Assembly: GCF_009925085.1 (NCBI RefSeq)
Contig: NZ_JAABNR010000003.1
Coordinates: forward strand, 186,001 to 250,000
Direction: 5' to 3'
DNA: 64,000 nucleotides
DNA from: Stagnihabitans tardus
GTDB taxonomy: Bacteria > Pseudomonadota > Alphaproteobacteria > Rhodobacterales > Rhodobacteraceae
Part shown: piece after piece, positions 1 through 64,000 of the stretch
How positions within the stretch are numbered: position 1 is the stretch's first letter
How the letters are laid out: each line of letters starts with the position of its first letter
Made by a program: the position numbers and the translations under genes
Notes under the pieces: generated by a model
What the model was told of the DNA's origin: nothing
The model's database searches: none
Seen by the model: the letters and a program-made list of their open reading frames with translations, nothing else

Positions 1-1525
1 TGAGCCGGTAACCGGTCATCGTCGCGCCGCCGGCCAGGGGGACGAAGCGGGCGGCGATCATCCTTCCGTCCAGGAGCCGCAGGTCCGCGCCCCAGGCCGA
101 ACGCTCCCCGCCCTGGGCCGCGAAATCTTCCAGGTCGGCCCAGACCGGCGAGGGCGCGCAGCGGTCGCGCCAGGTGGCCGAGACGCTGCGGAGCGTCGCC
201 TCGGCCAGGTTGGCCGCAGGGTCCACCCCCCAAAGCCGCGCATAGGCCTCGTTCGACATCACCAGCTGACCGCCCGGAGAGAAGACGGCAATCGCCTCTT
301 CCAGTTGGTCCATGACCGACTGGCTGATCTCCAGGTCGGCACGGAAACGGCGGGTGCGGATCATCTCGGAGGAGATATCCTCGATCAACAGCGCCAGCGC
401 GCCATTCGGATGCGGACGGCCGATCACGCGGTAGGTCTGGCCGCCCGGCAGGCTCCAGGTCTCTTCATACAGGCCCGAGGCGGCGGCGCGCTCCATCTCC
501 ATCAGCTGACGGCGCCAGCTGCGGTAATCCTTGGGCTCGGGGATCATGTTGCGGTCGCGCATCCCGTCCAGCACCGACAAAAGCGAGGGCCGCATGGTCA
601 GGAAATCGGCCGGCAGCCCGGTCAGGACCATCAGCGCGGGGTTGAAGAGCACCAGTTGCCGATGCTGGTCAAAGATCGCCAGGCCGACATGCAGATGGGC
701 AAAGGTCTTGGTCAGGGTGATCATGAAGTCGCGCAGCGCCGTCTCGCAGGTCACCAGGCTGTCGATCGGCGTGGCGAAGAACATCTTCTCGCCCCGCTCT
801 TCATGCGCCGAGACCTCATACCAGACCTCGCCCCCCTCGCGCAGGGTCAGCGTGTGACGCTTGCCTTCGTTCGGCTTGGCGGGGCCCGGGCGCTTGACGG
901 GCTCGGAGAAAAGCCGGGGCAGGGGCCAGGTCAGGTCCTGGTTGGCGGCCAGAACCTCGGAGGCGCGCAGCATATAGGCCTGGTTCGCCCAGATCACATC
1001 GCCATTCGCCCGCTCTTTCCACATCAGGACCGGAGCCTTGGCGGCGGTGTCGCGCAAGAGGTTGATCTCTTCCTCCATCGCGCGCAGCGCCATCACGTCC
1101 TGCCCCCCCGAGGGGACTTGGTGGCTGGGGTCGGTCAGCACGACCCGGGTCAGGCCGCCACGCAACTCTGCCTGCAACATCAAGGCATTGCCCTTCTCCG
1201 GCGCCGAGGTCAGGGTCAGCGACCCATCCAGCGGCAGGCGCAGGAGCCGCGCCTCAAGCTCGGCGAAATGCGGGGTCAGATAGGTCAGGAGACGGGCCCA
1301 GGGGCTGCCTTGCCCCGGGATCGCCGCCAGGAGCGCCCGCGCCCCCGGGGTGCTGTCGATCATCGCCTCTCCGTCAAACAGGAAGACGGTGGCCGAAGTG
1401 TCCTCGGCAAAGACCGAAACCGGGGCGCGGCGTTGGCGCCGCTCCATCCAGGCGATGGCGCCCAGAACGATACCCGCCGTGGCAAGGGCCAGAAGAAAAA
1501 GTTCAGCTTGCAGAAGCCAGTCCAC
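1..1525 (-). CDS. PAS-domain sensor protein, 3' end outside window
   Basis: The minus-strand frame is open from a GTG at 1525 to the left edge, giving about 508 residues and no stop, so the gene is partial. An in-frame TGA lies a few codons upstream, and GGGGG precedes the GTG. Residues 5-25 form one hydrophobic membrane segment (LFLLALATAGIVLGAIAW). Two PAS-like regions follow, at about 265-375 (GLAIFDQHRQLVLFNPAL) and 395-508 (AIAVFSPGGQLVMSNEAY). A histidine-kinase or other output domain is expected beyond the window but is not visible. The gene lies directly downstream of regB on the same strand, 99 bases away, an arrangement common in Rhodobacterales. Its role is probably signal sensing; the ligand is unknown. 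Confidence 0.75.
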   Translation of the reverse strand, partial: MDWLLQAELFLLALATAGIVLGAIAWMERRQRRAPVSVFAEDTSATVFLFDGEAMIDSTPGARALLAAIPGQGSPWARLLTYLTPHFAELEARLLRLPLDGSLTLTSAPEKGNALMLQAELRGGLTRVVLTDPSHQVPSGGQDVMALRAMEEEINLLRDTAAKAPVLMWKERANGDVIWANQAYMLRASEVLAANQDLTWPLPRLFSEPVKRPGPAKPNEGKRHTLTLREGGEVWYEVSAHEERGEKMFFATPIDSLVTCETALRDFMITLTKTFAHLHVGLAIFDQHRQLVLFNPALMVLTGLPADFLTMRPSLLSVLDGMRDRNMIPEPKDYRSWRRQLMEMERAAASGLYEETWSLPGGQTYRVIGRPHPNGALALLIEDISSEMIRTRRFRADLEISQSVMDQLEEAIAVFSPGGQLVMSNEAYARLWGVDPAANLAEATLRSVSATWRDRCAPSPVWADLEDFAAQGGERSAWGADLRLLDGRMIAARFVPLAGGATMTGYRL

Positions 1526-1541
1526 CGGCGCCCCCAGAAAG

Positions 1542-1571
1542 ATTGTCCGATCTTGGAGGCTAGGGAGTCAA
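1542..1571 (-). promoter_or_regulatory. possible promoter of the PAS sensor gene
   Basis: Read on the minus strand, TTGACT (1566-1571) is separated by 18 bases from GACAAT (1542-1547), about 16 bases before the GTG start. The fit to a housekeeping promoter is modest, and read-through from regB is equally possible. Confidence 0.3.
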
Positions 1572-1624
1572 AGTTAATGAACGGTTAAGCGATTAATTCC
1601 CTTTTTTCCTTGATATGCGCGACT

Positions 1625-2995
1625 TCAGATCTGCATGGGTTGATTGTCGCCCAGAACCAGGTGGTCCGGCGCCAGGATGTCCGATTCGGCCCAGACCACC
1701 TCGATCACCGCTCCGCACCGCTCTGGCCGGATGCCGGGGCCCGAGAAGGGATCCGAGCCATTAACGAAGGTCAGGCTCGCCCCCGTCCGCTCGAGCAGCG
1801 TCTTGGCGATGAAAAGACCCAGGCCCATGCCCTCGTAACCCGGCCGCTTCTCCTCCTCGGGCTCGCGACGGGTGCGCACGAAAGGGTCACCGATGCGGTA
1901 GAGGACGTGAAAGGGGAAGCCGTCGCCGTCATCGACGATGCGGACGCGGATCATCCCATGCGAGTGCTCGAGGTCGACCCAGACCTTGGCCACGGCGAAA
2001 TCCACGGCGTTCTGGATCAGGTTGCGCAGGCCGTGGATGACCTCGGGCCGCCGGAGGATGCGCGGTTGCAGGTGCAGGCCGATGTTGTCGACGATCTCGA
2101 CCCTCTTGCCGCGTTCCATATGCGGATCGGCGGCCTCGCGGACCACGGCGATCAAGGGGGCCTGGCGCAGGTGGAGGTCATCCTTCCCCGCCCGACCCAT
2201 GTCGCGCAGGATATCCCGGCAGCGGTCGGCCTGGGCGCGGATCAAGAGCACATCCTCGCGCTGATCACCGGTCAGGTCATCGACCAGCTCGGAGGCCACC
2301 ATCTTGATCGTGGCCAGCGGAGTCCCCAGCTCATGCGCCGCCGCAGCGACCACGCCGCCGAGGTCGGTCAGCTTCTGTTCGCGGGACAGCGCCATCTGCG
2401 TCGCCAGGAGCGCATCGGCCATGGCCCGCATCTCGACCGCGATCCGGCGCGAGAAGATCGCGATGAAGACGGTCCCCGAGACGATGGCCAGCCAGAAGCC
2501 GACCTCGAATTGCAGGGGAAGGACCACGATCTCGCCACTGGCAAAGCGCAAGGGCTTGTAGACGAAGGCCACGGCGGTGACCAATTGCACGGCAAGCCCA
2601 CCGAGGAAGATGGTCGATTTCAGCTCCAGCGCCGAGGCCGAGATCGTGACGGGGACGATGACCAGAAGCAGGAAGGGATTGTCCAGGCCTCCGGTCATGC
2701 CAACCAGGTAGACCAGTTGCAGAAGGTCGAAGAGCAGAAGCAGCATGGCCTCGTGATCGGCCAGGCGACGGTTGCCGGGAAAGACCAGGGTGCTGATGAT
2801 GTTCAACGCCACGGCGGCGCCCACGGCCAGGGCGCATTGGCCGATGGGCAGGATCAGGCCGTAATATGTATGGGCCGCCGTCAGGACCGCGACCTGACCC
2901 GTGATCGCCACCCAGCGCAGCGTCGTCAGCGTGCGCAGCCGGACCCATTCGCCGTCGCTGAAATCGCGGCCCGAGGGCCCGGGCAATTGGTCCAT
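1625..2995 (-). CDS. regB: redox-responsive sensor histidine kinase RegB/PrrB
   Basis: A 456-residue membrane histidine kinase that phosphorylates RegA and controls respiration, photosynthesis, nitrogen and carbon fixation genes in Rhodobacterales. About six membrane helices occupy residues 25-182. The ubiquinone-binding loop GGLDNPF is at 102-108 (GGxxNPF in the family). The phosphoacceptor is His221 in AAHELGTPLATI. The redox-active cysteine of the family corresponds to Cys259 in QADRCRDIL. The ATP-binding domain shows NLIQNAVDFA, DDGDGF and GMGLGLFIAKTLLER. The ATG follows a GGGGGAG ribosome site. It is divergent from senC-regA across 75 bases, the classic arrangement. All residues needed for quinone and thiol sensing are present, so function should be canonical. 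Confidence 0.97.
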   Translation of the reverse strand: MDQLPGPSGRDFSDGEWVRLRTLTTLRWVAITGQVAVLTAAHTYYGLILPIGQCALAVGAAVALNIISTLVFPGNRRLADHEAMLLLLFDLLQLVYLVGMTGGLDNPFLLLVIVPVTISASALELKSTIFLGGLAVQLVTAVAFVYKPLRFASGEIVVLPLQFEVGFWLAIVSGTVFIAIFSRRIAVEMRAMADALLATQMALSREQKLTDLGGVVAAAAHELGTPLATIKMVASELVDDLTGDQREDVLLIRAQADRCRDILRDMGRAGKDDLHLRQAPLIAVVREAADPHMERGKRVEIVDNIGLHLQPRILRRPEVIHGLRNLIQNAVDFAVAKVWVDLEHSHGMIRVRIVDDGDGFPFHVLYRIGDPFVRTRREPEEEKRPGYEGMGLGLFIAKTLLERTGASLTFVNGSDPFSGPGIRPERCGAVIEVVWAESDILAPDHLVLGDNQPMQI

Positions 2996-3070
2996 GGCTC
3001 TCCCCCTCGCGCCTGCCTGCGGGAATTGTTATGGTGCAGGCGCTTCGCAATCAATGCCTTGGAGGCCCTC

Positions 3071-3703
3071 ATGCGCATAGGCTCTGTCATCGCCGTCACG
3101 GCAGCGGTCGGTTTGGCCGCCATGCTGGGCGCCACCAGCTATTACGTCCTGTCGCAGAAGACCGCGGGCGCCTGCCAGGGCGGCGCGGTCATGGGGGCAG
3201 AGATCGGCGGGCCCCTGGCGCTGCATGACGCCACGGGCAAGGCGGTGACCGAGAAAGAGATCCTCTCCGGCGCCTCCCTGGTCTATTTCGGCTATGCCAA
3301 TTGCCCCGATGTCTGCCCGATCGACAATGCCCGCAATGACGAGGTGGCGCGGCTCCTGGCCGAGAAGGGCATCACGCTGACCCCGGTTTTCATCTCGGTC
3401 GACCCGACCCGCGACACGCCCGAGGTCCTGGCCGACTACCAGGCGGCCTTCGACCATGTCCGCACCTATACCGGCACCGAGGCAGAGGTGGCCGCCGCCA
3501 CCAAGGCCTGGCGCGTCTATTTCGAGATCAACCCGGAGGAATTGGCCGCCTACAAGACCGATCCCAGCGGGTTTTACGCGGTCAACCACACCACGATGAC
3601 CTACCTGGCCAAGCCGGGTGGCCAGGTCGTCGCGGTCTTCCAGCGCGAGAATACCGCCGAGGAAATCGCGCAATCCGCGCCTTGTTATCTGGGCGCCGCC
3701 TAG
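3071..3703 (+). CDS. senC: SCO1/SenC/PrrC family copper protein
   Basis: A 210-residue protein anchored by one N-terminal helix (residues 5-26), with a thioredoxin-like SCO domain outside the cytoplasm. The copper-binding CPDVC motif lies in YFGYANCPDVCPIDNA, and the partner histidine is in YAVNHTTMTYL. SCO proteins deliver copper to the CuA or CuB site of cytochrome c oxidases and, in this group, influence signalling through RegB. ATG 3071 was chosen because GGAGG lies at 3061-3065; the longer open frame upstream is only the antisense shadow of regB. It is followed 31 bases later by regA, so the two are probably co-transcribed. The family function is firm; the exact oxidase served is inferred. 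Confidence 0.95.
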   Translation: MRIGSVIAVTAAVGLAAMLGATSYYVLSQKTAGACQGGAVMGAEIGGPLALHDATGKAVTEKEILSGASLVYFGYANCPDVCPIDNARNDEVARLLAEKGITLTPVFISVDPTRDTPEVLADYQAAFDHVRTYTGTEAEVAAATKAWRVYFEINPEELAAYKTDPSGFYAVNHTTMTYLAKPGGQVVAVFQRENTAEEIAQSAPCYLGAA

Positions 3704-3734
3704 GTTAGCCTGCCCCAGACCTTGGGAGGGGCGC

Positions 3735-4286
3735 ATGACCGAAGAGCTGAAAGACATCGGGCCGGATCGCAGTCTGCTTCTGGTGGATGACGACGAGGCT
3801 TTCGTGCGGCGCCTGGCCAAGGCGATGGACAAGCGCGGATTCCAGTCGCAGACCGCGCTCAGCGTGGCCGAGGGCAAGTCCATGGCCCTGGCGCGGCCTC
3901 CGGCCTTTGCGGTGGTCGATCTGCGGCTGGCCGATGGCAATGGGCTGGACGTGGTCCAGACCCTGCACGAACAGCGCCCCGATTGCCGGGTGATCGTGCT
4001 GACCGGCTATGGCGCGATTGCGACGGCGGTGGCGGCGGTCAAGATCGGGGCGATCGATTACCTGTCGAAGCCCGCCGATGCCAATGACATCACCAAGGCG
4101 CTTCTGGAAGAGGGCGAGGATCTGCCCGCCCCGCCCGAAAACCTCATGTCCGCCGACCGCGTGCGCTGGGAACATATCCAGCGCGTCTATGAAATGTGCG
4201 ACCGCAATGTTTCCGAAACCGCGCGGCGGCTTTCGATGCATCGCCGCACCTTGCAGCGCATATTGGCCAAGCGCAGCCCGAAATGA
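3735..4286 (+). CDS. regA: response regulator RegA/PrrA
   Basis: A 183-residue response regulator: receiver domain (about 1-125), a proline linker and a Fis-like DNA-binding helix at the C terminus. The acidic pocket is VDDDEAF (Asp18-20), the phosphoacceptor is Asp62 in VVDLRLADGNG, and the conserved lysine lies in YLSKPADA. The end MHRRTLQRILAKRSPK is characteristic of RegA in Rhodobacterales. It binds DNA to switch between aerobic and anaerobic gene sets when phosphorylated by RegB. GGGAGGGG precedes the ATG at 3735. It sits between senC and hvrA in the standard order. ahcY, often found near this locus in Rhodobacter, is absent here; a LysR gene follows instead. Confidence 0.97.
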   Translation: MTEELKDIGPDRSLLLVDDDEAFVRRLAKAMDKRGFQSQTALSVAEGKSMALARPPAFAVVDLRLADGNGLDVVQTLHEQRPDCRVIVLTGYGAIATAVAAVKIGAIDYLSKPADANDITKALLEEGEDLPAPPENLMSADRVRWEHIQRVYEMCDRNVSETARRLSMHRRTLQRILAKRSPK

Positions 4287-4355
4287 AGTTTGGACTTGTC
4301 ATCCCAAGTCAATATTCTTAACACCGGCATGACCCAACCATGAAAGGACCTGGGA

Positions 4356-4667
4356 ATGGCCGATCTCAATTCGATGACTCTGAAAGAACTGAAAGACCTG
4401 CAGGCCCAGGTCGCCAAGGCGATTGCCTCTTTCGAGGACCGCAAGAAACTTGAAACCCTCGCCAAGCTGCGCGAATTGGCGCGGGCGGATGGGTTTCAGC
4501 TCGAAGAGCTGACCGCTTTGACCACGACCCGCAAAAGGGCGCCCTCGGCGGTGACCTATGCCAATCCGGCCAACAAGTCCGACACCTGGTCGGGCCGGGG
4601 CCGCAAGCCGCGCTGGTTCATCGAGGCCATGGCCGCCGGCAAGAAGCGCGAAGACCTTCTGGTCTAG
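4356..4667 (+). CDS. hvrA: H-NS family trans-acting regulator HvrA
   Basis: A 103-residue nucleoid-associated protein. The N-terminal half is a charged coiled coil (MTLKELKDLQAQVAKAIASF), and the C-terminal half carries the H-NS DNA-contact motif TWSGRGRKPRWF. In Rhodobacter capsulatus HvrA modulates light-harvesting and nitrogen-fixation genes under the Reg system. The ATG at 4356 has AAAGGA about ten bases upstream. It lies 69 bases after regA on the same strand. Its TAG stop overlaps, in a CTAG palindrome, the stop of the convergent LysR gene. Confidence 0.93.
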   Translation: MADLNSMTLKELKDLQAQVAKAIASFEDRKKLETLAKLRELARADGFQLEELTALTTTRKRAPSAVTYANPANKSDTWSGRGRKPRWFIEAMAAGKKREDLLV

Positions 4668-5536
4668 ACCGCCGCCTTCAGCCAGCGGATGAAAGCCTTC
4701 AGCTCCGGGCGTTTCGGCCCGGGGCGGGTGACCATGTAATAGGCCAGGCTGTCATCCTTCAGCCGCCCCACGATTTGCAGCGTGCCGTTCTCGACGTCAT
4801 GTTCGACCAGGGCCTCGGCCTCGACATATAGGCCAAGCCCCGCGCGGGCGGCGGAAAGCGCCAGGTCTTCGGTCGGCACATCGGTGATATTCATCGCATC
4901 GGGTTTCAGGCCAAAGCCCTTGAGCCAGGTCTGAGTCTCCGGCCAGTCCTCGGCCATGATCCAGGGCATGTCCGACATTTCCGCATTCGACAAATCAACC
5001 CGTCCCGCCAGCAATTCCGGAGCCGCCACGATGACGTAATCGGCAGCGGTCAGGAATTCGACATCCAGCCCCGGCCACTTGCCATTGCCAAAGCGGATGC
5101 CCAGGTCGATGCCCTCGCGCCGCAGATCGACGACGCGCTTTTCCGGGTTCAGCGAGAGTTCGATATCGGGATGGCTTTTCCAAAATCCCCCGAGTTTCGG
5201 CATCAGCCAATTCGCCGCAAAGGCCGCCGTCAAGGTCACCCTTAGCGCGGCCCCGGGCCCGCCGCCCTTGACCTCGGCCAGGGCCTGGCCGATGCCCCGA
5301 AAGCCCTCGACCAAGGCCGCCGCCAATTTGGCCCCCTCGGGCGTCAGCGCCATGCCCCGGCCCTCGCGGTAAAGCAACTCGCGGCCCAGGTGATCCTCCA
5401 GCCCGCGCACCTGTTGCGCCACGGCGGCATGGGTCACGTTCAGCTCGCGCGCAGCAAGGGTGAAGCTTTGCAGCCGCGCCGCCGCCTCGAAGGCGCGCAG
5501 AGCGGTCAGGGAGGGGAAACTGCGCCAGTCGATCAT
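4664..5536 (-). CDS. LysR-family transcriptional regulator, GcvA-like
   Basis: A 290-residue LysR protein. The winged helix-turn-helix occupies residues 1-65, with LQSFTLAARELNVTHAAVAQ matching the GcvA subgroup pattern, followed by a periplasmic-binding-like effector domain. The N-terminal SFPSLTALRAFEAAARL is also typical of GcvA-type regulators. No glycine-cleavage genes are nearby, so the target is unknown. The divergent neighbour is a 26-codon ORF starting at 5652. An inverted repeat (TTCCC-N6-GGGAA) in the gap between them is a candidate operator. Convergent overlap with hvrA is four bases. Confidence 0.9.
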   Translation of the reverse strand: MIDWRSFPSLTALRAFEAAARLQSFTLAARELNVTHAAVAQQVRGLEDHLGRELLYREGRGMALTPEGAKLAAALVEGFRGIGQALAEVKGGGPGAALRVTLTAAFAANWLMPKLGGFWKSHPDIELSLNPEKRVVDLRREGIDLGIRFGNGKWPGLDVEFLTAADYVIVAAPELLAGRVDLSNAEMSDMPWIMAEDWPETQTWLKGFGLKPDAMNITDVPTEDLALSAARAGLGLYVEAEALVEHDVENGTLQIVGRLKDDSLAYYMVTRPGPKRPELKAFIRWLKAAV

Positions 5537-5581
5537 GTTTACAAATCCGTAATCTGTTAGCTCAGCTTACATGTCGAAAGA

Positions 5582-5619
5582 TTCCCTGACTTGGGAAATC
5601 CAAGCATTGCGCCTATATC
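5582..5619 (+). promoter_or_regulatory. promoter with overlapping inverted repeat, likely LysR operator
   Basis: TTGGGA (5591-5596), 17 bases, TATATC (5614-5619) fits a housekeeping promoter for the small ORF at 5652. The -35 box is embedded in the perfect dyad TTCCC-TGACTT-GGGAA (5582-5597). LysR regulators commonly bind a T-N11-A dyad, so this is a plausible site for the divergent GcvA-like protein. Binding itself is inferred. Confidence 0.55.
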
Positions 5620-5651
5620 CCTAGCATCGGAAGACCCGAGAGGAGAAGAAA

Positions 5652-5732
5652 ATGTTGAACCTGATTGCAGACGCCCTGATGACCCTGACCCTGATGGGCC
5701 CCCAGCCGAAAGCGCACAAGCGTGGTCGCTGA
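5652..5732 (+). CDS. small ORF, 26 residues, unknown function
   Basis: ATG 5652 to TGA 5730-5732 encodes MLNLIADALMTLTLMGPQ followed by the basic tail PKAHKRGR. AGGAG at 5641-5645 gives a good ribosome site with six bases of spacing, and a TTGGGA-N17-TATATC promoter lies 32 bases upstream of the start codon. The N-terminal 16 residues are hydrophobic and could form an amphipathic or membrane helix; the end is strongly positive. The stop abuts exactly the stop of the convergent HD-hydrolase gene. It is divergent from, and probably controlled by, the LysR gene. It could be a real microprotein or a regulatory leader; no family is recognised. Confidence 0.5.
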   Translation: MLNLIADALMTLTLMGPQPKAHKRGR

Positions 5733-6314
5733 TCAAAGACCGTCCATCAAGGCCAAGTGCCGCTTCACATAGGCCGTCCGCACCTCCGCGGGCGGCCTTA
5801 GTCTTAGGGCGATGCCCCGCAGCGCCTCGGGCGGGCGCCCGAAGAACCGATCCGCCTCATCCTCGCGGAAGCCCGCGATCTGAATGGCCTCCAACCAGGC
5901 CGAGACCTTGTCCGCCGCCTTGATCGCCTTTTTCACCGCGACCGGCAGCACCGCAGGCAGACCAAAGCGGATATGGACCGCCGCCGTCAGCCTTGCATCC
6001 AGCTCTGCATAACCAGGCCCCACCGCCGCCTTGACCGGGCTGATCATGTCGCCGATCACATATTCCGGCGCGTCATGCAGCAGGGCCGCCAGCCGCCAGC
6101 GCGGATCGGCCTCGGTGCGGGCAAAGATCTCTTCGACCAGCAGGGAATGCTCCGCCACCGAATAGGGCCAGTCGCCAAAGGTCTGCCCGTTCCAGCGCGC
6201 GACAAAGGCCAGGCCATGGGCGATGTCCTCGATCTCGATATCGACCGGGGTCGGGTCCAGAAGGTCCAACCGCCGCCCCGAGAGCATCCTTTGCCATGCG
6301 CGCGGCTGTTTCAT
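5733..6314 (-). CDS. HD-domain hydrolase, YfbR-like
   Basis: A 193-residue HD-superfamily phosphohydrolase. The metal-binding residues are visible in YSVAEHSLLVEEIF, in LLHDAPEYVIGDM (the HD pair) and in a later aspartate in KAADKVSAWLEA. The family includes the 5'-deoxynucleotidase YfbR, which dephosphorylates deoxynucleoside monophosphates; the true substrate here is not established. The start was set at ATG 6314 because GGAG lies eight bases upstream; the frame is open for a further 16 codons. It is convergent with the 26-codon ORF. Confidence 0.82.
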   Translation of the reverse strand: MKQPRAWQRMLSGRRLDLLDPTPVDIEIEDIAHGLAFVARWNGQTFGDWPYSVAEHSLLVEEIFARTEADPRWRLAALLHDAPEYVIGDMISPVKAAVGPGYAELDARLTAAVHIRFGLPAVLPVAVKKAIKAADKVSAWLEAIQIAGFREDEADRFFGRPPEALRGIALRLRPPAEVRTAYVKRHLALMDGL

Positions 6315-6464
6315 TTTCTTCTCCGCTTGAGCTTTGGCACATATCTGACGCGAAACGGGCATAAAGGGAATCCCCGGGCCGCTCCGTTCACGCTTTGCGC
6401 GGTCAAAGTCTGGACGCCTTGGCTGCCCTGTGCCATCAAGGCGCCGACCAAGCAGGAGATCGGT

Positions 6465-7778
6465 ATGACTGACCCATGGACACCTTTGTGCCTCGTGGCA
6501 TCATGTGACCTGCAGGCCGCCGCTTGGCCCATGCCGGTCGCCGTGGTCGAGGACGACCTGACCCTGCGGCTGGACGGCGTCGAGCTGGGCATCGACACCC
6601 TGCATCCCCGCCTTGTCGCTGCCCTCAGCCTTTCGCCGAAGGGCGCGGCTCTCCTGGACCGGCTCGAGCTTCACCTGGCCGAGACGGGCCGCACGCTTCA
6701 GGGCCTGCGCCGCGATGTGACCCCGGCAGAGGCGCCCGCCGCGCTGTTTTCCCTGATGGCCGCGGCCCTGGTGCAGTCGCAAGGCCGCGTGGTCAAGCAG
6801 ATGCGCGAGCTGGCGCAGATGCGGCAGTTGACGGAAACCAGCCTCCAGCATTTCGAGCGGCTCGAGGCTTTTGTCTGGCAGACCGCGAAATGCGAACGCA
6901 ACCAGGTCCTGAACCTGGCCGCGCGGGCCGATGGCGCCACGCTGGCCCTGTCCGAGGCCGAGCAGCGCCTGCCGACCGACAGTGTCGGCCTGTCTGACCT
7001 GGCGCTGTGGGTCGCGGCCCCGGCCCAGGGCCAGTTGACCGTCGCGCTGGACCTGATGGAGACCGCCGTGACCGTCGCGACCTGGGTGGTCAGTGACCCC
7101 GGCGCGGGCTGGCTGCGGCTGGCCCTGCCGCGCGCCCTGTCGACCGATGCCCAGACCCCGGTTCTGCGTCTGACCTGGTCCGGTCCGTCGCCGCTTTCGC
7201 TTGGCCTTTCCCTCGATCACCCCGATCCGCGCTTTCAATGCCAGGGCGGGCCGACCCTGGCCCTGAAGCTGTGGAAGTTCATTCCCGGCACCAATGCCCC
7301 CCTGTCGCCCGACTCCCTGCCGCCCAGCGCGGGCCCGACCCGGGGTCGCTGGCTGATCGGTCTTGCGGCGCTGGGCGAGGCGGCGACCCTGGCGGCCGAC
7401 CCCGAGCGGATCGAGTTCCTCGATTGGGCGGGCGGCGTCGTCATGCGCCCCGAGCCTGGCCAGACCCTGGGCCTGCGCCTGCCCGGCCTGGCGCGTCCGG
7501 GCATGGTGCGGCTGCAAGGCATGGTCTCGGTCGAGGGCATCGGCGCCCAGGCCGAGCTGACCTATGCCGTGGCGGCTCCGGGTCAGGAGCCCGACCCGCA
7601 GAGCTGGCAGGTGGTCACCCCGGCGGAACCGGATCAGCTTCATGTCACCCTCCCCCGGCTTGAGGTCGCACAGGACCTGGTCCTGATGGCCCGCGTGCCC
7701 GAAGCGGCCGAACATCCCGCCGTCGTCGTCTTCGAGCGGATCGAGGCCTTTGCCAGCCTGACGGGCCGCGATGACTGA
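6465..7778 (+). CDS. uncharacterised protein of a surface-glycan operon
   Basis: A 437-residue protein beginning MTDPWTPLCLVASCDL, with AGGAG nine bases before the ATG. No signal peptide or membrane segment is seen. Residues about 100-150 are helical (SQGRVVKQMRELAQMRQLTE), and the remainder is rich in beta-strand and proline patterns with two sandwich-like stretches (about 170-250 and 320-430). It may belong to one of the alphaproteobacterial DUF families found beside glycosyltransferases (DUF6212 comes to mind, unverified). It overlaps the next glycosyltransferase by eight bases, so translation is probably coupled. A role in assembling or recognising the glycan is inferred from context only. 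Confidence 0.8.
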   Translation: MTDPWTPLCLVASCDLQAAAWPMPVAVVEDDLTLRLDGVELGIDTLHPRLVAALSLSPKGAALLDRLELHLAETGRTLQGLRRDVTPAEAPAALFSLMAAALVQSQGRVVKQMRELAQMRQLTETSLQHFERLEAFVWQTAKCERNQVLNLAARADGATLALSEAEQRLPTDSVGLSDLALWVAAPAQGQLTVALDLMETAVTVATWVVSDPGAGWLRLALPRALSTDAQTPVLRLTWSGPSPLSLGLSLDHPDPRFQCQGGPTLALKLWKFIPGTNAPLSPDSLPPSAGPTRGRWLIGLAALGEAATLAADPERIEFLDWAGGVVMRPEPGQTLGLRLPGLARPGMVRLQGMVSVEGIGAQAELTYAVAAPGQEPDPQSWQVVTPAEPDQLHVTLPRLEVAQDLVLMARVPEAAEHPAVVVFERIEAFASLTGRDD

Positions 7779-10700
7779 GGCGCCCAGCATTGCCATCGTC
7801 ATCCCGGTCTTCCGGCACTCGGTCCTGCTGATCGAGGCGGTCGAAAGCGCCCTCGCGCAACGCGCGCCCTTCGGCATCCGCATCCTGATCGTCAACGACG
7901 GCTGCCCCCATCCCGAGACGGACGAGACCTGCCGCGCCTTTGCCCGCGCCCATCCCGACCGGATCACCTATCTGAAAAAACAGAACGGCGGGCTTTCCTC
8001 GGCACGCAACCATGGCATCCTTTACGCGCTGGACCACCTGCCCTCGGTCCGGGCGATCTACATGCTGGACGCCGACAACGCCTTGCGCCCCGATTCCATG
8101 GCCCGGGCCATGGCGGCCCTGGACGAGGACCCCGAGGCAGGCTGGATCTATCCCGACATCGACATGGTGGGCCTGTCTTCGGGCCATGACTACTCCGGCC
8201 CCTATTCCGTCCTGCTGCACACCGCGATGAACACCTGCGAGGCGGGGTCACTGATCCGCCGCGAGGTCTTCGAGGCCGGGGTCATGTTCGACGTGACCTT
8301 CAAGGCGGGGTTCGAGGATTGGGATTTCTTCCTCTCCTGCGTCGAGGCGGGCTTCCGCGGCAAGAACATCGAGGGCTTCGGCTTCCTCTACCGCAAGCGC
8401 CCCGAATCGATGCTGGCCGACAGCGAGCGCGAACGCGAGCCGATCCTGGCCCGGATGCGCGCCAAGCACCGGGCGCTGTTTTCCCCCCGTGCCATGCTGG
8501 AGCTGGAGCAGGAAGAGGCGCCGCGCTATGCCTTCTTTCTTGTCGATCTGGACGAGGTCTGGCTGACCACCGATCCCCTGGCCGAGTCAGAGGTCCTGAC
8601 GCCCGAGGACTATTCCCAGCGGCTCTGGCGCGCGCGCTCGGCCCCGGGACGCCATCACTTGCCGCCCCTGACTGTCGTGACCCGGTCCGAGACCCTGGCC
8701 GAGGCCCAGGCGGCGGGGATGCTGCATGGGCTCTTGTGGCAGCTTGAAACCATGGTCGACCAGGTCCACCTGGCGGGGCTCCTGGCGGTTCATGCGCCAA
8801 GCGACCGCATGGGCCTGCACATCCTGCCCGAGGCCAGCCGCAGCCCGGACGAGGCCGCAATGCTGATGCTGACGACCGACCTTTTCATGGCGGCGGCGGG
8901 GGATGCCCAGGGCTCGTGGATGAAGTCGCTGATCTCGGCCGCGCCGCAGCCGCGCGTGGCCCTGGCCCAGGTGACCCTGCCGCCCAGCCTGCCGATCTTC
9001 GCCCTGGGCGAGGGCGGCATGGCGGCGGCGCTTCTGGCCTTCCTCGACGGAATGCGCCAGTCCCACTGGGCCGCCGGAGCGCTTTCCCTGCGCGACTGGC
9101 GCCAGCCCGACCTGCGCCGCCGGGCGGGGTCGCACATGATCCTGCGCCAAAGGCTGGGCCAGCAGCCCAACCTGCCGATGCTGCGCGGCACGGGGCGGCA
9201 CATGGGGCTGATCCTGTCCATCCTGGAATTCGGCGGGGTCGAAAAGGTCGCGCTGAACTTCGCCCGGGCCTTTGCGGCGCGGGGCTGGACCCTGCACCTC
9301 TTCATCCTGGGCAGCCGTGAGGCCGCCGTCAGCCAGGAATGGCGCGACACGATCGCCAGCGTCACCTTCCTCGGCGACCCCGAGTTCTCGCCCTGGGGCG
9401 GCGGCGACCGCAGCTATTTCGGCAACGAGATCCCGCGCTGGGCGAGTTCGGGCAACCATCCCCGCCTGATCGCGCTTCTTCATTGGCTGGATGCGGTGGT
9501 CGATCTTCATTCCGGCGCCGCCGTCGCGGTGATGAGCCAGCTCAAGAAGCTGGGCGCCGTCACGGTCACCTCTTTGCACCTGGCCGACCTGTCGCCGATG
9601 GGGCGGCCCTCGGGCAATCCCTTCCTGACCTTGGCCTATGAACATGCCTTCGACCTTTTCGCGCCCTGCTCCCTGGCGCTGGGCGATTGGCTCCATGCCA
9701 TGGGCATCCCAGAGGACAAGATCACCCCGGCGCCCAATGCGCCCAGCTTCGACATCGCCCCCGACCGGCTTTCGGCGCTGATCGCAGAGCGGTCCGCGCG
9801 TCAGCCGGGGCGGTTGCGGGCCATGTTTCTTGGCCGCCTCGATGCGCAAAAGGGGCTGGAGCGCCTGGGAGAGGTCATCGCCCGCTCTGCCCATCTGCCC
9901 ATCGACTGGCGCGTCATCGGCCGCGCCATCCTGACCGACGGCGCGCCTCCGGTGCCGCCTTCGGTCCTGGCGGTGCTGGAACCGGCCCTGACCACGCCCG
10001 AAGAGCTGACCGCCGCCTTTGCCGAGGCCGATGTCCTTGTCCTGCTCTCGGAATTCGAGGGCCTGCCCCTGACCGTGCTGGAGGCGATGCGCCAGGGCGT
10101 GGTGCCGATTGCGACCGATGTCGGCGCGGTAAGCGAAGTCGTGGTCGATGACGTGACCGGCTGTCTCTTGCCGCTGGAAGAGGCGGTCGAGGGCTGCCTG
10201 TCCGCGCTGGAGTCGCTTGCGAGCGACCCTGCCCGCCTGCGCCGCCTGTCGGACACCGCCACGGCGACCATGGCCAACCGCCACTGGCTGGCCGCGACCG
10301 AAGCCCTGGCCCAGGCCATCGACCGCGTGGGAGCGACCCGCACGGTCGGCTCCGACGCCGATATCCCGCCGCCCGCCCATATCGCACCGCTTTCCGCCGG
10401 CGATGCCGAGATGGAGCGCGTCGACCTGACCCCCGCGCCCTGGGTCGAGCTGTGCCAGAACGGCCCGGACGAAACCGCGCTCTTGCAGCGCTACGAGCTT
10501 TACGCCGGTTTCCTGCAATTCGGCTCGCCCGAGAATGCGGGCGTGGTCTGCGACCTCTCCTGTCACCCGGTGCGCAGCCGCAAGGGCGTCACGACCCGCG
10601 CCATCGCGCTGAAACCCCAGGGGCGGCGGCAGCCCTGGTTCACCTACGAGATGGTCCTGCCCGATGCGCCGCTCACCGAATACATCTCGATGGACTGGAC

Positions 10701-10956
10701 GCTGCGCTATGCCCTGGCCCGGCCGCGCAACCTTTACGCGCAGTTCATGCTGGACGGCGGGGGTGAGAATGTGACCGTCGATGTCGGCACCCTGCGCGGC
10801 ACCGATGCGGGCAGCACGATGAACCTCGTCCTGGCGCTGCGCCAGATCGACCCCGAGGTCCTGCGCCGCCTGACCCGGGTGCGCCTGGTGCTGTCGACCG
10901 ATGGCGAGCTTTTGCCTTTCGACCTGCTGGATTTTGCCATCCACGGTCGCAGGTAA
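7771..10956 (+). CDS. bifunctional glycosyltransferase, GT2 plus GT4 fusion
   Basis: A 1061-residue protein with two glycosyltransferase modules. Residues 1-230 are GT-A family 2: IAIVIPVFRHS, then QNGGLSSARNHG and the metal-binding LDAD near residue 98. Residues about 240-470 are a linker without recognisable motifs. Residues about 478-850 are GT-B family 4: MGLILSILEFGGVEKVALNF, AMFLGRLDAQKGLERL and the nucleotide-sugar motif SEFEGLPLTVLEAMRQG (near 758). The last 190 residues are a separate beta-rich domain of unknown type. One chain could add two sugars in sequence. It overlaps the gene before by eight bases; the next gene begins 86 bases later. The acceptor is unknown. Confidence 0.9.
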   Translation: MTEAPSIAIVIPVFRHSVLLIEAVESALAQRAPFGIRILIVNDGCPHPETDETCRAFARAHPDRITYLKKQNGGLSSARNHGILYALDHLPSVRAIYMLDADNALRPDSMARAMAALDEDPEAGWIYPDIDMVGLSSGHDYSGPYSVLLHTAMNTCEAGSLIRREVFEAGVMFDVTFKAGFEDWDFFLSCVEAGFRGKNIEGFGFLYRKRPESMLADSEREREPILARMRAKHRALFSPRAMLELEQEEAPRYAFFLVDLDEVWLTTDPLAESEVLTPEDYSQRLWRARSAPGRHHLPPLTVVTRSETLAEAQAAGMLHGLLWQLETMVDQVHLAGLLAVHAPSDRMGLHILPEASRSPDEAAMLMLTTDLFMAAAGDAQGSWMKSLISAAPQPRVALAQVTLPPSLPIFALGEGGMAAALLAFLDGMRQSHWAAGALSLRDWRQPDLRRRAGSHMILRQRLGQQPNLPMLRGTGRHMGLILSILEFGGVEKVALNFARAFAARGWTLHLFILGSREAAVSQEWRDTIASVTFLGDPEFSPWGGGDRSYFGNEIPRWASSGNHPRLIALLHWLDAVVDLHSGAAVAVMSQLKKLGAVTVTSLHLADLSPMGRPSGNPFLTLAYEHAFDLFAPCSLALGDWLHAMGIPEDKITPAPNAPSFDIAPDRLSALIAERSARQPGRLRAMFLGRLDAQKGLERLGEVIARSAHLPIDWRVIGRAILTDGAPPVPPSVLAVLEPALTTPEELTAAFAEADVLVLLSEFEGLPLTVLEAMRQGVVPIATDVGAVSEVVVDDVTGCLLPLEEAVEGCLSALESLASDPARLRRLSDTATATMANRHWLAATEALAQAIDRVGATRTVGSDADIPPPAHIAPLSAGDAEMERVDLTPAPWVELCQNGPDETALLQRYELYAGFLQFGSPENAGVVCDLSCHPVRSRKGVTTRAIALKPQGRRQPWFTYEMVLPDAPLTEYISMDWTLRYALARPRNLYAQFMLDGGGENVTVDVGTLRGTDAGSTMNLVLALRQIDPEVLRRLTRVRLVLSTDGELLPFDLLDFAIHGRR

Positions 10957-11042
10957 CCTTGCAACCTGGGGTCTATTGCTCCTCCACCGGGGCGTGGGTA
11001 GCATAGGCCCCGAGTGAGACGGCCCAGAACAGGTAGCCCAAG

Positions 11043-13853
11043 GTGCAGCTTCCGACCCTTCCGCCTGCCGATCACCTGATCTCTCCGGAGATTGCCGACC
11101 CCGATGCCTTCGCCGGGGTCTGCGACTATATCGACGAAGGCGCGGGGTTGCGCGGCTGGCTTGTCCTGCCTTCGGCGCCCGGCGTGGCGCAGCGGCTGGA
11201 GGCCTGGTGTGCCGGTGAGCGCCTGGGCCAGACCGTCGCCATCCTGGACCGTCCCGGGATCGACCGCGCGCTTGGTCGCAAGACCTGGTGCGGCTATCTC
11301 CTGGGCTGGAGCCGTCTTGACCGCCCTGCCCTGGCCCGCATCGTCGCGCAGACCCCCGAGGCCCCGGTCGAGCTGCGCACGGCGAACGAGGGCCTCTGCC
11401 TGCCCTACCTCCCCCTGCCGCCGACCGCCGCCGCGGTCCTTGCCCTTGTCGATGCCAAGACCGATGGCGAGATGCGGCCTGAATTCAAGACCGTGAGGGC
11501 CTGGCACGAAATCGAGGAATCGGGCCTGTTCGACCATGACTGGTATATCCGCCAATATGGCGCCGACACCCAGTATCACCGCCCGCCGCTCTTGCACTAT
11601 ATCCAAACCGGAGAGGCCGAGGGGCGGCGGCCGAACCTTTGCTTCGACCCCGAAGCCTATGCCACCCAGATGGGCCTGCCCCATGGCGAGCCGCGCCTTT
11701 TGCACTATCTGCGCCGGCCGGACATCCGCGTCACGCCGCATTTCGACCCGACCTGGTATCGCCGGACCCAGGCCCCGCTCAGCCCGCAACGGCCCCTGGC
11801 GCATTACCTGGCCCATCGTGGCCAGACCCTGCCCAATCCGACCGTGACGGCCCGGATGCTGGGCGACAACCCGCATGGCCCCGACCGGTACGAGGACTTT
11901 CTGCGGACCTTTCCGCCCAGTCTGAACGAGACGCCCGAAGGCGAGGCGATCCTGGCCGATGCCCTGCGGCTTTTCCCCGAACTGGCCAACCTGCGGCGGC
12001 TGGAGGCTGCGCTCGATGCGCGCGACCTGGCGGCGGCCGAGCGCTTCGCCGGGGCGCTGCGCGACATCGGCCCCCGGGGCTGGGCCCGGATCGCCCTGGC
12101 CCGGCTGGCCCTGATGCAGAACGACCACCGGGGGGCCTCGGCGCTTTTGCACGGGCTGCGCGGCGAGCCCGCGCTTCAGACAGCTGCCGCCGGGCTCTTG
12201 CTCGAGGCCCAGGACCCCGAGGGCGCGGCGCAGATGGTGGAGGGGTTGCAGGATCACGCCTCGCCCGCCCTGGACAGCATCCGCATCCGGCTGGCGGCCT
12301 TGCAGCGCGATCATGCCGGGCTGACCCTGGCGCTGCGCCGGGCGGACCTGCACGGGGTCGAGACCAGCGTCCTGTGCGAGGCGGCCTACAAGCTCGTGCG
12401 GCCCGGGATGCAGCCCGAGCCCGGAGAGGCCGAGGCCGAAGCGCTGCTGCATGCGGCCCTTGCCCCCACTGCGGCCGAGAACCCCTTTGCCCTGCAAGCC
12501 CGCATCCACATGTATCTTCAGCGCCGCCAGCTTTCGGACCTGGCCGCGCTCTTGACCGAGGCCGAGACGCAGCCCGTCGCCGCCAAGCTGAACCTGGCCT
12601 CGCGGCGGCTCGAGATGCTGTTCCTTTCGGGCCATCTCGCCGAGGCCCTGGCGCTTTACCGCGAAAAACTGGCCGGGATGCGTCTGGACAATGCCGATGG
12701 CATCATCGCGCTGCGGCTCCTGTCCGAGGTCAAGGCCTGGGACGAGGCCGGGGCGGTGATCCTGTCGCACCTGGCCCAGGGCCATGGCTTTGGCGAGACG
12801 GTGTTTCATGCCATGCGGGCGCTGCGCAAGGCGGGGCTGCATGACCGCGTCCTGGCCCTGGCCGCGCCGATGGGTCCGGATCACGACCACTTCATCGACC
12901 TGGTTCGGCTGGACCGCGACCTGATCGCCTCGGCCAAGGGTCAGGCGCCGGTGACCGATGCCCTGCGCTGGCTCTCGGGGGCAAAGGCGCCTGACTCCGG
13001 CGGGGTGATCTATCTTTGCGCCGACCGGCGCTATTTCCTGTCGCTTCTGACCTGCCTGGCCTCGGTCTTCGGTCAACCGGTCCAAAGCGACGCCCCGGTC
13101 TATGTCTTTCTGGACTCCGACGTGCCGCCCGACTGGCCCCCCGCGATCCAGACCCTGGCCCAGCGGTTCGGCCGCGAGGTCACGATCGTCTCCGAGGCCG
13201 ATTTCGTGACCGAAGGCGTGGCGCTGAAGGTCGAGCTTGGCTTCTTTGCGGCGGGCACCGGCCTGTCGCGGGCCGCCTATTACCGGCTTTACGCCGCGCG
13301 CTGGCTGATGGCGCTGAACCGCTTCTCGCGGGCGCTTTACGTCGACACTGACATCATCTGCCGGGGCGACCTGACGCCGCTGGTGACGCTGGACCTGGGC
13401 GGCGCCCCCCTGGCCGCGCGGGTCGAGGAAGAGGGCCCCGAGGTCCGGGCCGCCGCCACAAGGAACAACATCGACCCGGCGCGCTATTTCAACTCGGGCG
13501 TGCTGGCGATGGATTTCACCCATCCCAGGCTGGGCCCCGGCCTCGCCCGGGCCATCGAGCTGTCAGAGAAAGAGCCCGACCGGCTGATCTTCCACGACCA
13601 ATGCGCGCTGAACATCGCCTTCCGCGCCGCCGATCTGCCGCCGCAATGGAACTTCTTCCTGCGCCCCTTCCGGCCCCAGAACGGCCAGGTCCAGGACGGC
13701 ATCCTCCTGCACTATCTTGACCGCCCCAAGCCCTGGGACATCACCTTCTGGCGCAACTTCCGCGAGGAGTGGCGGGTCTGGGCGCTTTTCCTGGGCCAGC
13801 TCTTGCCGCCGCAGGTCTTTACCGACATGCTGGCCGCCGCCAACGAGGTTTGA
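11043..13853 (+). CDS. GT8-family glycosyltransferase with DWY-type N-terminal repeats
   Basis: A 936-residue protein. Residues about 150-270 contain repeated short modules of the kind seen in polysaccharide proteins (FDHDWYIRQYG, LLHYIQTGEAEGRRPN, FDPTWYRRT). Residues about 290-640 are helical and TPR-like. The C-terminal part (about 645-935) is a glycosyltransferase family 8 domain: GGVIYLCADRRYFLSLLTCL, the metal-binding DTD in ALYVDTDIICRGDL (near 764), RYFNSGVLAMDF and HDQCALN. GT8 enzymes are retaining transferases that use UDP-glucose or UDP-galactose. The start is GTG 11043; its ribosome site is weak, so the N terminus is uncertain by some residues. It is followed after three bases by the sulfotransferase. 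Confidence 0.88.
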   Translation: MQLPTLPPADHLISPEIADPDAFAGVCDYIDEGAGLRGWLVLPSAPGVAQRLEAWCAGERLGQTVAILDRPGIDRALGRKTWCGYLLGWSRLDRPALARIVAQTPEAPVELRTANEGLCLPYLPLPPTAAAVLALVDAKTDGEMRPEFKTVRAWHEIEESGLFDHDWYIRQYGADTQYHRPPLLHYIQTGEAEGRRPNLCFDPEAYATQMGLPHGEPRLLHYLRRPDIRVTPHFDPTWYRRTQAPLSPQRPLAHYLAHRGQTLPNPTVTARMLGDNPHGPDRYEDFLRTFPPSLNETPEGEAILADALRLFPELANLRRLEAALDARDLAAAERFAGALRDIGPRGWARIALARLALMQNDHRGASALLHGLRGEPALQTAAAGLLLEAQDPEGAAQMVEGLQDHASPALDSIRIRLAALQRDHAGLTLALRRADLHGVETSVLCEAAYKLVRPGMQPEPGEAEAEALLHAALAPTAAENPFALQARIHMYLQRRQLSDLAALLTEAETQPVAAKLNLASRRLEMLFLSGHLAEALALYREKLAGMRLDNADGIIALRLLSEVKAWDEAGAVILSHLAQGHGFGETVFHAMRALRKAGLHDRVLALAAPMGPDHDHFIDLVRLDRDLIASAKGQAPVTDALRWLSGAKAPDSGGVIYLCADRRYFLSLLTCLASVFGQPVQSDAPVYVFLDSDVPPDWPPAIQTLAQRFGREVTIVSEADFVTEGVALKVELGFFAAGTGLSRAAYYRLYAARWLMALNRFSRALYVDTDIICRGDLTPLVTLDLGGAPLAARVEEEGPEVRAAATRNNIDPARYFNSGVLAMDFTHPRLGPGLARAIELSEKEPDRLIFHDQCALNIAFRAADLPPQWNFFLRPFRPQNGQVQDGILLHYLDRPKPWDITFWRNFREEWRVWALFLGQLLPPQVFTDMLAAANEV

Positions 13854-13856
13854 CCC

Positions 13857-14675
13857 ATGACCGATGCCCGCCCGACCCGCGAAATCCAGTTCAAGGGCGT
13901 CAGCTTCCGCCTCTCTGACGAGCCCGGCCCGGCCCGCTTCGTCCTTGGCCTGCGCAAGAGCGGGTCGAGCCTGCTGAACCAGATGCTGAAGTTCATCGCC
14001 GAACGGAACGGCGTCAATTACGTCGACCTGCCCGGCACCTTCTTCAACGCCGGCGTGCCGCTGGATGCCTGGCACAACGACGACCTTTCGGCCATCCTGC
14101 GCCCCGGCAACATGTATATCGGCTTCCGCAACTGCCCGCCCGCCTTTGCCAGCGCGCCGCTCTTCGCCCGCTCGCGCCGGGTCTTCATGTTCCGCGACCC
14201 CCGCGACGCGCTGGTCAGCCAGTATTTCTCGGACGCCTATTCCCATTCCCTGCCGGAGGGAGACAGCGAACAGGCCCAGGCCGCCCGTCGCCATTTCATC
14301 GCCAAGCGCGAGCGGACCCTGGCCACCGACATCAACGACTTTGTCCTGAAAGAGGCGCGGTCGATGGACGAGGCCTTCATGGGCTATGCCGAGGTCCTGC
14401 GCTCGCCCCTGACGCTGAAGCTGCGCTATGAAGAACATGTCTTCCAGAAGAAGCGCCTGATCGCCAAGATCGCCGAGCACCTGTCCCTGCCGATGCCCAA
14501 GGCCGCGACCGAGGCCCTGCTGGCCCAGGTCGATGTCGTGCCCACCGCCGAGGACAAGAACCGCTTCATCCGCTCGGTGACCCCCGGTGACCACCGCCGC
14601 AAGCTGCGCCCCGACACGATCGAGAAGCTTGACGAGGTCCTGCAGCGCAGCCTGAAGCTTTACGACTACCACTAG
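13857..14675 (+). CDS. PAPS-dependent sulfotransferase domain protein
   Basis: A 272-residue cytosolic-type sulfotransferase. The 5'-phosphosulfate-binding loop is LGLRKSGSSLLNQMLKF (about residues 30-46). The 3'-phosphate-binding strand and helix are FMFRDPRDALVSQYFSDAY (about 110-128). Such enzymes move sulfate from PAPS to a hydroxyl or amine. Its position three bases after the GT8 gene and near two further glycosyltransferases suggests that the acceptor is a surface glycan or glycolipid. Length is normal for the family, and no signal peptide is present. Confidence 0.88.
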   Translation: MTDARPTREIQFKGVSFRLSDEPGPARFVLGLRKSGSSLLNQMLKFIAERNGVNYVDLPGTFFNAGVPLDAWHNDDLSAILRPGNMYIGFRNCPPAFASAPLFARSRRVFMFRDPRDALVSQYFSDAYSHSLPEGDSEQAQAARRHFIAKRERTLATDINDFVLKEARSMDEAFMGYAEVLRSPLTLKLRYEEHVFQKKRLIAKIAEHLSLPMPKAATEALLAQVDVVPTAEDKNRFIRSVTPGDHRRKLRPDTIEKLDEVLQRSLKLYDYH

Positions 14676-14716
14676 GGGCGCCGGACGGCTCCGGCCACCA
14701 ATCCCCCGAGGACGCC

Positions 14717-15547
14717 ATGACGACTTTTCTTCTGGACCACGAACCGGCGCTGAGGGTGGCGGCCTTCCTCGGCGTCCTTGCCGCGATGATGGCCTGGGAG
14801 CTTGCCAGCCCGGTGCGACGGCAAGAGGTCCCTCGGGTGATCCGCTGGACCAACAACCTTGGGCTGGTGATCGTGGATACCGCGATCCTGCGCCTGGCCT
14901 TTCCCCTGTTGGCCGTCGGACTGGCCACGCGGATCGAGGGCGGCGGGCTCTTCGGCCTCTTGTCGCTGCCGGGCTGGGTCGCGGTTCCGCTTGGCCTGCT
15001 GCTTCTGGACCTTGCGATCTATTTTCAGCACCGGGTCTTCCATGCCGTGCCCCTGTTGTGGCGCCTGCACCGGATGCACCACGCCGACCCCGATTTCGAC
15101 ACCACGACCGCGCTGCGCTTTCATCCGGTCGAAATCGTCCTGTCGATGGCGATCAAGCTCGCCGTGGTCGCCCTGCTTGGCCTGCCCCCGGTCGCGGTCC
15201 TGGTGTTCGAGGTGATCCTGAACGCCACGGCGCTGTTCAACCACGGCAATGTCTCGTTGCCGCCCCGGCTGGAGCCCCTGTTGCGGCGGTTGATCGTCAC
15301 GCCGGACATGCACCGGGTCCACCATTCGACCGATCCGGTCGAGACCAATTCGAATTATGGCTTCAACCTGCCGTGGTGGGACCGGATCTTCGGCACTTAC
15401 CGCCCCGCCGCGCGCCTGGGGTCACAGATGGAGACCGGTTTGACCGAATTCCGTGCCCCCCGCGAGCAGTGGATCGACCGGCTGCTCCTGCAACCCTTCC
15501 GCCGCCAGACCGAAAGGCCGAAAAGGCGCCCGACCCTCGGCCCTTGA
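14717..15547 (+). CDS. sterol desaturase / fatty acid hydroxylase family membrane protein
   Basis: A 276-residue integral membrane di-iron enzyme. The histidine boxes are HRVFH (about 104), HRMHHAD (about 116) and HRVHHS (about 197), with a further histidine in LFNHGNVSLPP. Four hydrophobic helices surround them. Family members hydroxylate or desaturate lipids, carotenoids or sterols. A typical GAGGAC ribosome site precedes ATG 14717. It sits 41 bases after the sulfotransferase, so a hydroxylated and sulfated lipid anchor is one possible product; this is inference. Confidence 0.88.
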   Translation: MTTFLLDHEPALRVAAFLGVLAAMMAWELASPVRRQEVPRVIRWTNNLGLVIVDTAILRLAFPLLAVGLATRIEGGGLFGLLSLPGWVAVPLGLLLLDLAIYFQHRVFHAVPLLWRLHRMHHADPDFDTTTALRFHPVEIVLSMAIKLAVVALLGLPPVAVLVFEVILNATALFNHGNVSLPPRLEPLLRRLIVTPDMHRVHHSTDPVETNSNYGFNLPWWDRIFGTYRPAARLGSQMETGLTEFRAPREQWIDRLLLQPFRRQTERPKRRPTLGP

Positions 15548-15676
15548 TGCGCAGTGCCCCGGGCCTTGCGCGGGGTCCGACCCCGATGCAGTCCCTTGAC
15601 CCCCGGCAAGACCGGCCTATCCAGGCGGGGCGCGCCGCGTTAGGATCGGTCTGAACCCGAGAAGGATGCCCAGGCG

Positions 15677-18600
15677 ATGACGGTTTATCTCTTTTCAGGA
15701 CTTCTGGACGGCGCGCATCTGACGGTTGATCCGGACCTTGATCAGGTCATCGTCGACGTCGCCGGGCTTTCGGCGGCGGACCTGCGGCTGACGGCCGGTG
15801 CCTCGGGTCTTGGGCTGAGTCTCGGGGGCAAGACGATCTGGCTGGACGGGCTGGCCCCGGGCGATCTTTCGGCCGGCGGGCCGGGGTTCCAGGATGGCAC
15901 GATCGTCTTCACCAGCGGAACGCTGATCGTCGCGGATGGCACCTCGGGGCGCATCGCCGATCCCCTGAGCCGCCTGATCTCCTTGGCCGGGACTTCGGGA
16001 GACAGCCAGATCATCGGCTTCGGCCGGGCCGATACGCTGATCGGGGGCCTGGGCAATGACTGGATCGTGGCCCAGGGGGGCGGGGCGGTCGGTCCTGCGG
16101 GCCTGACACAGGTCAGCCAGGCGGCAGGCCTGGGCGCTCCTACGGCAAGCTACGGCGCCTCGATCTCGGCCGATGGGCGTTACGTCGTCTTCTCGGGCGG
16201 CTGGACGGGCTTTGGCAGTCTGGACAACTCGGCTCAGGACATCATCGTCAAGGACATGGCCACCGGAGCCGTCGTGAACGAGCACAAGACCTGGGACGGG
16301 CGCTTTGCCCTTTCGGGTTCGGGCGGGGCGCAGATCTCGGCGGATGGCGGAACCGTGGTGTTTCAAAGCTTCTCGCTTCTGGTCCCCGGCGCCAGTTTCG
16401 GCGCGATCTATGCCACCGAGGTCGGCGGGCCGGGGATCGAGATGGTCTCGGCCGTTGGCGGAACGATGGCCAATGGCGTCAGCTATGGCGCCGACATTTC
16501 GGCGGACGGGCGCTATGTGATCTTCAACAGCGTGGCGACGAACCTTGTTTCAGGCAGCGCGGGGACGACGGCGGACCTCTTCCTGAAGGACCGCGTCACC
16601 GGCACGGTCGAGCGCATCACCACCGGCACGGGCGGAGGCGATGCCAATGACGATGCCGTGGGCGGGCGCATTTCGGGCAATGGCGCCTATGTCGCCTTCT
16701 CCAGCGCCGCCACCAACCTGACGGCGAGTTTCTCCGGCAATGGCGCGCGCGACGTCTATCTGTGGCAGGCCTCGACCCATGCCCTGACCAACCTGACCGC
16801 GCTGACCGGGGCGGCCTCCAGCACCGGGGTCGATGTCTCGTCGACCGGGGTCGTGGTCTTCGAGACCAGCCGGGCCCTGGTCGCCGAGGATACCGGCGCC
16901 CAGACCGACATTTACGCCTGGAGCCAGGCCGCAGGCTTTGTCCGCGTCTCGACCACGGCGACCGGGGCGCAGGTCGCGCTGTCCAGCACCGATGCGGCGA
17001 TTTCCGACGATGGCCGCTTTGTTGTCTTTCGCAGCTTTTCGGATGACCTGGTGGCGGGCGATGCCAATGGCTGGCCAGATGTCTTCGTCAAGGACCTGGC
17101 GACGGGCGCCATTGCCAAGCTCTCGGGCCCTGCCGCCAACCAATCCTCGGGCGCCCCCGAGATTTCGGCCGATGGCGCCTGGATCGTCTTCGAGACCTCG
17201 GCCACCAACCTGGGGCCCAATGATGCCAACGGCGGGCAACTGGATGTCTTCCGCATCGCCAATCCCCTGATGCAGGGGCTTTTGCAAGGCGGGGAGGGGG
17301 ATGACACCTATGTCGTCTCGCAGCCCGTCACGATCCTCGAGGCCCCGGGCCAGGGCCGTGACACGGTGCGCGCCAGCCAGGCCTGGACCCTGGGCGCCAA
17401 CCTGGAAGACCTGGTCCTCCTGGGTCGGGCCAATCTGCGCGGCACGGGCAATGGGCTGGACAATGTCCTGACCGGCAATGCCGGGGCCAATCTTCTGGAC
17501 GGCAAGGCGGGGCGCGACACGGCCTCTTATGCCCAGGCCGGGGCGGCGGTGACGGTCTCGCTGGCGGTGGCCGGGGCCCAGGTCACCGGGGCGGGCAGCG
17601 ACACGCTGATCAATATCGAGAACCTGACCGGCTCGCGCTTTGCCGACCGCCTGACCGGGGATGCCGGGGCCAATGTGCTGGACGGAGGCGCGGGCGGCGA
17701 CACGATGACCGGGGGCGAGGGCGGCGACACCTATATCTGCGACGCGGCCACCGACATCATCGTCGAAAGCGGCGTGACCCCGGGCGAGGTCGACAGCGTG
17801 ATCTCATCGGTCAACTGGACGCTTCAGGCGACGCTCGAGAACCTGACATTGGCCGGCACCGCCTCGACGGGCACTGGCAACGGAAGGGACAACGTCCTGC
17901 GCGGCAATGGGTCGAACAACGTCATGTCCGCGGGCGGCGGCCATGACCAGGTCTTCGGCAATGGCGGCAACGACAGTCTCATCGGCGGAACGGGCAACGA
18001 CACGCTGAACGGCGGGGCGGGGTCGGACACGATGCTGGGCGGAGAGGGCTCGGACAGCTATCACTGCGACGCGGCGACGGATATCGTCTCCGAGACCGGG
18101 GTGACGCCGGGCGACATCGACAGCGTCTTCTCGGCCGTGAGCTGGATCTTGCAAGCCACGCTCGAGAACCTGACCCTGACGGGCACCTCGGCGGTATTGG
18201 CCGGGGGCAATTCGGCCAACAACCTGTTGACGGGCAATGCCACCGGCAACCTCTTGACCGGCAATGGCGGCAACGACACGATGCTCGGCCTTGCGGGAAA
18301 CGACACGCTGGAAGGCGGCACCGGAGACGATGTCCTGACCGGGGGCGCAGGGGCCGACCGCTTCCGCGTGACGACGACCCTGGGCACGGACCTGGTGACG
18401 GATTTCGTCTCGGGCCAGGATCAGTTCGCATTCCGGCAGTCGGGTCTGGCGATCGGGGATGGCGATACCCTGCTCGAGGGCGGGATCGAGACCCAGGCGG
18501 TCTTCGGCGCCTTGGCCGAGCTGGTCATCCTGACCCAGGCCGCGACCGGCTTGACGACGGCCGAGGCCGCGGCTCGGATCGGCGCGGCCTCGGGCGCCTA

Positions 18601-18772
18601 TGGCCTGGGCCAAAGCGTGGCTTTCGTGGTGAGCGATGGCAGCGCGACGGGGGTCTTCCGCTTTGTCAGTGCCGGGGCGGATGCCCAGGTCAGCGCGGCG
18701 GAGCTGACCTTGCTGGCTGTCCTGCAAGGCACAGCCGCCACGCACCTGGGCGACTACCTGTTCAACATCTGA
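15677..18772 (+). CDS. secreted RTX calcium-binding protein with propeller-like N-terminal half
   Basis: A 1031-residue acidic protein without an N-terminal signal peptide. Residues about 150-530 hold seven copies of a TolB/PD40-like repeat, each close to ISADGRYVVFSS, enough for a seven-bladed beta-propeller. Residues about 535-910 hold calcium-binding RTX nonapeptides (GGTGNDTLNGGAGSD, GGEGSDSYHCD) interspersed with ATLENLTLTGT-type modules, one pair being a clear duplication (DAATDI at about 695 and 798). The last 120 residues resemble the serralysin/RTX C-terminal secretion region (GADRFRVTTTLGTDLVTDF). Such proteins leave by type I secretion and fold in calcium. No HlyD or TolC gene is adjacent. 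Co-location with glycan genes suggests a surface-associated protein. Confidence 0.88.
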   Translation: MTVYLFSGLLDGAHLTVDPDLDQVIVDVAGLSAADLRLTAGASGLGLSLGGKTIWLDGLAPGDLSAGGPGFQDGTIVFTSGTLIVADGTSGRIADPLSRLISLAGTSGDSQIIGFGRADTLIGGLGNDWIVAQGGGAVGPAGLTQVSQAAGLGAPTASYGASISADGRYVVFSGGWTGFGSLDNSAQDIIVKDMATGAVVNEHKTWDGRFALSGSGGAQISADGGTVVFQSFSLLVPGASFGAIYATEVGGPGIEMVSAVGGTMANGVSYGADISADGRYVIFNSVATNLVSGSAGTTADLFLKDRVTGTVERITTGTGGGDANDDAVGGRISGNGAYVAFSSAATNLTASFSGNGARDVYLWQASTHALTNLTALTGAASSTGVDVSSTGVVVFETSRALVAEDTGAQTDIYAWSQAAGFVRVSTTATGAQVALSSTDAAISDDGRFVVFRSFSDDLVAGDANGWPDVFVKDLATGAIAKLSGPAANQSSGAPEISADGAWIVFETSATNLGPNDANGGQLDVFRIANPLMQGLLQGGEGDDTYVVSQPVTILEAPGQGRDTVRASQAWTLGANLEDLVLLGRANLRGTGNGLDNVLTGNAGANLLDGKAGRDTASYAQAGAAVTVSLAVAGAQVTGAGSDTLINIENLTGSRFADRLTGDAGANVLDGGAGGDTMTGGEGGDTYICDAATDIIVESGVTPGEVDSVISSVNWTLQATLENLTLAGTASTGTGNGRDNVLRGNGSNNVMSAGGGHDQVFGNGGNDSLIGGTGNDTLNGGAGSDTMLGGEGSDSYHCDAATDIVSETGVTPGDIDSVFSAVSWILQATLENLTLTGTSAVLAGGNSANNLLTGNATGNLLTGNGGNDTMLGLAGNDTLEGGTGDDVLTGGAGADRFRVTTTLGTDLVTDFVSGQDQFAFRQSGLAIGDGDTLLEGGIETQAVFGALAELVILTQAATGLTTAEAAARIGAASGAYGLGQSVAFVVSDGSATGVFRFVSAGADAQVSAAELTLLAVLQGTAATHLGDYLFNI

Positions 18773-19087
18773 GACCCTTGGCAGGTCCAAAGCGGCCGGC
18801 GCCGCAGGGCAGGGGAGAGAGAAAGCTTCGAATTGTCCATTTTTCGGGCAGACCCCCGCGGGGGCGCGTTCCCCCCGATGCGCAACGCCATGTCCCCGAC
18901 CTGCCATGCTTTCCGCCCCGCTGCCGTCGCCGGACCGAACGGCGGGACTTCGTCGGCCGAATTGCCCCCGTCTTGACAAGAATGACGCGCCTGTCATGAA
19001 GGAAACCGTTGAAGAGTGGCCAGAAGACCGCGCCATTCCCTGTTTGGTGGGGCATTCTGCCTCCGCTTGTGTCGACCCGGAGGATGA
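18773..19087 (+). other. 315-base gap between RTX gene and next ORF
   Basis: No convincing gene. It contains the perfect palindrome CCCCCGCGGGGG (18853-18864) without a T-tract, and TTGACA (18973-18978) followed 17 bases later by ATGAAG, a weak promoter candidate lying within TGACA-N14-TGTCA. GAGGA at 19080-19084 serves as ribosome site for ATG 19088. Confidence 0.4.
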
Positions 19088-20659
19088 ATGCTCTACACAG
19101 ATTTCTATTTTCGGATGAAGCGGCAGGACGCTGTCTGCATCGCCGGATGGACCCAGGGGCCGATCGAAAACGCCGTTCTGCATGTTGGCGACCAGAGGTT
19201 GCCGGCGACCTCGGCGCTGACCCATATGCGTGCCGATCTGCCCACCGGAGCGATCGGGTTCATCCTGCGCTTTGAATTGGGCGGCGAGATTCTGGATGTC
19301 GAGACGACCAAGCTGCACCTTTCGGGTCCGGATCGGATCGCTGCCTTCCCGCCCTCCTCGGCCAATATCGACGCCCTGATCGGGGCTGCAACGGATGACG
19401 GCTTCCTGTGCCTGATGATGGGCGTGGTCGATGGGGTCTTTGCCATCGAAGAGCCCGCCTCCTTTGCCAAGGCGCACAAGCGGCTGGTTTCCATAGCCGC
19501 CAACCGGCCCTTTGCCGAGCTGCCCGGCGCTGCCGTGGCCCAGGACCAGGCCCTGAGCTTCGCCAATCCGCCGCGCCTTCTGGTCAACGGCTGGATGGGC
19601 GACGACGAAAACTCCGAGATCAAACACCAGGCCTCGATCATCGATTCGGCAGGCATCGCGCCGGTCGCCCTGTTCCCCAATGCGCTCATGCGGCCCGACC
19701 TGGCCGGGGTGCAGATCCGGTCGTTGAATGTCGGTGTTTCCTCGGGCTTTGTCGGGACCGCGCGGCTTGAGCCTTCGACGGGCACCGATCCGGTCTGCCT
19801 TGTGGGTCTGATCCAGGACGGCACGACGCTTGCCACCCTGCGCAGCGTGCAGCCCAAGGGGCTGGCCGATCTCGGCGGCCAGTTCGAACTGATGCGCCGC
19901 AACCTGGTGGCCGCCGACAAGGCCGACACGATCTTCGGCAACCTCTTGCCCTCCCTCCCCGATCACCTGAACGGCGTCGGAGAGCCCGTGGACCGCAGCC
20001 AGCCGCCCCAGGGCCTGGCCTATGTCCTTGAACTTGACCTCGACCATTGGCAGGGCCGCGACGTGGTCCGCCTGGTGCGCTGCAGCGACAGCGATGTCGT
20101 CCGCGTCAGCCTGATCACCGACCAGGCGAGCGAGGGGCTGATCCGCTCCACCCTCTTCGACCGGATCGAGGCCGGGGCCAGCGCGCCGCGTCTCGACCTG
20201 GTGACCGCCAATCAGCCCCTGGCGCGCTGGGCGCCCGAGGCACGCCACCTGATCTGTTCGACCGCCGTGACGCTGTTCCACACCATGCCCTTCGCCATGT
20301 TGGCCAAGGCCCGCGCCGAAGAGGTCGGGGCGCTTTGCATCGTCCTGATCGACGACCTGGAAAGCGGCCCCGCCGAGATCGCGCCCGAGGTCGCGGCCGA
20401 GGCCCTGATGCAGGGCAAGCCCTTCGTGGCGCAGCTTGACCAGTCCATGATGGAACCGCTTGTTCACCCGGAATGCCTGCACATGACCCAGACCGGCCAG
20501 ATGCGCTGGCTGATGGTCTCGCTGGCCAAGACCGGTGCCGTCACTTTCATCGGCCTGCCCGGCCTGTCCTTCCTGCCCGGACGCGACCCGGTTCCCGCGC
20601 AAAGCCGCCAGATCGAACTTCGCGCCATGCGCCTCGTCGCCGAGGAGACCGCCAATTGA
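19088..20659 (+). CDS. uncharacterised protein of the glycan locus
   Basis: A 523-residue soluble protein beginning MLYTDFYFRMKRQDAV. There is no signal peptide, membrane span or motif I recognise. The first 100 residues look beta-rich (AVLHVGDQRLPATS, GFILRFELGGEIL). Residues about 170-260 contain LLVNGWMGDDENSEIKH and a helical region. The rest mixes strands and helices. GAGGA lies just upstream of the ATG. Its stop overlaps the TTG start of the following glycosyltransferase (TTGA), which implies coupled translation. The location suggests a role with the GT4 enzyme, perhaps as a glycan-binding or scaffold protein; this is inference. Confidence 0.75.
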   Translation: MLYTDFYFRMKRQDAVCIAGWTQGPIENAVLHVGDQRLPATSALTHMRADLPTGAIGFILRFELGGEILDVETTKLHLSGPDRIAAFPPSSANIDALIGAATDDGFLCLMMGVVDGVFAIEEPASFAKAHKRLVSIAANRPFAELPGAAVAQDQALSFANPPRLLVNGWMGDDENSEIKHQASIIDSAGIAPVALFPNALMRPDLAGVQIRSLNVGVSSGFVGTARLEPSTGTDPVCLVGLIQDGTTLATLRSVQPKGLADLGGQFELMRRNLVAADKADTIFGNLLPSLPDHLNGVGEPVDRSQPPQGLAYVLELDLDHWQGRDVVRLVRCSDSDVVRVSLITDQASEGLIRSTLFDRIEAGASAPRLDLVTANQPLARWAPEARHLICSTAVTLFHTMPFAMLAKARAEEVGALCIVLIDDLESGPAEIAPEVAAEALMQGKPFVAQLDQSMMEPLVHPECLHMTQTGQMRWLMVSLAKTGAVTFIGLPGLSFLPGRDPVPAQSRQIELRAMRLVAEETAN

Positions 20660-21876
20660 CCCGCACTGTCATCATCTCTCACTCTCACCCCAAGCTGAGG
20701 GGCGGCGGCGGCGAAGTGGCCGCGCATCGGCAGTTCGAACATATGCGCAGCATCGGTCAGGACGCCTGGTTCCTCGGGGCGGCCTATGACCAGGCCGTCA
20801 TCCCGACGCTGTTTCCCAATCATAACCGCCTGGTCGAATTCGCGCCCCATGACCACTGCTTCCGGGCCTTCCCGATGGACAGCAGCCTGATGGAGCATAC
20901 CAACCAGGAGGACGAGGACGCGCTTCTCGCGATCCTCCTGCGCTACAAGGCCGATGTCTATCACTTCCACCACTTCTGGAACATCGGTGCGGGCGTGGTG
21001 CGGCGGCTGCGCGCGGCGCGGCCCGAGGCCAAGCTGATCTGCACCCTGCACGAATTCATCGCGATCTGCATGCATGACGGCCAGATGGTCAAACGCAACA
21101 ACGGCCAGCTTTGCACCGAATCCAGCGCGGTCTCTTGTGCCCTGTGTTTCCCCTATCTGATCCCGGCGCATTTCGTCGTCCGCAAGCACCGGCTGCAAGA
21201 GATGCTGGCCTGTTTCGACGTGCTCTTCTCGCCCAGCCAGTTCCTCGCCGACCGGTTCATCGCCTGGGGCCTGCCCGAGGCCAAGCTCAAGGTGCTGGAG
21301 AACGGCTTGATGCCGGAAGAGGCCAGCACCCATGCCCCCCCGCCCGACCGTCACCGCCGCTTTGCCTATTTCGGCCAGGCGACGCCGACCAAGGGGCTGG
21401 ACGTGCTTCTGCGCGCCGCCCGTCGCGCGGTCGAGCAGGACGAGAAGACCGATTTCACGCTGGATATCCACGGCGTGACCGAAGAGCGCTTCCGCGAGCT
21501 CTGGCCGAAAGAGCCGGAGCTGCCCGACAATGTCCGCTTCCGCGGCACCTATCGCCCGACCGAGGTCCTGGACCTGATGCGCGGCTATGGCTGGGTCGTC
21601 GTCCCCTCGGTCTGGTGGGAGAATTCCCCGGTCGTCATCCAGGAGGCCCGGCTGGCCGGGACCCCGGTCATCGCCTCGAACATCGGCGGCATGAAGGAAA
21701 AGGTCGGCGGCTGGGGCGAGCTTTTCCCGGTCGGGGATTCCGAGACCCTGTCGCGGATGATCCTGTCGCTGTCGGCCGATGTCGCGCTGCACCAGGCCGC
21801 CCTGGCCCGGATCACCGCTCCGCTGATGATCGACGAACATGTGAAGCTCTTGCAGGACCAGATCGCCGCCCTGTGA
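20656..21876 (+). CDS. GT4-family glycosyltransferase
   Basis: A 406-residue GT-B fold glycosyltransferase. The start is TTG 20656, chosen because GAGGAG lies eight bases before it, it overlaps the previous stop and the protein then begins sensibly (LTRTVIISHSHPKLRGGGGE). The Rossmann motifs are RGGGGEVAAHRQ at the N terminus, CTLHEFIAIC in the acceptor domain and the nucleotide-sugar motif VPSVWWENSPVVIQEARLAG (about residue 320). FAYFGQATPTKGLDVL marks the second domain. It probably transfers an activated sugar onto the same surface glycan as the other enzymes of the block. It is the last gene of the block; a terminator follows at 21960. Confidence 0.9.
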   Translation: MTRTVIISHSHPKLRGGGGEVAAHRQFEHMRSIGQDAWFLGAAYDQAVIPTLFPNHNRLVEFAPHDHCFRAFPMDSSLMEHTNQEDEDALLAILLRYKADVYHFHHFWNIGAGVVRRLRAARPEAKLICTLHEFIAICMHDGQMVKRNNGQLCTESSAVSCALCFPYLIPAHFVVRKHRLQEMLACFDVLFSPSQFLADRFIAWGLPEAKLKVLENGLMPEEASTHAPPPDRHRRFAYFGQATPTKGLDVLLRAARRAVEQDEKTDFTLDIHGVTEERFRELWPKEPELPDNVRFRGTYRPTEVLDLMRGYGWVVVPSVWWENSPVVIQEARLAGTPVIASNIGGMKEKVGGWGELFPVGDSETLSRMILSLSADVALHQAALARITAPLMIDEHVKLLQDQIAAL

Positions 21877-21878
21877 CC

Positions 21879-21894
21879 CTTGCACGCGTGCAAG
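21879..21894. promoter_or_regulatory. perfect 16-bp palindrome, possible operator
   Basis: CTTGCACGCGTGCAAG starts three bases after the GT4 stop codon and about 110 bases before the LRR gene. Its shape, with a CG centre and no loop, resembles a dimeric repressor operator rather than an RNA hairpin. No regulator is assigned. Confidence 0.4.
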
Positions 21895-21959
21895 AAGTGC
21901 AAAGGCTTGATTTCGGGCAAGTTCTGCTGTGACATTAGGAATTGGTTAACCCCTTTTCC

Positions 21960-21990
21960 AAGGCGCCGGGGGAAGCCTCGGCGCCTTTCG
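21960..21990 (+). terminator. rho-independent terminator after the glycan block
   Basis: Stem AAGGCGCCG / CGGCGCCTT with a 10-base loop, followed by a short T-run (TTTCG). It ends the GT4 transcript and separates it from the LRR gene starting at 22007. Confidence 0.65.
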
Positions 21991-22006
21991 CATTGGACCC
22001 CAGAAC

Positions 22007-23575
22007 ATGAGCGACCGCGCCGCAGAAGCCTATGCCGCAGCCCGAGCGGAGATTGCCCGGGTGAAGGCGGCGGGCTCGGCGAAGCTTGATCTTGGGCAGG
22101 ATGGGCCATTGCGAGAGCTTGCCGCACATTTGGAGCGGCTGCCGCCCGAGATTGCTGATCTTCACGATATCTGGGAAGTAGAGCTTACCAATACGGCTGT
22201 CTCCGACCTTTCCGCCCTGTCTGGGATGGCTGAACTAATCTCACTCGAACTCAGCAAAAGCGCAGTGACTGATCTTGAGCCAATATCGAAGCTCGCTTCC
22301 CTGAGACGGCTTTACATCGGTGAAACACGGATTGCCGACCTTTCGCACCTCGGGGGGCTCGAGAACTTGGAGAGGTTGAATATCGAATGCACGTTTGTTG
22401 CCGATCTGGTGCCACTGGCTGCCCTTGCCAAGCTTAAGTCTCTCGTCGCCAATGAAAGTCTGGTCAAAGACTGCTCCCCGCTTTCGGAAATGACTTCGCT
22501 TACCTATCTGGACATCACTTCTACCGAAATCGCCGACCTCTCCCCCCTGACCCATCTTTACGCTTTAGCGGAAGGCGGCGAACACGATGGCGTCTCCTTC
22601 ACCGACACCCCCGCCGCTGCCTCCGACCCCCGCCTCGCCGAAATCGCCGCCATCCTCCACGGCGGCGAGCGCTCCAAGGCCCTCCTCGACCACCTCGCCG
22701 AACAGGAGACCTTCCGTCTGGAAGCGGCGCTGGAGGCGGCGTTAAAGGGGCCCATCCTTGTCGAGAGCCTCGCCGATATCGAGCGGCAAGGTCCGGTCTT
22801 TGCTGCCGTCTCCGTCGAGCGGGGGCCAGAGGTTGCGGCGGACTTGCGGCATCAGGAGCTCTTGGGGGCCTTGCAGTTCTCCTCGACCCGGCTGTCGCGG
22901 GCCAATGTGCAGAACCGCATGGGCCAACAGGTCGCCGACAGCTTCCGCGACTATGCCGAGCAGAGTCGCATCCAGCCCCTGAACCCGCGCATCCTGAACC
23001 TTCTGGGCAATGACATTCGGGCAGTCCTGGCGGATGCGGACCTTTCGGCGGGGCTGGACGGGTTCGACCTCTCCGCCCTGCGGGGGTTCATGGTCGAACA
23101 TGACGCTTTCCTGGCCGAATACTATCCCCGCGCGCTTCTGGGCGTCCGGCATGAGGTCAAGACCGACCCCGCGACCTTGCAACGCGAGTTGTTCCCGCAG
23201 ATCAGGGCGGCGCAGAAGGCGATTGCAGAGGCGGAAATCCTCGCGCCCTCGGTTGGCAAGGCGCTGGAGATGGTTGAGCGCCATGCCGAGGCGGCAAATC
23301 GCCGGCTGATGACGGCCCATGATCCCGAAAAGCTGGCGGCGGCGCAGAAAGAGCTGAACCGGGGCGCGGTTTTCGCAGCGGGCTTTGTCGGGCGGATCGT
23401 CGTGCGGCTGAGGCAGTTTGTCCAGTCCGAGGGCGGGCGCTGGAAGGGCGATCCCCTGGGCGGCTTGTCGCGGGCCAAGACGATCCATGACGTGGCGGGC
23501 ATCGCGGCTCATCACCTGACCCCGATCTTCCGCGCGCTTTGGACCTTGGTGACGGGCACCCCGCCGCCCTTCTAA
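22007..23575 (+). CDS. leucine-rich-repeat protein
   Basis: A 522-residue protein with no signal peptide. About five internalin-like repeats occupy residues 45-185 (LSALSGMAELISLELSKSAV, LSHLGGLENLERLNI, LAALAKLKSL, LTYLDITSTEIADLSPL). Residues 190-500 are helical and unlike anything I recognise. The DNA under the repeats (about 22150-22560) is visibly lower in GC than the genes on either side, and codon choice there includes many A/T-ending codons. This suggests that the repeat segment, or the whole gene, was acquired. LRRs usually bind proteins; the partner is unknown. It starts just after a terminator, so it needs its own promoter. Confidence 0.8.
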   Translation: MSDRAAEAYAAARAEIARVKAAGSAKLDLGQDGPLRELAAHLERLPPEIADLHDIWEVELTNTAVSDLSALSGMAELISLELSKSAVTDLEPISKLASLRRLYIGETRIADLSHLGGLENLERLNIECTFVADLVPLAALAKLKSLVANESLVKDCSPLSEMTSLTYLDITSTEIADLSPLTHLYALAEGGEHDGVSFTDTPAAASDPRLAEIAAILHGGERSKALLDHLAEQETFRLEAALEAALKGPILVESLADIERQGPVFAAVSVERGPEVAADLRHQELLGALQFSSTRLSRANVQNRMGQQVADSFRDYAEQSRIQPLNPRILNLLGNDIRAVLADADLSAGLDGFDLSALRGFMVEHDAFLAEYYPRALLGVRHEVKTDPATLQRELFPQIRAAQKAIAEAEILAPSVGKALEMVERHAEAANRRLMTAHDPEKLAAAQKELNRGAVFAAGFVGRIVVRLRQFVQSEGGRWKGDPLGGLSRAKTIHDVAGIAAHHLTPIFRALWTLVTGTPPPF

Positions 23576-23876
23576 ACCGCCGCCCCACACCCTCCCCGCC
23601 GCCCCGGGCTTGAACCGGGGCCACGACCCTTCCGCAAGACCCGGGGTATACCCCGGGCTACGGGTCCCGCTTGATCTGGGAAGCACCGACCAATCCCGGG
23701 GTTCCCCCCGGGCAACATTCTCGCCTGGTGCATGAAGGTCGGCGAGACGAGCGCTGCCACAGGGGCGAGGCAGATCGAGGGTGTCTCCCGCTGCCCCGGG
23801 TTCCGCCTTGGCGACCGCTCACCGCCTCTCGTGGCAACGCGGGCGGAGGGGGCTCGATGCCCCCGACGGCCGCAGC
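23576..23876. other. 301-base gene-free region with GC-rich palindromes
   Basis: No gene is supported. It contains CCCGGGGTATACCCCGGG (23640-23657), a related dyad GCCCCGGGCTTGAACCGGGG just before it, and CCCGGGGTTCCCCCCGGG around 23697. This looks like a cluster of intergenic repeats between convergent genes. The rest is non-coding. Confidence 0.5.
23640..23657. repeat. 18-bp intergenic palindrome, copy 1
   Basis: CCCGGGGTATACCCCGGG, a perfect palindrome followed by CTAC. An identical copy, also followed by CTAC, is at 32886-32903. It is possibly a member of a REP-like family scattered in the genome. Confidence 0.7.
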
Positions 23877-24317
23877 TTAGCCCCGCAGCACCCGCGCCGC
23901 CATCGCCCGGTCGCCCTGGTTGGTCAAAAGCGCCAGGGCCGAGCCCGCTTCCGTCCAGATCGCGGTATGGCCAGCCTCCGACGGCGGCCCCATGCACAAA
24001 GTCGGCCGCGCCACATAGATCGCGCAGACCTTCTCGGCCCATTTGTCGTATTCCGGCATATAGGTGAAACGGCGATAGATCCCCACCAGCTTCGGCGATG
24101 AGATATGCCAGCCGGTCTCCTCATAGACCTCGCGGTGAAGCGCCGCGATGGGGGCCTCGCCGGGGTCGATGCCGCCGCCGGGCAGCTGGAACTCGGGGAT
24201 GGGCTCGGCCTGGTGGGTCAGAAGCACCTGGTCGCCGCGCAACAGAACCGCATAGACCCCCGGCCTGCGCCTGTATTGCATCCCGCTTTTCACAGCCTCG
24301 CCATACCGCCGGATCAT
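23877..24317 (-). CDS. NUDIX hydrolase
   Basis: A 146-residue protein with the NUDIX box in GGGIDPGEAPIAALHREVYE followed by ETGW, which holds the metal-binding glutamates of the pattern GX5EX7REUXEEXGU. The substrate is a nucleoside diphosphate linked to another group, not identifiable from sequence. ATG 24317 was chosen because GGGGGAAG precedes it; the longer open frame is antisense to hslO. It is divergent from hslO across 78 bases. Confidence 0.9.
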   Translation of the reverse strand: MIRRYGEAVKSGMQYRRRPGVYAVLLRGDQVLLTHQAEPIPEFQLPGGGIDPGEAPIAALHREVYEETGWHISSPKLVGIYRRFTYMPEYDKWAEKVCAIYVARPTLCMGPPSEAGHTAIWTEAGSALALLTNQGDRAMAARVLRG

Positions 24318-24326
24318 AGCTTCCCC

Positions 24327-24357
24327 CTTGGTGCGGACACCATTCTGCTTATATAGG
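24327..24357 (+). promoter_or_regulatory. RpoH (sigma-32) heat-shock promoter of hslO
   Basis: CTTG (24327-24330), exactly 17 bases, CTTATATAGG (24348-24357). This matches the alphaproteobacterial heat-shock consensus CTTG-N17-CYTATNTNNG at every fixed position. It lies 38 bases before the ATG of the Hsp33 gene, a known stress chaperone, so both sequence and context agree. Confidence 0.8.
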
Positions 24358-24395
24358 CCCGATATGCCGAATCCGGTGCCTTCAGGAAACCCCTC

Positions 24396-25406
24396 ATGTC
24401 CACCACCATTCCCTGGGACGATACCGTCCTGCCCTTCCAGCTTGACGCTTCCGATGTGCGGGGCCGTGTCGTGCGGCTGGACGGCGCCCTGGACGAGATC
24501 CTGGGCCAGCATTCCTATCCCCCCGCCATCGAGGCCCTGGTGGCCGAGACCGCGCTTCTGACCGCGCTGATCGGCCAGTCGATCAAGCTGCGCTGGAAGC
24601 TCTCGATCCAGGTCCGCGGCAAGGGCCCGGCGCGGCTGATCGCCACCGATTACTACGGCCCCGAGGAGGAGGGCGGCCCGGCCCGCATCCGCGCCTATGC
24701 CTCTTATGATGCGGAACGGCTGGACGAGGGCGCTGACCCCTTCTCCCAGATCGGCGAGGGCTATTTCGCCGTCATGCTGGACCAGGGGCCGCATATGACG
24801 CCCTACCAGGGCTTTACCCCCATCGCGGGCACCAGCCTTTCGGACTGCGCGCAAACCTATTTCGCCCAGTCCGAACAGCTGCCCACGCGCTTTGCCCTGA
24901 CCTTTGGCCGGTCTCAGTCCCCCGGCCAGGCAGCAAGCTGGCGCGGCGGCGGGATCATGCTGCAACATATGCCGCAGGTGGGCATGGCGATGAAGGACAC
25001 CGGCGAGGGCGGCTCGGGGGAGGGTGGGCTTCTCGACCACACCGATATCCTCTCGGGCGAGCCGGCCGAGAACTGGAACCGCGTCAACATCCTTCTGAAC
25101 ACGGTCGAAGAGATGGAGCTCATCGGCCCCTCGGTCTCTCCGACCCAGCTTCTGACCCGGCTCTTCTCGGAAGAGGAGCCCCGGGTCTTCCCGGAGACCG
25201 AGGTGCATTTCGGCTGCTCCTGCAGCGAGGACAAGGTCCGCCAGACCATGTCGATCTATGGGGCCAAGGATATCAAGCGCATGACCACCGAGGCGGGCGT
25301 CGTCACCGCCGATTGCCAGTTCTGCGGCGCCCATTACGAGATGGACCCCGCGACCCTGGGGCTGGAAGCCGAAAAGGCCCGCAAAGAGGCCGAAGCGCGC
25401 GAATGA
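24396..25406 (+). CDS. hslO: redox-regulated chaperone Hsp33
   Basis: A 336-residue cytoplasmic holdase activated by oxidation plus heat. The zinc-binding cysteines are CSC in HFGCSCSEDKV (about residue 272) and CQFC in VVTADCQFCGAHYE (about 307), the standard CxC...CxxC pattern. The N-terminal substrate-binding domain begins VLPFQLDASDVRGRVVRLDG. The C-terminal tail is rich in Glu/Lys/Ala. A perfect RpoH-type promoter lies 38 bases upstream. The stop overlaps the start of the CoA NUDIX gene (ATGA), so the stress promoter probably drives at least three genes. Confidence 0.96.
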   Translation: MSTTIPWDDTVLPFQLDASDVRGRVVRLDGALDEILGQHSYPPAIEALVAETALLTALIGQSIKLRWKLSIQVRGKGPARLIATDYYGPEEEGGPARIRAYASYDAERLDEGADPFSQIGEGYFAVMLDQGPHMTPYQGFTPIAGTSLSDCAQTYFAQSEQLPTRFALTFGRSQSPGQAASWRGGGIMLQHMPQVGMAMKDTGEGGSGEGGLLDHTDILSGEPAENWNRVNILLNTVEEMELIGPSVSPTQLLTRLFSEEEPRVFPETEVHFGCSCSEDKVRQTMSIYGAKDIKRMTTEAGVVTADCQFCGAHYEMDPATLGLEAEKARKEAEARE

Positions 25407-25969
25407 CCGAAATCTCTCGCCTGGCCGAGGCTTGCGCCCGGTTGGGCGAGGGCTCTTCGGACTATGACCTGAACCCGGCCCTGCGTCCGGCCGAGCGCGC
25501 CTTGCGCCCGGCCGCCGTCCTGGTCGGCATCTGCGAGGGACGGGTCATCCTGACCAAGCGCGCCTCGCATCTGAAGCACCACCCGGGCCAGATCGCCTTT
25601 CCGGGCGGCAAGCTGGAAGCCGGAGAGACGCCCGAGGATGCTGCCCTGCGGGAAGCACAGGAGGAGATCGGCCTCGAGCCCTCCCATGTCACCCCCCTCC
25701 TGCGCCTGCCCGCGCATGAGACGGTGACGGGGTTTTCCATGACCCCGATCCTGGCCCGTGTCGCCCCCAGTGACTTCCGATGCGACCCTTCCGAGGTCGA
25801 CGAGGCCTTTACCGTGCCCCTGGCGCATCTGTTGAACCCGCAAAACTACACGGTCCAGCGGCGCCAGTGGCGCGGGACGATGCGGGCCTATTATGCTGTG
25901 CCCTGGGGCCCCTACTACATCTGGGGCGCAACGGCGCGGATCCTGCGCCAGATGGCGGGGGCAAAATGA
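25403..25969 (+). CDS. NUDIX CoA pyrophosphatase, NudL-like
   Basis: A 188-residue protein with the NUDIX box in GGKLEAGETPEDAALREAQE followed by EIGL. The upstream motif LKHHPGQIAFPGG is characteristic of the CoA-pyrophosphatase subgroup (UPF0035/NudL), which splits CoA to 4'-phosphopantetheine and 3',5'-ADP. The start is ATG 25403, overlapping the hslO stop, and the stop overlaps the start of the next gene by the same ATGA. Assignment to CoA rests on the motif only. Confidence 0.88.
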   Translation: MTEISRLAEACARLGEGSSDYDLNPALRPAERALRPAAVLVGICEGRVILTKRASHLKHHPGQIAFPGGKLEAGETPEDAALREAQEEIGLEPSHVTPLLRLPAHETVTGFSMTPILARVAPSDFRCDPSEVDEAFTVPLAHLLNPQNYTVQRRQWRGTMRAYYAVPWGPYYIWGATARILRQMAGAK

Positions 25970-27105
25970 AGATCGGGGGCCCTTGGACCTCGCATCACGG
26001 CACCCAGGCGCTTTGTGCGACCCTGGCGCTGGAGGGGCATCGCATCCTCTTCGTCGGCGGCTGCGTGCGCAATGCGCTGATGGGGCTGCGGGTCTCGGAT
26101 ATCGACATGGCGACCGATGCCGCACCGGTCACGGTGATGAAACTGGCCGAGGAGGCCGGGTTCAAGGTCATCCCCACCGGCATCGACCATGGCACGGTCA
26201 CGGTGATCGCGGGCGGCGCGGTGCATGAGATCACCACCTTCCGCCGCGATGTGGCGACCGATGGCCGCCGCGCCACGGTGGCCTATTCGCGCGACATTGC
26301 CGAGGATGCCGCCCGCCGCGACTTCACTATGAACGCGCTTTACGCCGAGCCCTCCGGCGAGGTCCTCGACCCCCTGGGCGGCCTGCCCGACCTCTTGGCC
26401 CACCGGGTGCGCTTCGTGGGCGACCCTTCGACGCGCATCCGCGAGGATTACCTGCGCATCCTGCGGTTCTTCCGCTTTCATGCGGCCTATGGCGACCCCA
26501 TGCAGGGCATCGACGCCGAGGGGCTTGCCGCCTGTGCCGCGCTTTCCGATGGCATCCAGGGCCTGTCGCGCGAAAGGGTGGGCCACGAGATGCGCAAGCT
26601 GCTCTCGGCCCCCGATCCCGCCCCGGCTCTGGCCGCCATGCAGGCCAGCGGCGTCCTGGCCCAGGTCCTGCCCGGCGCCGATCCGCGCGGCATCGGGCCC
26701 CTGGTCCACCTCGAGACGCTCAACGCCCAGGCCCCGCGCTGGCAAAGGCGGCTTTGCCTGATGGGAGGCGAGGGCGACCTGCGCCTCTCGCGCTCCGAGG
26801 CCGCCGAGATCGTCCAGCTCCGCGACCAGTTGGGCAGCTCGCTAACCCCGGCCGCGCTGGGCTGGAAGCTGGGAATCACCCCGGCCAGCGATGTGATCCT
26901 TGCAAGGGCGGCGCTGTTCGAGACGCCCCTGCCCGAGCGCTGGCAGGCAGAGATCGACCGGGGCGCGGCTGCGCATTTCCCGGTAGCGGCGGCCGACCTG
27001 ATGCCCGCCCTGCAAGGCCCCGAGCTTGGCGCGCGGCTGAAGGCGCTGGAAACCGCCTGGCTCGCCAGCGACTTGACCCTGACCCGGGATCAGCTCCTGG
27101 CCTGA
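25966..27105 (+). CDS. CCA tRNA nucleotidyltransferase / poly(A) polymerase family
   Basis: A 379-residue class II nucleotidyltransferase. The catalytic head shows FVGGCVRNALMGLRVSDIDM, with the GG and DxD motifs, then RRDFTMNALYAEPSGEVLDP and RIREDYLRILRFFRF. In bacteria with a single copy this enzyme completes the CCA end of tRNAs; some family members instead polyadenylate RNA. The order hslO-NUDIX-CCA in overlapping frames suggests one operon. The C-terminal 100 residues are variable, as usual. Confidence 0.92.
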   Translation: MKIGGPWTSHHGTQALCATLALEGHRILFVGGCVRNALMGLRVSDIDMATDAAPVTVMKLAEEAGFKVIPTGIDHGTVTVIAGGAVHEITTFRRDVATDGRRATVAYSRDIAEDAARRDFTMNALYAEPSGEVLDPLGGLPDLLAHRVRFVGDPSTRIREDYLRILRFFRFHAAYGDPMQGIDAEGLAACAALSDGIQGLSRERVGHEMRKLLSAPDPAPALAAMQASGVLAQVLPGADPRGIGPLVHLETLNAQAPRWQRRLCLMGGEGDLRLSRSEAAEIVQLRDQLGSSLTPAALGWKLGITPASDVILARAALFETPLPERWQAEIDRGAAAHFPVAAADLMPALQGPELGARLKALETAWLASDLTLTRDQLLA

Positions 27106-27126
27106 CATGCCAGCGCCGATTTGCGC

Positions 27127-27155
27127 GTGACAAAGCGCCGCGGATCGGCTAAGTC
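27127..27155 (+). promoter_or_regulatory. candidate promoter of the ABC exporter operon
   Basis: GTGACA (27127-27132), 17 bases, TAAGTC (27150-27155). The predicted start near 27162 would place the 10-codon leader ORF (27181) at the beginning of the transcript. The boxes are only partial matches to consensus. Confidence 0.4.
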
Positions 27156-27180
27156 ACCCAAACCCAACAAGGAGAACAGC

Positions 27181-27213
27181 ATGGATCACGGGACCCCCAA
27201 TCGCCTCATTTGA
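27181..27213 (+). CDS. 10-codon leader ORF upstream of ABC exporter
   Basis: ATG 27181 to TGA 27211-27213 encodes MDHGTPNRLI. AAGGAG (27169-27174) is a near-perfect Shine-Dalgarno sequence six bases before the ATG, clearly stronger than that of the exporter gene itself. It is followed by the dyad CGACCG (27216-27221) / CGGTCG (27234-27239). The next gene starts 78 bases after the stop. The pattern fits a regulatory upstream ORF whose translation controls the exporter; no known leader family is recognised. Confidence 0.5.
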   Translation: MDHGTPNRLI

Positions 27214-27291
27214 GCCGACCGGTCCTGTCGTGGCGGTCGCTCCTGACCTCCGCCGCCTTCCCTTGCTGACACTCTCCTTGGACGTTTCCCC

Positions 27292-29139
27292 ATGTTTCGT
27301 TTCTTCGAAAACCTCGTCGACCCCTATAAGCCCTATGCCATGAACGACACGCCGCCGAAGGGGCTTTGGCCCTTTCTGCGTGACTATGTGCGCGAGTTCC
27401 GGGGCGTCTTCACCGTCACCGCGCTGTTTTCGGTGGGCAATGGCGTGCTGGATGTCGGCATGCTGTGGTATCTTGGCCGCCTGGTCGACATGATGACCCA
27501 GACCTCGCCGGCCGAGTTCCTGGCCGCGCATTGGCTCGACCTGGTCCTGGTCGCCGTCGTCATCCTGTTCATCCGCCCGGTGGTGGCGGCGGGGTCGGTG
27601 GCTCTCTTGCACAACACGATCCTGACCAACTTCGGCACGATGATCCGCTGGAGGGCGCATGGCCATGTGCTGCGCCAACCCGTGGGCTGGTTCGAGAGCG
27701 ACTTCGCCGGCCGCATCGCCAACCGGATCATGCAGGCGCCACCGGCGGCGGGGGATGCGGTCTTCCAGGTCTTTGACATGGCGGTCTTTGCGGTCACGAC
27801 CTTTGTCGGCGCCTGCATCATGCTGTTTGACGCCGATCCGCGCCTGATGGTGCCGCTGATCCTCTGGGCCATGGCCTATTTCGCCCTGATGCGCTGGACG
27901 ATCAAGCGGGCGGGCCCGGCCTCGACGGCGGCCTCCGAGGCGCGCTCGGCGGTGACGGGCCGCGTGGTGGACAGCTATACCAACATCCATTCCGTCAAGC
28001 TTTTCGCCAATCACGGGCAGGAAATGGACTATGCCCGCGAGGCGATCGAGGGCGCGCGCACGGCCTTTCAAAAGGAAATGCGCATCGTCACGGTGATGGA
28101 CATTGTCCTGAACCTGATCAACGGGCTGATGATCCTGTCCGTCGCTGCCCTGGCGATTTACCTTTGGGTTCATGGGCTTGCCATGGTGGGCGTCGTGGCC
28201 TCGGCCGTGGCTTTGGTCCTGCGGCTGCATTCGATGACCTTCTGGATCATGTGGGCCTCGACCAACCTGGTGCAGAACCTGGGCACCGTGGCCGAGGGCC
28301 TGGAGACCATCGCCCAGCCCATCACCCTGGTCGACGCGCCCGAGGCGCCCGCCTTGCAGTTCAAGCAGGGGCTCATCGAGTTCCAAAGCGTCAGCCACCA
28401 TTACGGGCGCGGCGCCGGGGGTCTGGACAAGCTGAACCTGGTGATCAGGCCCGGCGAGAAGATCGGCCTGGTGGGCCGGTCGGGCGCGGGCAAGACGACG
28501 CTCGTCAAGCTGATCCTGCGGTTCTACGACACCGAGGAGGGGCGGATCCTGATCGACGGTCAGGATATCTCGAAGGTCAGCCAGGAGTCCTTGCGCCGGG
28601 TGATCGGCATGGTGCAGCAGGAATCGACGCTCCTGCATCGCTCGGTGCGCGAGAACATCCTCTACCCCAACCCCACGGCGGGAGAGGAGGCGATGATCGC
28701 GGCGGCGAAGAAGGCCGAGAGCCATGACTTCATCCTGGATCTCGAGGATCCCAAGGGCCGCAGGGGCTATGACGCCCATGTCGGCGAAAGGGGCGTCAAG
28801 CTTTCGGGAGGTCAGCGCCAGCGGGTTGCCATTGCCCGGGTGATCCTGAAAGATGCGCCGATCCTGATCATGGACGAGGCGACCAGCGCTTTGGACTCCG
28901 AGGCGGAAGCGCTGATCCAGAAGGCCCTGTTCGGCGTGATGGAGGGCAAGACGGTGATCGCCATCGCGCACCGGCTCTCGACCATCGCCGCCATGGACCG
29001 GATCGTGGTGCTGGACCGTGGTCATATCGTCGAAGAAGGCCCCCATGCCGCGCTTTTGGCGAATGGCGGGCTATATGCGCAGCTCTGGGCCCGACAATCC
29101 GGCGGGTTCCTGGGTGAAGATATCGAAGAGGAAGTCTGA
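27292..29139 (+). CDS. ABC exporter, first half-transporter (TMD-NBD)
   Basis: A 615-residue MsbA/multidrug-type half transporter. Six membrane helices lie in residues about 35-320. The nucleotide-binding domain (about 355-590) has Walker A GRSGAGKTTLV, signature LSGGQRQRVAIARV, Walker B LIMDEATSALDSEA and H-loop IAIAHRLST, all intact. The stop TGA shares its last base with the ATG of the second half-transporter, so the two are translationally coupled and probably form a heterodimer. The substrate (lipid, drug or peptide) cannot be told. A leader ORF precedes it at 27181. Confidence 0.93.
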   Translation: MFRFFENLVDPYKPYAMNDTPPKGLWPFLRDYVREFRGVFTVTALFSVGNGVLDVGMLWYLGRLVDMMTQTSPAEFLAAHWLDLVLVAVVILFIRPVVAAGSVALLHNTILTNFGTMIRWRAHGHVLRQPVGWFESDFAGRIANRIMQAPPAAGDAVFQVFDMAVFAVTTFVGACIMLFDADPRLMVPLILWAMAYFALMRWTIKRAGPASTAASEARSAVTGRVVDSYTNIHSVKLFANHGQEMDYAREAIEGARTAFQKEMRIVTVMDIVLNLINGLMILSVAALAIYLWVHGLAMVGVVASAVALVLRLHSMTFWIMWASTNLVQNLGTVAEGLETIAQPITLVDAPEAPALQFKQGLIEFQSVSHHYGRGAGGLDKLNLVIRPGEKIGLVGRSGAGKTTLVKLILRFYDTEEGRILIDGQDISKVSQESLRRVIGMVQQESTLLHRSVRENILYPNPTAGEEAMIAAAKKAESHDFILDLEDPKGRRGYDAHVGERGVKLSGGQRQRVAIARVILKDAPILIMDEATSALDSEAEALIQKALFGVMEGKTVIAIAHRLSTIAAMDRIVVLDRGHIVEEGPHAALLANGGLYAQLWARQSGGFLGEDIEEEV

Positions 29140-30980
29140 TGTTCGTTCTGGGTCCCCGCATCGCGCCGTTCTCCAAGGCTGAAACGGCGCCGCCTTCGGG
29201 GACCCTCGCCTTCTTCATGTGGGCGGTGAAGGGGGCCTGGCCGGGGATCCTCTGGGCGGTCTTCTGGTCCTGCGCGGCGGGCTCCTTGGAGGCGATTTCG
29301 GCGACGATTCTGGGCGACCTGGTCGATGCGGCGACCATGGCGGACCCTTCGGCCTTCATGGTCGATCATGGGCACCTGGTGGCCTGGTTCCTGTTCTTCT
29401 ACCTGGTCGCCCGGCCCGTGGTCCTGGGGCTGAACACCTATGGCCTGTCGCTGATCATCGAACCGAACCTCTTCCCGTTGATCCTGTCGCGGCTGCACCG
29501 CTGGACGCTGGGGCACTCGGTCACCTTCTTTGACAACGACTTCGCGGGCCGCATCGCGCAAAAGCAGATGCAGACGGCAAGGGCGGCCACCGATGTGGTG
29601 ACGGGGACGATCGAAACCTTGGCCTTTTCCCTGGCCTCGGTCGTGGGGTCGGTCGCGCTGATGCTGGCGATCAACCCCTCGGTCTCGGGCGCCTTGGTGG
29701 CCTGGGTCTTGGCCTATGTGCTGTTTATCCGGCATTTCCTGAAACGGGTGCGCGGGGCTTCGGCCATGCGGGCCTCGGCGCGGGCCAATGTCACCGGGCA
29801 GATCGTCGATACGGTCACCAATATGAAGACGGTCAAGCTCTTCGCCCATACCGAGCATGAAGACCGCGTGGCCCTGGACGCCATGGGCTCTTTCCGCGAC
29901 AGCGCCATGAAATATGGCGCGATTTCCTCCTGGTTCCGCTTCAACCTGATGGCCTTGGCGGGGGTTCTGCCGGTTGTCATGGTGGGCATGACCGTCTGGC
30001 TCTGGATGCATGGGGGCGCCACGGCGGGGGATATCGCTGCGGCGGGGGCGATCTCCTTCCGGCTGAGCCAGATGACCGGCTGGGTCTCGTTCTCGCTGAT
30101 GACGATCTTCGGCAACCTGGGCGAGGTCGAGGACGGCATCCGCACCCTGACCCCGCCGCATTCCCTGACCGATGACCCGGGCGCCAAGGACCTGCCCCGG
30201 GTGCGCGGAGAGATCGTGATGGACCATGTCTCCTTCGCCTATGGGCGGCGCAAGGGGGGCTTGCAGGAGGTCTCATTGACCATCCGCGCCGGGGAGAAGA
30301 TCGGCATCGTGGGCGCCTCGGGGGCGGGGAAATCGACCCTGGTCAACCTTTTGCTGCGGCTCTACGACACCGAAAAGGGCGCGGTTCTGATCGATGGGCA
30401 TGACATTGCCAAGGTGACGCAGGAAAGCCTGCGCCAGCAGATCGGCATGGTCACGCAGGAAACGGCGATGTTCAACCGCTCCGCCCGGGAGAACATCCTC
30501 TACGGCCGCCCCGATGCCTCGGACGCCGAGCTTTACGCCGCCGCCGAGGCTGCCGAGGCGCATGAGTTCATCCTGGGGCTGAAGGATCACCAGGGCCGGA
30601 CGGGCTACGAGGCCTTCCTGGGCGAGCGCGGCGTCAAGCTTTCGGGCGGGCAGCGGCAGCGGATCGCCCTGGCTCGCGCCTTCCTGAAGGACGCGCCGAT
30701 CCTGGTGCTGGACGAGGCGACCTCTGCCCTCGACTCCGAGGTCGAGGCCAGCATCCAGACCGCCCTGACAAGGGTGATGCAGGGCAAGACCGTCCTGGCC
30801 ATCGCCCACCGCCTGTCCACCATCGCCGAAATGGACCGGATCATCGTGCTGGACCAGGGGCGTGTGGTCGAACAGGGCTCCCATGCCGAGCTTCTGGCCC
30901 TTGGGGGGCTTTACGCGCGCTACTGGAGCAGGCAAAGCGGGGGCTTCATCGGGACCGACGAGAAGGAAGCCGCAGAGTGA
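29139..30980 (+). CDS. ABC exporter, second half-transporter (TMD-NBD)
   Basis: A 613-residue partner of the gene before. Membrane helices lie in residues about 25-320. The nucleotide-binding domain has Walker A GASGAGKSTLV, signature LSGGQRQRIALARAFLK, Walker B LVLDEATSALDSEV and H-loop AIAHRLSTIA. Both partners keep consensus catalytic glutamates (MDEAT, LDEAT), unlike the many heterodimeric exporters that have one degenerate site. The GTG of the rRNA methyltransferase overlaps its stop (GTGA), placing that enzyme in the same operon. Confidence 0.93.
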   Translation: MFVLGPRIAPFSKAETAPPSGTLAFFMWAVKGAWPGILWAVFWSCAAGSLEAISATILGDLVDAATMADPSAFMVDHGHLVAWFLFFYLVARPVVLGLNTYGLSLIIEPNLFPLILSRLHRWTLGHSVTFFDNDFAGRIAQKQMQTARAATDVVTGTIETLAFSLASVVGSVALMLAINPSVSGALVAWVLAYVLFIRHFLKRVRGASAMRASARANVTGQIVDTVTNMKTVKLFAHTEHEDRVALDAMGSFRDSAMKYGAISSWFRFNLMALAGVLPVVMVGMTVWLWMHGGATAGDIAAAGAISFRLSQMTGWVSFSLMTIFGNLGEVEDGIRTLTPPHSLTDDPGAKDLPRVRGEIVMDHVSFAYGRRKGGLQEVSLTIRAGEKIGIVGASGAGKSTLVNLLLRLYDTEKGAVLIDGHDIAKVTQESLRQQIGMVTQETAMFNRSARENILYGRPDASDAELYAAAEAAEAHEFILGLKDHQGRTGYEAFLGERGVKLSGGQRQRIALARAFLKDAPILVLDEATSALDSEVEASIQTALTRVMQGKTVLAIAHRLSTIAEMDRIIVLDQGRVVEQGSHAELLALGGLYARYWSRQSGGFIGTDEKEAAE

Positions 30981-32185
30981 AGCTGACCATTGCCAGGCTG
31001 GGCCATCGCGGTGACGGGATCGCAGAGGGGGTCTATGCGCCGGGCACCCTGCCGGGCGAAGAGGTCGAGGGTGAGCTTCAGGGCGATACCCTGACCGATA
31101 TCCGCATCCTGACGCCTTCTTCTTCGCGGGTGAAACCGCCGTGCTCCCATGCAAGGACCTGTGGCGGCTGCCTGATGCAGCATGCCTCCGATGCCACGGT
31201 GGCCGAGTGGAAGACCGCCATCGTGCGCGGCGCCCTGGAGGGGCAGGGGCTTTCGGCCGAGGTGCGGCCGATCATCACCTCGCCTCCGCGAAGCCGTCGT
31301 CGGGCGACCTTGGCCGCGCGGCGGACCAAGGGCGGGGTGCTGATGGGCTTTCACCTGCGCGCTTCGGACACCATCGCTCCGGTCCCGAACTGCCAGCTTC
31401 TGCATCCCGACCTGATCGCCGCCTTTCCCGCGCTGGAGGCGCTGGTCAAGATCGGCGGCTCTCGCACGGTCGAGATGACGCTTGCCGTCACCCGCACCCT
31501 GACCGGCGCGGATGTCGTCGTCACCAACGCCAAGCCCGCCGATGCCGAGCTGCAGCTTGACCTCGCCCGGCTGGTCGAGGCCCATGGGCTGGCGAGGTTG
31601 ACCTGGAACGGCGAAGTGGTCGCCCAACGCACCCCGCCGATCATCAAGCTGGGCGCCGCCCGCGTGGCCCTGCCCCCCGCCGCCTTCCTGCAAGCGACCG
31701 AAGAGGGCGAGGCGGCGCTTCTGACCCTTGTCCGCGAGGCCGTCGGGCCCGCCAAGAAGATCATCGACCTCTTCTCCGGCCTTGGCACCTTCTCCCTGCC
31801 GCTGGCGCAGAATGCCGAGGTTCATGCGGTGGAAAACGACGTGGCGCTCTTGACCGCCTTGGACAAGGGCTTCCGCCTGGCCGAGGGGCTGAAGCGGGTG
31901 ACGACCGATATCCGCGACCTCTATCGCCGCCCGCTGGAGCCTGACGAGTTCAAGGGCATCGACGCGGTCGTCATCGACCCGCCCCGCGCCGGGGCCGAGG
32001 CGCAGTGCCACACGCTGGCCAAGTCCAAGGTGCCCGTCATCGCCATGGTCTCTTGCAACCCGGTGACCTTTGCCCGCGATGCCAAGATCCTGGTCCAGGG
32101 CGGCTACAAGCTGCACTGGGTCCAGCCGGTCGACCAGTTCCGCTGGTCGAACCATGTCGAGCTGGCGGCGCTCTTCACGCTTTAG
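30977..32185 (+). CDS. 23S rRNA (uracil-5-)-methyltransferase, RlmD/RumA-like
   Basis: A 402-residue class I SAM-dependent RNA methyltransferase with an iron-sulfur cluster. The cluster cysteines are in PPCSHARTCGGCLMQHA and in VPNCQLLHP. The SAM motif is IIDLFSGLGTFSLPLA. The catalytic cysteine is in MVSCNPVTFARD, with VVIDPPRAGAE before it. It probably methylates uracil 1939 (RlmD) of 23S rRNA or a tRNA uracil. The start is GTG 30977, which overlaps the stop of the ABC gene. The short N-terminal TRAM-like region is compact. The exact target base is inferred. Confidence 0.92.
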   Translation: MKLTIARLGHRGDGIAEGVYAPGTLPGEEVEGELQGDTLTDIRILTPSSSRVKPPCSHARTCGGCLMQHASDATVAEWKTAIVRGALEGQGLSAEVRPIITSPPRSRRRATLAARRTKGGVLMGFHLRASDTIAPVPNCQLLHPDLIAAFPALEALVKIGGSRTVEMTLAVTRTLTGADVVVTNAKPADAELQLDLARLVEAHGLARLTWNGEVVAQRTPPIIKLGAARVALPPAAFLQATEEGEAALLTLVREAVGPAKKIIDLFSGLGTFSLPLAQNAEVHAVENDVALLTALDKGFRLAEGLKRVTTDIRDLYRRPLEPDEFKGIDAVVIDPPRAGAEAQCHTLAKSKVPVIAMVSCNPVTFARDAKILVQGGYKLHWVQPVDQFRWSNHVELAALFTL

Positions 32186-32249
32186 GTGTTTTTTCCCGGT
32201 CGCGTGAAGGACGGAATACCGTTGCCCACTTTTCCTCTTCACGCTTTAG
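32171..32249. repeat. 15-bp direct repeat spanning the end of the rlmD-like gene
   Basis: CTCTTCACGCTTTAG occurs at 32171-32185 (the last four codons and stop of the methyltransferase gene) and again at 32235-32249. The intervening GCGTGAAG (32202-32209) is the reverse complement of the CTTCACGC within both copies, so either copy can form a hairpin with it. It could be a duplication scar or an alternative 3'-end structure. Confidence 0.6.
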
Positions 32250-32329
32250 CGAGGTCGATCTTGGCTGTTGGCGCGCGGGCGCCTTTCGGCTAGAGGCATA
32301 AAAAACCACCGGGCAGGCAAGGGACAGTC

Positions 32330-32833
32330 ATGACCGCAATTCTTCGGGCGATCCTGGTCGTCCTGTCTTTCGTCACGCTCACGGGATGCCTCTTCGGCGG
32401 TGGCGATCGGCCCTATACCGGCCCGGCCATCACCTTGATCGAGGTCCACAAGGCCGACCGCAAGATGTATCTGCTTTCGGGCTCCGAGGTCGTGAAGACC
32501 TATGACATCCAGTTGGGCGGCAACCCGATCGGGCCCAAGCAGTTCGAGGGCGACGGCAAGACCCCCGAGGGCGCCTATGTGATCACCCACCGCAACCCGC
32601 GTTCGGCCTATCACCTGAGCTTGGGGATTTCCTATCCCAACACGGCCCAGGTGGCCGCGGCCAAGGCGGCCGGCAAGAAGCCAGGCGGGGATATCTTCAT
32701 CCATGGCCAGCCCAACCGGCGCGGGGCGCGCGGGGGCGACTGGACGGCGGGCTGCATCGCCGTCAGCAACCGCGAGATCGAAGAGATCTACCGCATGGTG
32801 AACCCCGGAACCGTGATCCGCATTTTCCCGTAA
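32330..32833 (+). CDS. L,D-transpeptidase, YkuD family, lipoprotein
   Basis: A 167-residue protein with a lipoprotein signal (lipobox LTGC, Cys20). The YkuD catalytic domain holds DIFIHGQPN and the active-site segment GDWTAGCIAVSNREI with the nucleophilic cysteine. Such enzymes form 3-3 cross-links in peptidoglycan or attach proteins to it. The ATG at 32330 has GGGACAG just upstream. A strong terminator follows at 32838. It is the first of two L,D-transpeptidases in 2 kb. Confidence 0.92.
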   Translation: MTAILRAILVVLSFVTLTGCLFGGGDRPYTGPAITLIEVHKADRKMYLLSGSEVVKTYDIQLGGNPIGPKQFEGDGKTPEGAYVITHRNPRSAYHLSLGISYPNTAQVAAAKAAGKKPGGDIFIHGQPNRRGARGGDWTAGCIAVSNREIEEIYRMVNPGTVIRIFP

Positions 32834-32837
32834 AGCG

Positions 32838-32866
32838 AAAGGCCCCGGCGAAACCGGGGCCTTTTC
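32838..32866 (+). terminator. rho-independent terminator after L,D-transpeptidase
   Basis: Perfect 11-bp stem AAAGGCCCCGG / CCGGGGCCTTT, loop CGAAA, then T-rich TTCGTTT. It may serve both the L,D-transpeptidase gene and the convergent CAP gene. Confidence 0.85.
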
Positions 32867-32885
32867 GTTTGGGGTCGTGAAAAAG

Positions 32886-32903
32886 CCCGGGGTATACCCC
32901 GGG
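32886..32903. repeat. 18-bp intergenic palindrome, copy 2
   Basis: CCCGGGGTATACCCCGGG followed by CTAC, identical to the copy at 23640-23657 in the same orientation. Both copies lie between convergent genes. Confidence 0.7.
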
Positions 32904-32931
32904 CTACGCAGACCCATCAGAGCCCTAGACC

Positions 32932-33456
32932 TTAAACCGCTGCGCCCACTTGCGCCGCCCACCAGAGCTTGCCGCTGGGCTCCTGGAACCAGGCGAAGCC
33001 GAAATCGGTGGCGCGCGGGTCCAGGAGAACCGCCCGCGTATCGGCCTGGGCCGACCAGTCGGCCAGGGTCTCAAGCTCGGTCTGATAGGTTTCCGAGATC
33101 AGCTCGCCCAGGAGCTTGCCGGTGTAGCCCACGCGCTGGGCCCGCACCAGGGGCGAGGAGCCGTCCGAACCGAAATGCCAGGGCCGGTTCTGCACCGCCA
33201 TGTCGCGGGCATGGGTGGCGCAGGCGGCGATCAGCGGCGCGCTGAAGGCCAGTGCCGTCTCGCCCTTGGACTGGCGCAGCGCGTTCAGCCCGTCGAGCAT
33301 CCGGTAGGAAATCGCGGATTCGTCGCCCGGCTTGATCGGATAGACCTTGGGCAGCGGGCGGCCATCGGGCCCCAGGGGTGCCGGGGCCGGGGCGGGTCCA
33401 CAAGCGGCAAGCGCCGCGGCGGCGCCAAGGAGAAGGGCAGAGCGTCGTTCCATCAT
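32932..33456 (-). CDS. CAP/SCP-like (PR-1) domain lipoprotein
   Basis: A 174-residue protein with a lipoprotein signal (SALLLGAAAALAACG) and a CAP domain: MLDGLNALRQSKGETALAF, ACATHARDMAVQNRPWHFG and LADWSAQADTRAVLLDPRAT, where the histidines correspond to the family cleft. Bacterial CAP proteins are secreted and of mostly unknown function; some bind lipids or are proteolytic. The start was set at the first of two adjacent ATG codons (33456, 33453), with AGG just upstream. The gene stands between two L,D-transpeptidases, so a cell-wall role is plausible. Confidence 0.82.
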   Translation of the reverse strand: MMERRSALLLGAAAALAACGPAPAPAPLGPDGRPLPKVYPIKPGDESAISYRMLDGLNALRQSKGETALAFSAPLIAACATHARDMAVQNRPWHFGSDGSSPLVRAQRVGYTGKLLGELISETYQTELETLADWSAQADTRAVLLDPRATDFGFAWFQEPSGKLWWAAQVGAAV

Positions 33457-33622
33457 ACACCTGTATTGGCCCTTCGCCGGGCCTTTGCTTGCCCCCCGCA
33501 TAGCGCGTTTTGCGGCGCGGGAAAACCCTTGGCGGGAAAGCTCTGCATGACTTCGCTGTGAATTGAAGCTTGGGGCGCAAGGCTGTATGAACCCCCCATC
33601 GAGACGTCAAGGAGATCAGAGC

Positions 33623-34231
33623 ATGTCTGACGAGTTGCCCCACAAGTCCTCGCGCCGCCTGTTCCTTGGCGCCGCTGCCGGGCTGATGGCCGGCGCCCTT
33701 CCCGCAAGGGCCGAAACATTCACCGGCTCGACCGAGTTCGAGACGCCGACCACGCCGAACAATCCGCGCGCCAATATCTCCAGCTTCGTGATGCGCGACT
33801 GGCGCGACTTCTTCGCCAATACGAAGAACGGCGCGATCCTCTGCGACCTGACCTCGCGCGCGCTGCACTATTGGTCCGAGGATCAGTCCATCTACAAGCT
33901 TTACCCGACCTCGGTCCCCTTGAACGAGGACCTGACCAAGCGCGGCGCGACCTCGGTCATCGAAAAGGTCGTGAACCCGCGCTGGGTCGCCACGGCCTCG
34001 ATGTTGAAGCGCAACCCCGATTGGCCCAAGTCGATCGAGGGCGGCTCGCCCGACAATCCCTTGGGCGTGCGGGCGCTTTATCTCGGCTGGCCGACCTACC
34101 GAATCCATGGCACCCATGACACCCGCAAGATCGGGCGCCGGTCGTCCAATGGCTGCGTGGGCCTGTACAACGAGCATATCGTCGAGCTTTTCGACCTCGC
34201 CAAGGTCGGGACTCAGGTGCTTTTCCTCTGA
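33623..34231 (+). CDS. L,D-transpeptidase, YkuD family, Tat-exported
   Basis: A 202-residue protein with a twin-arginine signal (SSRRLFLGAAAGLMAG, cleavage near PARAE). The YkuD active-site segment is RIHGTHDTRKIGRRSSNGCVGL, given here as two parts: RIHGTHDTRKIG and RRSSNGCVGLYNEHI, with the catalytic cysteine in SNGC. It would cross-link periplasmic peptidoglycan. AAGGAGA precedes ATG 33623; the 20 codons open upstream have no ribosome site. A terminator follows at 34254. It is a paralogue of the lipoprotein enzyme at 32330, but with a different export route. Confidence 0.93.
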   Translation: MSDELPHKSSRRLFLGAAAGLMAGALPARAETFTGSTEFETPTTPNNPRANISSFVMRDWRDFFANTKNGAILCDLTSRALHYWSEDQSIYKLYPTSVPLNEDLTKRGATSVIEKVVNPRWVATASMLKRNPDWPKSIEGGSPDNPLGVRALYLGWPTYRIHGTHDTRKIGRRSSNGCVGLYNEHIVELFDLAKVGTQVLFL

Positions 34232-34253
34232 GCCTTCGCGGATTTCCGCCCCA

Positions 34254-34284
34254 ACGCCCCTCCGCCCCGTCGGAGGAGGGGCGT
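34254..34284 (+). terminator. hairpin after Tat L,D-transpeptidase
   Basis: Stem ACGCCCCTCC (34254-34263) / GGAGGGGCGT (34275-34284) with an 11-base loop. No long T-run follows, so termination may be partial. Confidence 0.55.
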
Positions 34285-34315
34285 CCGTTGCGCCCCGCAC
34301 GGGCCACTTCTTGGC

Positions 34316-34328
34316 CCAAGTGTTGCCA
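34316..34328 (+). promoter_or_regulatory. 13-bp motif, copy 1, upstream of small secreted protein gene
   Basis: CCAAGTGTTGCCA lies 48 bases before the TTGCAA promoter element of the first small gene. Its exact reverse complement is at 34726-34738 ahead of the paralogous gene. Confidence 0.45.
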
Positions 34329-34375
34329 AATTGACGATTCCTTGGCGCAGATCGGCAAAAAACCGCCCCAACCTG

Positions 34376-34404
34376 TTGCAAAGATTTGGCCGCTCTGCTT
34401 TGAC
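34376..34404 (+). promoter_or_regulatory. candidate promoter, first small secreted protein
   Basis: TTGCAA (34376-34381), 17 bases, TTTGAC (34399-34404). The same -35 hexamer and spacing recur before the paralogue (34782-34810). Confidence 0.4.
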
Positions 34405-34479
34405 GGCACTACGAGGAACATCTTGGGTGCGTCCGCCGCCTCTGCGACACTCGGCTGGGCGCTGAAACTGGAGTCTACT

Positions 34480-34656
34480 ATGAAGAAAATCGCTCTCGCC
34501 ACCGCCTTCACCCTGGCCGCTTCCACCGCTTTCGCTGGTGGCGCTCCGGAAGTCGTCGTCCCCGAAGTCAAGGCTGTCACCACCTCGTCGTCCGCTGGCG
34601 GCCTGGTCGTTCCGCTGCTGCTCCTGCTCGTGCTGGCTGCTGCCGCTTCGAACTGA
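34480..34656 (+). CDS. small secreted protein, GGLVVP type, paralogue A
   Basis: A 58-residue protein: Sec signal peptide (MKKIALATAFTLAASTAFAG), a short spacer (APEVVVPEVKAVTTSSS) and a C-terminal hydrophobic block GGLVVPLLLLLVLAAAASN. The closest relative is the next gene (34893), with which it shares the signal peptide and the GGLVVPLLLL block. A third protein of similar design (46998) lies beside YjbF/YjbH. It resembles YjbE/GfcA-like small exported proteins linked to exopolysaccharide. It has its own promoter candidate and a strong terminator, so it is a one-gene transcript, probably abundant. Confidence 0.8.
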   Translation: MKKIALATAFTLAASTAFAGGAPEVVVPEVKAVTTSSSAGGLVVPLLLLLVLAAAASN

Positions 34657-34675
34657 GCTTCGGCTACAGAATTGG

Positions 34676-34706
34676 AAAGACGGCGGGCTGCCCGCCGTCT
34701 TTTCTA
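34676..34706 (+). terminator. strong rho-independent terminator, paralogue A
   Basis: 12-bp stem AAAGACGGCGGG / CCCGCCGTCTTT with a three-base loop, then TTCTATTTC. It ends the first small gene. Confidence 0.88.
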
Positions 34707-34725
34707 TTTCCACCGCTTGGTAATA

Positions 34726-34738
34726 TGGCAACACTTGG
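34726..34738 (-). promoter_or_regulatory. 13-bp motif, copy 2 (inverted)
   Basis: TGGCAACACTTGG, the exact reverse complement of the motif at 34316-34328. A degenerate third version (GGCCAAGTGCGGTTGCAATT) overlaps the promoter at 34771-34790. Confidence 0.45.
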
Positions 34739-34781
34739 ACGCGAGCGGGGCGTAAACCCGCCGGTTTCGGGCCAAGTGCGG

Positions 34782-34810
34782 TTGCAATTCCCCGCCCAAA
34801 ATGCTTTTAT
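34782..34810 (+). promoter_or_regulatory. candidate promoter, second small secreted protein
   Basis: TTGCAA (34782-34787), 17 bases, TTTTAT (34805-34810). It would give a leader of about 75 bases before ATG 34893. Confidence 0.45.
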
Positions 34811-34892
34811 CCGCTTCACGAGCAACAATTCTGTCGCGCCCCCCCTGGCACGGGGATCGGACAAGCGGCCGGATACACAAACGGAGATTCCA

Positions 34893-35084
34893 ATGAAGAA
34901 AATCGCTCTCGCCGCCGCCCTGTCGCTGGCCGCTTCCACCGCTTTCGCTGGCGGCATGAACCAGCCGATCGTCGAAGCCGCCCCGGTTGTCGACACCGTG
35001 ACCCAGACCTCGTCCTCGAACGGCGGCCTCGTCGTTCCGCTGCTGCTGCTCCTCGTGGTTGCCGCGGCCGTTTCCGCGAACTGA
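34893..35084 (+). CDS. small secreted protein, GGLVVP type, paralogue B
   Basis: A 63-residue protein: signal peptide MKKIALAAALSLAASTAFAG, spacer GMNQPIVEAAPVVDTVTQTS and C-terminal block GGLVVPLLLLLVVAAAVSAN. It is a tandem duplicate of the gene at 34480, with high similarity at both ends and a divergent middle. CGGAG lies before the ATG. It has its own terminator. After signal cleavage only about 44 residues remain, half of them hydrophobic, which suggests membrane association or self-assembly. Function is unknown. Confidence 0.82.
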   Translation: MKKIALAAALSLAASTAFAGGMNQPIVEAAPVVDTVTQTSSSNGGLVVPLLLLLVVAAAVSAN

Positions 35085-35106
35085 GATCGGGCATCCCGAA
35101 ATAGCG

Positions 35107-35140
35107 AAGGACGGCACATGGCGTGCCGTCCTTTTGCTTT
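35107..35140 (+). terminator. strong rho-independent terminator, paralogue B
   Basis: 11-bp stem AAGGACGGCAC / GTGCCGTCCTT, loop ATGGC, followed by TTGCTTTT. It may also work for the convergent hemH. Confidence 0.88.
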
Positions 35141-35162
35141 TGGGGCCCCCGAAAGGTTGGCC

Positions 35163-36200
35163 TTACAGCCATCCCCCCAGATTTTGTTGGATGACCTGCG
35201 TCAGCGCCGAGATATGGGCCGCGTCGTCGTTCAGGCAGGGGATATAGGTAAAGCTCTCGCCACCGGCATGGTGGAAAGCCTCGGCAATCTCGCCCTGGAT
35301 TTCTTCGAGCGTTTCGATGCAATCGGCCGAAAAGGCCGGCGCCATGACCGCGATCCGCTTCTTTCCCTGGCGGGCCAGCTCGGCCACATGTTCGACCGTA
35401 TAGGGTTTCAGCCACTCTTCCCGGCCGAAAACCGACTGGAAGCTGACGTCGATCGAGCCCTTTTCCCAGCCCAAAGCCTCGCGCAGAAGCCGCGTCGTCT
35501 TCATGCATTGGCAGTGGTAGGGGTCGCCCTCCATCAAATAGCGCTGCGGCATGCCGTGGTAGGAGGTGACCAGAACGTCCGGCACATGGTCCAGTTTCGC
35601 GTAAGCGTTGCGGACCGAATCAGCCAAGGCGGCGATATAGGCGGGGTGGTCGAAATACTCGGCCACGGTGCGGACGGCGGGCTGGCGCTTTTCCTTCGCC
35701 AGGGCGGCAAAGAAAGCATCGTTGGCCGTGGCCGAGGTCGCGCCGGCGTAATGCGGGTAAAGCGGCAGGAAGACGATCTTCTCGCAGCCGGCCTCGACCA
35801 TGGCCCTGACCTTCGAGGCGGTCGAGGGATTGCCATAGCGCATGCAGAAATCGACCATGATCTTGTCGCCATAGATCGCGCCAAGGCTCTCTTTCAGCGC
35901 AGCGGTCTGCGCCTTGGTGATCGTCATCAGCGGGCTCTCCCCCGCCTCGTGGTTCCAGATCGACTTGTAGTTCGCCCCGGATTTCGATGGACGCACGGTC
36001 AGGATGATGCCCTGAAGAATCGGCTGCCATTTCCACGACGGCAGGTCGATGACGCGCTTGTCCGAGAGGAATTCGTTCAGATACCGCCGCATCGACCAAT
36101 AGTCGTAATTGTCCGGCGTGCCGAGGTTGGCGACCAGGACCCCCACCTTGGCGGGCTTGACGGGCGGGTGATTGGCGGGGGCATGGGCGAGACGGTCCAT
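35163..36200 (-). CDS. hemH: ferrochelatase
   Basis: A 345-residue ferrochelatase that inserts ferrous iron into protoporphyrin IX, the last step of haem synthesis. Motifs are GVLVANLGTPDNYDYWSMRR at the N terminus, MRRYLNEFLSDKRVIDLP, the active-site histidine in VTSYHGMPQRYL, and AVMAPAFSADCIETLEEI with the conserved FSADCIETL. The start was taken at ATG 36200 (CAGGAG five bases upstream); a TTG at 36248 would add 16 residues but has no good ribosome site and would overlap the gene before. It lies 44 bases after the methyltransferase gene, on the same strand. Confidence 0.96.
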   Translation of the reverse strand: MDRLAHAPANHPPVKPAKVGVLVANLGTPDNYDYWSMRRYLNEFLSDKRVIDLPSWKWQPILQGIILTVRPSKSGANYKSIWNHEAGESPLMTITKAQTAALKESLGAIYGDKIMVDFCMRYGNPSTASKVRAMVEAGCEKIVFLPLYPHYAGATSATANDAFFAALAKEKRQPAVRTVAEYFDHPAYIAALADSVRNAYAKLDHVPDVLVTSYHGMPQRYLMEGDPYHCQCMKTTRLLREALGWEKGSIDVSFQSVFGREEWLKPYTVEHVAELARQGKKRIAVMAPAFSADCIETLEEIQGEIAEAFHHAGGESFTYIPCLNDDAAHISALTQVIQQNLGGWL

Positions 36201-36244
36201 CCGGGCTCCTGTTTTGTCCCAATGTAGGTCTTTGACGGGGGCGG

Positions 36245-37036
36245 TCAAAGCTTGGGGAGTTTCTTTTCGACCGATTGCAGCACATCGGCCAGCCTCGCGG
36301 CAGCCGAGCCCGGTTTCAGCGGCTTTTGTTGGCTTTCGTGCGGCGCCCAGGCGGTCAGGGTGATGATCTCGAAGGTGGCGGGAATCAACCCGTCCACCGC
36401 CAGTTCGGCATAAAGCTCGGCGGCGCGGGCGAAAACCGCGCGGCGGGTGGGGTGGCGCAGGCGGGAGGCCAGGGCATTGCCCTCTCCCATCGCGCGCAGG
36501 TCCTGCATCAGGTGGAAGATGTCGCGGTATTTCGCCGTCAGGGTAAAGCTGTCGGCCACAGGCAGCGCAAAGCCCGCCCGGCCCAGAAGCCCGCCCATGT
36601 CGCGGATCTCGGCCATGGGCAGGACGCGGGGGGAGAGGCCGCCGGTGACCTCGGTTTCCGCTTGCGCCAGGCAGGCGCGGAGCTCGTGCAGCGTCTGGCC
36701 GCCGAAGGCCATGCCGATGAACCAGCCATCCGGCTGCAGGGCGCGGCGGGATTGCACAAGCTGGCCCACCGGGTCATCGGCCCAATGCAGGCAGAGCGCA
36801 TGGATCACAAGATCGTGCGCTCCGGGCGTCACGGCAAGCGTGTCCTCATCCGCCACCGTGGGCATATCGGGCCACAGATGCGGAAAACCCGTCACCACCA
36901 GGGGCGCGGTAAACGTCCTGTTAACCTCTTTGAGCCTCTCCTGCACTTCGTCCACGGCCATTTCCTGGAGGAAAAGGGCAGTGGCGCGGGCGCGGTTGGC
37001 ACGCAGTCGGGCGCGGTCTGTCAGCTTTGGCGTCAT
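36245..37036 (-). CDS. NDUFAF5/BioC-like SAM-dependent methyltransferase family protein
   Basis: A 263-residue protein. Its N-terminal LRANRARATALFLQEMAVDE is typical of the family that includes human NDUFAF5, a complex I assembly factor that hydroxylates an arginine. The class I fold is seen in HDLVIHALCLHWADDPVGQL and RRALQPDGWFIGMAFGG. The usual glycine-rich SAM loop near residue 50 is not apparent (TFTAPLVVTGFPHLWPD), suggesting altered catalysis. The start was set at ATG 37036. It is divergent from comF by 23 bases and lies upstream of hemH. Confidence 0.85.
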   Translation of the reverse strand: MTPKLTDRARLRANRARATALFLQEMAVDEVQERLKEVNRTFTAPLVVTGFPHLWPDMPTVADEDTLAVTPGAHDLVIHALCLHWADDPVGQLVQSRRALQPDGWFIGMAFGGQTLHELRACLAQAETEVTGGLSPRVLPMAEIRDMGGLLGRAGFALPVADSFTLTAKYRDIFHLMQDLRAMGEGNALASRLRHPTRRAVFARAAELYAELAVDGLIPATFEIITLTAWAPHESQQKPLKPGSAAARLADVLQSVEKKLPKL

Positions 37037-37059
37037 GGCGCGGACATTAGGGGGCAAAG

Positions 37060-37782
37060 TTGGGATTGCAAGCCTTGGCACATCTTCTTTACCCGCCGCA
37101 GTGCCTGGCCTGCGGATGCCGGGTGCAGTCGGATTTCGCCTTGTGCAGCGATTGCTGGCGCGACACGCCCTTCATCACAGGGACGGTCTGCAACGCCTGC
37201 GGCATCCCGCTCCTGGGGGGCGAGGACGACCCCGAGGCGCTCTGCGACACCTGCCTGACCGAAAGCCATCCCTGGTCGGCGGCGCGGGCGGCCTTGTCCT
37301 ATCGCGACAAGGGGCGGGAGATGGTGCTGGCCCTGAAACATGCCGACCGGATCGACCTTGCGCGTCCGGCCGGGGACTGGATGTTCCGCGCGGCGCAACC
37401 GATCCTGAAGCCTGACATGCTGGTGGTGCCCATCCCGCTGCACTGGCTGCGGATGGTGAAACGGCGCTACAACCAGGCCGCGCTTCTGTCGGCCCGGGTG
37501 GCGAAGCTGGCGGGGTTGGAGCATTGCCCGGACCTCCTCCAGCGCCGAAAATCCACCGGCAGCCAGGAGGGGCGGACGAAAGAGGGCCGCCATGCCAATA
37601 TGCGCGACGCCCTGACGCTGCACCCCCGCCGCGGCGCCAGGGTCGAGGGGCGGCATGTGCTTTTGATCGACGACGTCATGACCTCGGGTGCGACGATGCA
37701 TGCGGCGGCAGAGGCCTGTCTTGCGGGCGGTGCAATCGGGATATCGGTTCTTGTCATGGCGCGCGTTGCAAAGGAGGCTTAG
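37060..37782 (+). CDS. comF: ComF-family phosphoribosyltransferase-like protein
   Basis: A 240-residue protein. N-terminal zinc-binding cysteines are in CLACGC, CSDCW, CNACG and CDTC (residues about 15-68). The C-terminal PRPP-binding loop is HVLLIDDVMTSGATMHAAAE. The ComF family is linked to DNA uptake and to gluconate metabolism, with no fixed reaction. The start is TTG 37060, with AGGGGG six bases upstream; a second in-frame TTG at 37066 is possible. It is followed by grxC. Confidence 0.9.
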   Translation: MGLQALAHLLYPPQCLACGCRVQSDFALCSDCWRDTPFITGTVCNACGIPLLGGEDDPEALCDTCLTESHPWSAARAALSYRDKGREMVLALKHADRIDLARPAGDWMFRAAQPILKPDMLVVPIPLHWLRMVKRRYNQAALLSARVAKLAGLEHCPDLLQRRKSTGSQEGRTKEGRHANMRDALTLHPRRGARVEGRHVLLIDDVMTSGATMHAAAEACLAGGAIGISVLVMARVAKEA

Positions 37783-37815
37783 CTTGTTATGGTAAGCGCG
37801 GCCCAAGGACAGATC

Positions 37816-38070
37816 ATGAAACCCGTCGAGATTTACACCACTCCCACCTGCCCCTATTGCATGGCGGCCAAAAGGCTGTTGGACAAGAAGGGCGTCGCTT
37901 TCACCGAGATCGACGTCTCGCGCGACCCTGGCCTCCGGGCTGCGATGACCAAGCGCGCCAATGGTGGCTATACCGTGCCGCAGATCTTCATCGGCGGCAC
38001 CCATGTTGGCGGCTGCGATGACATCCACGCGCTGGACCATGCCGGCAAGCTTGATCCGATGCTGGCATGA
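37816..38070 (+). CDS. grxC: glutaredoxin 3
   Basis: An 84-residue thiol-disulfide oxidoreductase with the CPYC active site in YTTPTCPYCMAAKRLL and the glutathione-binding TVPQIFIGGTHVGGCDDI. ATG 37816 was preferred over the ATG at 37789 because it gives the family's usual length and follows AAGGAC. The stop overlaps the start of the Nit hydrolase (ATGA). Confidence 0.95.
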   Translation: MKPVEIYTTPTCPYCMAAKRLLDKKGVAFTEIDVSRDPGLRAAMTKRANGGYTVPQIFIGGTHVGGCDDIHALDHAGKLDPMLA

Positions 38071-38903
38071 TCCGCGCGGGGCTCGTCCAGCTGAATGTCA
38101 GCGATGATCCGGTCGCGAACCTGGACATGACCCTGGCGCTGATTGCGCGCGCCAAGGCCCAGGGCGCGCAGTTCATCCTGACGCCGGAATGCACGAACGG
38201 GCTCTGGTCGAACCGGGCCGAGCAGCGCGGCGCCATGCGGACCGAGCCGCATGACCCGACGCTGGCCGCCATGCGCCGCGTGGCCATGCAGCACGAGGTC
38301 TGGCTGCTGGTCGGCTCTCTCGCGGTGAAAAGCAACGACCCGGATGGGCGTTTCGCAAACCGCAGTTACATGATCGGCCCCGATGGCGCGATCGTGGCCC
38401 GGTATGACAAGATCCACATGTTCGACGTCAATGTCTCCGAGACCGAGGTCTACCGCGAAAGCACCGCCTTCCGCCCCGGGTCCTCTTGCGTCCTGGCCCG
38501 GACGCCCCTGGCCCAGATCGGCATGACGGTCTGTTACGACGTCCGCTTTCCCCATCTGCATCGCCGCCTGGCCAAGGCCGGGGCGCAGATTTTGACCGTT
38601 CCGGCGGCCTTCAATCACACCACCGGAAGCGCCCATTGGGAGGTGCTTCTGCGCGCCCGGGCGATCGAGACCGGGTGTTTCGTCCTCGCCCCGGCGCAAA
38701 CCGGCTATCACCCCGAGAAAGAGGGCAAGGGCCGCCGCACCTGGGGCCATTCCATGATCGTCTCCCCCTGGGGAGAGGTCCTGGCCGATGCCGGGACCGA
38801 GCCCGGGGTCATCACCGCCGAGCTCGACCTCGACCAGGTCGAAGAGGCCCGCCGCCGCATCCCCGCCCTCATGCACGACCGCAACTTCGACGGCCCGGCA
38901 TGA
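38067..38903 (+). CDS. carbon-nitrogen hydrolase, Nit1/Nit2-like
   Basis: A 278-residue nitrilase-superfamily amidase. The catalytic triad is visible: Glu in LTPECTNGLW, Lys in RYDKIHMFDVNV and Cys in TVCYDVRFPHLH. The closest class is Nit1/Nit2, which hydrolyses deaminated glutathione or omega-amides such as alpha-ketoglutaramate. Its overlap with glutaredoxin 3 on one side and a MarR regulator on the other favours a thiol-metabolite repair role, an inference. Confidence 0.9.
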   Translation: MIRAGLVQLNVSDDPVANLDMTLALIARAKAQGAQFILTPECTNGLWSNRAEQRGAMRTEPHDPTLAAMRRVAMQHEVWLLVGSLAVKSNDPDGRFANRSYMIGPDGAIVARYDKIHMFDVNVSETEVYRESTAFRPGSSCVLARTPLAQIGMTVCYDVRFPHLHRRLAKAGAQILTVPAAFNHTTGSAHWEVLLRARAIETGCFVLAPAQTGYHPEKEGKGRRTWGHSMIVSPWGEVLADAGTEPGVITAELDLDQVEEARRRIPALMHDRNFDGPA

Positions 38904-39340
38904 GCGCGACCGACGATCTCGCCGTTTCGCTGTTCGGTGAGCTTCTGATGGCCGACCAGCTCGCCCGCTCCCGCATCTCTTCGGTTCTGCCCAAGGGAAT
39001 GGAACTGTCGCATTTCATGGTCTTGAACCACCTCTCGGGCCTGATGGACGAACGCAGCCCGGCGCAATTGGCCAAGGCCTTTCACGTCACGCGCGGGGCG
39101 ATGACCAATACGCTCTCCAAGCTGGAATGGGCGGGGCATATCCATATCCGGCCCGATTGGGACGATGCGCGGCGCAAGATGGTGGCGATCAGCCCGGCGG
39201 GACGCGCGGCCCGGGATGCGGCGGTTCAGGCGGTCTCGCCGCTGATCGCCGACCTGGTGAAATCGGTGGGCGAAGACCGGGTGCGCGCCGCGCTGCCGGT
39301 CCTGCGCGAGCTGCGGATAAGGCTGGAAGACGCCGATTAA
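38900..39340 (+). CDS. MarR-family transcriptional regulator
   Basis: A 146-residue winged-helix protein: SHFMVLNHLSGLMDERSPAQ, the recognition region LAKAFHVTRGAMTNTLSKLE and the wing WAGHIHIRPDWDDARRKMVA. The ATG overlaps the hydrolase stop by four bases. The 3' end overlaps the convergent Wza-like gene by four bases (TTAA). Ligand and targets are unknown; the preceding operon is the simplest candidate. Confidence 0.9.
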   Translation: MSATDDLAVSLFGELLMADQLARSRISSVLPKGMELSHFMVLNHLSGLMDERSPAQLAKAFHVTRGAMTNTLSKLEWAGHIHIRPDWDDARRKMVAISPAGRAARDAAVQAVSPLIADLVKSVGEDRVRAALPVLRELRIRLEDAD

Positions 39341-40458
39341 TTGACCGCCGTGGCCGTCGTCCGCCCGGCGCTGATGAAGCCGGTGAAGAAGCCAAGGATC
39401 GTGCGGGTGTTGACCAGCGGGCTTTGCGTCACCAGCACCAGGTCGCGGTCCTCGATCTTGAACTGACCGGCGGCGAAAAGCCCATCGGCCGAGGTCAGGT
39501 CGAAGGCGAAGACCACCTTTTGCTTGGACGGCCCCCGGTCCGGGTTCGCCGCCACGGCCGAGGCCGGATAGTTGCGCAGAACCAGGATGCCCTTGGGGTT
39601 GGCGGTGTTCTGATCCACGCCGCCGATCAGCGACATGGCGTCCAGCGTCGTGACCTCGTCCTTGGGGAAATCGACCAGCGCCTCTTTCCCCGCCGCACCC
39701 AGCGACAGGAAGTAACGGTCGTCGGGCGTCACATAGATCCGGTCGCCGCCGCGCAGGACGGTATCAAGGCCCGGGTTTTCAAGGATCGTCTTGGCGCCGA
39801 CGCGGTAAAGCCGCCCACCGCGTTGCAGGTTGACCTGCGGGTTGTTCATCGTCTCGGGCAGGCCGCCGGCCGCCGCAATGATCGCCGTCACCGTCGTATC
39901 GCCCGAGGTCAGCGGATAGCTGCCGTTGCGGGGCATCCCCGCCACGACCTCGACCGAGTTCTTGGTGCCCGCCGCATGGGTCAGTTGCACCTGCACATCG
40001 GGGATGATCGCGGTCAGCTTTTCCTGGATGCGCGACCGGGCGGCATCGGCGGTCATGCCCGCCACCTCGACCTCGTCGATATAGGGCAGGAAAACCGTGC
40101 CCTTGCTGGAGACTTTCAGGTTCGGCAACTGGATCGGATCGGCCAGAAGCGCGCTTTCGTTCCCGGCAAAGACCGCGAGGTTCAGAAGGTCGCCCCCCGC
40201 GATGACCTGATCCGAGGTGCCGCCCCCCGAGCCGATCCAGCCGTGGTGGCTGTCGGGATGGCTGGAGGGCCAGCCCTGCACCATCGGCAGGGTCAGGGCA
40301 TCCACCGGCTGCACGGCGAAATCGGCGCTCTCGTCCTCGGAGCCCGCGACGACCTGCTGGACATTGGCCACATCCTGTGGCGGACTGCATGCCCAAAGCG
40401 GCAGGGTCAGCAGGATCGACGCAAGGACGCGGCCTTTCGGCCCGGAAATGAACGGCAT
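39337..40458 (-). CDS. outer-membrane polysaccharide export lipoprotein, Wza-like
   Basis: A 373-residue lipoprotein (lipobox LWAC near residue 24). Two polysaccharide-export/SLBB regions follow: VIAGGDLLNLAVFAGNESAL with LPNLKVSSKGTVFLPYIDEV, and then GDTTVTAIIAAAGGLPETMN and FPKDEVTTLDAMSLIGGVDQ. Such proteins form the outer-membrane channel for capsule or exopolysaccharide. It is divergent from the exopolysaccharide enzymes starting at 40577, and no Wzc/Wzb kinase pair is in the window. Part of the yjb-like locus. Confidence 0.9.
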   Translation of the reverse strand: MPFISGPKGRVLASILLTLPLWACSPPQDVANVQQVVAGSEDESADFAVQPVDALTLPMVQGWPSSHPDSHHGWIGSGGGTSDQVIAGGDLLNLAVFAGNESALLADPIQLPNLKVSSKGTVFLPYIDEVEVAGMTADAARSRIQEKLTAIIPDVQVQLTHAAGTKNSVEVVAGMPRNGSYPLTSGDTTVTAIIAAAGGLPETMNNPQVNLQRGGRLYRVGAKTILENPGLDTVLRGGDRIYVTPDDRYFLSLGAAGKEALVDFPKDEVTTLDAMSLIGGVDQNTANPKGILVLRNYPASAVAANPDRGPSKQKVVFAFDLTSADGLFAAGQFKIEDRDLVLVTQSPLVNTRTILGFFTGFISAGRTTATAVN

Positions 40459-40576
40459 CAGAGGCTCCGTGACCCCGCCAGCAGCGGCGGTTCTGTCAGG
40501 GCCAGAGTCATACTGGCCACCGGGGGCAGGTCAATGATTATGCGGCTCCATGCGGCAGGGCTTTGGGGATAGGTCT

Positions 40577-41347
40577 GTGGATAAGTCAGTTCTTGCGGAA
40601 AATTGCCGAGTCGTGACGGGGGCGCAGGGCCGAATTGGCCGACTTTTGCGGCATCTTTGGGCAGATCGCGGCGTGGTCTGGTCGGGGCGGCGCAGCGACC
40701 TGGCCTGGGATATGGGCGCGGGAAAGGCGCCGGATTTGCCCCGGGGGGCCGTGATCCTGCATCTTGCGGGCACGACGGGCGGTGACCTGTCGCAGAACCT
40801 GCGGGCGGCGCGGGCGCTGGCCAAGGCATTGCGACCGGGGCACCGGCTGGTGCTGGTCTCGTCGATTGCGGTCTATGGCAACGCGGCGCAGGTCTTCACC
40901 GAAACCAGCCCTCCGGCGCCGGTCAGCGATTACGCCCGCGCCAAGCTGGAGGTCGAGGAGCTGCTCACCCCCTTCGCGCCGACGATCCTGCGGCTGGGCA
41001 ATCTCTTTGGCGCCGATGCGCTGACCCGCGCGGCGCTTGCGGGGCCGGTTGTGCTGGACCAGGCGGGGCCGCTCGGTCCGGTCCGGTCCTGGATCGGGCC
41101 GCTGACCTTTGCCCGGGTGTTGTGGGAGATCGTGGAAAACCCGCAGCCCGGGGTCTTCAACCTGGCGCAGCCTCCCGCCCTGCCGATGGGCGCGCTTTTG
41201 ACCGCGATGGGCGCCGACTGGAGCCTTGGGCCCCGCCCGGCCCCCACGCCACGTGCCGAGATGGAGATCGCCCGGCTTGACCTTCCCCGGGCGACGCCCG
41301 AAGGGCTTGTGGCGGAACTGACCTCGTTGAAAGGCATCTGGCCATGA
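40577..41347 (+). CDS. NAD(P)-dependent sugar epimerase/dehydratase-like protein
   Basis: A 256-residue extended short-chain dehydrogenase. The dinucleotide motif is VVTGAQGRIGRLLRHL and the YxxxK catalytic pair is YARAK in PVSDYARAKLEVEELL. The chain is shorter than typical UDP-sugar epimerases, so the reaction is uncertain. The start was set at GTG 40577 after GGGGATAGG; an upstream ATG (40550) has no ribosome site. The stop overlaps the start of the sugar-phosphate transferase (ATGA), and both belong to the same operon. Confidence 0.85.
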   Translation: MDKSVLAENCRVVTGAQGRIGRLLRHLWADRGVVWSGRRSDLAWDMGAGKAPDLPRGAVILHLAGTTGGDLSQNLRAARALAKALRPGHRLVLVSSIAVYGNAAQVFTETSPPAPVSDYARAKLEVEELLTPFAPTILRLGNLFGADALTRAALAGPVVLDQAGPLGPVRSWIGPLTFARVLWEIVENPQPGVFNLAQPPALPMGALLTAMGADWSLGPRPAPTPRAEMEIARLDLPRATPEGLVAELTSLKGIWP

Positions 41348-41952
41348 TGCGGCGCGCTTTGGATATCGTCCTCTCTTTGCTTCTAATGGCGGTGCTGGCC
41401 CTGCCCTTTGCTGCCCTGTGCCTGTGGCTTCTCCTGCGCGAGGGGCGGCCCTTGTTCTATGTGGCCGAGCGGATGAAGGCCCCGGGGCGGCCGTTCTTGT
41501 TGTGGAAGCTGCGGACCATGTCGGTCGTGGCGCCGGAACAGGGGGTCTCGGGCGGGAACAAGGCTTCGCGGATCACGGCGACCGGCGCCTTCCTGCGGCG
41601 CAAGCGGCTGGACGAGATCCCGCAGCTTTGGAACATCCTGAAGGGCGATATCTCTTTCGTAGGCCCCCGCCCGCCGCTGCGGCTTTATGTCGAGCGCTTT
41701 CCCGAGATTTACGCGGAAGTCCTGCGCGACAAGCCCGGGGTGACGGGGCTGGCGACCCTGATCTTCCACCGCCACGAGGAGAAACTGCTGGCCGCCTGCC
41801 GCACCGCCGAAGAGACCGACGCGGTCTATTGCCGTCGCTGCATCCCGCGCAAGGCGCGGATCGACATCCTGTATCAACGCCGCCGGACCATCTGTTCAGA
41901 CCTTGGTCTGATGCTTGAAACCGTATTTCATGCTGCAAGTTTACGTCGGTGA
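41344..41952 (+). CDS. initiating phosphoglycosyl transferase (bacterial sugar transferase)
   Basis: A 202-residue monotopic membrane enzyme of the PglC/WcaJ type. A hydrophobic re-entrant helix occupies residues 5-32. The conserved core has LLWKLRTMSV, KRLDEIPQLWNILKGD, ISFVGPRPPL and DKPGVTGLAT. It transfers a sugar 1-phosphate to undecaprenyl phosphate, the first step of exopolysaccharide synthesis. It follows the epimerase with a four-base overlap and precedes the WbpM-type dehydratase, which would make its sugar nucleotide. Confidence 0.92.
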   Translation: MMRRALDIVLSLLLMAVLALPFAALCLWLLLREGRPLFYVAERMKAPGRPFLLWKLRTMSVVAPEQGVSGGNKASRITATGAFLRRKRLDEIPQLWNILKGDISFVGPRPPLRLYVERFPEIYAEVLRDKPGVTGLATLIFHRHEEKLLAACRTAEETDAVYCRRCIPRKARIDILYQRRRTICSDLGLMLETVFHAASLRR

Positions 41953-42078
41953 AAGCTTTATGCCGGAAGTTTAGGCCAGTTGGCTTGATCCCGAAGACTG
42001 CGGGGCATAGCCTGAACCGGTCGCTCCATCAGGGATGTGACCGGACCAAGCCCAATTCTGTGCAGGTGGTCCGGCAGT

Positions 42079-44025
42079 ATGCGAAAGGCCAGTGTTGTTG
42101 AAATGACGCCGTTGCGTTCCAGGTTGTTTGGTTTGGTTGAACGGCTAAGCCGCACGCACAAGCGGCTGGTCTTTCTGTCGATCGATATCCTGATCGTCGA
42201 ATGCGCGCTCCTGGCCACCCTGATGCTCGAGGCCTCCAGCCTCTGGCCGGGGGAGGAGCTTGCGCAAATCGGCGCGGTCTTCCTGTTCCTGCCGCCCGTG
42301 GCGGCGGCGCTTTCGACGGCGCTGGGCATCCCGAACATCCGGCTCAAGGCCTATGAGTCGCTGTCCTATACCCAGACCGCGAATTTCTCGGCGCTTCTGG
42401 TCGTCGCGCTCTGGGCCATGTTCGGCCTGAAGAACTTCCACTTCACCCTGATCGGCTATGCGCTGTTCGGGCTGACCTTCTTCATCGGCTCGGTTGGCGT
42501 GCGGCTGGCCATGCTGAACGCCTATCTCCTGGTGCTGCGCTGGGGGCAAAGGCGCTGGCGGGTGGCGATCTATGGGGCGGGCACCACGGGGGTGCAACTG
42601 GCCGCCGCGTTGAAGAATCACGAATCCATCGTCGTCGTGGCCTTTATTGACGACGATGAGGGGCAGCAGTCCATGACGATTGCGGGCCTCAAGGTCCATT
42701 CTCCCGACAAGATCGAACGCCTGGTCCGCGAGAAAGAGGTCGACCGCGTGCTTCTGGCCATGCCCTCGGCCTCGGCGCCCCGGCAGATGCAGATCGCGCA
42801 TCGGCTGCAAAGCCTGGGGCTGGATGTGCTGGCCCTGCCCTCCTTCGCGCAACTGGTGGGGACAGAGGCGCTGATCGACAACCTGGCGCCCGTCGTGCCC
42901 GATGCCTTCCTGGGCCGCCAGTCGGTCGATGACCAGATCACCACGGGCTCGACCGTCTATCCGGGCAAGTCGGTGATGGTGACGGGGGCGGGCGGCTCCA
43001 TCGGGTCCGAGCTTTGTCGCCAGCTCTTGGCGCTGAAGCCGCGCAAGCTGGTGCTGTTCGAGGTCTCCGAAAAGGCGCTTTACGACATCGACCGCGAGCT
43101 GCGTGAGCTGCCTGACTTTGCCGGGGTCGAGCTGGTGCCGCTCCTGGGCTCCATCACCGATTCGCGGGCGACGCGGACGGCGATGGCCGACCACGGGATC
43201 GAGGTCGTGATCCATGCCGCCGCCTACAAGCATGTGCCCCTGGTCGAAAGCAATCCGGTGGCGGGCATGTCGAACAACGTGCTGGGCACCCGAATCCTGG
43301 CCGACGCGGCCGAGGAATCGGGGGTCGAACGCTTCATCCTGATCTCGACCGACAAGGCGGTGCGGCCCACCAATGTCATGGGCGCCTCCAAGCGCATGGC
43401 GGAAATGGTCGTGCAAGACCTGGCCAAGCGCGCCACCCGCACCAGTTTCGCCATCGTGCGCTTCGGCAATGTGCTGGGGTCCTCGGGCTCGGTCGTGCCC
43501 TTGTTCAAGGAACAGATCCGCAAGGGCGGGCCGATCACCCTGACGCATGAAGACGTCACCCGCTATTTCATGACCATATCCGAGGCCGTGCAGCTTGTGC
43601 TGCTGGCGGGCTCTTTCCCGGTGGGCGGGGCCGAGGCCGATGTCTTCGTCCTGGACATGGGCAAGCCCATGCGCATCCGCGACCTGGCCGAGCAGATGAT
43701 TCTCGCCGCCGGCTATCGCGTGCGGGACGAGGCCAACCCCGATGGCGATATCGAGATTCGCATGATCGGCCTGCGCCCCGGTGAAAAGTTGCATGAGGAA
43801 TTGCTGATCGGCGCGGGGCTTCTGACGACGCCCCATGCCAAGATCCTGCGGGCGCGCGAACGCAGCCTGACCGAGCTGGACATGGCCAAGGCCTTGCAAT
43901 CCTTGCGTCATGCCACGGCGACCGGCGATGCCCAGGCCGCCCGCGCCGTCGCCGCCGCCTATGTCGAGGGTTTTGGCGGCATCGCCGAGGGGCAATCCCC
44001 GGTTTTCGCGGACCGCCTGCCCTAG
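42079..44025 (+). CDS. membrane nucleotide-sugar 4,6-dehydratase, FlaA1/WbpM/CapD-like
   Basis: A 648-residue protein. Four membrane helices lie at about residues 20-150. An NAD-binding-like domain is RVAIYGAGTTGVQLAAALKN, and the catalytic short-chain dehydrogenase domain is SVMVTGAGGSIGSELCRQLL with the active-site region STDKAVRPTNVMGASKRMAE. As in WbpM and PglF, the usual catalytic tyrosine is replaced by methionine (VMGASK). It converts UDP-GlcNAc to a 4-keto-6-deoxy sugar. ATG 42079 is taken as start; a GTG at 42037 could extend it. Confidence 0.92.
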   Translation: MRKASVVEMTPLRSRLFGLVERLSRTHKRLVFLSIDILIVECALLATLMLEASSLWPGEELAQIGAVFLFLPPVAAALSTALGIPNIRLKAYESLSYTQTANFSALLVVALWAMFGLKNFHFTLIGYALFGLTFFIGSVGVRLAMLNAYLLVLRWGQRRWRVAIYGAGTTGVQLAAALKNHESIVVVAFIDDDEGQQSMTIAGLKVHSPDKIERLVREKEVDRVLLAMPSASAPRQMQIAHRLQSLGLDVLALPSFAQLVGTEALIDNLAPVVPDAFLGRQSVDDQITTGSTVYPGKSVMVTGAGGSIGSELCRQLLALKPRKLVLFEVSEKALYDIDRELRELPDFAGVELVPLLGSITDSRATRTAMADHGIEVVIHAAAYKHVPLVESNPVAGMSNNVLGTRILADAAEESGVERFILISTDKAVRPTNVMGASKRMAEMVVQDLAKRATRTSFAIVRFGNVLGSSGSVVPLFKEQIRKGGPITLTHEDVTRYFMTISEAVQLVLLAGSFPVGGAEADVFVLDMGKPMRIRDLAEQMILAAGYRVRDEANPDGDIEIRMIGLRPGEKLHEELLIGAGLLTTPHAKILRARERSLTELDMAKALQSLRHATATGDAQAARAVAAAYVEGFGGIAEGQSPVFADRLP

Positions 44026-44099
44026 ACCAAGGCTCGCGCTTGGACATTTGCCGCCGCCGCCGCTAAGATGGAGCGGCTTCGGTGAGGAAAGGGTATTTC

Positions 44100-46253
44100 G
44101 TGTCGCAGTTGAGACTCTCGGTCGCCCGATTGCTGGGGGGCGTGGCGCTGGCCTGCATGGCAAGCGCGACCGGGGCCGAGATGGTGCCTTCGGTCAACAT
44201 GATCGGCAACACCGGCCTGATCGACATGCCCTCGGGCGACATGCAGCCCGATGGCTTCATCACGGTCGACAGCTCGCGCATGGGGCCGATCTTCCGCTAC
44301 TCGATTGCCGCCCAGTTCACCCCGCGCCTGACCGGAACCTTCCGCTATATCGGCATCCGCAACTGGAACGACGCGTTTTGCCCGGGGCCGCAATGTCTTG
44401 GCGTCAACAGCTTCGAGACCTATTACGACCGCAACTTCGACATCAGCTACCAGATCCTGACCGAGGGGCGCTATCGTCCGGCCCTGTCCATCGGGCTTTT
44501 GGATTTCGCGGGCACCGGGATCAATGCGGGCGAGTATGTGGCGGCGACCAAGACCTTCGGCGACCGGCTGAAGGTGACGGCGGGCCTGGGCTTCGGGCGC
44601 CTGGCCACCTACAACCCGATTGCGACGCTGGGCACCCGTCCCAAGGCCTCTTTCGGCATGGGCGGCAAGCCGAACTATGACCTGTGGTTCCGCGGCGATG
44701 TCGCGCCCTTTGGCGGGATCGAATATGCGATCAACGACAAGTGGCGCGCCAAGGTCGAGTATTCCTCGGATGCCTATAGCGAAGAGGCCGGGGTGCGCGG
44801 CACCTTCCGCCGCTCCAGCCCTTTCAACTTCGGGATCGAATACCAGCCGAGCCGCGCGTTCCACCTGGGCGCCTATTACATGTATGGCGATCAGATCGGC
44901 ATGAACCTTGCCATCTCGATCAACCCGAACCAGAGGCCGACGGGCAACCTCGCAGGCCCCGCGCCCTATCCGGTCCTGCCCCGCCCCTCACCGCAGTCCG
45001 ATCCGGGCGCTTGGGTCACCGGCTGGACCGAGACCGAGGGCGTGAATGCCAGCTATCTGACGGCATTGCAGAATTACATCGACCGCGACCTGGGCATCAT
45101 CATCGAAAGCCTGGACGTGACCGATGACCGGGTGCAGGTGCGCTACCGCAGCTCGGCCTATGATGCGGCCTCGCAGCCCATCGGGCGGATCGCGCGGGCC
45201 CTGACCTATGTCGTCCCCGCCTCGATCGAGGTCTTCGAGCTGGTGCCGCTGGAAAACGGCATGGCGGCGACCAAGGTCGTGATCTACCGCAGCAACCTCG
45301 AGAAGTTCGAGGGCGAGCTTGGCGCCGGTCCCGCGCTCTTGATCCGCAGCCATATCCAGGAGGCCGGCACGCCGCCCGAGGGGATGGCGACCAACCCCGA
45401 CCTTTACCCGCGCTTCACCTGGTCCATCGTCCCCACGGGCGAGACGCGGACCTTCGACCCGGCCGACCCGTTCCAGATCAACATCGGCGCCAGGGCCAAT
45501 TTCCGGCTGGAACCCGCGCCGGGCCTGATTTTCGCGGGCTCCGTGGTCAAGACGCTGAGCCAGGGGATCACCAACGACCGCAAGAGCAATTCGGTCCTGC
45601 CCCATGTGCGGACCGAGGCTTCCTCGTACCAGGTCGTCAAGACTCCGGTCGTCGATTCGCTGACGGCGGCCTATTACGCCCGGCTCGGCCCCAATCTCTA
45701 TGGCCGCGTGACGGCGGGTTATCTTGAGCGGATGTTCGGCGGCGTCTCGGCCGAGATGCTGTATCGGCCCGAGGGCAAGGCCTGGTCCCTGGGGATCGAG
45801 GCCAATTACGTCGCGCAGCGCGACCTTGACGGCATGCTGGGCTTTGACCATTTCGACTATTCCGTCGCGACCGGCCATGTCTCGGGCTATCTCGACATGG
45901 GGCGCGGCTACAATCTGCAACTGGATGTGGGGCGCTACCTGGCGGGGGATGTCGGCGCGACCCTGACGCTGAGCCGCGAATTCGCCAATGGCTGGCGCAT
46001 GGGTGGCTTTGCGACGCTGACCAATGTCTCGGCGGCGGATTTCGGCGAGGGCTCTTTCGACAAGGGCATCTACGTGCATATCCCGACGAACTGGTTCCTC
46101 GGCCGCCCCAGCCGGTCGCAGCGCAACCTCGTCATCCGCCCGATCCAGCGCGACGGCGGTGCCAGGCTGGCGGTCGAGGGCCGCCTGTATGAGACCCTGC
46201 GGGACTATGACGCCGCACGAATCACGGCGGATTGGGGGCGCGTGTGGAAATGA
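44100..46253 (+). CDS. YjbH-domain exopolysaccharide outer-membrane protein
   Basis: A 717-residue protein with a signal peptide (RLLGGVALACMASATGAE) and a beta-rich body of the YjbH (DUF940) family: NMIGNTGLIDMPSGDMQPDG, GTFRYIGIRNWND and repeated aromatic-ended strands (VAPFGGIEYAINDKWRAKVE). In E. coli YjbH/GfcD is an outer-membrane component needed for group-4-type capsule export. GTG 44100 was preferred over GTG 44082 because AGGAAAGGG lies six bases before it. The stop overlaps the YjbF start by four bases (ATGA). Confidence 0.9.
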   Translation: MSQLRLSVARLLGGVALACMASATGAEMVPSVNMIGNTGLIDMPSGDMQPDGFITVDSSRMGPIFRYSIAAQFTPRLTGTFRYIGIRNWNDAFCPGPQCLGVNSFETYYDRNFDISYQILTEGRYRPALSIGLLDFAGTGINAGEYVAATKTFGDRLKVTAGLGFGRLATYNPIATLGTRPKASFGMGGKPNYDLWFRGDVAPFGGIEYAINDKWRAKVEYSSDAYSEEAGVRGTFRRSSPFNFGIEYQPSRAFHLGAYYMYGDQIGMNLAISINPNQRPTGNLAGPAPYPVLPRPSPQSDPGAWVTGWTETEGVNASYLTALQNYIDRDLGIIIESLDVTDDRVQVRYRSSAYDAASQPIGRIARALTYVVPASIEVFELVPLENGMAATKVVIYRSNLEKFEGELGAGPALLIRSHIQEAGTPPEGMATNPDLYPRFTWSIVPTGETRTFDPADPFQINIGARANFRLEPAPGLIFAGSVVKTLSQGITNDRKSNSVLPHVRTEASSYQVVKTPVVDSLTAAYYARLGPNLYGRVTAGYLERMFGGVSAEMLYRPEGKAWSLGIEANYVAQRDLDGMLGFDHFDYSVATGHVSGYLDMGRGYNLQLDVGRYLAGDVGATLTLSREFANGWRMGGFATLTNVSAADFGEGSFDKGIYVHIPTNWFLGRPSRSQRNLVIRPIQRDGGARLAVEGRLYETLRDYDAARITADWGRVWK

Positions 46254-46921
46254 TGCGCAAGCTGGTCATGATTCTGGCGCTGGGCCTGTCGCTTCAGGGC
46301 TGCGGCAACACGCCTGACCGTGCCGACGCGGCGGTCTCGCTGAAGGCCATTGCCCGGATTCCCGCGCTCTTGGCGCAGCGGAGCGCGGGTGACGTCGATC
46401 CGGCGCAACTGGCCACGCTGCGCGAGGCGCTGGAGGCCGATGGCCAGCCGGTGATCAGCGTGGCGCTGCCGGGGCTGAAATATGCCTCGCTGATGGCGCC
46501 CTATTACCCGTCCAGGGACGCCATGACCTGGTCAAGCCCCGGCTATGAGACCGTGACGCTGAAGGACGGGATTTTGCAGTCCTCACGCGGGTTTGGGCCC
46601 GATCTGATGGCCTCGGCCGGGCCGGGCATCGCGCAGGTCTCCGCCGCCTCGGGCAGCGTCCACCGGGTCTATGAATACCTGAACGGGCTCGATGTGCCGG
46701 TGCAGATGGATTACGACTGCGACTTCGCGGCGGGCGGGGCGCAAAGGGTCACGGTCCTGGATCAGGTCTATGACACGCGCCTGGTGGTCGAGACCTGTTA
46801 CAAGGGCGCGGACCGCTTCGAGAATCGCTACTGGTTCGACAAGGGTGGAAAAATCAGGCAGTCCGAGCAAAGACTGTCGCCTGGAACGGCACCCATGCTG
46901 ATTCAGCGGATTGTGGATTGA
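46250..46921 (+). CDS. YjbF/GfcB-family exopolysaccharide lipoprotein
   Basis: A 223-residue lipoprotein (lipobox LQGC near residue 17). The GfcB/YjbF features are VISVALPGLKYASLMAPY, TWSSPGYETVTLKDGIL and VYEYLNGLDVPVQMDYDC. It would form part of the polysaccharide export machinery in the outer membrane together with YjbH. It overlaps the YjbH gene by four bases and precedes a YjbE-like small protein by 76 bases. E. coli has yjbE-F-G-H; here the order is H-F-E and no YjbG/GfcC is seen. Confidence 0.9.
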   Translation: MMRKLVMILALGLSLQGCGNTPDRADAAVSLKAIARIPALLAQRSAGDVDPAQLATLREALEADGQPVISVALPGLKYASLMAPYYPSRDAMTWSSPGYETVTLKDGILQSSRGFGPDLMASAGPGIAQVSAASGSVHRVYEYLNGLDVPVQMDYDCDFAAGGAQRVTVLDQVYDTRLVVETCYKGADRFENRYWFDKGGKIRQSEQRLSPGTAPMLIQRIVD

Positions 46922-46997
46922 ATTTGAACGAAACGGCTTATCAAGCCTGTCCGTTCGTGCTATCCCGGAACAAAGTGAAATGCTGAGGAGTGTAACA

Positions 46998-47210
46998 ATG
47001 AAAAAGTTTGTCGTTCTGGCGACTGCCGTGGTGTTGGCCTCTTCGGCCGCCTTTGCTCAAACCACGCCGACCCCGCCGGCTCCGCCTGCCCCGGCTCCGG
47101 TCGCGCTTGCTGGTGGTCTTCCGCTGGCTGCCTTGGCCGTGATTCCGCTGGCTCTGCTGGCCGTTCTGGGCGGTTCCTCGTCCACGACCACGACCACGGG
47201 CACCAACTGA
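46998..47210 (+). CDS. small secreted Thr-rich protein, YjbE/GfcA-like
   Basis: A 70-residue protein: signal peptide MKKFVVLATAVVLASSAAFA, a Pro-rich spacer (TTPTPPAPPAPAPVA), a hydrophobic core GGLPLAALAVIPLALLAV and a Thr-rich end GGSSSTTTTTGTN. The Thr tail is like that of E. coli YjbE/GfcA, and its place next to YjbF and YjbH supports the match. GAGGAG lies ten bases before the ATG. A strong terminator follows. It shares overall design (signal, spacer, GGL plus hydrophobic core) with the two small proteins at 34480 and 34893. Confidence 0.8.
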   Translation: MKKFVVLATAVVLASSAAFAQTTPTPPAPPAPAPVALAGGLPLAALAVIPLALLAVLGGSSSTTTTTGTN

Positions 47211-47234
47211 TCGCCACTGTGGCATGAGACTTTT

Positions 47235-47271
47235 GGGCAGACGCATTCACTTGCGTCTGCCCTTTCCTTTT
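47235..47271 (+). terminator. rho-independent terminator after YjbE-like gene
   Basis: Perfect 10-bp stem GGGCAGACGC / GCGTCTGCCC, 8-base loop, then TTTCCTTTT. It ends the exopolysaccharide operon. Confidence 0.9.
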
Positions 47272-47282
47272 GAAGGTGACCC

Positions 47283-48110
47283 GTGCTGAGCCGCTTCCTG
47301 CCGCCCCGCGTCATCGCAGCGGGCTGGAACCTCTACCGAAGGGTGGAACAGGCCGAATTGAGCCTGATCTCGGCCGGTGTGGCCTTCTTCGGCTTCCTGG
47401 CGCTGTTCCCGGCAACGGCGGTGATCATCGCCATCTGGGGGGCCTGGTATGACCCTGCCATCATCGAGAAACAGATCGACGTCCTGCGCCCCGTCCTCCC
47501 GCCCGAGGCGTTGAGCCTGATCCATGTCCAGGTTCGCGCCCTGGTCTCGGTCAGCGGTGCGCCCCTGGGCTGGGCGACGGCGATCTCGACACTCTTTGCG
47601 CTCTGGTCGGCGCGGGCTGGAGTGGACGCGCTGATCCGCGGGTTGAACGCGATCCACCGCCTGCCGAACCGGACCACCGGGCATCACCACCTGAGAGCGC
47701 TGGTCCTGACGCTGGCCCTGATGGGTTTGGCGCTGGCGGCGATGCTGGCGACCGTCGTGGCGCCCCTGGTCATCGCGGTCTTGCCCCTGCCGGGAGATGA
47801 TGCGGTTCTTCTGCACCGCGCCAACCTGGCCCTGGGCGTCTTCCTCGTGCTGATCTCGATCTCGCTGGCCTATCGCTTTGGCCCGAACCACCGCGTGAAG
47901 CCCCGGCTCTTCACCACGGGGCTTTGGGTCGCCGTCGGACTCTGGGCCCTGGCGGCGCGGCTCTTCATGCTCTACCTGGCCAATTTTCCCAGCTATAACA
48001 AGGTCTACGGCACGATCGGCGCGGTCGTCATCCTGCTGATGTGGCTCTACGCCAGCGCCTTTTCGGTGCTGTTGGGCGCGGCGGTCGATGCCGAGCGGCG
48101 GCGTCAGTAG
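47283..48110 (+). CDS. YihY/BrkB-family inner-membrane protein
   Basis: A 275-residue polytopic membrane protein with about six helices. Family features are SLISAGVAFFGFLALFPA near the N terminus, WSARAGVDALIRGLNAIH and the C-terminal IGAVVILLMWLYASAFSVLL. Function is unproven; the older RNase BN label is incorrect. The start is GTG 47283, right after the upstream terminator. Its last seven bases overlap the convergent tamB gene. Confidence 0.9.
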   Translation: MLSRFLPPRVIAAGWNLYRRVEQAELSLISAGVAFFGFLALFPATAVIIAIWGAWYDPAIIEKQIDVLRPVLPPEALSLIHVQVRALVSVSGAPLGWATAISTLFALWSARAGVDALIRGLNAIHRLPNRTTGHHHLRALVLTLALMGLALAAMLATVVAPLVIAVLPLPGDDAVLLHRANLALGVFLVLISISLAYRFGPNHRVKPRLFTTGLWVAVGLWALAARLFMLYLANFPSYNKVYGTIGAVVILLMWLYASAFSVLLGAAVDAERRRQ

Positions 48111-51100
48111 TCCTTTTTCAAGAAGATCCCGGCGCCCGAATTGCCCTCGGTATCGACCTTTGCCTTCAGCGTGATATGCCGCGCCACATCCAGGTTCAGG
48201 CTGATGTCGCTCTTGCCCGCGCTGTCCACGGTGACCTCGGAATAAATGTTCTCGCTCAGATACTTGCCCGCCGTCAGGCTGCCCCCGCCCGCGCCATCGG
48301 TCTGGACGTCCAGGTTGTCCAGCCCGGTCTTGGCGCGGATCTTGCCCATGATCCCCTCGCCGCCGCGCCCCGAAAGCGTCGCCACCGCCGAGGCCAGTTG
48401 CGCCGCCTGGAAGGCCGAGACGGTCTCGAGGCTGCGGCCAAAGAGCAGCTGGGCCAGGACCTCTTCCTGCGGCAGGGCCGGTGAGGAGGTAAAGGCCACC
48501 TCAGGCGCCGTGGCCGGGCCGTCGACCGTGACGATGGCGGTGATGTCCGAGGCCTCGACCGAGGCCACGACATGGACCATCGGGATCAGCGCGCCTTGCA
48601 GGTCCAGGGTGGCCTCGGACAGGGTCATGCGACGGCCAAGGATATCCATCCGACCGCGCAGAAGCGTAAAGCCCCCGGTCGGCACCATGGCCTGGGTCGT
48701 CCCACCCAGGGTCAGCCCGCCGCCGAGTTCCGCATCCAGACCCCGTCCGCGCAAGAAGACCTGGTTCGGCGCCGTGATCCGCAGGTTCAGCCCATAGGCC
48801 GGGCCCGAGGCGCCCTTGGCGTCCGCCGAATCCCCCTCCGCCCGCGCCCTTGTCGCCCGCACGGCTGCCGAATCGCCCCTGTGGGTCAGCCCCTCCAGCG
48901 GGGTCGCCGTGGCCAGCGTCGAGGGGATGCGCAGCTCGGTCCGGCCAAGGCTCAGGTTCCCGGTGATCGAGGCGCCCCCCAGGGCCGGGCCACGAAAGGC
49001 CATCTCTCCGCCCACCGTGGTTTCGTAAAGCTGCGGGTCGCGCAGCTTTACCCCGGCCAATTTGATAGCCAGATCAGCGGTATAGGGCGCCGCGAGCCCC
49101 AGGCTCCCGGTCACCCCCGCCGTGCCTCCGGTGGTCACCTGGGCCTCGGCGCGCAATGTCGCCCGCCCACCCGCCAGTTGCACCGAGCCCGCCATCCCGG
49201 TCAGGCCAAAGGGCAGCGCGGGGTCGGCAAAGCGCCCATCGCTCAGCTGCGCCGTCCCCGAGAGCCCCGCCAGCGACATGTCCCCCAGCGCCAGGTCAAA
49301 GCGCAGCCCGCCCGAGACCGACCTTGGCCGCAGGAAAGGATTGGCCAAGGCCGCCGCCGCCGTGCCCTTGATCGTCAGCCGGGTCCCGAGCCGACCCGCG
49401 ACCTGGGCCGCGATATGCCCCGGCCCCTGGACCTTCAGGTCCAGCACCGCGCCCTCCTGCCACCCCGCCTTGCCCGCAAGGGTCACAGGCCCCGGAAACT
49501 CCGGCACGAAAAGCCCAAGATTGGCCAGCCGGGCGGTGACTTGCAGCCCTTCGAGCGGCCCGGCGGCCTGGGCGGAAAGCTGATCGGCTTTCAGATCAAA
49601 GGCTTGCAGAACCAGGGCTCCATCCGAGACCGTCGCCTCCAGGCTGATGACCGAGGCGCCCCGCAGAAGCTTGTCCACCTCGGCCTGGCCGATGCCAAGA
49701 TCCTGCCCGGTCAGCTTGGCGCTCGCACTGCCCTGCGCGGGCGTGCCCGTGACCTGGACCTGCGCCGCCAAGGACCCCTTGCGCCCGATCACCGCAAGGT
49801 CCGCCAAGGCCACGCTGCCGGTCAGATCGCTGCCCGCGCTGGCCACCTTGCCCGAGAGATTGGCCGAAAGCCCCCCCGCCACGGCCACCAGCCGCCGCAG
49901 CGTGATCCCGGTCTCGTCCCGCAGGGCCGAGACCTCGATCCGGCTCTCCCCCGCCAGAAGCGCATCCGCCTCGGCCTGACCGACCGTCAGCGCCCGGCCC
50001 TCCAGCGTGCCGGTCAGGTCGAACCCCCCGGTCAGCGCCTGAACGCTGCCCGCCAGGTCAAACGTCACCGCCCCCGACAGCCCCGGCTGATAGCCCGAGA
50101 TCCGCGTCAGGTCGTCGATCCGCCCCGAGGCCTGGCCGTTGAAGACCCCGTCCAGCCCGATCCGCCCGAGCGTCGCCAGCGACAGGCCCGGTGCCGTCAG
50201 CCCCAGGTTCTCGACCGTCAAGCCGTTGTCATCGCTGTGAAACCGCGCCGAGGCCGCGACCTCGGACCCCAAGGCGCGGTCCAAGGCCGGGTCCGTCGCC
50301 TTCAACCCCTTGGCCGTCACCTCGGCCGTGCCGTCGAAGACCCCCTCGGCCAGGTCGCCCTCGGCGCTGACCGCGATCTCGGTGGCAGCAAGGCTGGCGG
50401 TGACAAGCCCGTTCAGCCTGGCGGAAAGCGTCCAGTCCTGCCCCGCCGTGATATCGTGATACAGCTGAAGCGTGCCCCCGGTGACCGTCACCGGAGCACT
50501 CAAGGGCAGGGTCACCGCCCCGCCACCCATCCCAAGCTTCCCCGTCAGGTCCAAAAGCTCCGGCCGCCCGCCCGGGGCAAAGCGCGCCCGCCCCTCCAGC
50601 GTCAGCGCCGCCGATTGCAGCGCCAGGCTGTCCAGCACCAGGCCCGAAGCCCCCTGAGACCCCTTGACCTGCAAAGCTACATTCGGCCCGAAGAAGGCAG
50701 CGTATTCCGGCAGGAAGACCGGCGTCGGATCGCCCGCAAGGATCGCCGAAAAGGCCCCCTCCTTCAGCGTCACCAAGCCCCCCAGTCGCGTCGCCCCATC
50801 GGTCGACAGGTTCACCTGGGCGGTAAAGTCCGACAGCGGCCCCGTCCCCGCGATCCGCAGGCTGGTCGAGGGCGCGCCCGGCACGCCCAGCTTCCGCGCC
50901 GCGATCCCGCCCGCAGCCTCCGCCGCATCGAGGTCCAGCGACAGGACGCCATCCGCATTGCCATAGCTCGCCGCGACGCGGACATGGCCCTCGGCATCTG
51001 TCCGCGTCAGGTCCAGGTGACCGGTGCCCGCACCGCCCTCCAAGGTCAGGTTGGCCGTCAGGCTGGCCGTCAGCTCTTCGCCCAGGACCGGGGCGCCGAG

Positions 51101-51508
51101 CCGGATGACCTCCGCAGAGACCCCCGCCACCGAGACCGAAACCGGCAGTTCGGGCAGGGAGAAGCCCCCCGCCTCGGCCGTGGTGCCTTCACCCTCGGGC
51201 AGGCGGGCGAGATCGATTTCCTTTGCCGTCAAGGCATTGACCTCGACCCGCCCCGACAAAAGCGCCGAGCGGCTCCAGTCCAAAGTCACCCCGGTCAGGG
51301 TCAGCCAGACGCCCTGGTCGTCGGCGATGGTCAGGCGTTCGAGGCTGGCCTGGGAGGACAAAGCCCCCTTAAACCCATCGATCTCGACCTTGCGCCCCGC
51401 GCCCGAGAGGTTGTCTTGCAGCCAGTTGACGATCCAGCCCTTGTCCTCGGCGGCATCGGCCAGGCCCATTTGCGGCACAAGGCACAGAAGGAGAGCGAGT
51501 TTGCGCAT
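48104..51508 (-). CDS. tamB: translocation and assembly module protein TamB
   Basis: A 1134-residue protein with an N-terminal signal or anchor (LALLLCLVPQMGLADA) and a long repetitive beta-rich body (for example TAKGLKATDPALDRALGSEV) typical of AsmA-like, lipid-channel-forming proteins. The C-terminal DUF490 region contains FTLLRGRMDILGRRMTLSEA, SPALPQEEVLAQLLFGRSLE and LSENIYSEVTVDSAGKS. TamB spans the periplasm, helps insert outer-membrane proteins and probably carries phospholipids. The start overlaps the tamA stop by one base. Confidence 0.92.
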   Translation of the reverse strand: MRKLALLLCLVPQMGLADAAEDKGWIVNWLQDNLSGAGRKVEIDGFKGALSSQASLERLTIADDQGVWLTLTGVTLDWSRSALLSGRVEVNALTAKEIDLARLPEGEGTTAEAGGFSLPELPVSVSVAGVSAEVIRLGAPVLGEELTASLTANLTLEGGAGTGHLDLTRTDAEGHVRVAASYGNADGVLSLDLDAAEAAGGIAARKLGVPGAPSTSLRIAGTGPLSDFTAQVNLSTDGATRLGGLVTLKEGAFSAILAGDPTPVFLPEYAAFFGPNVALQVKGSQGASGLVLDSLALQSAALTLEGRARFAPGGRPELLDLTGKLGMGGGAVTLPLSAPVTVTGGTLQLYHDITAGQDWTLSARLNGLVTASLAATEIAVSAEGDLAEGVFDGTAEVTAKGLKATDPALDRALGSEVAASARFHSDDNGLTVENLGLTAPGLSLATLGRIGLDGVFNGQASGRIDDLTRISGYQPGLSGAVTFDLAGSVQALTGGFDLTGTLEGRALTVGQAEADALLAGESRIEVSALRDETGITLRRLVAVAGGLSANLSGKVASAGSDLTGSVALADLAVIGRKGSLAAQVQVTGTPAQGSASAKLTGQDLGIGQAEVDKLLRGASVISLEATVSDGALVLQAFDLKADQLSAQAAGPLEGLQVTARLANLGLFVPEFPGPVTLAGKAGWQEGAVLDLKVQGPGHIAAQVAGRLGTRLTIKGTAAAALANPFLRPRSVSGGLRFDLALGDMSLAGLSGTAQLSDGRFADPALPFGLTGMAGSVQLAGGRATLRAEAQVTTGGTAGVTGSLGLAAPYTADLAIKLAGVKLRDPQLYETTVGGEMAFRGPALGGASITGNLSLGRTELRIPSTLATATPLEGLTHRGDSAAVRATRARAEGDSADAKGASGPAYGLNLRITAPNQVFLRGRGLDAELGGGLTLGGTTQAMVPTGGFTLLRGRMDILGRRMTLSEATLDLQGALIPMVHVVASVEASDITAIVTVDGPATAPEVAFTSSPALPQEEVLAQLLFGRSLETVSAFQAAQLASAVATLSGRGGEGIMGKIRAKTGLDNLDVQTDGAGGGSLTAGKYLSENIYSEVTVDSAGKSDISLNLDVARHITLKAKVDTEGNSGAGIFLKKDY

Positions 51509-53250
51509 CAGAAGGCCTGTCCCAAACCGACGTAAATCTGCAAGCCGTCGCCGGTGTCGCCACCGACCGGGACCGCCAGGTCCAGCCGCACCGGGCCCAA
51601 GCCCGTCTCATAGCGCAGCCCCATCCCGGCGCCCGCGTGCCAGTCGCCCTCACCCGCAATCGCCACCGTCCCCGCATCGACAAAGCCCACGACGCCGATG
51701 GATTGCGTGACCTTGACCCGCGCCTCCAGCGAAAGCGCCGCAAATTGCGTCCCCCCGATGCCGACCGAGGTCGCATCCCGCGTGATCTGAAAGCCCAGCG
51801 ACTGATAGGGCTGACCCCGCACCGTCCCGCCGCCGCCCGAGTAAAACAGGTCGTCGCGCGGCGTGCCCAAGGCGCTGGCCCCCACGACCGCGCCGCCCTG
51901 CAACCGCGCCGCCAGGACCGTCTTGCCCACCGACTTGTAGGCCCGCGCGTCAAAGGCCAGCCGCGCGCCGGTATCGGTATCGCCGAAGCCGACGAAGGGT
52001 TTGACCTCTCCGTTCAGGTAAAACAGCTTCGTCGGGCTGGTCGTGCTGTCGCGCCGGTCCCAGGTGACCGAGATGGGCACCGAAAGGCTGCTCTGCGTGA
52101 AATCCCCCGCCGCATCCTTGCCCCGGCTGTAGCTCGCCCCCAGCCCCGCCGTCCCGGTCAGGGTCGGGGTGAAATAGCGGGTGAAACCGGCGCCCAGCGT
52201 CACTGTATTGGCGGAATAGTCATCGTCGTTGACATGGGAAAAGTCGGTCGACAGCGACAGGGCGGTATCCGGCCCCAGAGAGGCGGGCCGGTTCAGGCTG
52301 ACCCCCAGGTCATAGTCGATGCCGCTGGTCCCGGCCTCGATATTGCTGGCGGCGCCGGTGATCTCCAGCCGCTCGCCGCCGCCGAAGATGTTGCGGTGCA
52401 GCCAGGAGCCGTTGACCGAGACGCCGTCATCCGTCGCCCATTCCGCGCCGAAAGTATAGCGGCGCGGCTTGGCCTCGACCACTTCGGCGGAGAAGTTCAG
52501 GATATCGGGCGGGGTGATGCCCTCGGCCTCGGACAGGGTCACCGAGGAAAACACCCCGCTGCGGCGCAGACGCTCGGCGGCGCGGGTGGCCTCGGAGGCA
52601 CTAAAGGTCCGCCCCGTGGGCAGGCCCGCCATGGCGACGATGCGCTGCGGCGTGATCGTCTTGGCGCCCGAGACCGCAAGCCCGCCAAAGCGCAGGACCG
52701 GGCCGGGGGCCAGGGTGATATCAGCCGACAGCGTGCCCGCCTGGTGATCGGCCGAAAGCGCCTGCCGCCCGACGCCTGCCTTGGCATGGCCGACCTCGCG
52801 CCAGCCGTCGATGCCCGCCGTGACGGCATCCTGCACCGTGCCGGAATAGGCGGGTTCGCCCGTCTTGAAGCCCTCGGGCAGTTCGGTATTCCCCGCCAAA
52901 GGCGCCAGCCGCAAGGCGCCAAAGGCGAAGGCAGGGCCGGGATCGACCGTCACCACGATGGACCGGACCTGCGCGGGCGCATCCAGGGGGGCAATCGTCG
53001 AGGCCTCTCGCCCGTCGATCTTCACGCTGATCACCGGCCCGTAATGCCCCATGGCATAAAGCGCCGAGATCAGCCGCCCATATTCGGCCTGGGCATCGGT
53101 ATAGAGGTCAAGCGCGGTCTTGCCGTCCTCCGAGAGCCCCGAGGCCGCGCGGACCGCCCTTTGCATCGCCTTGTCACCTTGAATGACAAGGCTGATATCC
53201 GCCGCCGCCGGACCCGCCAACAGCAATACCAAAGCCAAACCGAACCGCAT
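51508..53250 (-). CDS. tamA: translocation and assembly module protein TamA (Omp85 family)
   Basis: A 580-residue Omp85 protein: signal peptide LALVLLLAGPAAADI, POTRA domains at about 20-270 (SIVVTVDPGPAFAFGALRL), and a C-terminal beta-barrel with the Omp85 motifs VRGQPYQSLGFQI and GMGLRYETGLGPVRLDLAVP. It inserts outer-membrane proteins together with TamB. The two are translationally coupled, tamA first. Confidence 0.93.
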   Translation of the reverse strand: MRFGLALVLLLAGPAAADISLVIQGDKAMQRAVRAASGLSEDGKTALDLYTDAQAEYGRLISALYAMGHYGPVISVKIDGREASTIAPLDAPAQVRSIVVTVDPGPAFAFGALRLAPLAGNTELPEGFKTGEPAYSGTVQDAVTAGIDGWREVGHAKAGVGRQALSADHQAGTLSADITLAPGPVLRFGGLAVSGAKTITPQRIVAMAGLPTGRTFSASEATRAAERLRRSGVFSSVTLSEAEGITPPDILNFSAEVVEAKPRRYTFGAEWATDDGVSVNGSWLHRNIFGGGERLEITGAASNIEAGTSGIDYDLGVSLNRPASLGPDTALSLSTDFSHVNDDDYSANTVTLGAGFTRYFTPTLTGTAGLGASYSRGKDAAGDFTQSSLSVPISVTWDRRDSTTSPTKLFYLNGEVKPFVGFGDTDTGARLAFDARAYKSVGKTVLAARLQGGAVVGASALGTPRDDLFYSGGGGTVRGQPYQSLGFQITRDATSVGIGGTQFAALSLEARVKVTQSIGVVGFVDAGTVAIAGEGDWHAGAGMGLRYETGLGPVRLDLAVPVGGDTGDGLQIYVGLGQAF

Positions 53251-53310
53251 CGCGCACCCCTTTACCCTGTCTGGATCATCGCAAAAGGGGCGGGAAAGGG
53301 CAACCGCCGC

Positions 53311-54054
53311 TCAGACCATGGGCTCTTTCCGGCTGGTCGTCACATAGTTTACCGACAGATCCCGCGCGGAAAGCCGCCAGGACCAGGTCACCGGGTTGAA
53401 GACCATGCCCTTGCGGTCGAGGGGGGTCAGCCCCGCCCGGGTGATCAGGGTATAAAGCTCGTCCGGGGTGATGAATTTCTGCCAGTCATGCGTCCCTTTG
53501 GGCAGCCAGCGCATCACCCATTCCGCGCCGATAATGGCCATCATGAAGCTTTGCGGGTTCCGGTTCAGGGTCGAGCAAATCATGATCCCGCCGGGCTTCA
53601 AGAGCTCCTGGCAGGCGGTCAGATAGCCCTGGGGGTCGGCGACATGTTCCACGACCTCCATGTTGAGAACCACGTCAAAGCGCTCGCCAGCCGCCGCAAG
53701 GTCTTCGGCGGTGGTGAAGCGGTAGTCGATCTTCAGCCCCATCTGTTCCGCATGGACCTGCGCCACGGGGATGTTGCGCGCCGCCGCATCGGCGCCGACG
53801 ACCGTGGCGCCGAGCCGCGCCATGGGCTCGGACAGAAGCCCGCCGCCGCAGCCGATATCCAGCACCCGCAGGCCCTGAAACGGCAGCGGGCCCTTCAGGT
53901 CGCGGCCATACTCCGCCGCGATCTGCGCGGTGATATAGTCCAGCCGACAGGGGTTCATCAGATGCAGCGGCTTGAACTTGCCCTTCGGGTCCCACCATTC
54001 GGCAGCCATCGCCTCGAATTTGGCAACTTCGGCGGGGTCGATCGTGGTCTGCAT
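53311..54054 (-). CDS. ubiG: bifunctional ubiquinone O-methyltransferase UbiG
   Basis: A 247-residue SAM-dependent methyltransferase. Motifs are [20 protein letters not shown], the SAM loop [32 protein letters not shown] and MIGSTLNR-like [13 protein letters not shown]. It carries out both O-methylations of ubiquinone synthesis. ATG 54054 was chosen after CGGAGA; upstream codons lack a ribosome site. It is divergent from pip with a 46-base gap containing TATATAAGG. Confidence 0.95.
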
Positions 54055-54100
54055 CGCAATCTCCGTTTCATGTCGGACGCTGCTGCCTATATAAGGCGGA

Positions 54101-55078
54101 ATGGACCAGAGATCAGGCCCCAAACGTGCGACAGATTTCCTTTACCCGCCGGTCGAGCCCTTTGACCAGCGGATGATGGAGGTCAGCCACGGCCACCGCA
54201 TCTATGTCGAGCAATGCGGCAATCCGGCGGGCGTGCCGGTCCTGGTGCTGCATGGCGGGCCGGGGGGCGGCTGTTCCCCCGCGATGCGGCGCTATTTCGA
54301 CCCTTCGGTCTATCGCGTGGTGCTGTTCGACCAGCGCGGCTGCGGACGCTCGCGCCCCCATGCCAGCGTCGAGGCCAATACGACCTGGGACCTGGTCGCC
54401 GATATCGAGGTGATCCGCGAGGCCCTGGGGATCGAGAAATTCATCCTCTTCGGCGGAAGTTGGGGCGCGGCGCTGGCCTTGATCTATGCGATCACCCATC
54501 CGGGCGCCGTGGCCCATATGGTCCTGCGTGGCATCTTCCTGATGACCAAGGCCGAGCTCGACTGGTTCTACGCGGGCGGCGCGGGGGTCTTTTTCCCCGA
54601 CCTCTGGGCGCGCTTCGTGGCGCCCATCCCCGAGGACGAACGCCACGACCTCATCGCCGCCTATCACCGCAGGCTGTTTTCCGGCGACCTCTCCGAGGAA
54701 ATCCGCCACGGCCGCATCTGGTCGAACTGGGAGAACGCGCTGGCCTCGGTCGGCGCGGATGCCTATTGGGGCGAGGGTCCGGCCGACTACGCCCGCGCCT
54801 TTGCCCGGCTGGAGAACCACTATTTCCAGAACCGCGGCTTCCTGGAGAGCGATGGCTGGATCATGGCGAACCGATCCAAGATCGAGCATATCGGCGCGAC
54901 CCTTGTGCAGGGCCGGCTCGACATGATCTGCCCGCCCATCGGCGCCTGGACCCTGGCCCGGGGTTGGGAGAAATGCAGCCTGCGGCTGATCCCCATGTCG
55001 GGCCATGCCCTCTCGGAACCCGCCATCACCGAGGCCCTGGTTCAGGCGATGAACGCGCTGCGGACGCCCCGGCTGTAG
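54101..55078 (+). CDS. pip: prolyl iminopeptidase
   Basis: A 325-residue alpha/beta-hydrolase (peptidase S33) that removes N-terminal proline. The oxyanion region is [19 protein letters not shown], with [20 protein letters not shown] after it. The nucleophile serine is in [13 protein letters not shown], the acid is in [11 protein letters not shown] and the histidine is in MSGHALSEP. The 3' end runs 37 bases into the convergent amidohydrolase gene, so the two genes share coding DNA. Confidence 0.94.
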
Positions 55079-56538
55079 GTCTCCAGCACCCGGGTCGCGG
55101 GGTCTGACGGGTCGCCCGACAGGATGACGATATCGGCCAGGGCGCCGGGTTCCAGAGCGTGGTCCACGAAATCCGCCCAGGCGCCGGTCGTCGTATAGGC
55201 CTGAAGCGCTTGCGTCAGCGTCAGCCTTTGATCCGGGTTCCCCGGCGCCCAGGGTTGCCGCGTCATGGCACAGCGGATCGCATGCAGTGGTGACAGGGGC
55301 GAGACCGGCCAATCCGTGCCGAAACAGAGCCTGGTCTGGCCATGAAGCGCCCGCCAGGGGAAGCTGTCCGGCCAACGGTCGGCCCCGACGATGGAGATCG
55401 TGGGCTCCAGCGGCAGCCCTGCCAGCCCCGGAGGATGCACCGGCTGCATCGAGGCCGTGACGCCCAAGGCCTTGAACCGGGGCAGGTCGTCCGGGTGGAG
55501 GAGGTCGATATGCTCCACCCGATGGCGGCTGTCACGGGCGCCGTTGGCGATGCGGGCGGCCTCGTAGCCGTCCAGCGTCGCCCGGACCGCCGCGTCGCCG
55601 ACCGCATGGGTGGCGATCTGAAGCCCCAGGGCATCGGCGCGGATGCAAAGCTCCACAAACTCCGCCCCGATCAGGGGCTCCGACCGGAACCCCGGGCGGT
55701 CGGGGTAATCCGTCACGCGATAGGCGGTATGGGTGTCGAAGACCCCATCCATGAACATCTTGACCCGGCCAAAGCTGAGCCTTCCAACCGGAGGCCGCCG
55801 GGCCGCCGCGAACAGCGCGTCAAGGCGGTCCGGTTCCATCCCCGCCACCAGGGTCATGGGCAGGGAGACGTCGATGGGCAGCCCCTCCTCCGCCAGCTCG
55901 GTGAAAAGCTGCGCCTGATAGAGGTTGCCGTCCATGTTCACCACGCGGGTGATCCCGTGGCGCAGACATTCCGCCATGGCCGCGCGGATCAGGGCCTTGT
56001 CCCGCTCGGGGTCGGGGGTCTCGGGTTCAGCGGCCAAAAGCCCCAGCGACTGCCGCCCCCCCGAGGGCGCCTTGCGGCCCACGAGGTCCATGGCGGCGAA
56101 TTCATGCAGCTCTCCCAGCGCCAGGTCGACCCCCGGGGCCTCTGGCACGCCCTGAAGGGCGGCGGAGTTCGCCCAGGCGCAGTGGTAATCCGTCGCCACG
56201 ATGTAAAGCGGGCGCTGCAGCACGGCATCCAAGGCAGCGCGGGTGGGCCGCCCGCCCATCAGGTCGTAATTGGCGCCGAAGCAGCAGACCATTTCCCCCT
56301 CGGGCACCGTCGCCGCAAAGGGCAGCAAGACCGCCCGCAACTCCGCCTCGGAATGCACCGCCGAGAGGTTCAACTGCCCCAAAGCAACCCCGCCCGCGAA
56401 AAGATGCGCATGGCTTTCGACGAAAGCCGGAAGCGCCAGCCCAAGCGCCTCCCCCGCGCTGGGCGTCACCGAAGCGATCCGCTCGCCCTGAAGCGCGATC
56501 TCCCAAGCCCCCGGACGGTCCCAAAGCTGCACGCGCAT
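55042..56538 (-). CDS. amidohydrolase, YtcJ-like
   Basis: A 498-residue metal-dependent hydrolase. The metal-binding motifs are ESHAHLFAGG near residue 42, then GLQIATHAVGDAAVRATLDG, SRHRVEHIDLLHPDD and LCFGTDWPVSPLSPL. The last strand region is GALADIVILSGDPSD. YtcJ-type enzymes hydrolyse amide or imide bonds of small molecules; the substrate here is unknown. GGGGGAGGACTGA precedes ATG 56538. It is 15 bases downstream of the flavoprotein gene, and so is the last gene of the minus-strand catabolic cluster. Confidence 0.88.
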   Translation of the reverse strand: MRVQLWDRPGAWEIALQGERIASVTPSAGEALGLALPAFVESHAHLFAGGVALGQLNLSAVHSEAELRAVLLPFAATVPEGEMVCCFGANYDLMGGRPTRAALDAVLQRPLYIVATDYHCAWANSAALQGVPEAPGVDLALGELHEFAAMDLVGRKAPSGGRQSLGLLAAEPETPDPERDKALIRAAMAECLRHGITRVVNMDGNLYQAQLFTELAEEGLPIDVSLPMTLVAGMEPDRLDALFAAARRPPVGRLSFGRVKMFMDGVFDTHTAYRVTDYPDRPGFRSEPLIGAEFVELCIRADALGLQIATHAVGDAAVRATLDGYEAARIANGARDSRHRVEHIDLLHPDDLPRFKALGVTASMQPVHPPGLAGLPLEPTISIVGADRWPDSFPWRALHGQTRLCFGTDWPVSPLSPLHAIRCAMTRQPWAPGNPDQRLTLTQALQAYTTTGAWADFVDHALEPGALADIVILSGDPSDPATRVLETYSRGVRSAFIA

Positions 56539-56553
56539 TCAGTCCTCCCCCAT

Positions 56554-58605
56554 TCAGTCTTCGAGAGCGGTGACTTCGCGGCGGAAGGGCAGGGCGTCGC
56601 CCCAGTCGGGCTCGTCAAGTTCCCTTGCATAGCGGTGGCCGGCAAAGGTCGCCCAGGCGATGGGTGCAGGCGCCGCCGCATCCCCGATCAGCCGCACCGA
56701 GCGCAGGCCATGGTCCGCCCATTCGACTTGCCGCGCCATGATATCGTGATACAGCCCGTCCTCGGCCACGCGCGAGGCCACGAGGACCACGGCGTCACAG
56801 TCCAGGACCTCGCGCCGGTCGGTGTAGCTGCAGTTCAGCTCCACCGCACCGGGGCCGACGCGGGTCACCCCCGTATTCAGCCGGATCGTCACCCCCAGAC
56901 CGCTCAGCCTGCGGTAAATCGACGACAGCTCCAAAGTATTCGCCGTCCAATCCGAGACATAGGCCGAGGGCGTGACAAAGGTCACCCGCGCCCCCTTGGT
57001 CGCCAGCAATTCCGCAAGAACCCCGCCCATGTAGTAATGGTCGTCGTCATAGACGACCACATGGCCCGAGGGCACATCCCCCGCCATCAGGTCATCCGGC
57101 GTATAGACCCGGCCCGAAATCGGCATCGGCACCACATGCTGCCGCGCCACGCCGTCCGCCCGCCAGCGCGACCCGGTGGCCACGCAGACGTGCTGAAAGC
57201 CGAACTCCAGCACCTCCGCTGCCGTCAACCGAGACCCCTGATACATCTGCACATTGGCTCGCTGCCCCAGCTGATAAAGCCGGTAATCCGCCACCCGCCC
57301 CCAGGCCGACAGCCCTGGCAGGGTGCGTTCCCGCGTGACCCGCCCGCCAAAGACCTCCAGGGCCTCGGCCACGGCCAAATCGTAGCCCCGCAGGGCGCAG
57401 GCCCGCGCCGCCTCCAGGCCCGCGGGGCCGGAACCGATGACCAGGACCGTCTGGCTCTCCCCCTTGGCCGCGATCTTCTCCGGATGCCAGCCGCGGCGCC
57501 ATTCCTCCATCCAGGTCGGGTTCTGCGTGCAGCGCCCCATGCCCTGGGTCATATCCCCCGTCACGCAGATATTGCAGCCGATGCATTCGCGGATATCCTC
57601 GATCCGCCCCTCCTGGATCTTCTTCGGCAGGAACGGATCGGCGATGGACGGCCTCGCACAGCCGATGAAATCCAGCACCCCGGATTTCACCATCCGCACC
57701 ATCACATCCGGCGAGGTGAACCGCCCCACCCCCACCACGGGCTTGGGCGAGAGCTCTCGTATCCCCCGCACCCAGTCCTCCTGCGCCGCCTCGGCCTTGA
57801 AGCGCGAAGGCCCCGAGCAATCCTCCCAGGTCCCCATGGCGAGGTCCCAAAGGTCGGGAAGCTCGGCATTCATCGCGATGAAATCCCGCACCTCGGCATT
57901 CGAAAACCCAAGGTCGCCGATGGTCTCATCGAGGCTCACCCGCATGGTGATCGCCAGGTCATCCCCCACCGCGTCGCGCATATCCGCCACGACCTCACGG
58001 GCAAAGCGCGAGCGGTTCTCCAAGGACCCGCCGTATTCATCGCTGCGCTGGTTGGTCGCGCGGCTCAGGAAATGCTGGAAAATCCCGAAGCCATGGGCGC
58101 CGTAAAGGCAGATCAGGTCGAATTCGGCCACCTTGCAGCGCTTCGCCGCATTGACGAACCAGCGCCGCAGGTTGCGGATATCCTCCCGGTCCATCGCCCT
58201 TGCCTGCACCGGGTCGTTGGTGAAGGTCCGGATGGGCAGGGCCGAGGGCGCCAGGGGCACCTCCTTGGTGTACATGTTCGGCCCGTTGATGCCGCTGTAG
58301 GCCAGCTGGATCCCCGCCAGCGCCCCATGTGTCTTCATTGCCGCGGCCATCTTGGCGATGGAGGGGATGTCCTTGTCCTCCCACAGCCGCAGTTCGATGA
58401 AGGGGGTGATTTCCGAGGTGTGATGCATCTCGGTCTGTTCGGTGAAGATCACCCCCCAGCCGCCCTCAGCCTTGATCCCCCGCATCGCCGCCGCAGCCGA
58501 GGGGTCGCGATAGCCCCCGCCATTGCAATGCGGCACCTGGTAGAAGCGGTTCTTGGCGGTCTTGGCGCCGATCTTCACGGGCTGGAACAGAAGGTCATAA
58601 GTCAT
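56554..58605 (-). CDS. trimethylamine-dehydrogenase-family flavoprotein (FMN, 4Fe-4S)
   Basis: A 683-residue oxidoreductase. The N-terminal old-yellow-enzyme barrel has KNRFYQVPHCNGGG, in which Cys27 matches the cysteine that carries covalent FMN in trimethylamine dehydrogenase, then RSDEYGGSLENRSRF and CARPSIADPFLPKKI. The 4Fe-4S cysteines are in ECIGCNICVTGDMTQGMGRC. The C-terminal half is an FAD/NAD-type fold (VLVIGSGPAGLEAARACALR). The active-site YGAH motif and one aromatic-box tryptophan (Trp253 in DLWD) remain, but the other box residues differ. It probably demethylates a secondary or tertiary amine. The start overlaps the LysR stop (ATGA). Confidence 0.88.
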   Translation of the reverse strand: MTYDLLFQPVKIGAKTAKNRFYQVPHCNGGGYRDPSAAAAMRGIKAEGGWGVIFTEQTEMHHTSEITPFIELRLWEDKDIPSIAKMAAAMKTHGALAGIQLAYSGINGPNMYTKEVPLAPSALPIRTFTNDPVQARAMDREDIRNLRRWFVNAAKRCKVAEFDLICLYGAHGFGIFQHFLSRATNQRSDEYGGSLENRSRFAREVVADMRDAVGDDLAITMRVSLDETIGDLGFSNAEVRDFIAMNAELPDLWDLAMGTWEDCSGPSRFKAEAAQEDWVRGIRELSPKPVVGVGRFTSPDVMVRMVKSGVLDFIGCARPSIADPFLPKKIQEGRIEDIRECIGCNICVTGDMTQGMGRCTQNPTWMEEWRRGWHPEKIAAKGESQTVLVIGSGPAGLEAARACALRGYDLAVAEALEVFGGRVTRERTLPGLSAWGRVADYRLYQLGQRANVQMYQGSRLTAAEVLEFGFQHVCVATGSRWRADGVARQHVVPMPISGRVYTPDDLMAGDVPSGHVVVYDDDHYYMGGVLAELLATKGARVTFVTPSAYVSDWTANTLELSSIYRRLSGLGVTIRLNTGVTRVGPGAVELNCSYTDRREVLDCDAVVLVASRVAEDGLYHDIMARQVEWADHGLRSVRLIGDAAAPAPIAWATFAGHRYARELDEPDWGDALPFRREVTALED

Positions 58606-59522
58606 ATCGTCAACTCCGGCAGAAGCGCGGGCAGGGTCTCGCGTGCATGGTCGATGAAGGCGCGGATGGTCAGGGAGGCGGCCGCGCCTTGGGCCGTCAA
58701 GAGCCCCATCCGCAAGGGCGCCACGCCTTGCAGCGGGCGGAAGAGCAGTGGCCGCCCGTCCGGCGCTCGGTCCGACAGGGGGCGCACATTGCCGAAAGCA
58801 TAGCCGAAGCCATTGGCGACCAGGCTTTGCACCACGGCCATGTCACGCGATTTCTCGGAGATCCGGGGCCGCAGCGCCGCCGTCTCGAAGAAACCCAGGA
58901 AGTAATCGGCCGAGAGCGGCAGGTCCAAAAGCACGAGGGGATGGGGCGCAAGCTCTGCCATGGTCAGGATCGGCCGATCCGCCAGGGGATGATCCGGCCC
59001 CAGCATGACGAAGGGCGGCAGGGTGGCGAGTTCAAGAAACTCGAGATCCGTGGGCAGCGAAAGGTCATAGGTCAGGACGGCGTCCAGCGAGGCATCGCGC
59101 AGGCCCTCGATCAGGGCAGCCTGGTGGGTCTCCGCCTGGTGGAAGGCCACTTGCGGATAGCGCGCCAGGAAAGAGCGCCGCAGTTGCGGGACCACGATCT
59201 GCGCAAAGGTCAGCAGGCAGCCCACGGTCAGCCGCCCCGCCACCGTGCCCCGCGCCGTGGCCGCAAGGTCCGAAAGCCGCGCCGCCGAGGCCAGGGTCTC
59301 GGCGGCGGCCCTTATCATCTCGCGCCCGGCCGGGGTGGGCGAGAGGCCATGGGCATGTTTGCGCACGAAGAGCGGCAGGCCGAACTCGGCCTCCAAGGCG
59401 GCAATGGCGGTCGAGATCGAGGGGGCCGAGACATTGAGCCTCTCCGCCGCCAGGGTGATCGAGCCCGCCTGGCCGACGGCGACCAGGTATTCCAGCTGCC
59501 GCAGGGTGAAGCGCAGGCTCAC
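58602..59522 (-). CDS. LysR-family regulator of the catabolic cluster
   Basis: A 306-residue LysR protein. The helix-turn-helix is GSITLAAERLNVSAPSISTA (about residues 20-40), followed by an effector-binding domain (GRLTVGCLLTFAQIVVPQLR). It lies inside the operon, between the DUF1028 gene and the flavoprotein gene, overlapping both by four bases. This placement is unusual for LysR genes, which are mostly divergent from their targets. It may respond to the substrate of the cluster. Confidence 0.9.
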   Translation of the reverse strand: MSLRFTLRQLEYLVAVGQAGSITLAAERLNVSAPSISTAIAALEAEFGLPLFVRKHAHGLSPTPAGREMIRAAAETLASAARLSDLAATARGTVAGRLTVGCLLTFAQIVVPQLRRSFLARYPQVAFHQAETHQAALIEGLRDASLDAVLTYDLSLPTDLEFLELATLPPFVMLGPDHPLADRPILTMAELAPHPLVLLDLPLSADYFLGFFETAALRPRISEKSRDMAVVQSLVANGFGYAFGNVRPLSDRAPDGRPLLFRPLQGVAPLRMGLLTAQGAAASLTIRAFIDHARETLPALLPELTI

Positions 59523-60193
59523 TTGTCGCCCGGCACGCCATAGGACGGCGCGGCGCGGGGGTCCAAGGCCCGGGTCTGATAGGCCGCCATCTGGGGCCTA
59601 TAGACCTCCCAGGCACGGGAGATATGGGCGATCGGATCCCCCTCCTCCCAGTCGCAACGCAGTTCCGCGAGCGGCCAGGGATGTTCCCCCACGATCAAGA
59701 GGCCGGCGGAATGCACCGGCCCCGCCTCTCCGCCCAGGGCAAGCGCCGCCCGCATGGCGATCAGCAGCCGGTGGCCGAGATGGCCCTTGGCACCCTCAAA
59801 GGCCCGGACCATGGCCAAGGGGACCCCCGGATCGGCCAGAAGGTTCCCCCCCGCCGCGACGCAACGCCCCTCGGCGGCGCCCCAGACCCCAAGCGCCTTC
59901 TCGCCGGACCAAACCCCGGTGCGGCCCTGTCGGTCGATGCACAGAAGCTGGCGATATTCCGGGTAAGCCTCGGCCTTGACCGCAGCCGCCACGGCCTCCT
60001 CCGCCGAAAGCCCCCGCGCCATGCCGTCCAGCATCAGGGGCCCCAGCCCCGGGTTGGTGACATTCTGCGAGGCCGCCGCCCCCACCCCGGCCCGGGCATT
60101 GGCACAACGCGCCGCCACTGCCGGAGAGGACGAGGATATCGCCATCCCGAACTGTCCGGTCTCTTCACAAAGCGCAACAAGCGAAAAGGTCAT
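59519..60193 (-). CDS. DUF1028 Ntn-hydrolase-like protein
   Basis: A 224-residue protein of the DUF1028 family: FSLVALCEETGQFGMAISSS at the N terminus, CANARAGVGAAASQNVTNPG and LGPLMLDGMARGLSAEEAV. The fold resembles Ntn hydrolases, with the catalytic residue near the N terminus. The reaction is unknown. DUF1028 genes occur with RidA and amidohydrolases in amine and heterocycle degradation clusters, as here. The stop overlaps the LysR start by four bases. Confidence 0.88.
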   Translation of the reverse strand: MTFSLVALCEETGQFGMAISSSSPAVAARCANARAGVGAAASQNVTNPGLGPLMLDGMARGLSAEEAVAAAVKAEAYPEYRQLLCIDRQGRTGVWSGEKALGVWGAAEGRCVAAGGNLLADPGVPLAMVRAFEGAKGHLGHRLLIAMRAALALGGEAGPVHSAGLLIVGEHPWPLAELRCDWEEGDPIAHISRAWEVYRPQMAAYQTRALDPRAAPSYGVPGDK

Positions 60194-60227
60194 GCGTGGC
60201 TCCAGCGGATAGCCCCGGAGGCTTTGC

Positions 60228-60310
60228 CCCCGGACCCCCAGAGATATTTATGCCAGTATGAAAGGGGTATGTCTTTCATACTGGCACAAATATCCCGGAG
60301 GGGTCCGGGG
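60228..60310. repeat. long imperfect inverted repeat between two same-strand genes
   Basis: Inner arms TGCCAGTATGAAAG (60251-60264) and CTTTCATACTGGCA (60273-60286) are perfect, with an 8-base loop. GATATTT / AAATATC extends the stem past a one-base mismatch, and CCCCGGACCCC (60228-60238) pairs with GGGGTCCGGGG (60300-60310). The whole forms a stem of nearly 35 pairs. It lies between RidA and DUF1028 within the cluster and could terminate, attenuate or process the mRNA. Confidence 0.75.
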
Positions 60311-60331
60311 AGGCAGCGCCTCCCCGGGGGG

Positions 60332-60751
60332 TCAATCAGGGATGACGGCGGTGGCGTCGATTTCGACCAGCCATTCGGGGCGGGCCAAGGCCACCACGGT
60401 CAGGCCGGTGCAGACCGGGTGGACGCCTTTGATATACTCGCCCATCGTGCGGTAGACGGCTTCGCGGTGGCGGACATCGGTCAGGTAGACGACCAGCTTC
60501 ACCAGGTGCTCCATCTTGCCGCCGGCCTCGCCGATCAGCTGTTGGATGTTCTGCATCACCTTGTGGGTCTGGGCGACCGGGTCGGTGGTCATCAGGCTTT
60601 CCGAGGTATCCAGGTCCTGCGGGCAGGCGCCGCGGAACCAGACGGTGGTGCCTCCGCGCGTGACCACCGCGTGGCAGAGGTCGTTGTCCAGGTTCTGTTC
60701 GGGATAGGTCACCTTCGTGTTGAAGGGACGGATGCGGCGGTGGGTGGTCAT
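60332..60751 (-). CDS. RidA-family (YjgF/YER057c) protein
   Basis: A 139-residue protein. RidA features are DLCHAVVTRGGTTVWFRG, VMQNIQQLIGEAGGKMEHLV, TDVRHREAVYRTMGEY and VHPVCTGLTVVALARPEWLV. The arginine of the classic enamine deaminase core (often CxxRxxV) is not obvious in this divergent subgroup, so deaminase activity is uncertain. It overlaps the flavin monooxygenase stop by four bases. Imine intermediates would arise from amine oxidation in this cluster, which is the usual reason for RidA. Confidence 0.88.
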   Translation of the reverse strand: MTTHRRIRPFNTKVTYPEQNLDNDLCHAVVTRGGTTVWFRGACPQDLDTSESLMTTDPVAQTHKVMQNIQQLIGEAGGKMEHLVKLVVYLTDVRHREAVYRTMGEYIKGVHPVCTGLTVVALARPEWLVEIDATAVIPD

Positions 60752-61986
60752 TCGGCAGCTCCTTGATAGGCGAGGTAATTTTGCAGCTTGTCGATGTGAT
60801 CGGCCACGAATTTCGCATCGTGCCAGACGCCCCAGATGAAGGCCGAGCCCCGGCGCGAGAGCCAGGGCAGGCCCACGAAATAGAAGCCCGTCACATCCGT
60901 CACGCCGCGCTTGTGCTGCGGCTTGTTGTCCTTCACCACCGGGACATCCAGCCAAGAATAGTCGTTCTCGAAGCCCGTGGCCCAGATGATCGTGCGGATG
61001 CCCTCGGCCTTCAGGTCGAGGCTCCGGATCGGATGCGTCACGCAATCGGGGTCGGGGGGGATGACATGGGCCTCGGGCTCTTCGGGCAGGGTCAGGCCAT
61101 GGGCGGTGACGAAAGCGTCGGCCTCGGCCAGGACGGCCAGGTAATCGGCGTCCCCCTTGGCGATGTTCGCCGCGAGGTCGTTCGCGAAGGTCATGACGCC
61201 GTTGTCATAGGCCTCGGCCCGGCCGGTCAGGATCAGGCCCTCATGCGCGAGGCGGCGGAAGTCCATCGTCCGCCCACCATAGGCGCCCGAGACCGCGATG
61301 GTCACATGTTCGTTGCCCGGCTGATACTCCATGTCCCACTTGTTCAGGACCCCCAGCCACCAGCAGAAATCGCGGCCCCGATAGGCGCGCGGAGGCCGCC
61401 CATGGGGGCCCACCGCGATCCAGGTCTTGCGGCCCGCGCGCCGCAGCTCCTCGGCGATCTGCGCGCCCGACGAGCCCGCGCCGACCACCAGAACCCCGCC
61501 TTCGGGCAGGCTTTGCGGGTTGCGATAGGCGGTGGAATGCAGCTGGGTGATCGCAGGGTCCTCCACCATCTGCGGGATCACCGGCTTTTGAAACGGCCCG
61601 GTGGCCGAGATCACGTAATCGGCCTCGAAGTCTCCGGCGCTGGTTTCGACACGAAAGCCCGCGCGGCTGTCCAAGCGGCGGACCTTGGTCACCGTCACGC
61701 CGGTGCGGATCGGTGCGTTTATCTGCGCCGCATAACCCGCCATGTAATCGGCCACCTCCTCCTTGCCCGGGAAGCCGTCGGGGTCCGAGGAAAAGGTCCG
61801 GTTCGGAAAGCGGTCGTGCCACGCCGGGCCATTGGCGACCAGGCTGTCCCAGCGCGCCGTCCGCCAATTCTCGGCGATGCGGGCCTTTTCAAGCACGACA
61901 TGTTGCAGGCCGATGCGTTGCAGATGCTCGGACATCGCAATGCCCGCCTGGCCGCCGCCGACGACCAGGGCTTGAACCTTTTCCAT
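60748..61986 (-). CDS. flavin-containing monooxygenase-like protein
   Basis: A 412-residue FAD/NADPH enzyme. The FAD motif is ALVVGGGQAGIAMSEHLQRI and the NADPH motif is GVLVVGAGSSGAQIAEELRR. A further motif, IIWATGFENDYSW, is shared with the FMO and NAD(P)-binding flavoprotein class. It would hydroxylate a nitrogen, sulfur or carbon atom of a small organic substrate. GAGGTAAGTC precedes ATG 61986. It lies three bases after the Rieske gene, so the two are co-translated. Confidence 0.88.
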   Translation of the reverse strand: MEKVQALVVGGGQAGIAMSEHLQRIGLQHVVLEKARIAENWRTARWDSLVANGPAWHDRFPNRTFSSDPDGFPGKEEVADYMAGYAAQINAPIRTGVTVTKVRRLDSRAGFRVETSAGDFEADYVISATGPFQKPVIPQMVEDPAITQLHSTAYRNPQSLPEGGVLVVGAGSSGAQIAEELRRAGRKTWIAVGPHGRPPRAYRGRDFCWWLGVLNKWDMEYQPGNEHVTIAVSGAYGGRTMDFRRLAHEGLILTGRAEAYDNGVMTFANDLAANIAKGDADYLAVLAEADAFVTAHGLTLPEEPEAHVIPPDPDCVTHPIRSLDLKAEGIRTIIWATGFENDYSWLDVPVVKDNKPQHKRGVTDVTGFYFVGLPWLSRRGSAFIWGVWHDAKFVADHIDKLQNYLAYQGAAE

Positions 61987-61989
61987 GAC

Positions 61990-63111
61990 TTACCTCGTCT
62001 TGCGCGACAGATACTGCGCGAATTCGTAATTGGGCCGCTCCAGGTGGCTCAGCGGCCCCGGCTTCGCCATGCTGGACAGAAGACCCTGGTAGACCTTTTC
62101 CGTGCAGCCCTTGTCCTCGGCGTTGACCTCATCGAGCAGCGCCTTGACCTTGGCCAGATGCGCGGGCACCTCGGGATCGGCCAGCCAATCCGCGCTCATC
62201 CCCATGCCGAAGAGCACGTTCACATGGCCGGGATCGTCGGGGGTGAGGGAAAGATACCAAAAATACCCCGGCGTCAGCGTGATCAGCAAAGAGGGATAGA
62301 TCGCCAGGAGCCAGGTCTTGATCCGGTCCTCGCCTTGCAGCGTGGTGTTGGACGGATGCGCCAGGGCCAGGGGGACGCGGTCGTCCTTCAGGATCGAGTG
62401 ATAGTTGAAAGCCTCGGTCCCCTCGGGGCAGACCATCTCTTCCAGCCGAGAGGCCCCGCCGATCGTGCCCTTGTGGCACATCGGCAGGTGGTAGCTTTCC
62501 ATGAAATTCTCGGCCAGCACCTTCCAGTTGGTCGCCCAGCGGAAGGTCTCGCGATAGGTTTCCGTGTAGGTCGCCATATCCAGCGCCGGGATCAGCTCGC
62601 GCACGCCTTTCAGCGTGACCTCGGGCGAGGGCGCGGCGGGGTTCAGCGTCACGAGGATCCAGCCCTGCCAGATCTCGCAGCGCACCTGCGGCAAGGCATT
62701 GTCTTCCTTGCAGAAAGAGCCGTTCAACTGCATCGCGGGCGCGCCCCGGAGCGTCCCGTCGAGGTTGTAGGTCCAGGCGTGATAGGGGCAGACGATGAGC
62801 TTGGTATGCCCCCGCCCCTCCAGGAGCGTCGACATGCGGTGGCGGCAGACGTTGGACATGGCGCGGATGCCGGTGGCGTCGCGCAAGACGATGACGGGCT
62901 CTCCGGCGATGGTCAGGGTCATGTAGTCGCCGGGGTTGGGCAGGGTCTCGGCGCGACCGGCGCAGATCCATTCGGTGGCGAAGATGCGCGATTGCTCCAA
63001 GGCCAGGAAGTCGGCGTCGGTATAGACCGATTTCGGCATGGCATGGGCGCGCTCGAAAGGAGCGGAGACATTCTCCGCCAGCTCACGCGCCGCTTTGACC
63101 TCGATTCCCAT
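61990..63111 (-). CDS. Rieske non-haem iron oxygenase, alpha-subunit type
   Basis: A 373-residue protein. The Rieske 2Fe-2S ligands are CRHRMSTLL and, about 17 residues on, CPYHAW. The mononuclear iron motif is NWKVLAENFMESYHLPMCHK. Its family includes enzymes that demethylate quaternary amines (stachydrine, glycine betaine, carnitine) and aromatic-ring oxygenases. The start was set at ATG 63111 after GGGGTG; ATG 63123 is also in frame. It is the first gene of a tight operon with the flavin monooxygenase and RidA. A separate reductase is not in the window. Confidence 0.88.
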   Translation of the reverse strand: MGIEVKAARELAENVSAPFERAHAMPKSVYTDADFLALEQSRIFATEWICAGRAETLPNPGDYMTLTIAGEPVIVLRDATGIRAMSNVCRHRMSTLLEGRGHTKLIVCPYHAWTYNLDGTLRGAPAMQLNGSFCKEDNALPQVRCEIWQGWILVTLNPAAPSPEVTLKGVRELIPALDMATYTETYRETFRWATNWKVLAENFMESYHLPMCHKGTIGGASRLEEMVCPEGTEAFNYHSILKDDRVPLALAHPSNTTLQGEDRIKTWLLAIYPSLLITLTPGYFWYLSLTPDDPGHVNVLFGMGMSADWLADPEVPAHLAKVKALLDEVNAEDKGCTEKVYQGLLSSMAKPGPLSHLERPNYEFAQYLSRKTR

Positions 63112-63200
63112 GATGCACCCCATTCGCTATGGGTCAGGATGACAGGGTTCGGCGTAAATGGAACTAAATTCGATTGAACCCTGGGTTAGTCAAAGGCTAT

Positions 63201-63695
63201 TCAGATTTGACCCAAGGCCCAATTGGCGATCATCTGCGGATCGGGGGGGAGCTCTTGGCCCAGGTCCCCGGCGAACGAGAGGAGGTCGGGCAGGTTGACC
63301 GCATTGACTCCGACGATGACCGGGGTGCCCGCGCCCAGGGCCTCGGCGATCAGGGGCACGAAACCGCGCCCCATGGCTTCCAGCTTGCCGAACTTGTTGA
63401 CGATCATGACTCGGCCGCCGATCCCGTGGCGCGAGACCTCCATCACGACGCCCTCCAGCGCCCCGGTGTCGAGGCGGCAGCCCTTGGATTGGCTCCCAAG
63501 GTTCTGGTTGATCCGCATGACAGGCCCATCGGGCAGGACGCGGATCAGCATGTCGCAGGTGGGATCAATGCAGGGGTCGGGGACGGTGACCGTGCCTTGC
63601 AGGGCGACCCCCGCTTGGGTCAGGATCTCGGCCGCCTCGGTCAGGCAGGTGCCGGTGGCTCCGTGGCCGCGCTGGGAGATATAGGCGAGTTTCAT
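63201..63695 (-). CDS. DUF2478 protein
   Basis: A 164-residue protein of the DUF2478 family: LAYISQRGHGATGTCLTEAA, DMLIRVLPDGPVMRINQNLG, RVMIVNKFGKLEAMGRGFVP and GTPVIVGVNAVNLPDLLSFA. The family is often found with molybdate transport genes and resembles a nucleotide-binding fold, but no reaction is known. The ATG at 63695 is the likely start. It precedes the Rieske gene by 89 bases on the same strand, so it may or may not share its transcript. Confidence 0.85.
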   Translation of the reverse strand: MKLAYISQRGHGATGTCLTEAAEILTQAGVALQGTVTVPDPCIDPTCDMLIRVLPDGPVMRINQNLGSQSKGCRLDTGALEGVVMEVSRHGIGGRVMIVNKFGKLEAMGRGFVPLIAEALGAGTPVIVGVNAVNLPDLLSFAGDLGQELPPDPQMIANWALGQI

Positions 63696-63718
63696 CAATG
63701 GCCCGCTTCTTTCAAATG

Positions 63719-63746
63719 CAAAGGCCCCGCCGAAGCGGGGCCCCAC
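63719..63746 (-). terminator. hairpin terminator upstream of DUF2478
   Basis: Stem GGCCCCGC (63723-63730) / GCGGGGCC (63735-63742) with loop CGAA; on the minus strand TTTGCATTT follows. It probably ends the transcript of the partial gene at the right edge. Confidence 0.6.
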
Positions 63747-63849
63747 AGCGCTGACCTATAACTTGCTTTCGTTACGCTGGCCAGCGGCCCTTGGAAGGGT
63801 CTTAATGCGGATGACATGAGCAGAGCCGCCACGCTATCAACATAGGCAT

Positions 63850-64000
63850 CTAGAGGTGCTTTGTCAAAGGCGAGAAGCCCAGACCATGCAGGACGCAACG
63901 TTTAATCTTTGTAAAACTATCGGTATCAATGGCCTCTGTTTGGTAACGGCGCCTGCCTGCCTTGTCTTTGCCAAGTGAGAGCAGATCGATCCTGTGCCAT
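63850..64000 (-). CDS. C-terminal end of an unidentified protein, partial
   Basis: A minus-strand frame enters from the right edge and ends at TAG (63850-63852), giving 49 residues, among them AIDTDSFTKIKRCVLHGLGF. The last part resembles the effector domain of LysR proteins (pattern GLG followed by a short strand), but such domains normally run 40-60 residues further, so this may be a truncated copy. The DNA here is noticeably AT-richer than the rest of the window. Identification is tentative. Confidence 0.3.
   Translation of the reverse strand, partial: WHRIDLLSLGKDKAGRRRYQTEAIDTDSFTKIKRCVLHGLGFSPLTKHL

Follow-up and report, generated by a model that had tools for sequence, protein, structure and literature searches.

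The Reg locus examined here is ordinary, and beside it lies what is probably an ancestral, self-contained module made up of a dedicated LysR-type regulator of the hvrB clade and a divergently oriented microprotein gene. The locus is part of a window of 64,000 nucleotides from Stagnihabitans tardus (contig NZ_JAABNR010000003.1, positions 186,001 to 250,000). Wherever the LysR gene is kept, lost or found at another site, the microprotein gene goes with it, and the intergenic region that they have in common carries a conserved LysR-type operator (Table 1).

Table 1. Features of the Reg locus and its flanks, in window coordinates
Feature	Position	Strand	Basis
PAS-domain protein gene	1-1525, extending about 60 bases past the left edge of the window	-	PAS_7 and PAS_8; GTG start at 1525
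regB, redox sensor histidine kinase	1625-2995	-	NCBIfam equivalog NF045988, 668.9 bits (cut-off 570)
senC, SCO1/SenC copper chaperone	3071-3703	+	PF02630 above Pfam cut-off; CPDVCP motif
regA, response regulator	3735-4286	+	NCBIfam ActR/PrrA/RegA equivalog NF033791, 311.3 bits (cut-off 250)
hvrA, H-NS-type protein	4356-4667	+	PF00816 (Histone_HNS) above Pfam cut-off
LysR-type regulator, GcvA-like	4664-5536	-	HTH_1 and LysR_substrate above cut-off
Putative LysR-type operator, TGTTAG-N5-CTTACA (T-N11-A)	5555-5571	.	Pattern and conservation
Second conserved element (GAAA...TTCCCTGACTTG), activation-site-like	5572-5593	.	Conservation
Shine-Dalgarno-like sequence of the microprotein (GAGAGGAGAAG)	5639-5649	+	Sequence
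Microprotein MLNLIADALMTLTLMGPQPKAHKRGR, 26 aa, of the small-protein family divergent from LysR	5652-5732	+	Conserved N-terminus; LysR co-occurrence
HD-domain hydrolase, YfbR-like	5733-6362	-	Pfam match; as a rule next to ahcY in relatives; ends stop to stop with the microprotein gene
Rearrangement breakpoint	6363-6464	.	ahcY expected, DUF6212 gene found instead
DUF6212 gene	about 6465-7778	+	Pfam match; occupies the expected place of ahcY

A preliminary description of this DNA had recognised a complete, canonical regB/senC-regA-hvrA locus. Its coordinates proved exact, and all four products pass their family cut-offs. In the window annotation the senC and hvrA-type genes are co-oriented with regA, and regB is divergent. 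The RegB translation contains GGLDNPF, HELGTPL and a cysteine within DRCRDILR, motifs of the quinone loop, the H-box and the redox-cysteine region, respectively; the quinone loop and redox cysteine claimed earlier are matched by motifs. The adjacent PAS gene that had also been pointed out is real, with matches to PAS_7 and PAS_8. It adjoins regB in 74 of 80 named Reg loci, and its product has an N-terminal hydrophobic segment. As a Pfam search found neither a kinase nor another output domain in the PAS protein, a role in feeding the Reg system is only possible.

The right-hand neighbours of hvrA are, as previously described, a LysR gene and a microprotein gene and not ahcY; an HD hydrolase gene follows. 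From this the preliminary description had concluded that the neighbourhood was rearranged, with the LysR and microprotein genes as insertions that took over the site of ahcY in this lineage, a reading that a right flank common to many relatives would speak against. We compared 80 named RegA loci, none of them from R. capsulatus, and 16 genomes of the same genus. In 15 of the named loci a LysR gene separates regA/hvrA from the HD hydrolase gene, with the same orientation relative to regA as in the window in all but one of these (14/15; L020 differs), and it occupies this slot in 10 of the 16 same-genus genomes, the window genome counted. The right flank is therefore largely shared with relatives. 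ahcY follows the HD gene in 65 of the 67 named loci with an HD gene, the contigs of the other two stopping there. As LysR is found in the same slot in relatives and ahcY follows the HD gene, LysR is not a substitute for ahcY. The insertion reading can point to the absence of ahcY from the neighbourhood, but it is refuted by loci in which LysR is next to hvrA and is followed by both HD and ahcY (L086 and L088 in the same genus; L002, L003, L013 and L025 elsewhere), and we give it almost no credence.

The part of the rearrangement claim that stands is the departure of ahcY through a break between HD and ahcY. This junction is intact in 13 of the 16 same-genus genomes; the three that show the break are the window genome and two of its sisters. 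The sole AdoHcyase match in the genome (G000:C3:52610-53995) lies 138 kb from the HD gene. From gene order we conclude that LysR and the microprotein are ancestral here and that it is ahcY that moved. Loss of ahcY from the Reg neighbourhood is not unique to the lineage of the window, as neither HD nor ahcY lies beside Reg in 9 of the 80 named loci (right flank of at least 8 kb). Because the 570-aa gene that today lies upstream of ahcY is present in just 3 of the 16 same-genus genomes, the gene order that preceded an inversion was not seen, and a single inversion is only a candidate for the event.

The microprotein recurs with the LysR gene. A divergent ORF with the shared N-terminus MLxIxAxALxxATR was found in 81 of 92 scored LysR upstream regions, a count that carries some circularity in that 18 of the scored loci had served to set up the N-terminal score by eye and all 81 were later used to retrain it; LysR matches of fewer than 150 aligned residues (e.g. 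L094) were left out of this scoring. The start of the ORF is about 100 nt from that of LysR (range 85-123 nt). Among the 11 regions that failed the score, the LysR of L049 is non-orthologous (28%) and that of L118 is a second copy, no microprotein-type ORF lies upstream of LysR in L109 and L205, and in seven others the small ORF is different, low-scoring or farther off. The microprotein is present in all 13 named loci with both LysR and HD, compared with none of the 54 that have HD but no LysR. A family profile gave one strong match (E 3.5e-13 to 5.6e-6) in each of the 10 genomes of the genus that have LysR, although 9 of these 10 were themselves profile members; G009, which lies outside the profile, matched at E 7.7e-11. 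No match better than E 0.02 was obtained in the six same-genus genomes without LysR. Family members are 26-91 aa long (median 52), and the window copy is among the shortest and does not have the consensus A12 and R14.

With so short an ORF and so variable a tail, the conserved element could instead work as regulatory RNA or DNA, or encode a leader peptide, and the available text of PMC8632094 places a candidate RNA motif, HRC-8-4, directly upstream of hvrB in cco loci. Several observations make this alternative improbable. In-frame substitutions are biased to synonymous ones, with pN/pS of 0.62 in frame compared to 0.84 and 1.35 in shifted frames, values that are only indicative given that synonymous sites are almost saturated (pS 0.65). 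What is conserved is the amphipathic character of the N-terminal part of the peptide (helical moment of 0.43 versus 0.25 for shuffled sequences). There is also no same-strand gene downstream in the window, where the HD gene is convergent and abutting. Rfam searches returned no match up to E 1 in window positions 1-12000 and none at gathering scores in seven loci. For a 55-aa relative, AlphaFold predicted helices at residues 2-12 and 22-52 (mean pLDDT of 82, pTM of 0.41). The microprotein is predicted to consist of an N-terminal amphipathic helix and a variable, often charged tail.

The window microprotein had no Pfam or NCBIfam match up to E 1, and no model from either collection fits the family members searched. 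Kinship with DUF1127 was considered and rejected, as none of 64 members matched PF06568 at E up to 0.1 and a profile-profile comparison with a six-row DUF1127 alignment gave a probability of 0.3%. A search for matching viral folds gave no result, and a scan of 4600-6500 for sigma-70 promoters and terminators yielded none, near the ORF or elsewhere in that stretch. The literature on hvrB, VtlR, LysR-adjacent small proteins, Rhodobacter/Rhodobacteraceae and DUF1127 contained no description of the microprotein that we could find. This predicted family, which recurs beside LysR in many related bacteria, is apparently undescribed.

The 17-bp operator was found with at most 2 mismatches in 42 of the 81 microprotein-bearing regions, compared with 5 of 1620 shuffles; the other 39 regions do not fit it within this limit. 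The pattern combining the operator and the second element occurs once in the genome of the window. Of the 10 genomes of the genus that have LysR, the strict operator pattern picks out 4, one of them (G011) by a match on the other strand; the same pattern written backwards, as a control, matched once, in G008.

A different function for the regulator has a published basis: hvrB of R. capsulatus reportedly regulates ahcY, to judge by the title of Buggy et al. 1994. If LysR mainly regulated ahcY, the microprotein would be a by-product of the divergent promoter, and HD and ahcY do adjoin LysR in most named LysR loci. However, the operator profile, which detects only the same kind of site, found nothing comparable in HD-ahcY intergenic stretches of less than 1500 bases (best score of 5.7, at a locus without LysR, compared to 16-49 for the training loci) or upstream of the genome's own ahcY. 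Moreover, at 25 LysR loci the flanks, covered for about 1.4 kb on each side, are free of Reg, HD and ahcY genes. We regard regulation of ahcY as the main function as rather unlikely.

Ten of these 25 loci lie at ccoG, as identified by motif, and 8 of the 10 have ccoP on the opposite side; one CcoG and one CcoP fragment were confirmed by NCBIfam E-value. The LysR-microprotein pair also occurs between ccoP and ccoG, which is where the available text of PMC8632094 places hvrB of Rhodobacterales. In the tree, one split (100/99) sets 103 LysR rows, almost all of them accompanied by the microprotein, apart from a group of 19 to which the DUF1127 cases belong. Of the 23 rows labelled 'other' in the larger clade, 7 are duplicate same-genus loci, whose first copies have the microprotein, and 2 have an upstream stretch that is too short. 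The number of label changes therefore exaggerates the scatter, and our reading relies on the split alone. Members of the larger clade are found by both ccoNOQP/ccoGHIS and hvrA/ahcY. The window LysR would accordingly belong to the clade called hvrB in Rhodobacterales, a label taken from gene position. In a search of plasmids the LysR protein matched a single record, from Ruegeria (36.9%), which was judged uninformative.

In the module that we favour, the LysR protein would bind 5555-5571 and dampen its own promoter. On receipt of a signal it would contact the second element, close to the promoter of the microprotein gene, and turn the microprotein on. The microprotein may in turn target a protein or a membrane partner and would probably serve in oxygen or redox control, since the module is located at Reg and cbb3-oxidase loci. 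A bolder and improbable extension, drawn by analogy with the action of DUF1127 on sensor kinases elsewhere, is that the hvrB LysR chiefly controls the microprotein, which would modulate redox signalling via RegB or cbb3-oxidase maturation; in that case an overlooked peptide would mediate the effects that have been attributed to hvrB.

These results correct the reading of the Reg neighbourhood, in that LysR is ancestral and ahcY moved. They also bring to light a candidate small-protein family, matched by no Pfam or NCBIfam model here, that occurs in Rhodobacteraceae and in a few further families of Alphaproteobacteria. The close pairing of microprotein and regulator at oxygen-control loci offers, for a regulator of which little more than the name is known, a target that can be tested. 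Distant LysR relatives in other alphaproteobacterial families have a divergent DUF1127 small-protein gene in the slot of the microprotein, which points to a possible wider theme in Alphaproteobacteria, the control of tiny proteins by LysR regulators dedicated to them.

The window locus resembles the RegB/RegA (PrrB/PrrA, ActS/ActR) locus in all four genes, their order and their orientation, with RegB and RegA above equivalog cut-offs; no gene differs, and only the more distal ahcY is displaced. In the classical LysR layout, a second site lies nearer the promoter of the divergent target gene. The pair described here shares with such systems the common intergenic region, the T-N11-A operator and a second site closer to the target, whereas the divergent gene, classically for an enzyme or transporter, encodes a small protein of no known family. 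The likeness to hvrB of Rhodobacterales lies in the LysR family and in the position adjoining hvrA/HD/ahcY, or in the ccoP-ccoG slot elsewhere (PMC8632094); the available text of that account mentions no divergent microprotein, and no operator-like site was seen here in the stretches scanned at ahcY. LsrB of Rhizobiales is reported, in the accessible portion of PMC11975290, to be unique to that order and in an operon with trxB, whereas the window LysR has hvrA and the HD gene as neighbours and the microprotein has no detectable similarity to the DUF1127 proteins of Rhizobiales. What the window pair has in common with LsrB/VtlR is the association of a LysR regulator with tiny proteins, which VtlR controls in Brucella according to the part of PMC7486931 that was available.

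The preliminary description of this DNA recognized a complete regB / senC-regA-hvrA locus, and our analysis bore this out: the coordinates were exact, RegB and RegA exceeded their equivalog cut-offs, and SenC and the H-NS protein exceeded those of Pfam. The RegB translation contained GGLDNPF, HELGTPL and DRCRDILR, which we take to be the quinone loop, the H-box and the redox-cysteine region, respectively. We conclude that the Reg locus of the window is ordinary.

Features of the Reg locus and its right flank (window positions)
Feature	Position	Strand	Remarks
regB	1625-2995	-	NCBIfam equivalog, 668.9 bits (cut-off 570)
senC	3071-3703	+	SCO1-SenC, above Pfam cut-off
regA	3735-4286	+	NCBIfam equivalog, 311.3 bits (cut-off 250)
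hvrA-type H-NS gene	4356-4667	+	Histone_HNS, above Pfam cut-off
LysR gene	4664-5536	-	right of hvrA
microprotein ORF	5652-5732	+	26 codons
HD hydrolase gene	5733-6362	-	right of microprotein

Named genomes carrying RegA were scanned once, and the best 80 of 589 loci were compared with the window genes by tblastn. RegB was present in all 80 loci and SenC in 79, and hvrA was detected in 16. The HD gene was found in 67, accompanied by ahcY in 65; in the two exceptions (L046 and L076) the contig stops at the HD gene or inside it. The distance between HD and ahcY was less than 2 kb in 62 of the 65 loci and about 2.1 kb in the remaining three. LysR (at least 40% identity) occurred in 15 of the 80, between regA/hvrA and HD or in the equivalent place; two of these lacked the HD gene (L009, where the contig ends, and L053), and L020 differs in the orientation of regA relative to LysR. 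The full order hvrA-LysR-HD-ahcY was present in L002, L003, L013 and L025, which refutes the proposal that LysR and the microprotein were inserted in place of ahcY. From this order and the 15 LysR loci we conclude that LysR is ancestral and no stand-in for ahcY. A right flank shared by many relatives, which the preliminary description would have taken as a sign of ancestry, was thus found for the LysR slot, but ahcY normally lies beyond HD.

The PAS gene to the left of regB (window 1-1525, completed from fetched region L082) encodes a protein of 529 aa whose N-terminus is hydrophobic and which contains two PAS domains; Pfam identified no output domain in the 507 residues searched. It adjoined regB in 74 of the same best 80 loci, always less than 700 bases away. 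Three of the six loci without a tblastn match lie on contigs that start at or inside regB (L030, L061, L063), and L023, L060 and L068 truly had none beside regB. A functional link between the PAS protein and the Reg system is plausible.

In the window, ahcY is not beside the HD gene; the only AdoHcyase match in the genome was at G000:C3:52610-53995, 138 kb away. Among 16 same-genus genomes, the window genome included, LysR was present in 10, and HD and ahcY were adjacent (within about 2.1 kb) in 13 and separated in the window genome, G006 and G011. The two genes have the same orientation, are 97 kb apart in G006 and lie on different contigs in G011. In all three genomes a DUF6212 gene adjoins HD and a 570-aa gene is found upstream of ahcY. 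The 3' side of ahcY is collinear with G002, G003 and G005; the 5' side is different. These comparisons fit a single inversion, one end of which falls between HD and ahcY. Its second breakpoint was not found among the 16 genomes because the 570-aa gene occurs in none beyond the three. Where ahcY would be expected (window 6465-10956), we observed the DUF6212 gene and a large glycosyltransferase-like gene, a pair that also comes after HD in G006 and G011. At its own site (fetched region L083, 10130-17726), ahcY stands beside the 570-aa gene and genes whose translations read as chemotaxis-like (CheA-, CheW- and MCP-like), an arrangement shared with the two sister genomes.

The HD gene was missing in 13 of the best 80 of 589 named loci, four of them short contigs, and nine (L007, L014, L017, L031, L053, L059, L070, L071, L079) had neither HD nor ahcY in a right flank of at least 8 kb. 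ahcY has therefore departed from the vicinity of Reg in further lineages, and these flanks indicate that the Reg-HD-ahcY neighbourhood is broken in several. The suggested rearrangement holds in that ahcY is gone from the Reg flank, but it does not extend to the ancestral LysR, and the loss, while real, is small and not unique.

The microprotein, mentioned in passing by the preliminary description, is the part of the locus worth following. The same short ORF was seen at the same place in the LysR upstream regions inspected. We used 18 sequences chosen by eye to train a position profile covering the first 15 residues and applied it to LysR loci with enough upstream DNA; L009, L093, L096 and one LysR in L187 had too little, and the L094 LysR match was too short. 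A pass was defined as a score of at least 0 with the ORF starting 80-130 nt from the LysR start; the 99% quantile for random ATG ORFs was -9.6. The ORF passed in 81 of 92 upstream regions, at actual spacings of 85-123 nt. The 11 failures comprised a non-orthologous LysR (L049, 28% identity), a second LysR with nothing beside it (L118), low-scoring but homologous-looking ORFs (L173, L178), an ORF 186 nt from LysR (L197), another small ORF roughly as far from LysR as usual (L172, L181, L188, L196) and upstream regions with no small ORF (L109, L205). The ORFs of L172, L181 and L188 have a different N-terminus, and in L172 and L188 the tail is similar to W-x-AP-x-x-W, as though N-terminus and tail evolved independently. 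Members are 26-91 aa long (median 52); the consensus of 64 aligned members was MLxIxAxALxxATR followed by a variable tail, and 9 of 83 sequences contained W-x-[APV]-P-x-x-[WY]. The copy in the window belongs to the shortest members and is without A12 and R14.

With the profile retrained on all 81 passing members, the ORF was found in 13/13 named loci with LysR and HD and in 0/54 with HD but no LysR, where the best score was 2.7 compared to at least 21.8. When a profile HMM was built from the 64 members and run with only 150 first-look candidates scored in most genomes, every one of the 10 genomes of the genus that have LysR showed a single strong match (E 3.5e-13 to 5.6e-6). The best of all other matches had E 0.007, and the six genomes without LysR had none better than E 0.02. 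Nine of the ten contributed profile members; the tenth, G009, was outside the profile (E 7.7e-11). The pN/pS of codons 2-14 was 0.62 in frame versus 0.84 and 1.35 in shifted frames, although synonymous sites were close to saturation (pS 0.65) and the ratios can serve only as an indication. The hydrophobic moment of the N-terminal 14 residues was 0.43 versus 0.25 (sd 0.12) in shuffles, and AlphaFold modelled a 55-aa relative as helices 2-12 and 22-52 (mean pLDDT 82, pTM 0.41). Pfam and NCBIfam searches with eight members (E up to 1) returned two stray Pfam matches and none in NCBIfam, and with 64 members (E up to 0.1) just single-member matches to unrelated families. By these searches the microprotein fits no family of either database.

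The LysR-microprotein intergenic DNA contains an operator-like TG[TA]TAG-N5-CT[AT]ACA near the LysR start, found with up to two mismatches in 42/81 regions versus 5/1620 shuffled ones, and beyond it a second element, GAAA...TTCCTGACTCG. A strict pattern of both elements had a single match in the window genome (window 5557-5591) and also matched at the LysR gene of G004, G006 and G011 (on the other strand in G011). It was absent from the remaining six genomes of the genus that have LysR, and a backwards control gave one match, in G008; the strict pattern is thus specific rather than sensitive. Further LysR targets may have weaker sites. Scanning HD-ahcY intergenic stretches of less than 1500 bases with the operator profile revealed no comparable site (best score 5.7, in a locus without LysR, versus 16-49 for training loci), nor was one found upstream of ahcY in the window genome.

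LysR matches with E up to 1e-50 were present in 150 of 295 family genomes, of which we examined 30 returned loci (two already in the set) and 40 further regions picked down the list. L120 and 24 of the 40 had no Reg-locus, HD or ahcY gene within about 1.4 kb on each side. Neighbours of these 25 LysR loci were called by motifs chosen by eye: 10 adjoin ccoG, eight of them with ccoP opposite, and four adjoin dapA, smpB or a sulfurtransferase gene. One fragment each of CcoG and CcoP, checked against NCBIfam, gave strong E-values with scores below the full-length cut-offs. One ccoG locus, L205, has LysR without the microprotein. PMC8632094 describes an insertion of hvrB, a LysR gene, between ccoNOQP and ccoGHIS in Rhodobacterales, and reports an RNA candidate, HRC-8-4, in the ccoP-ccoG space holding hvrB. 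We infer that the LysR clade of the window is the gene called hvrB there. LysR occupies this HRC-8-4 space in L193, L198, L201, L203, L205, L207, L208 and L209.

Taken together, the sequence comparisons establish that LysR and the microprotein are present, absent and relocated together, with a shared operator-like sequence and coding-type conservation. We propose that the LysR protein would bind 5555-5571 and repress itself and, with inducer, would activate the microprotein by way of the second element. The microprotein itself would probably use its amphipathic N-terminal helix to act on a protein or membrane partner. Because the pair is found at Reg and cco locations, redox or oxygen control is our best guess for its pathway; that it might touch RegB is speculation only.

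Across the class, LysR matches were present in 78 of 289 genomes. Nine of 29 new loci examined had a microprotein-like ORF, and six of the nine (f82 twice, f16, f96, f155, f105) come from other families. Other loci had a divergent DUF1127 gene instead; five of seven candidates passed the Pfam cut-off and two were weak. In L224, L232, L233, L237 and L238, from other alphaproteobacterial families, the DUF1127 gene occupies the slot of the Rhodobacteraceae microprotein. In a LysR tree, one 100/99 split divided a group of 103 rows, almost every one of them with the microprotein, from a group of 19: eight labelled DUF1127 (five confirmed, two weak, one by label alone), 10 with neither, and L221, microprotein-like, at the base. 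A kinship of the microprotein with DUF1127 was rejected, as comparison with a six-row DUF1127 profile revealed no similarity.

With the operator-like sequence in the shared intergenic DNA, LysR and the microprotein have the layout of a LysR regulator and its divergent target. The LysR regulator VtlR is reported to activate three small-protein genes (PMC7486931). DUF1127 proteins are reported to bind PhoR, a sensor kinase, in Agrobacterium and E. coli, SsrA in the case of Salmonella YjiS, and RNA in the case of Rhodobacter CcaF1 (PMC12501420). The likeness of the microprotein to DUF1127 and VtlR-controlled small proteins is one of analogy, not homology.
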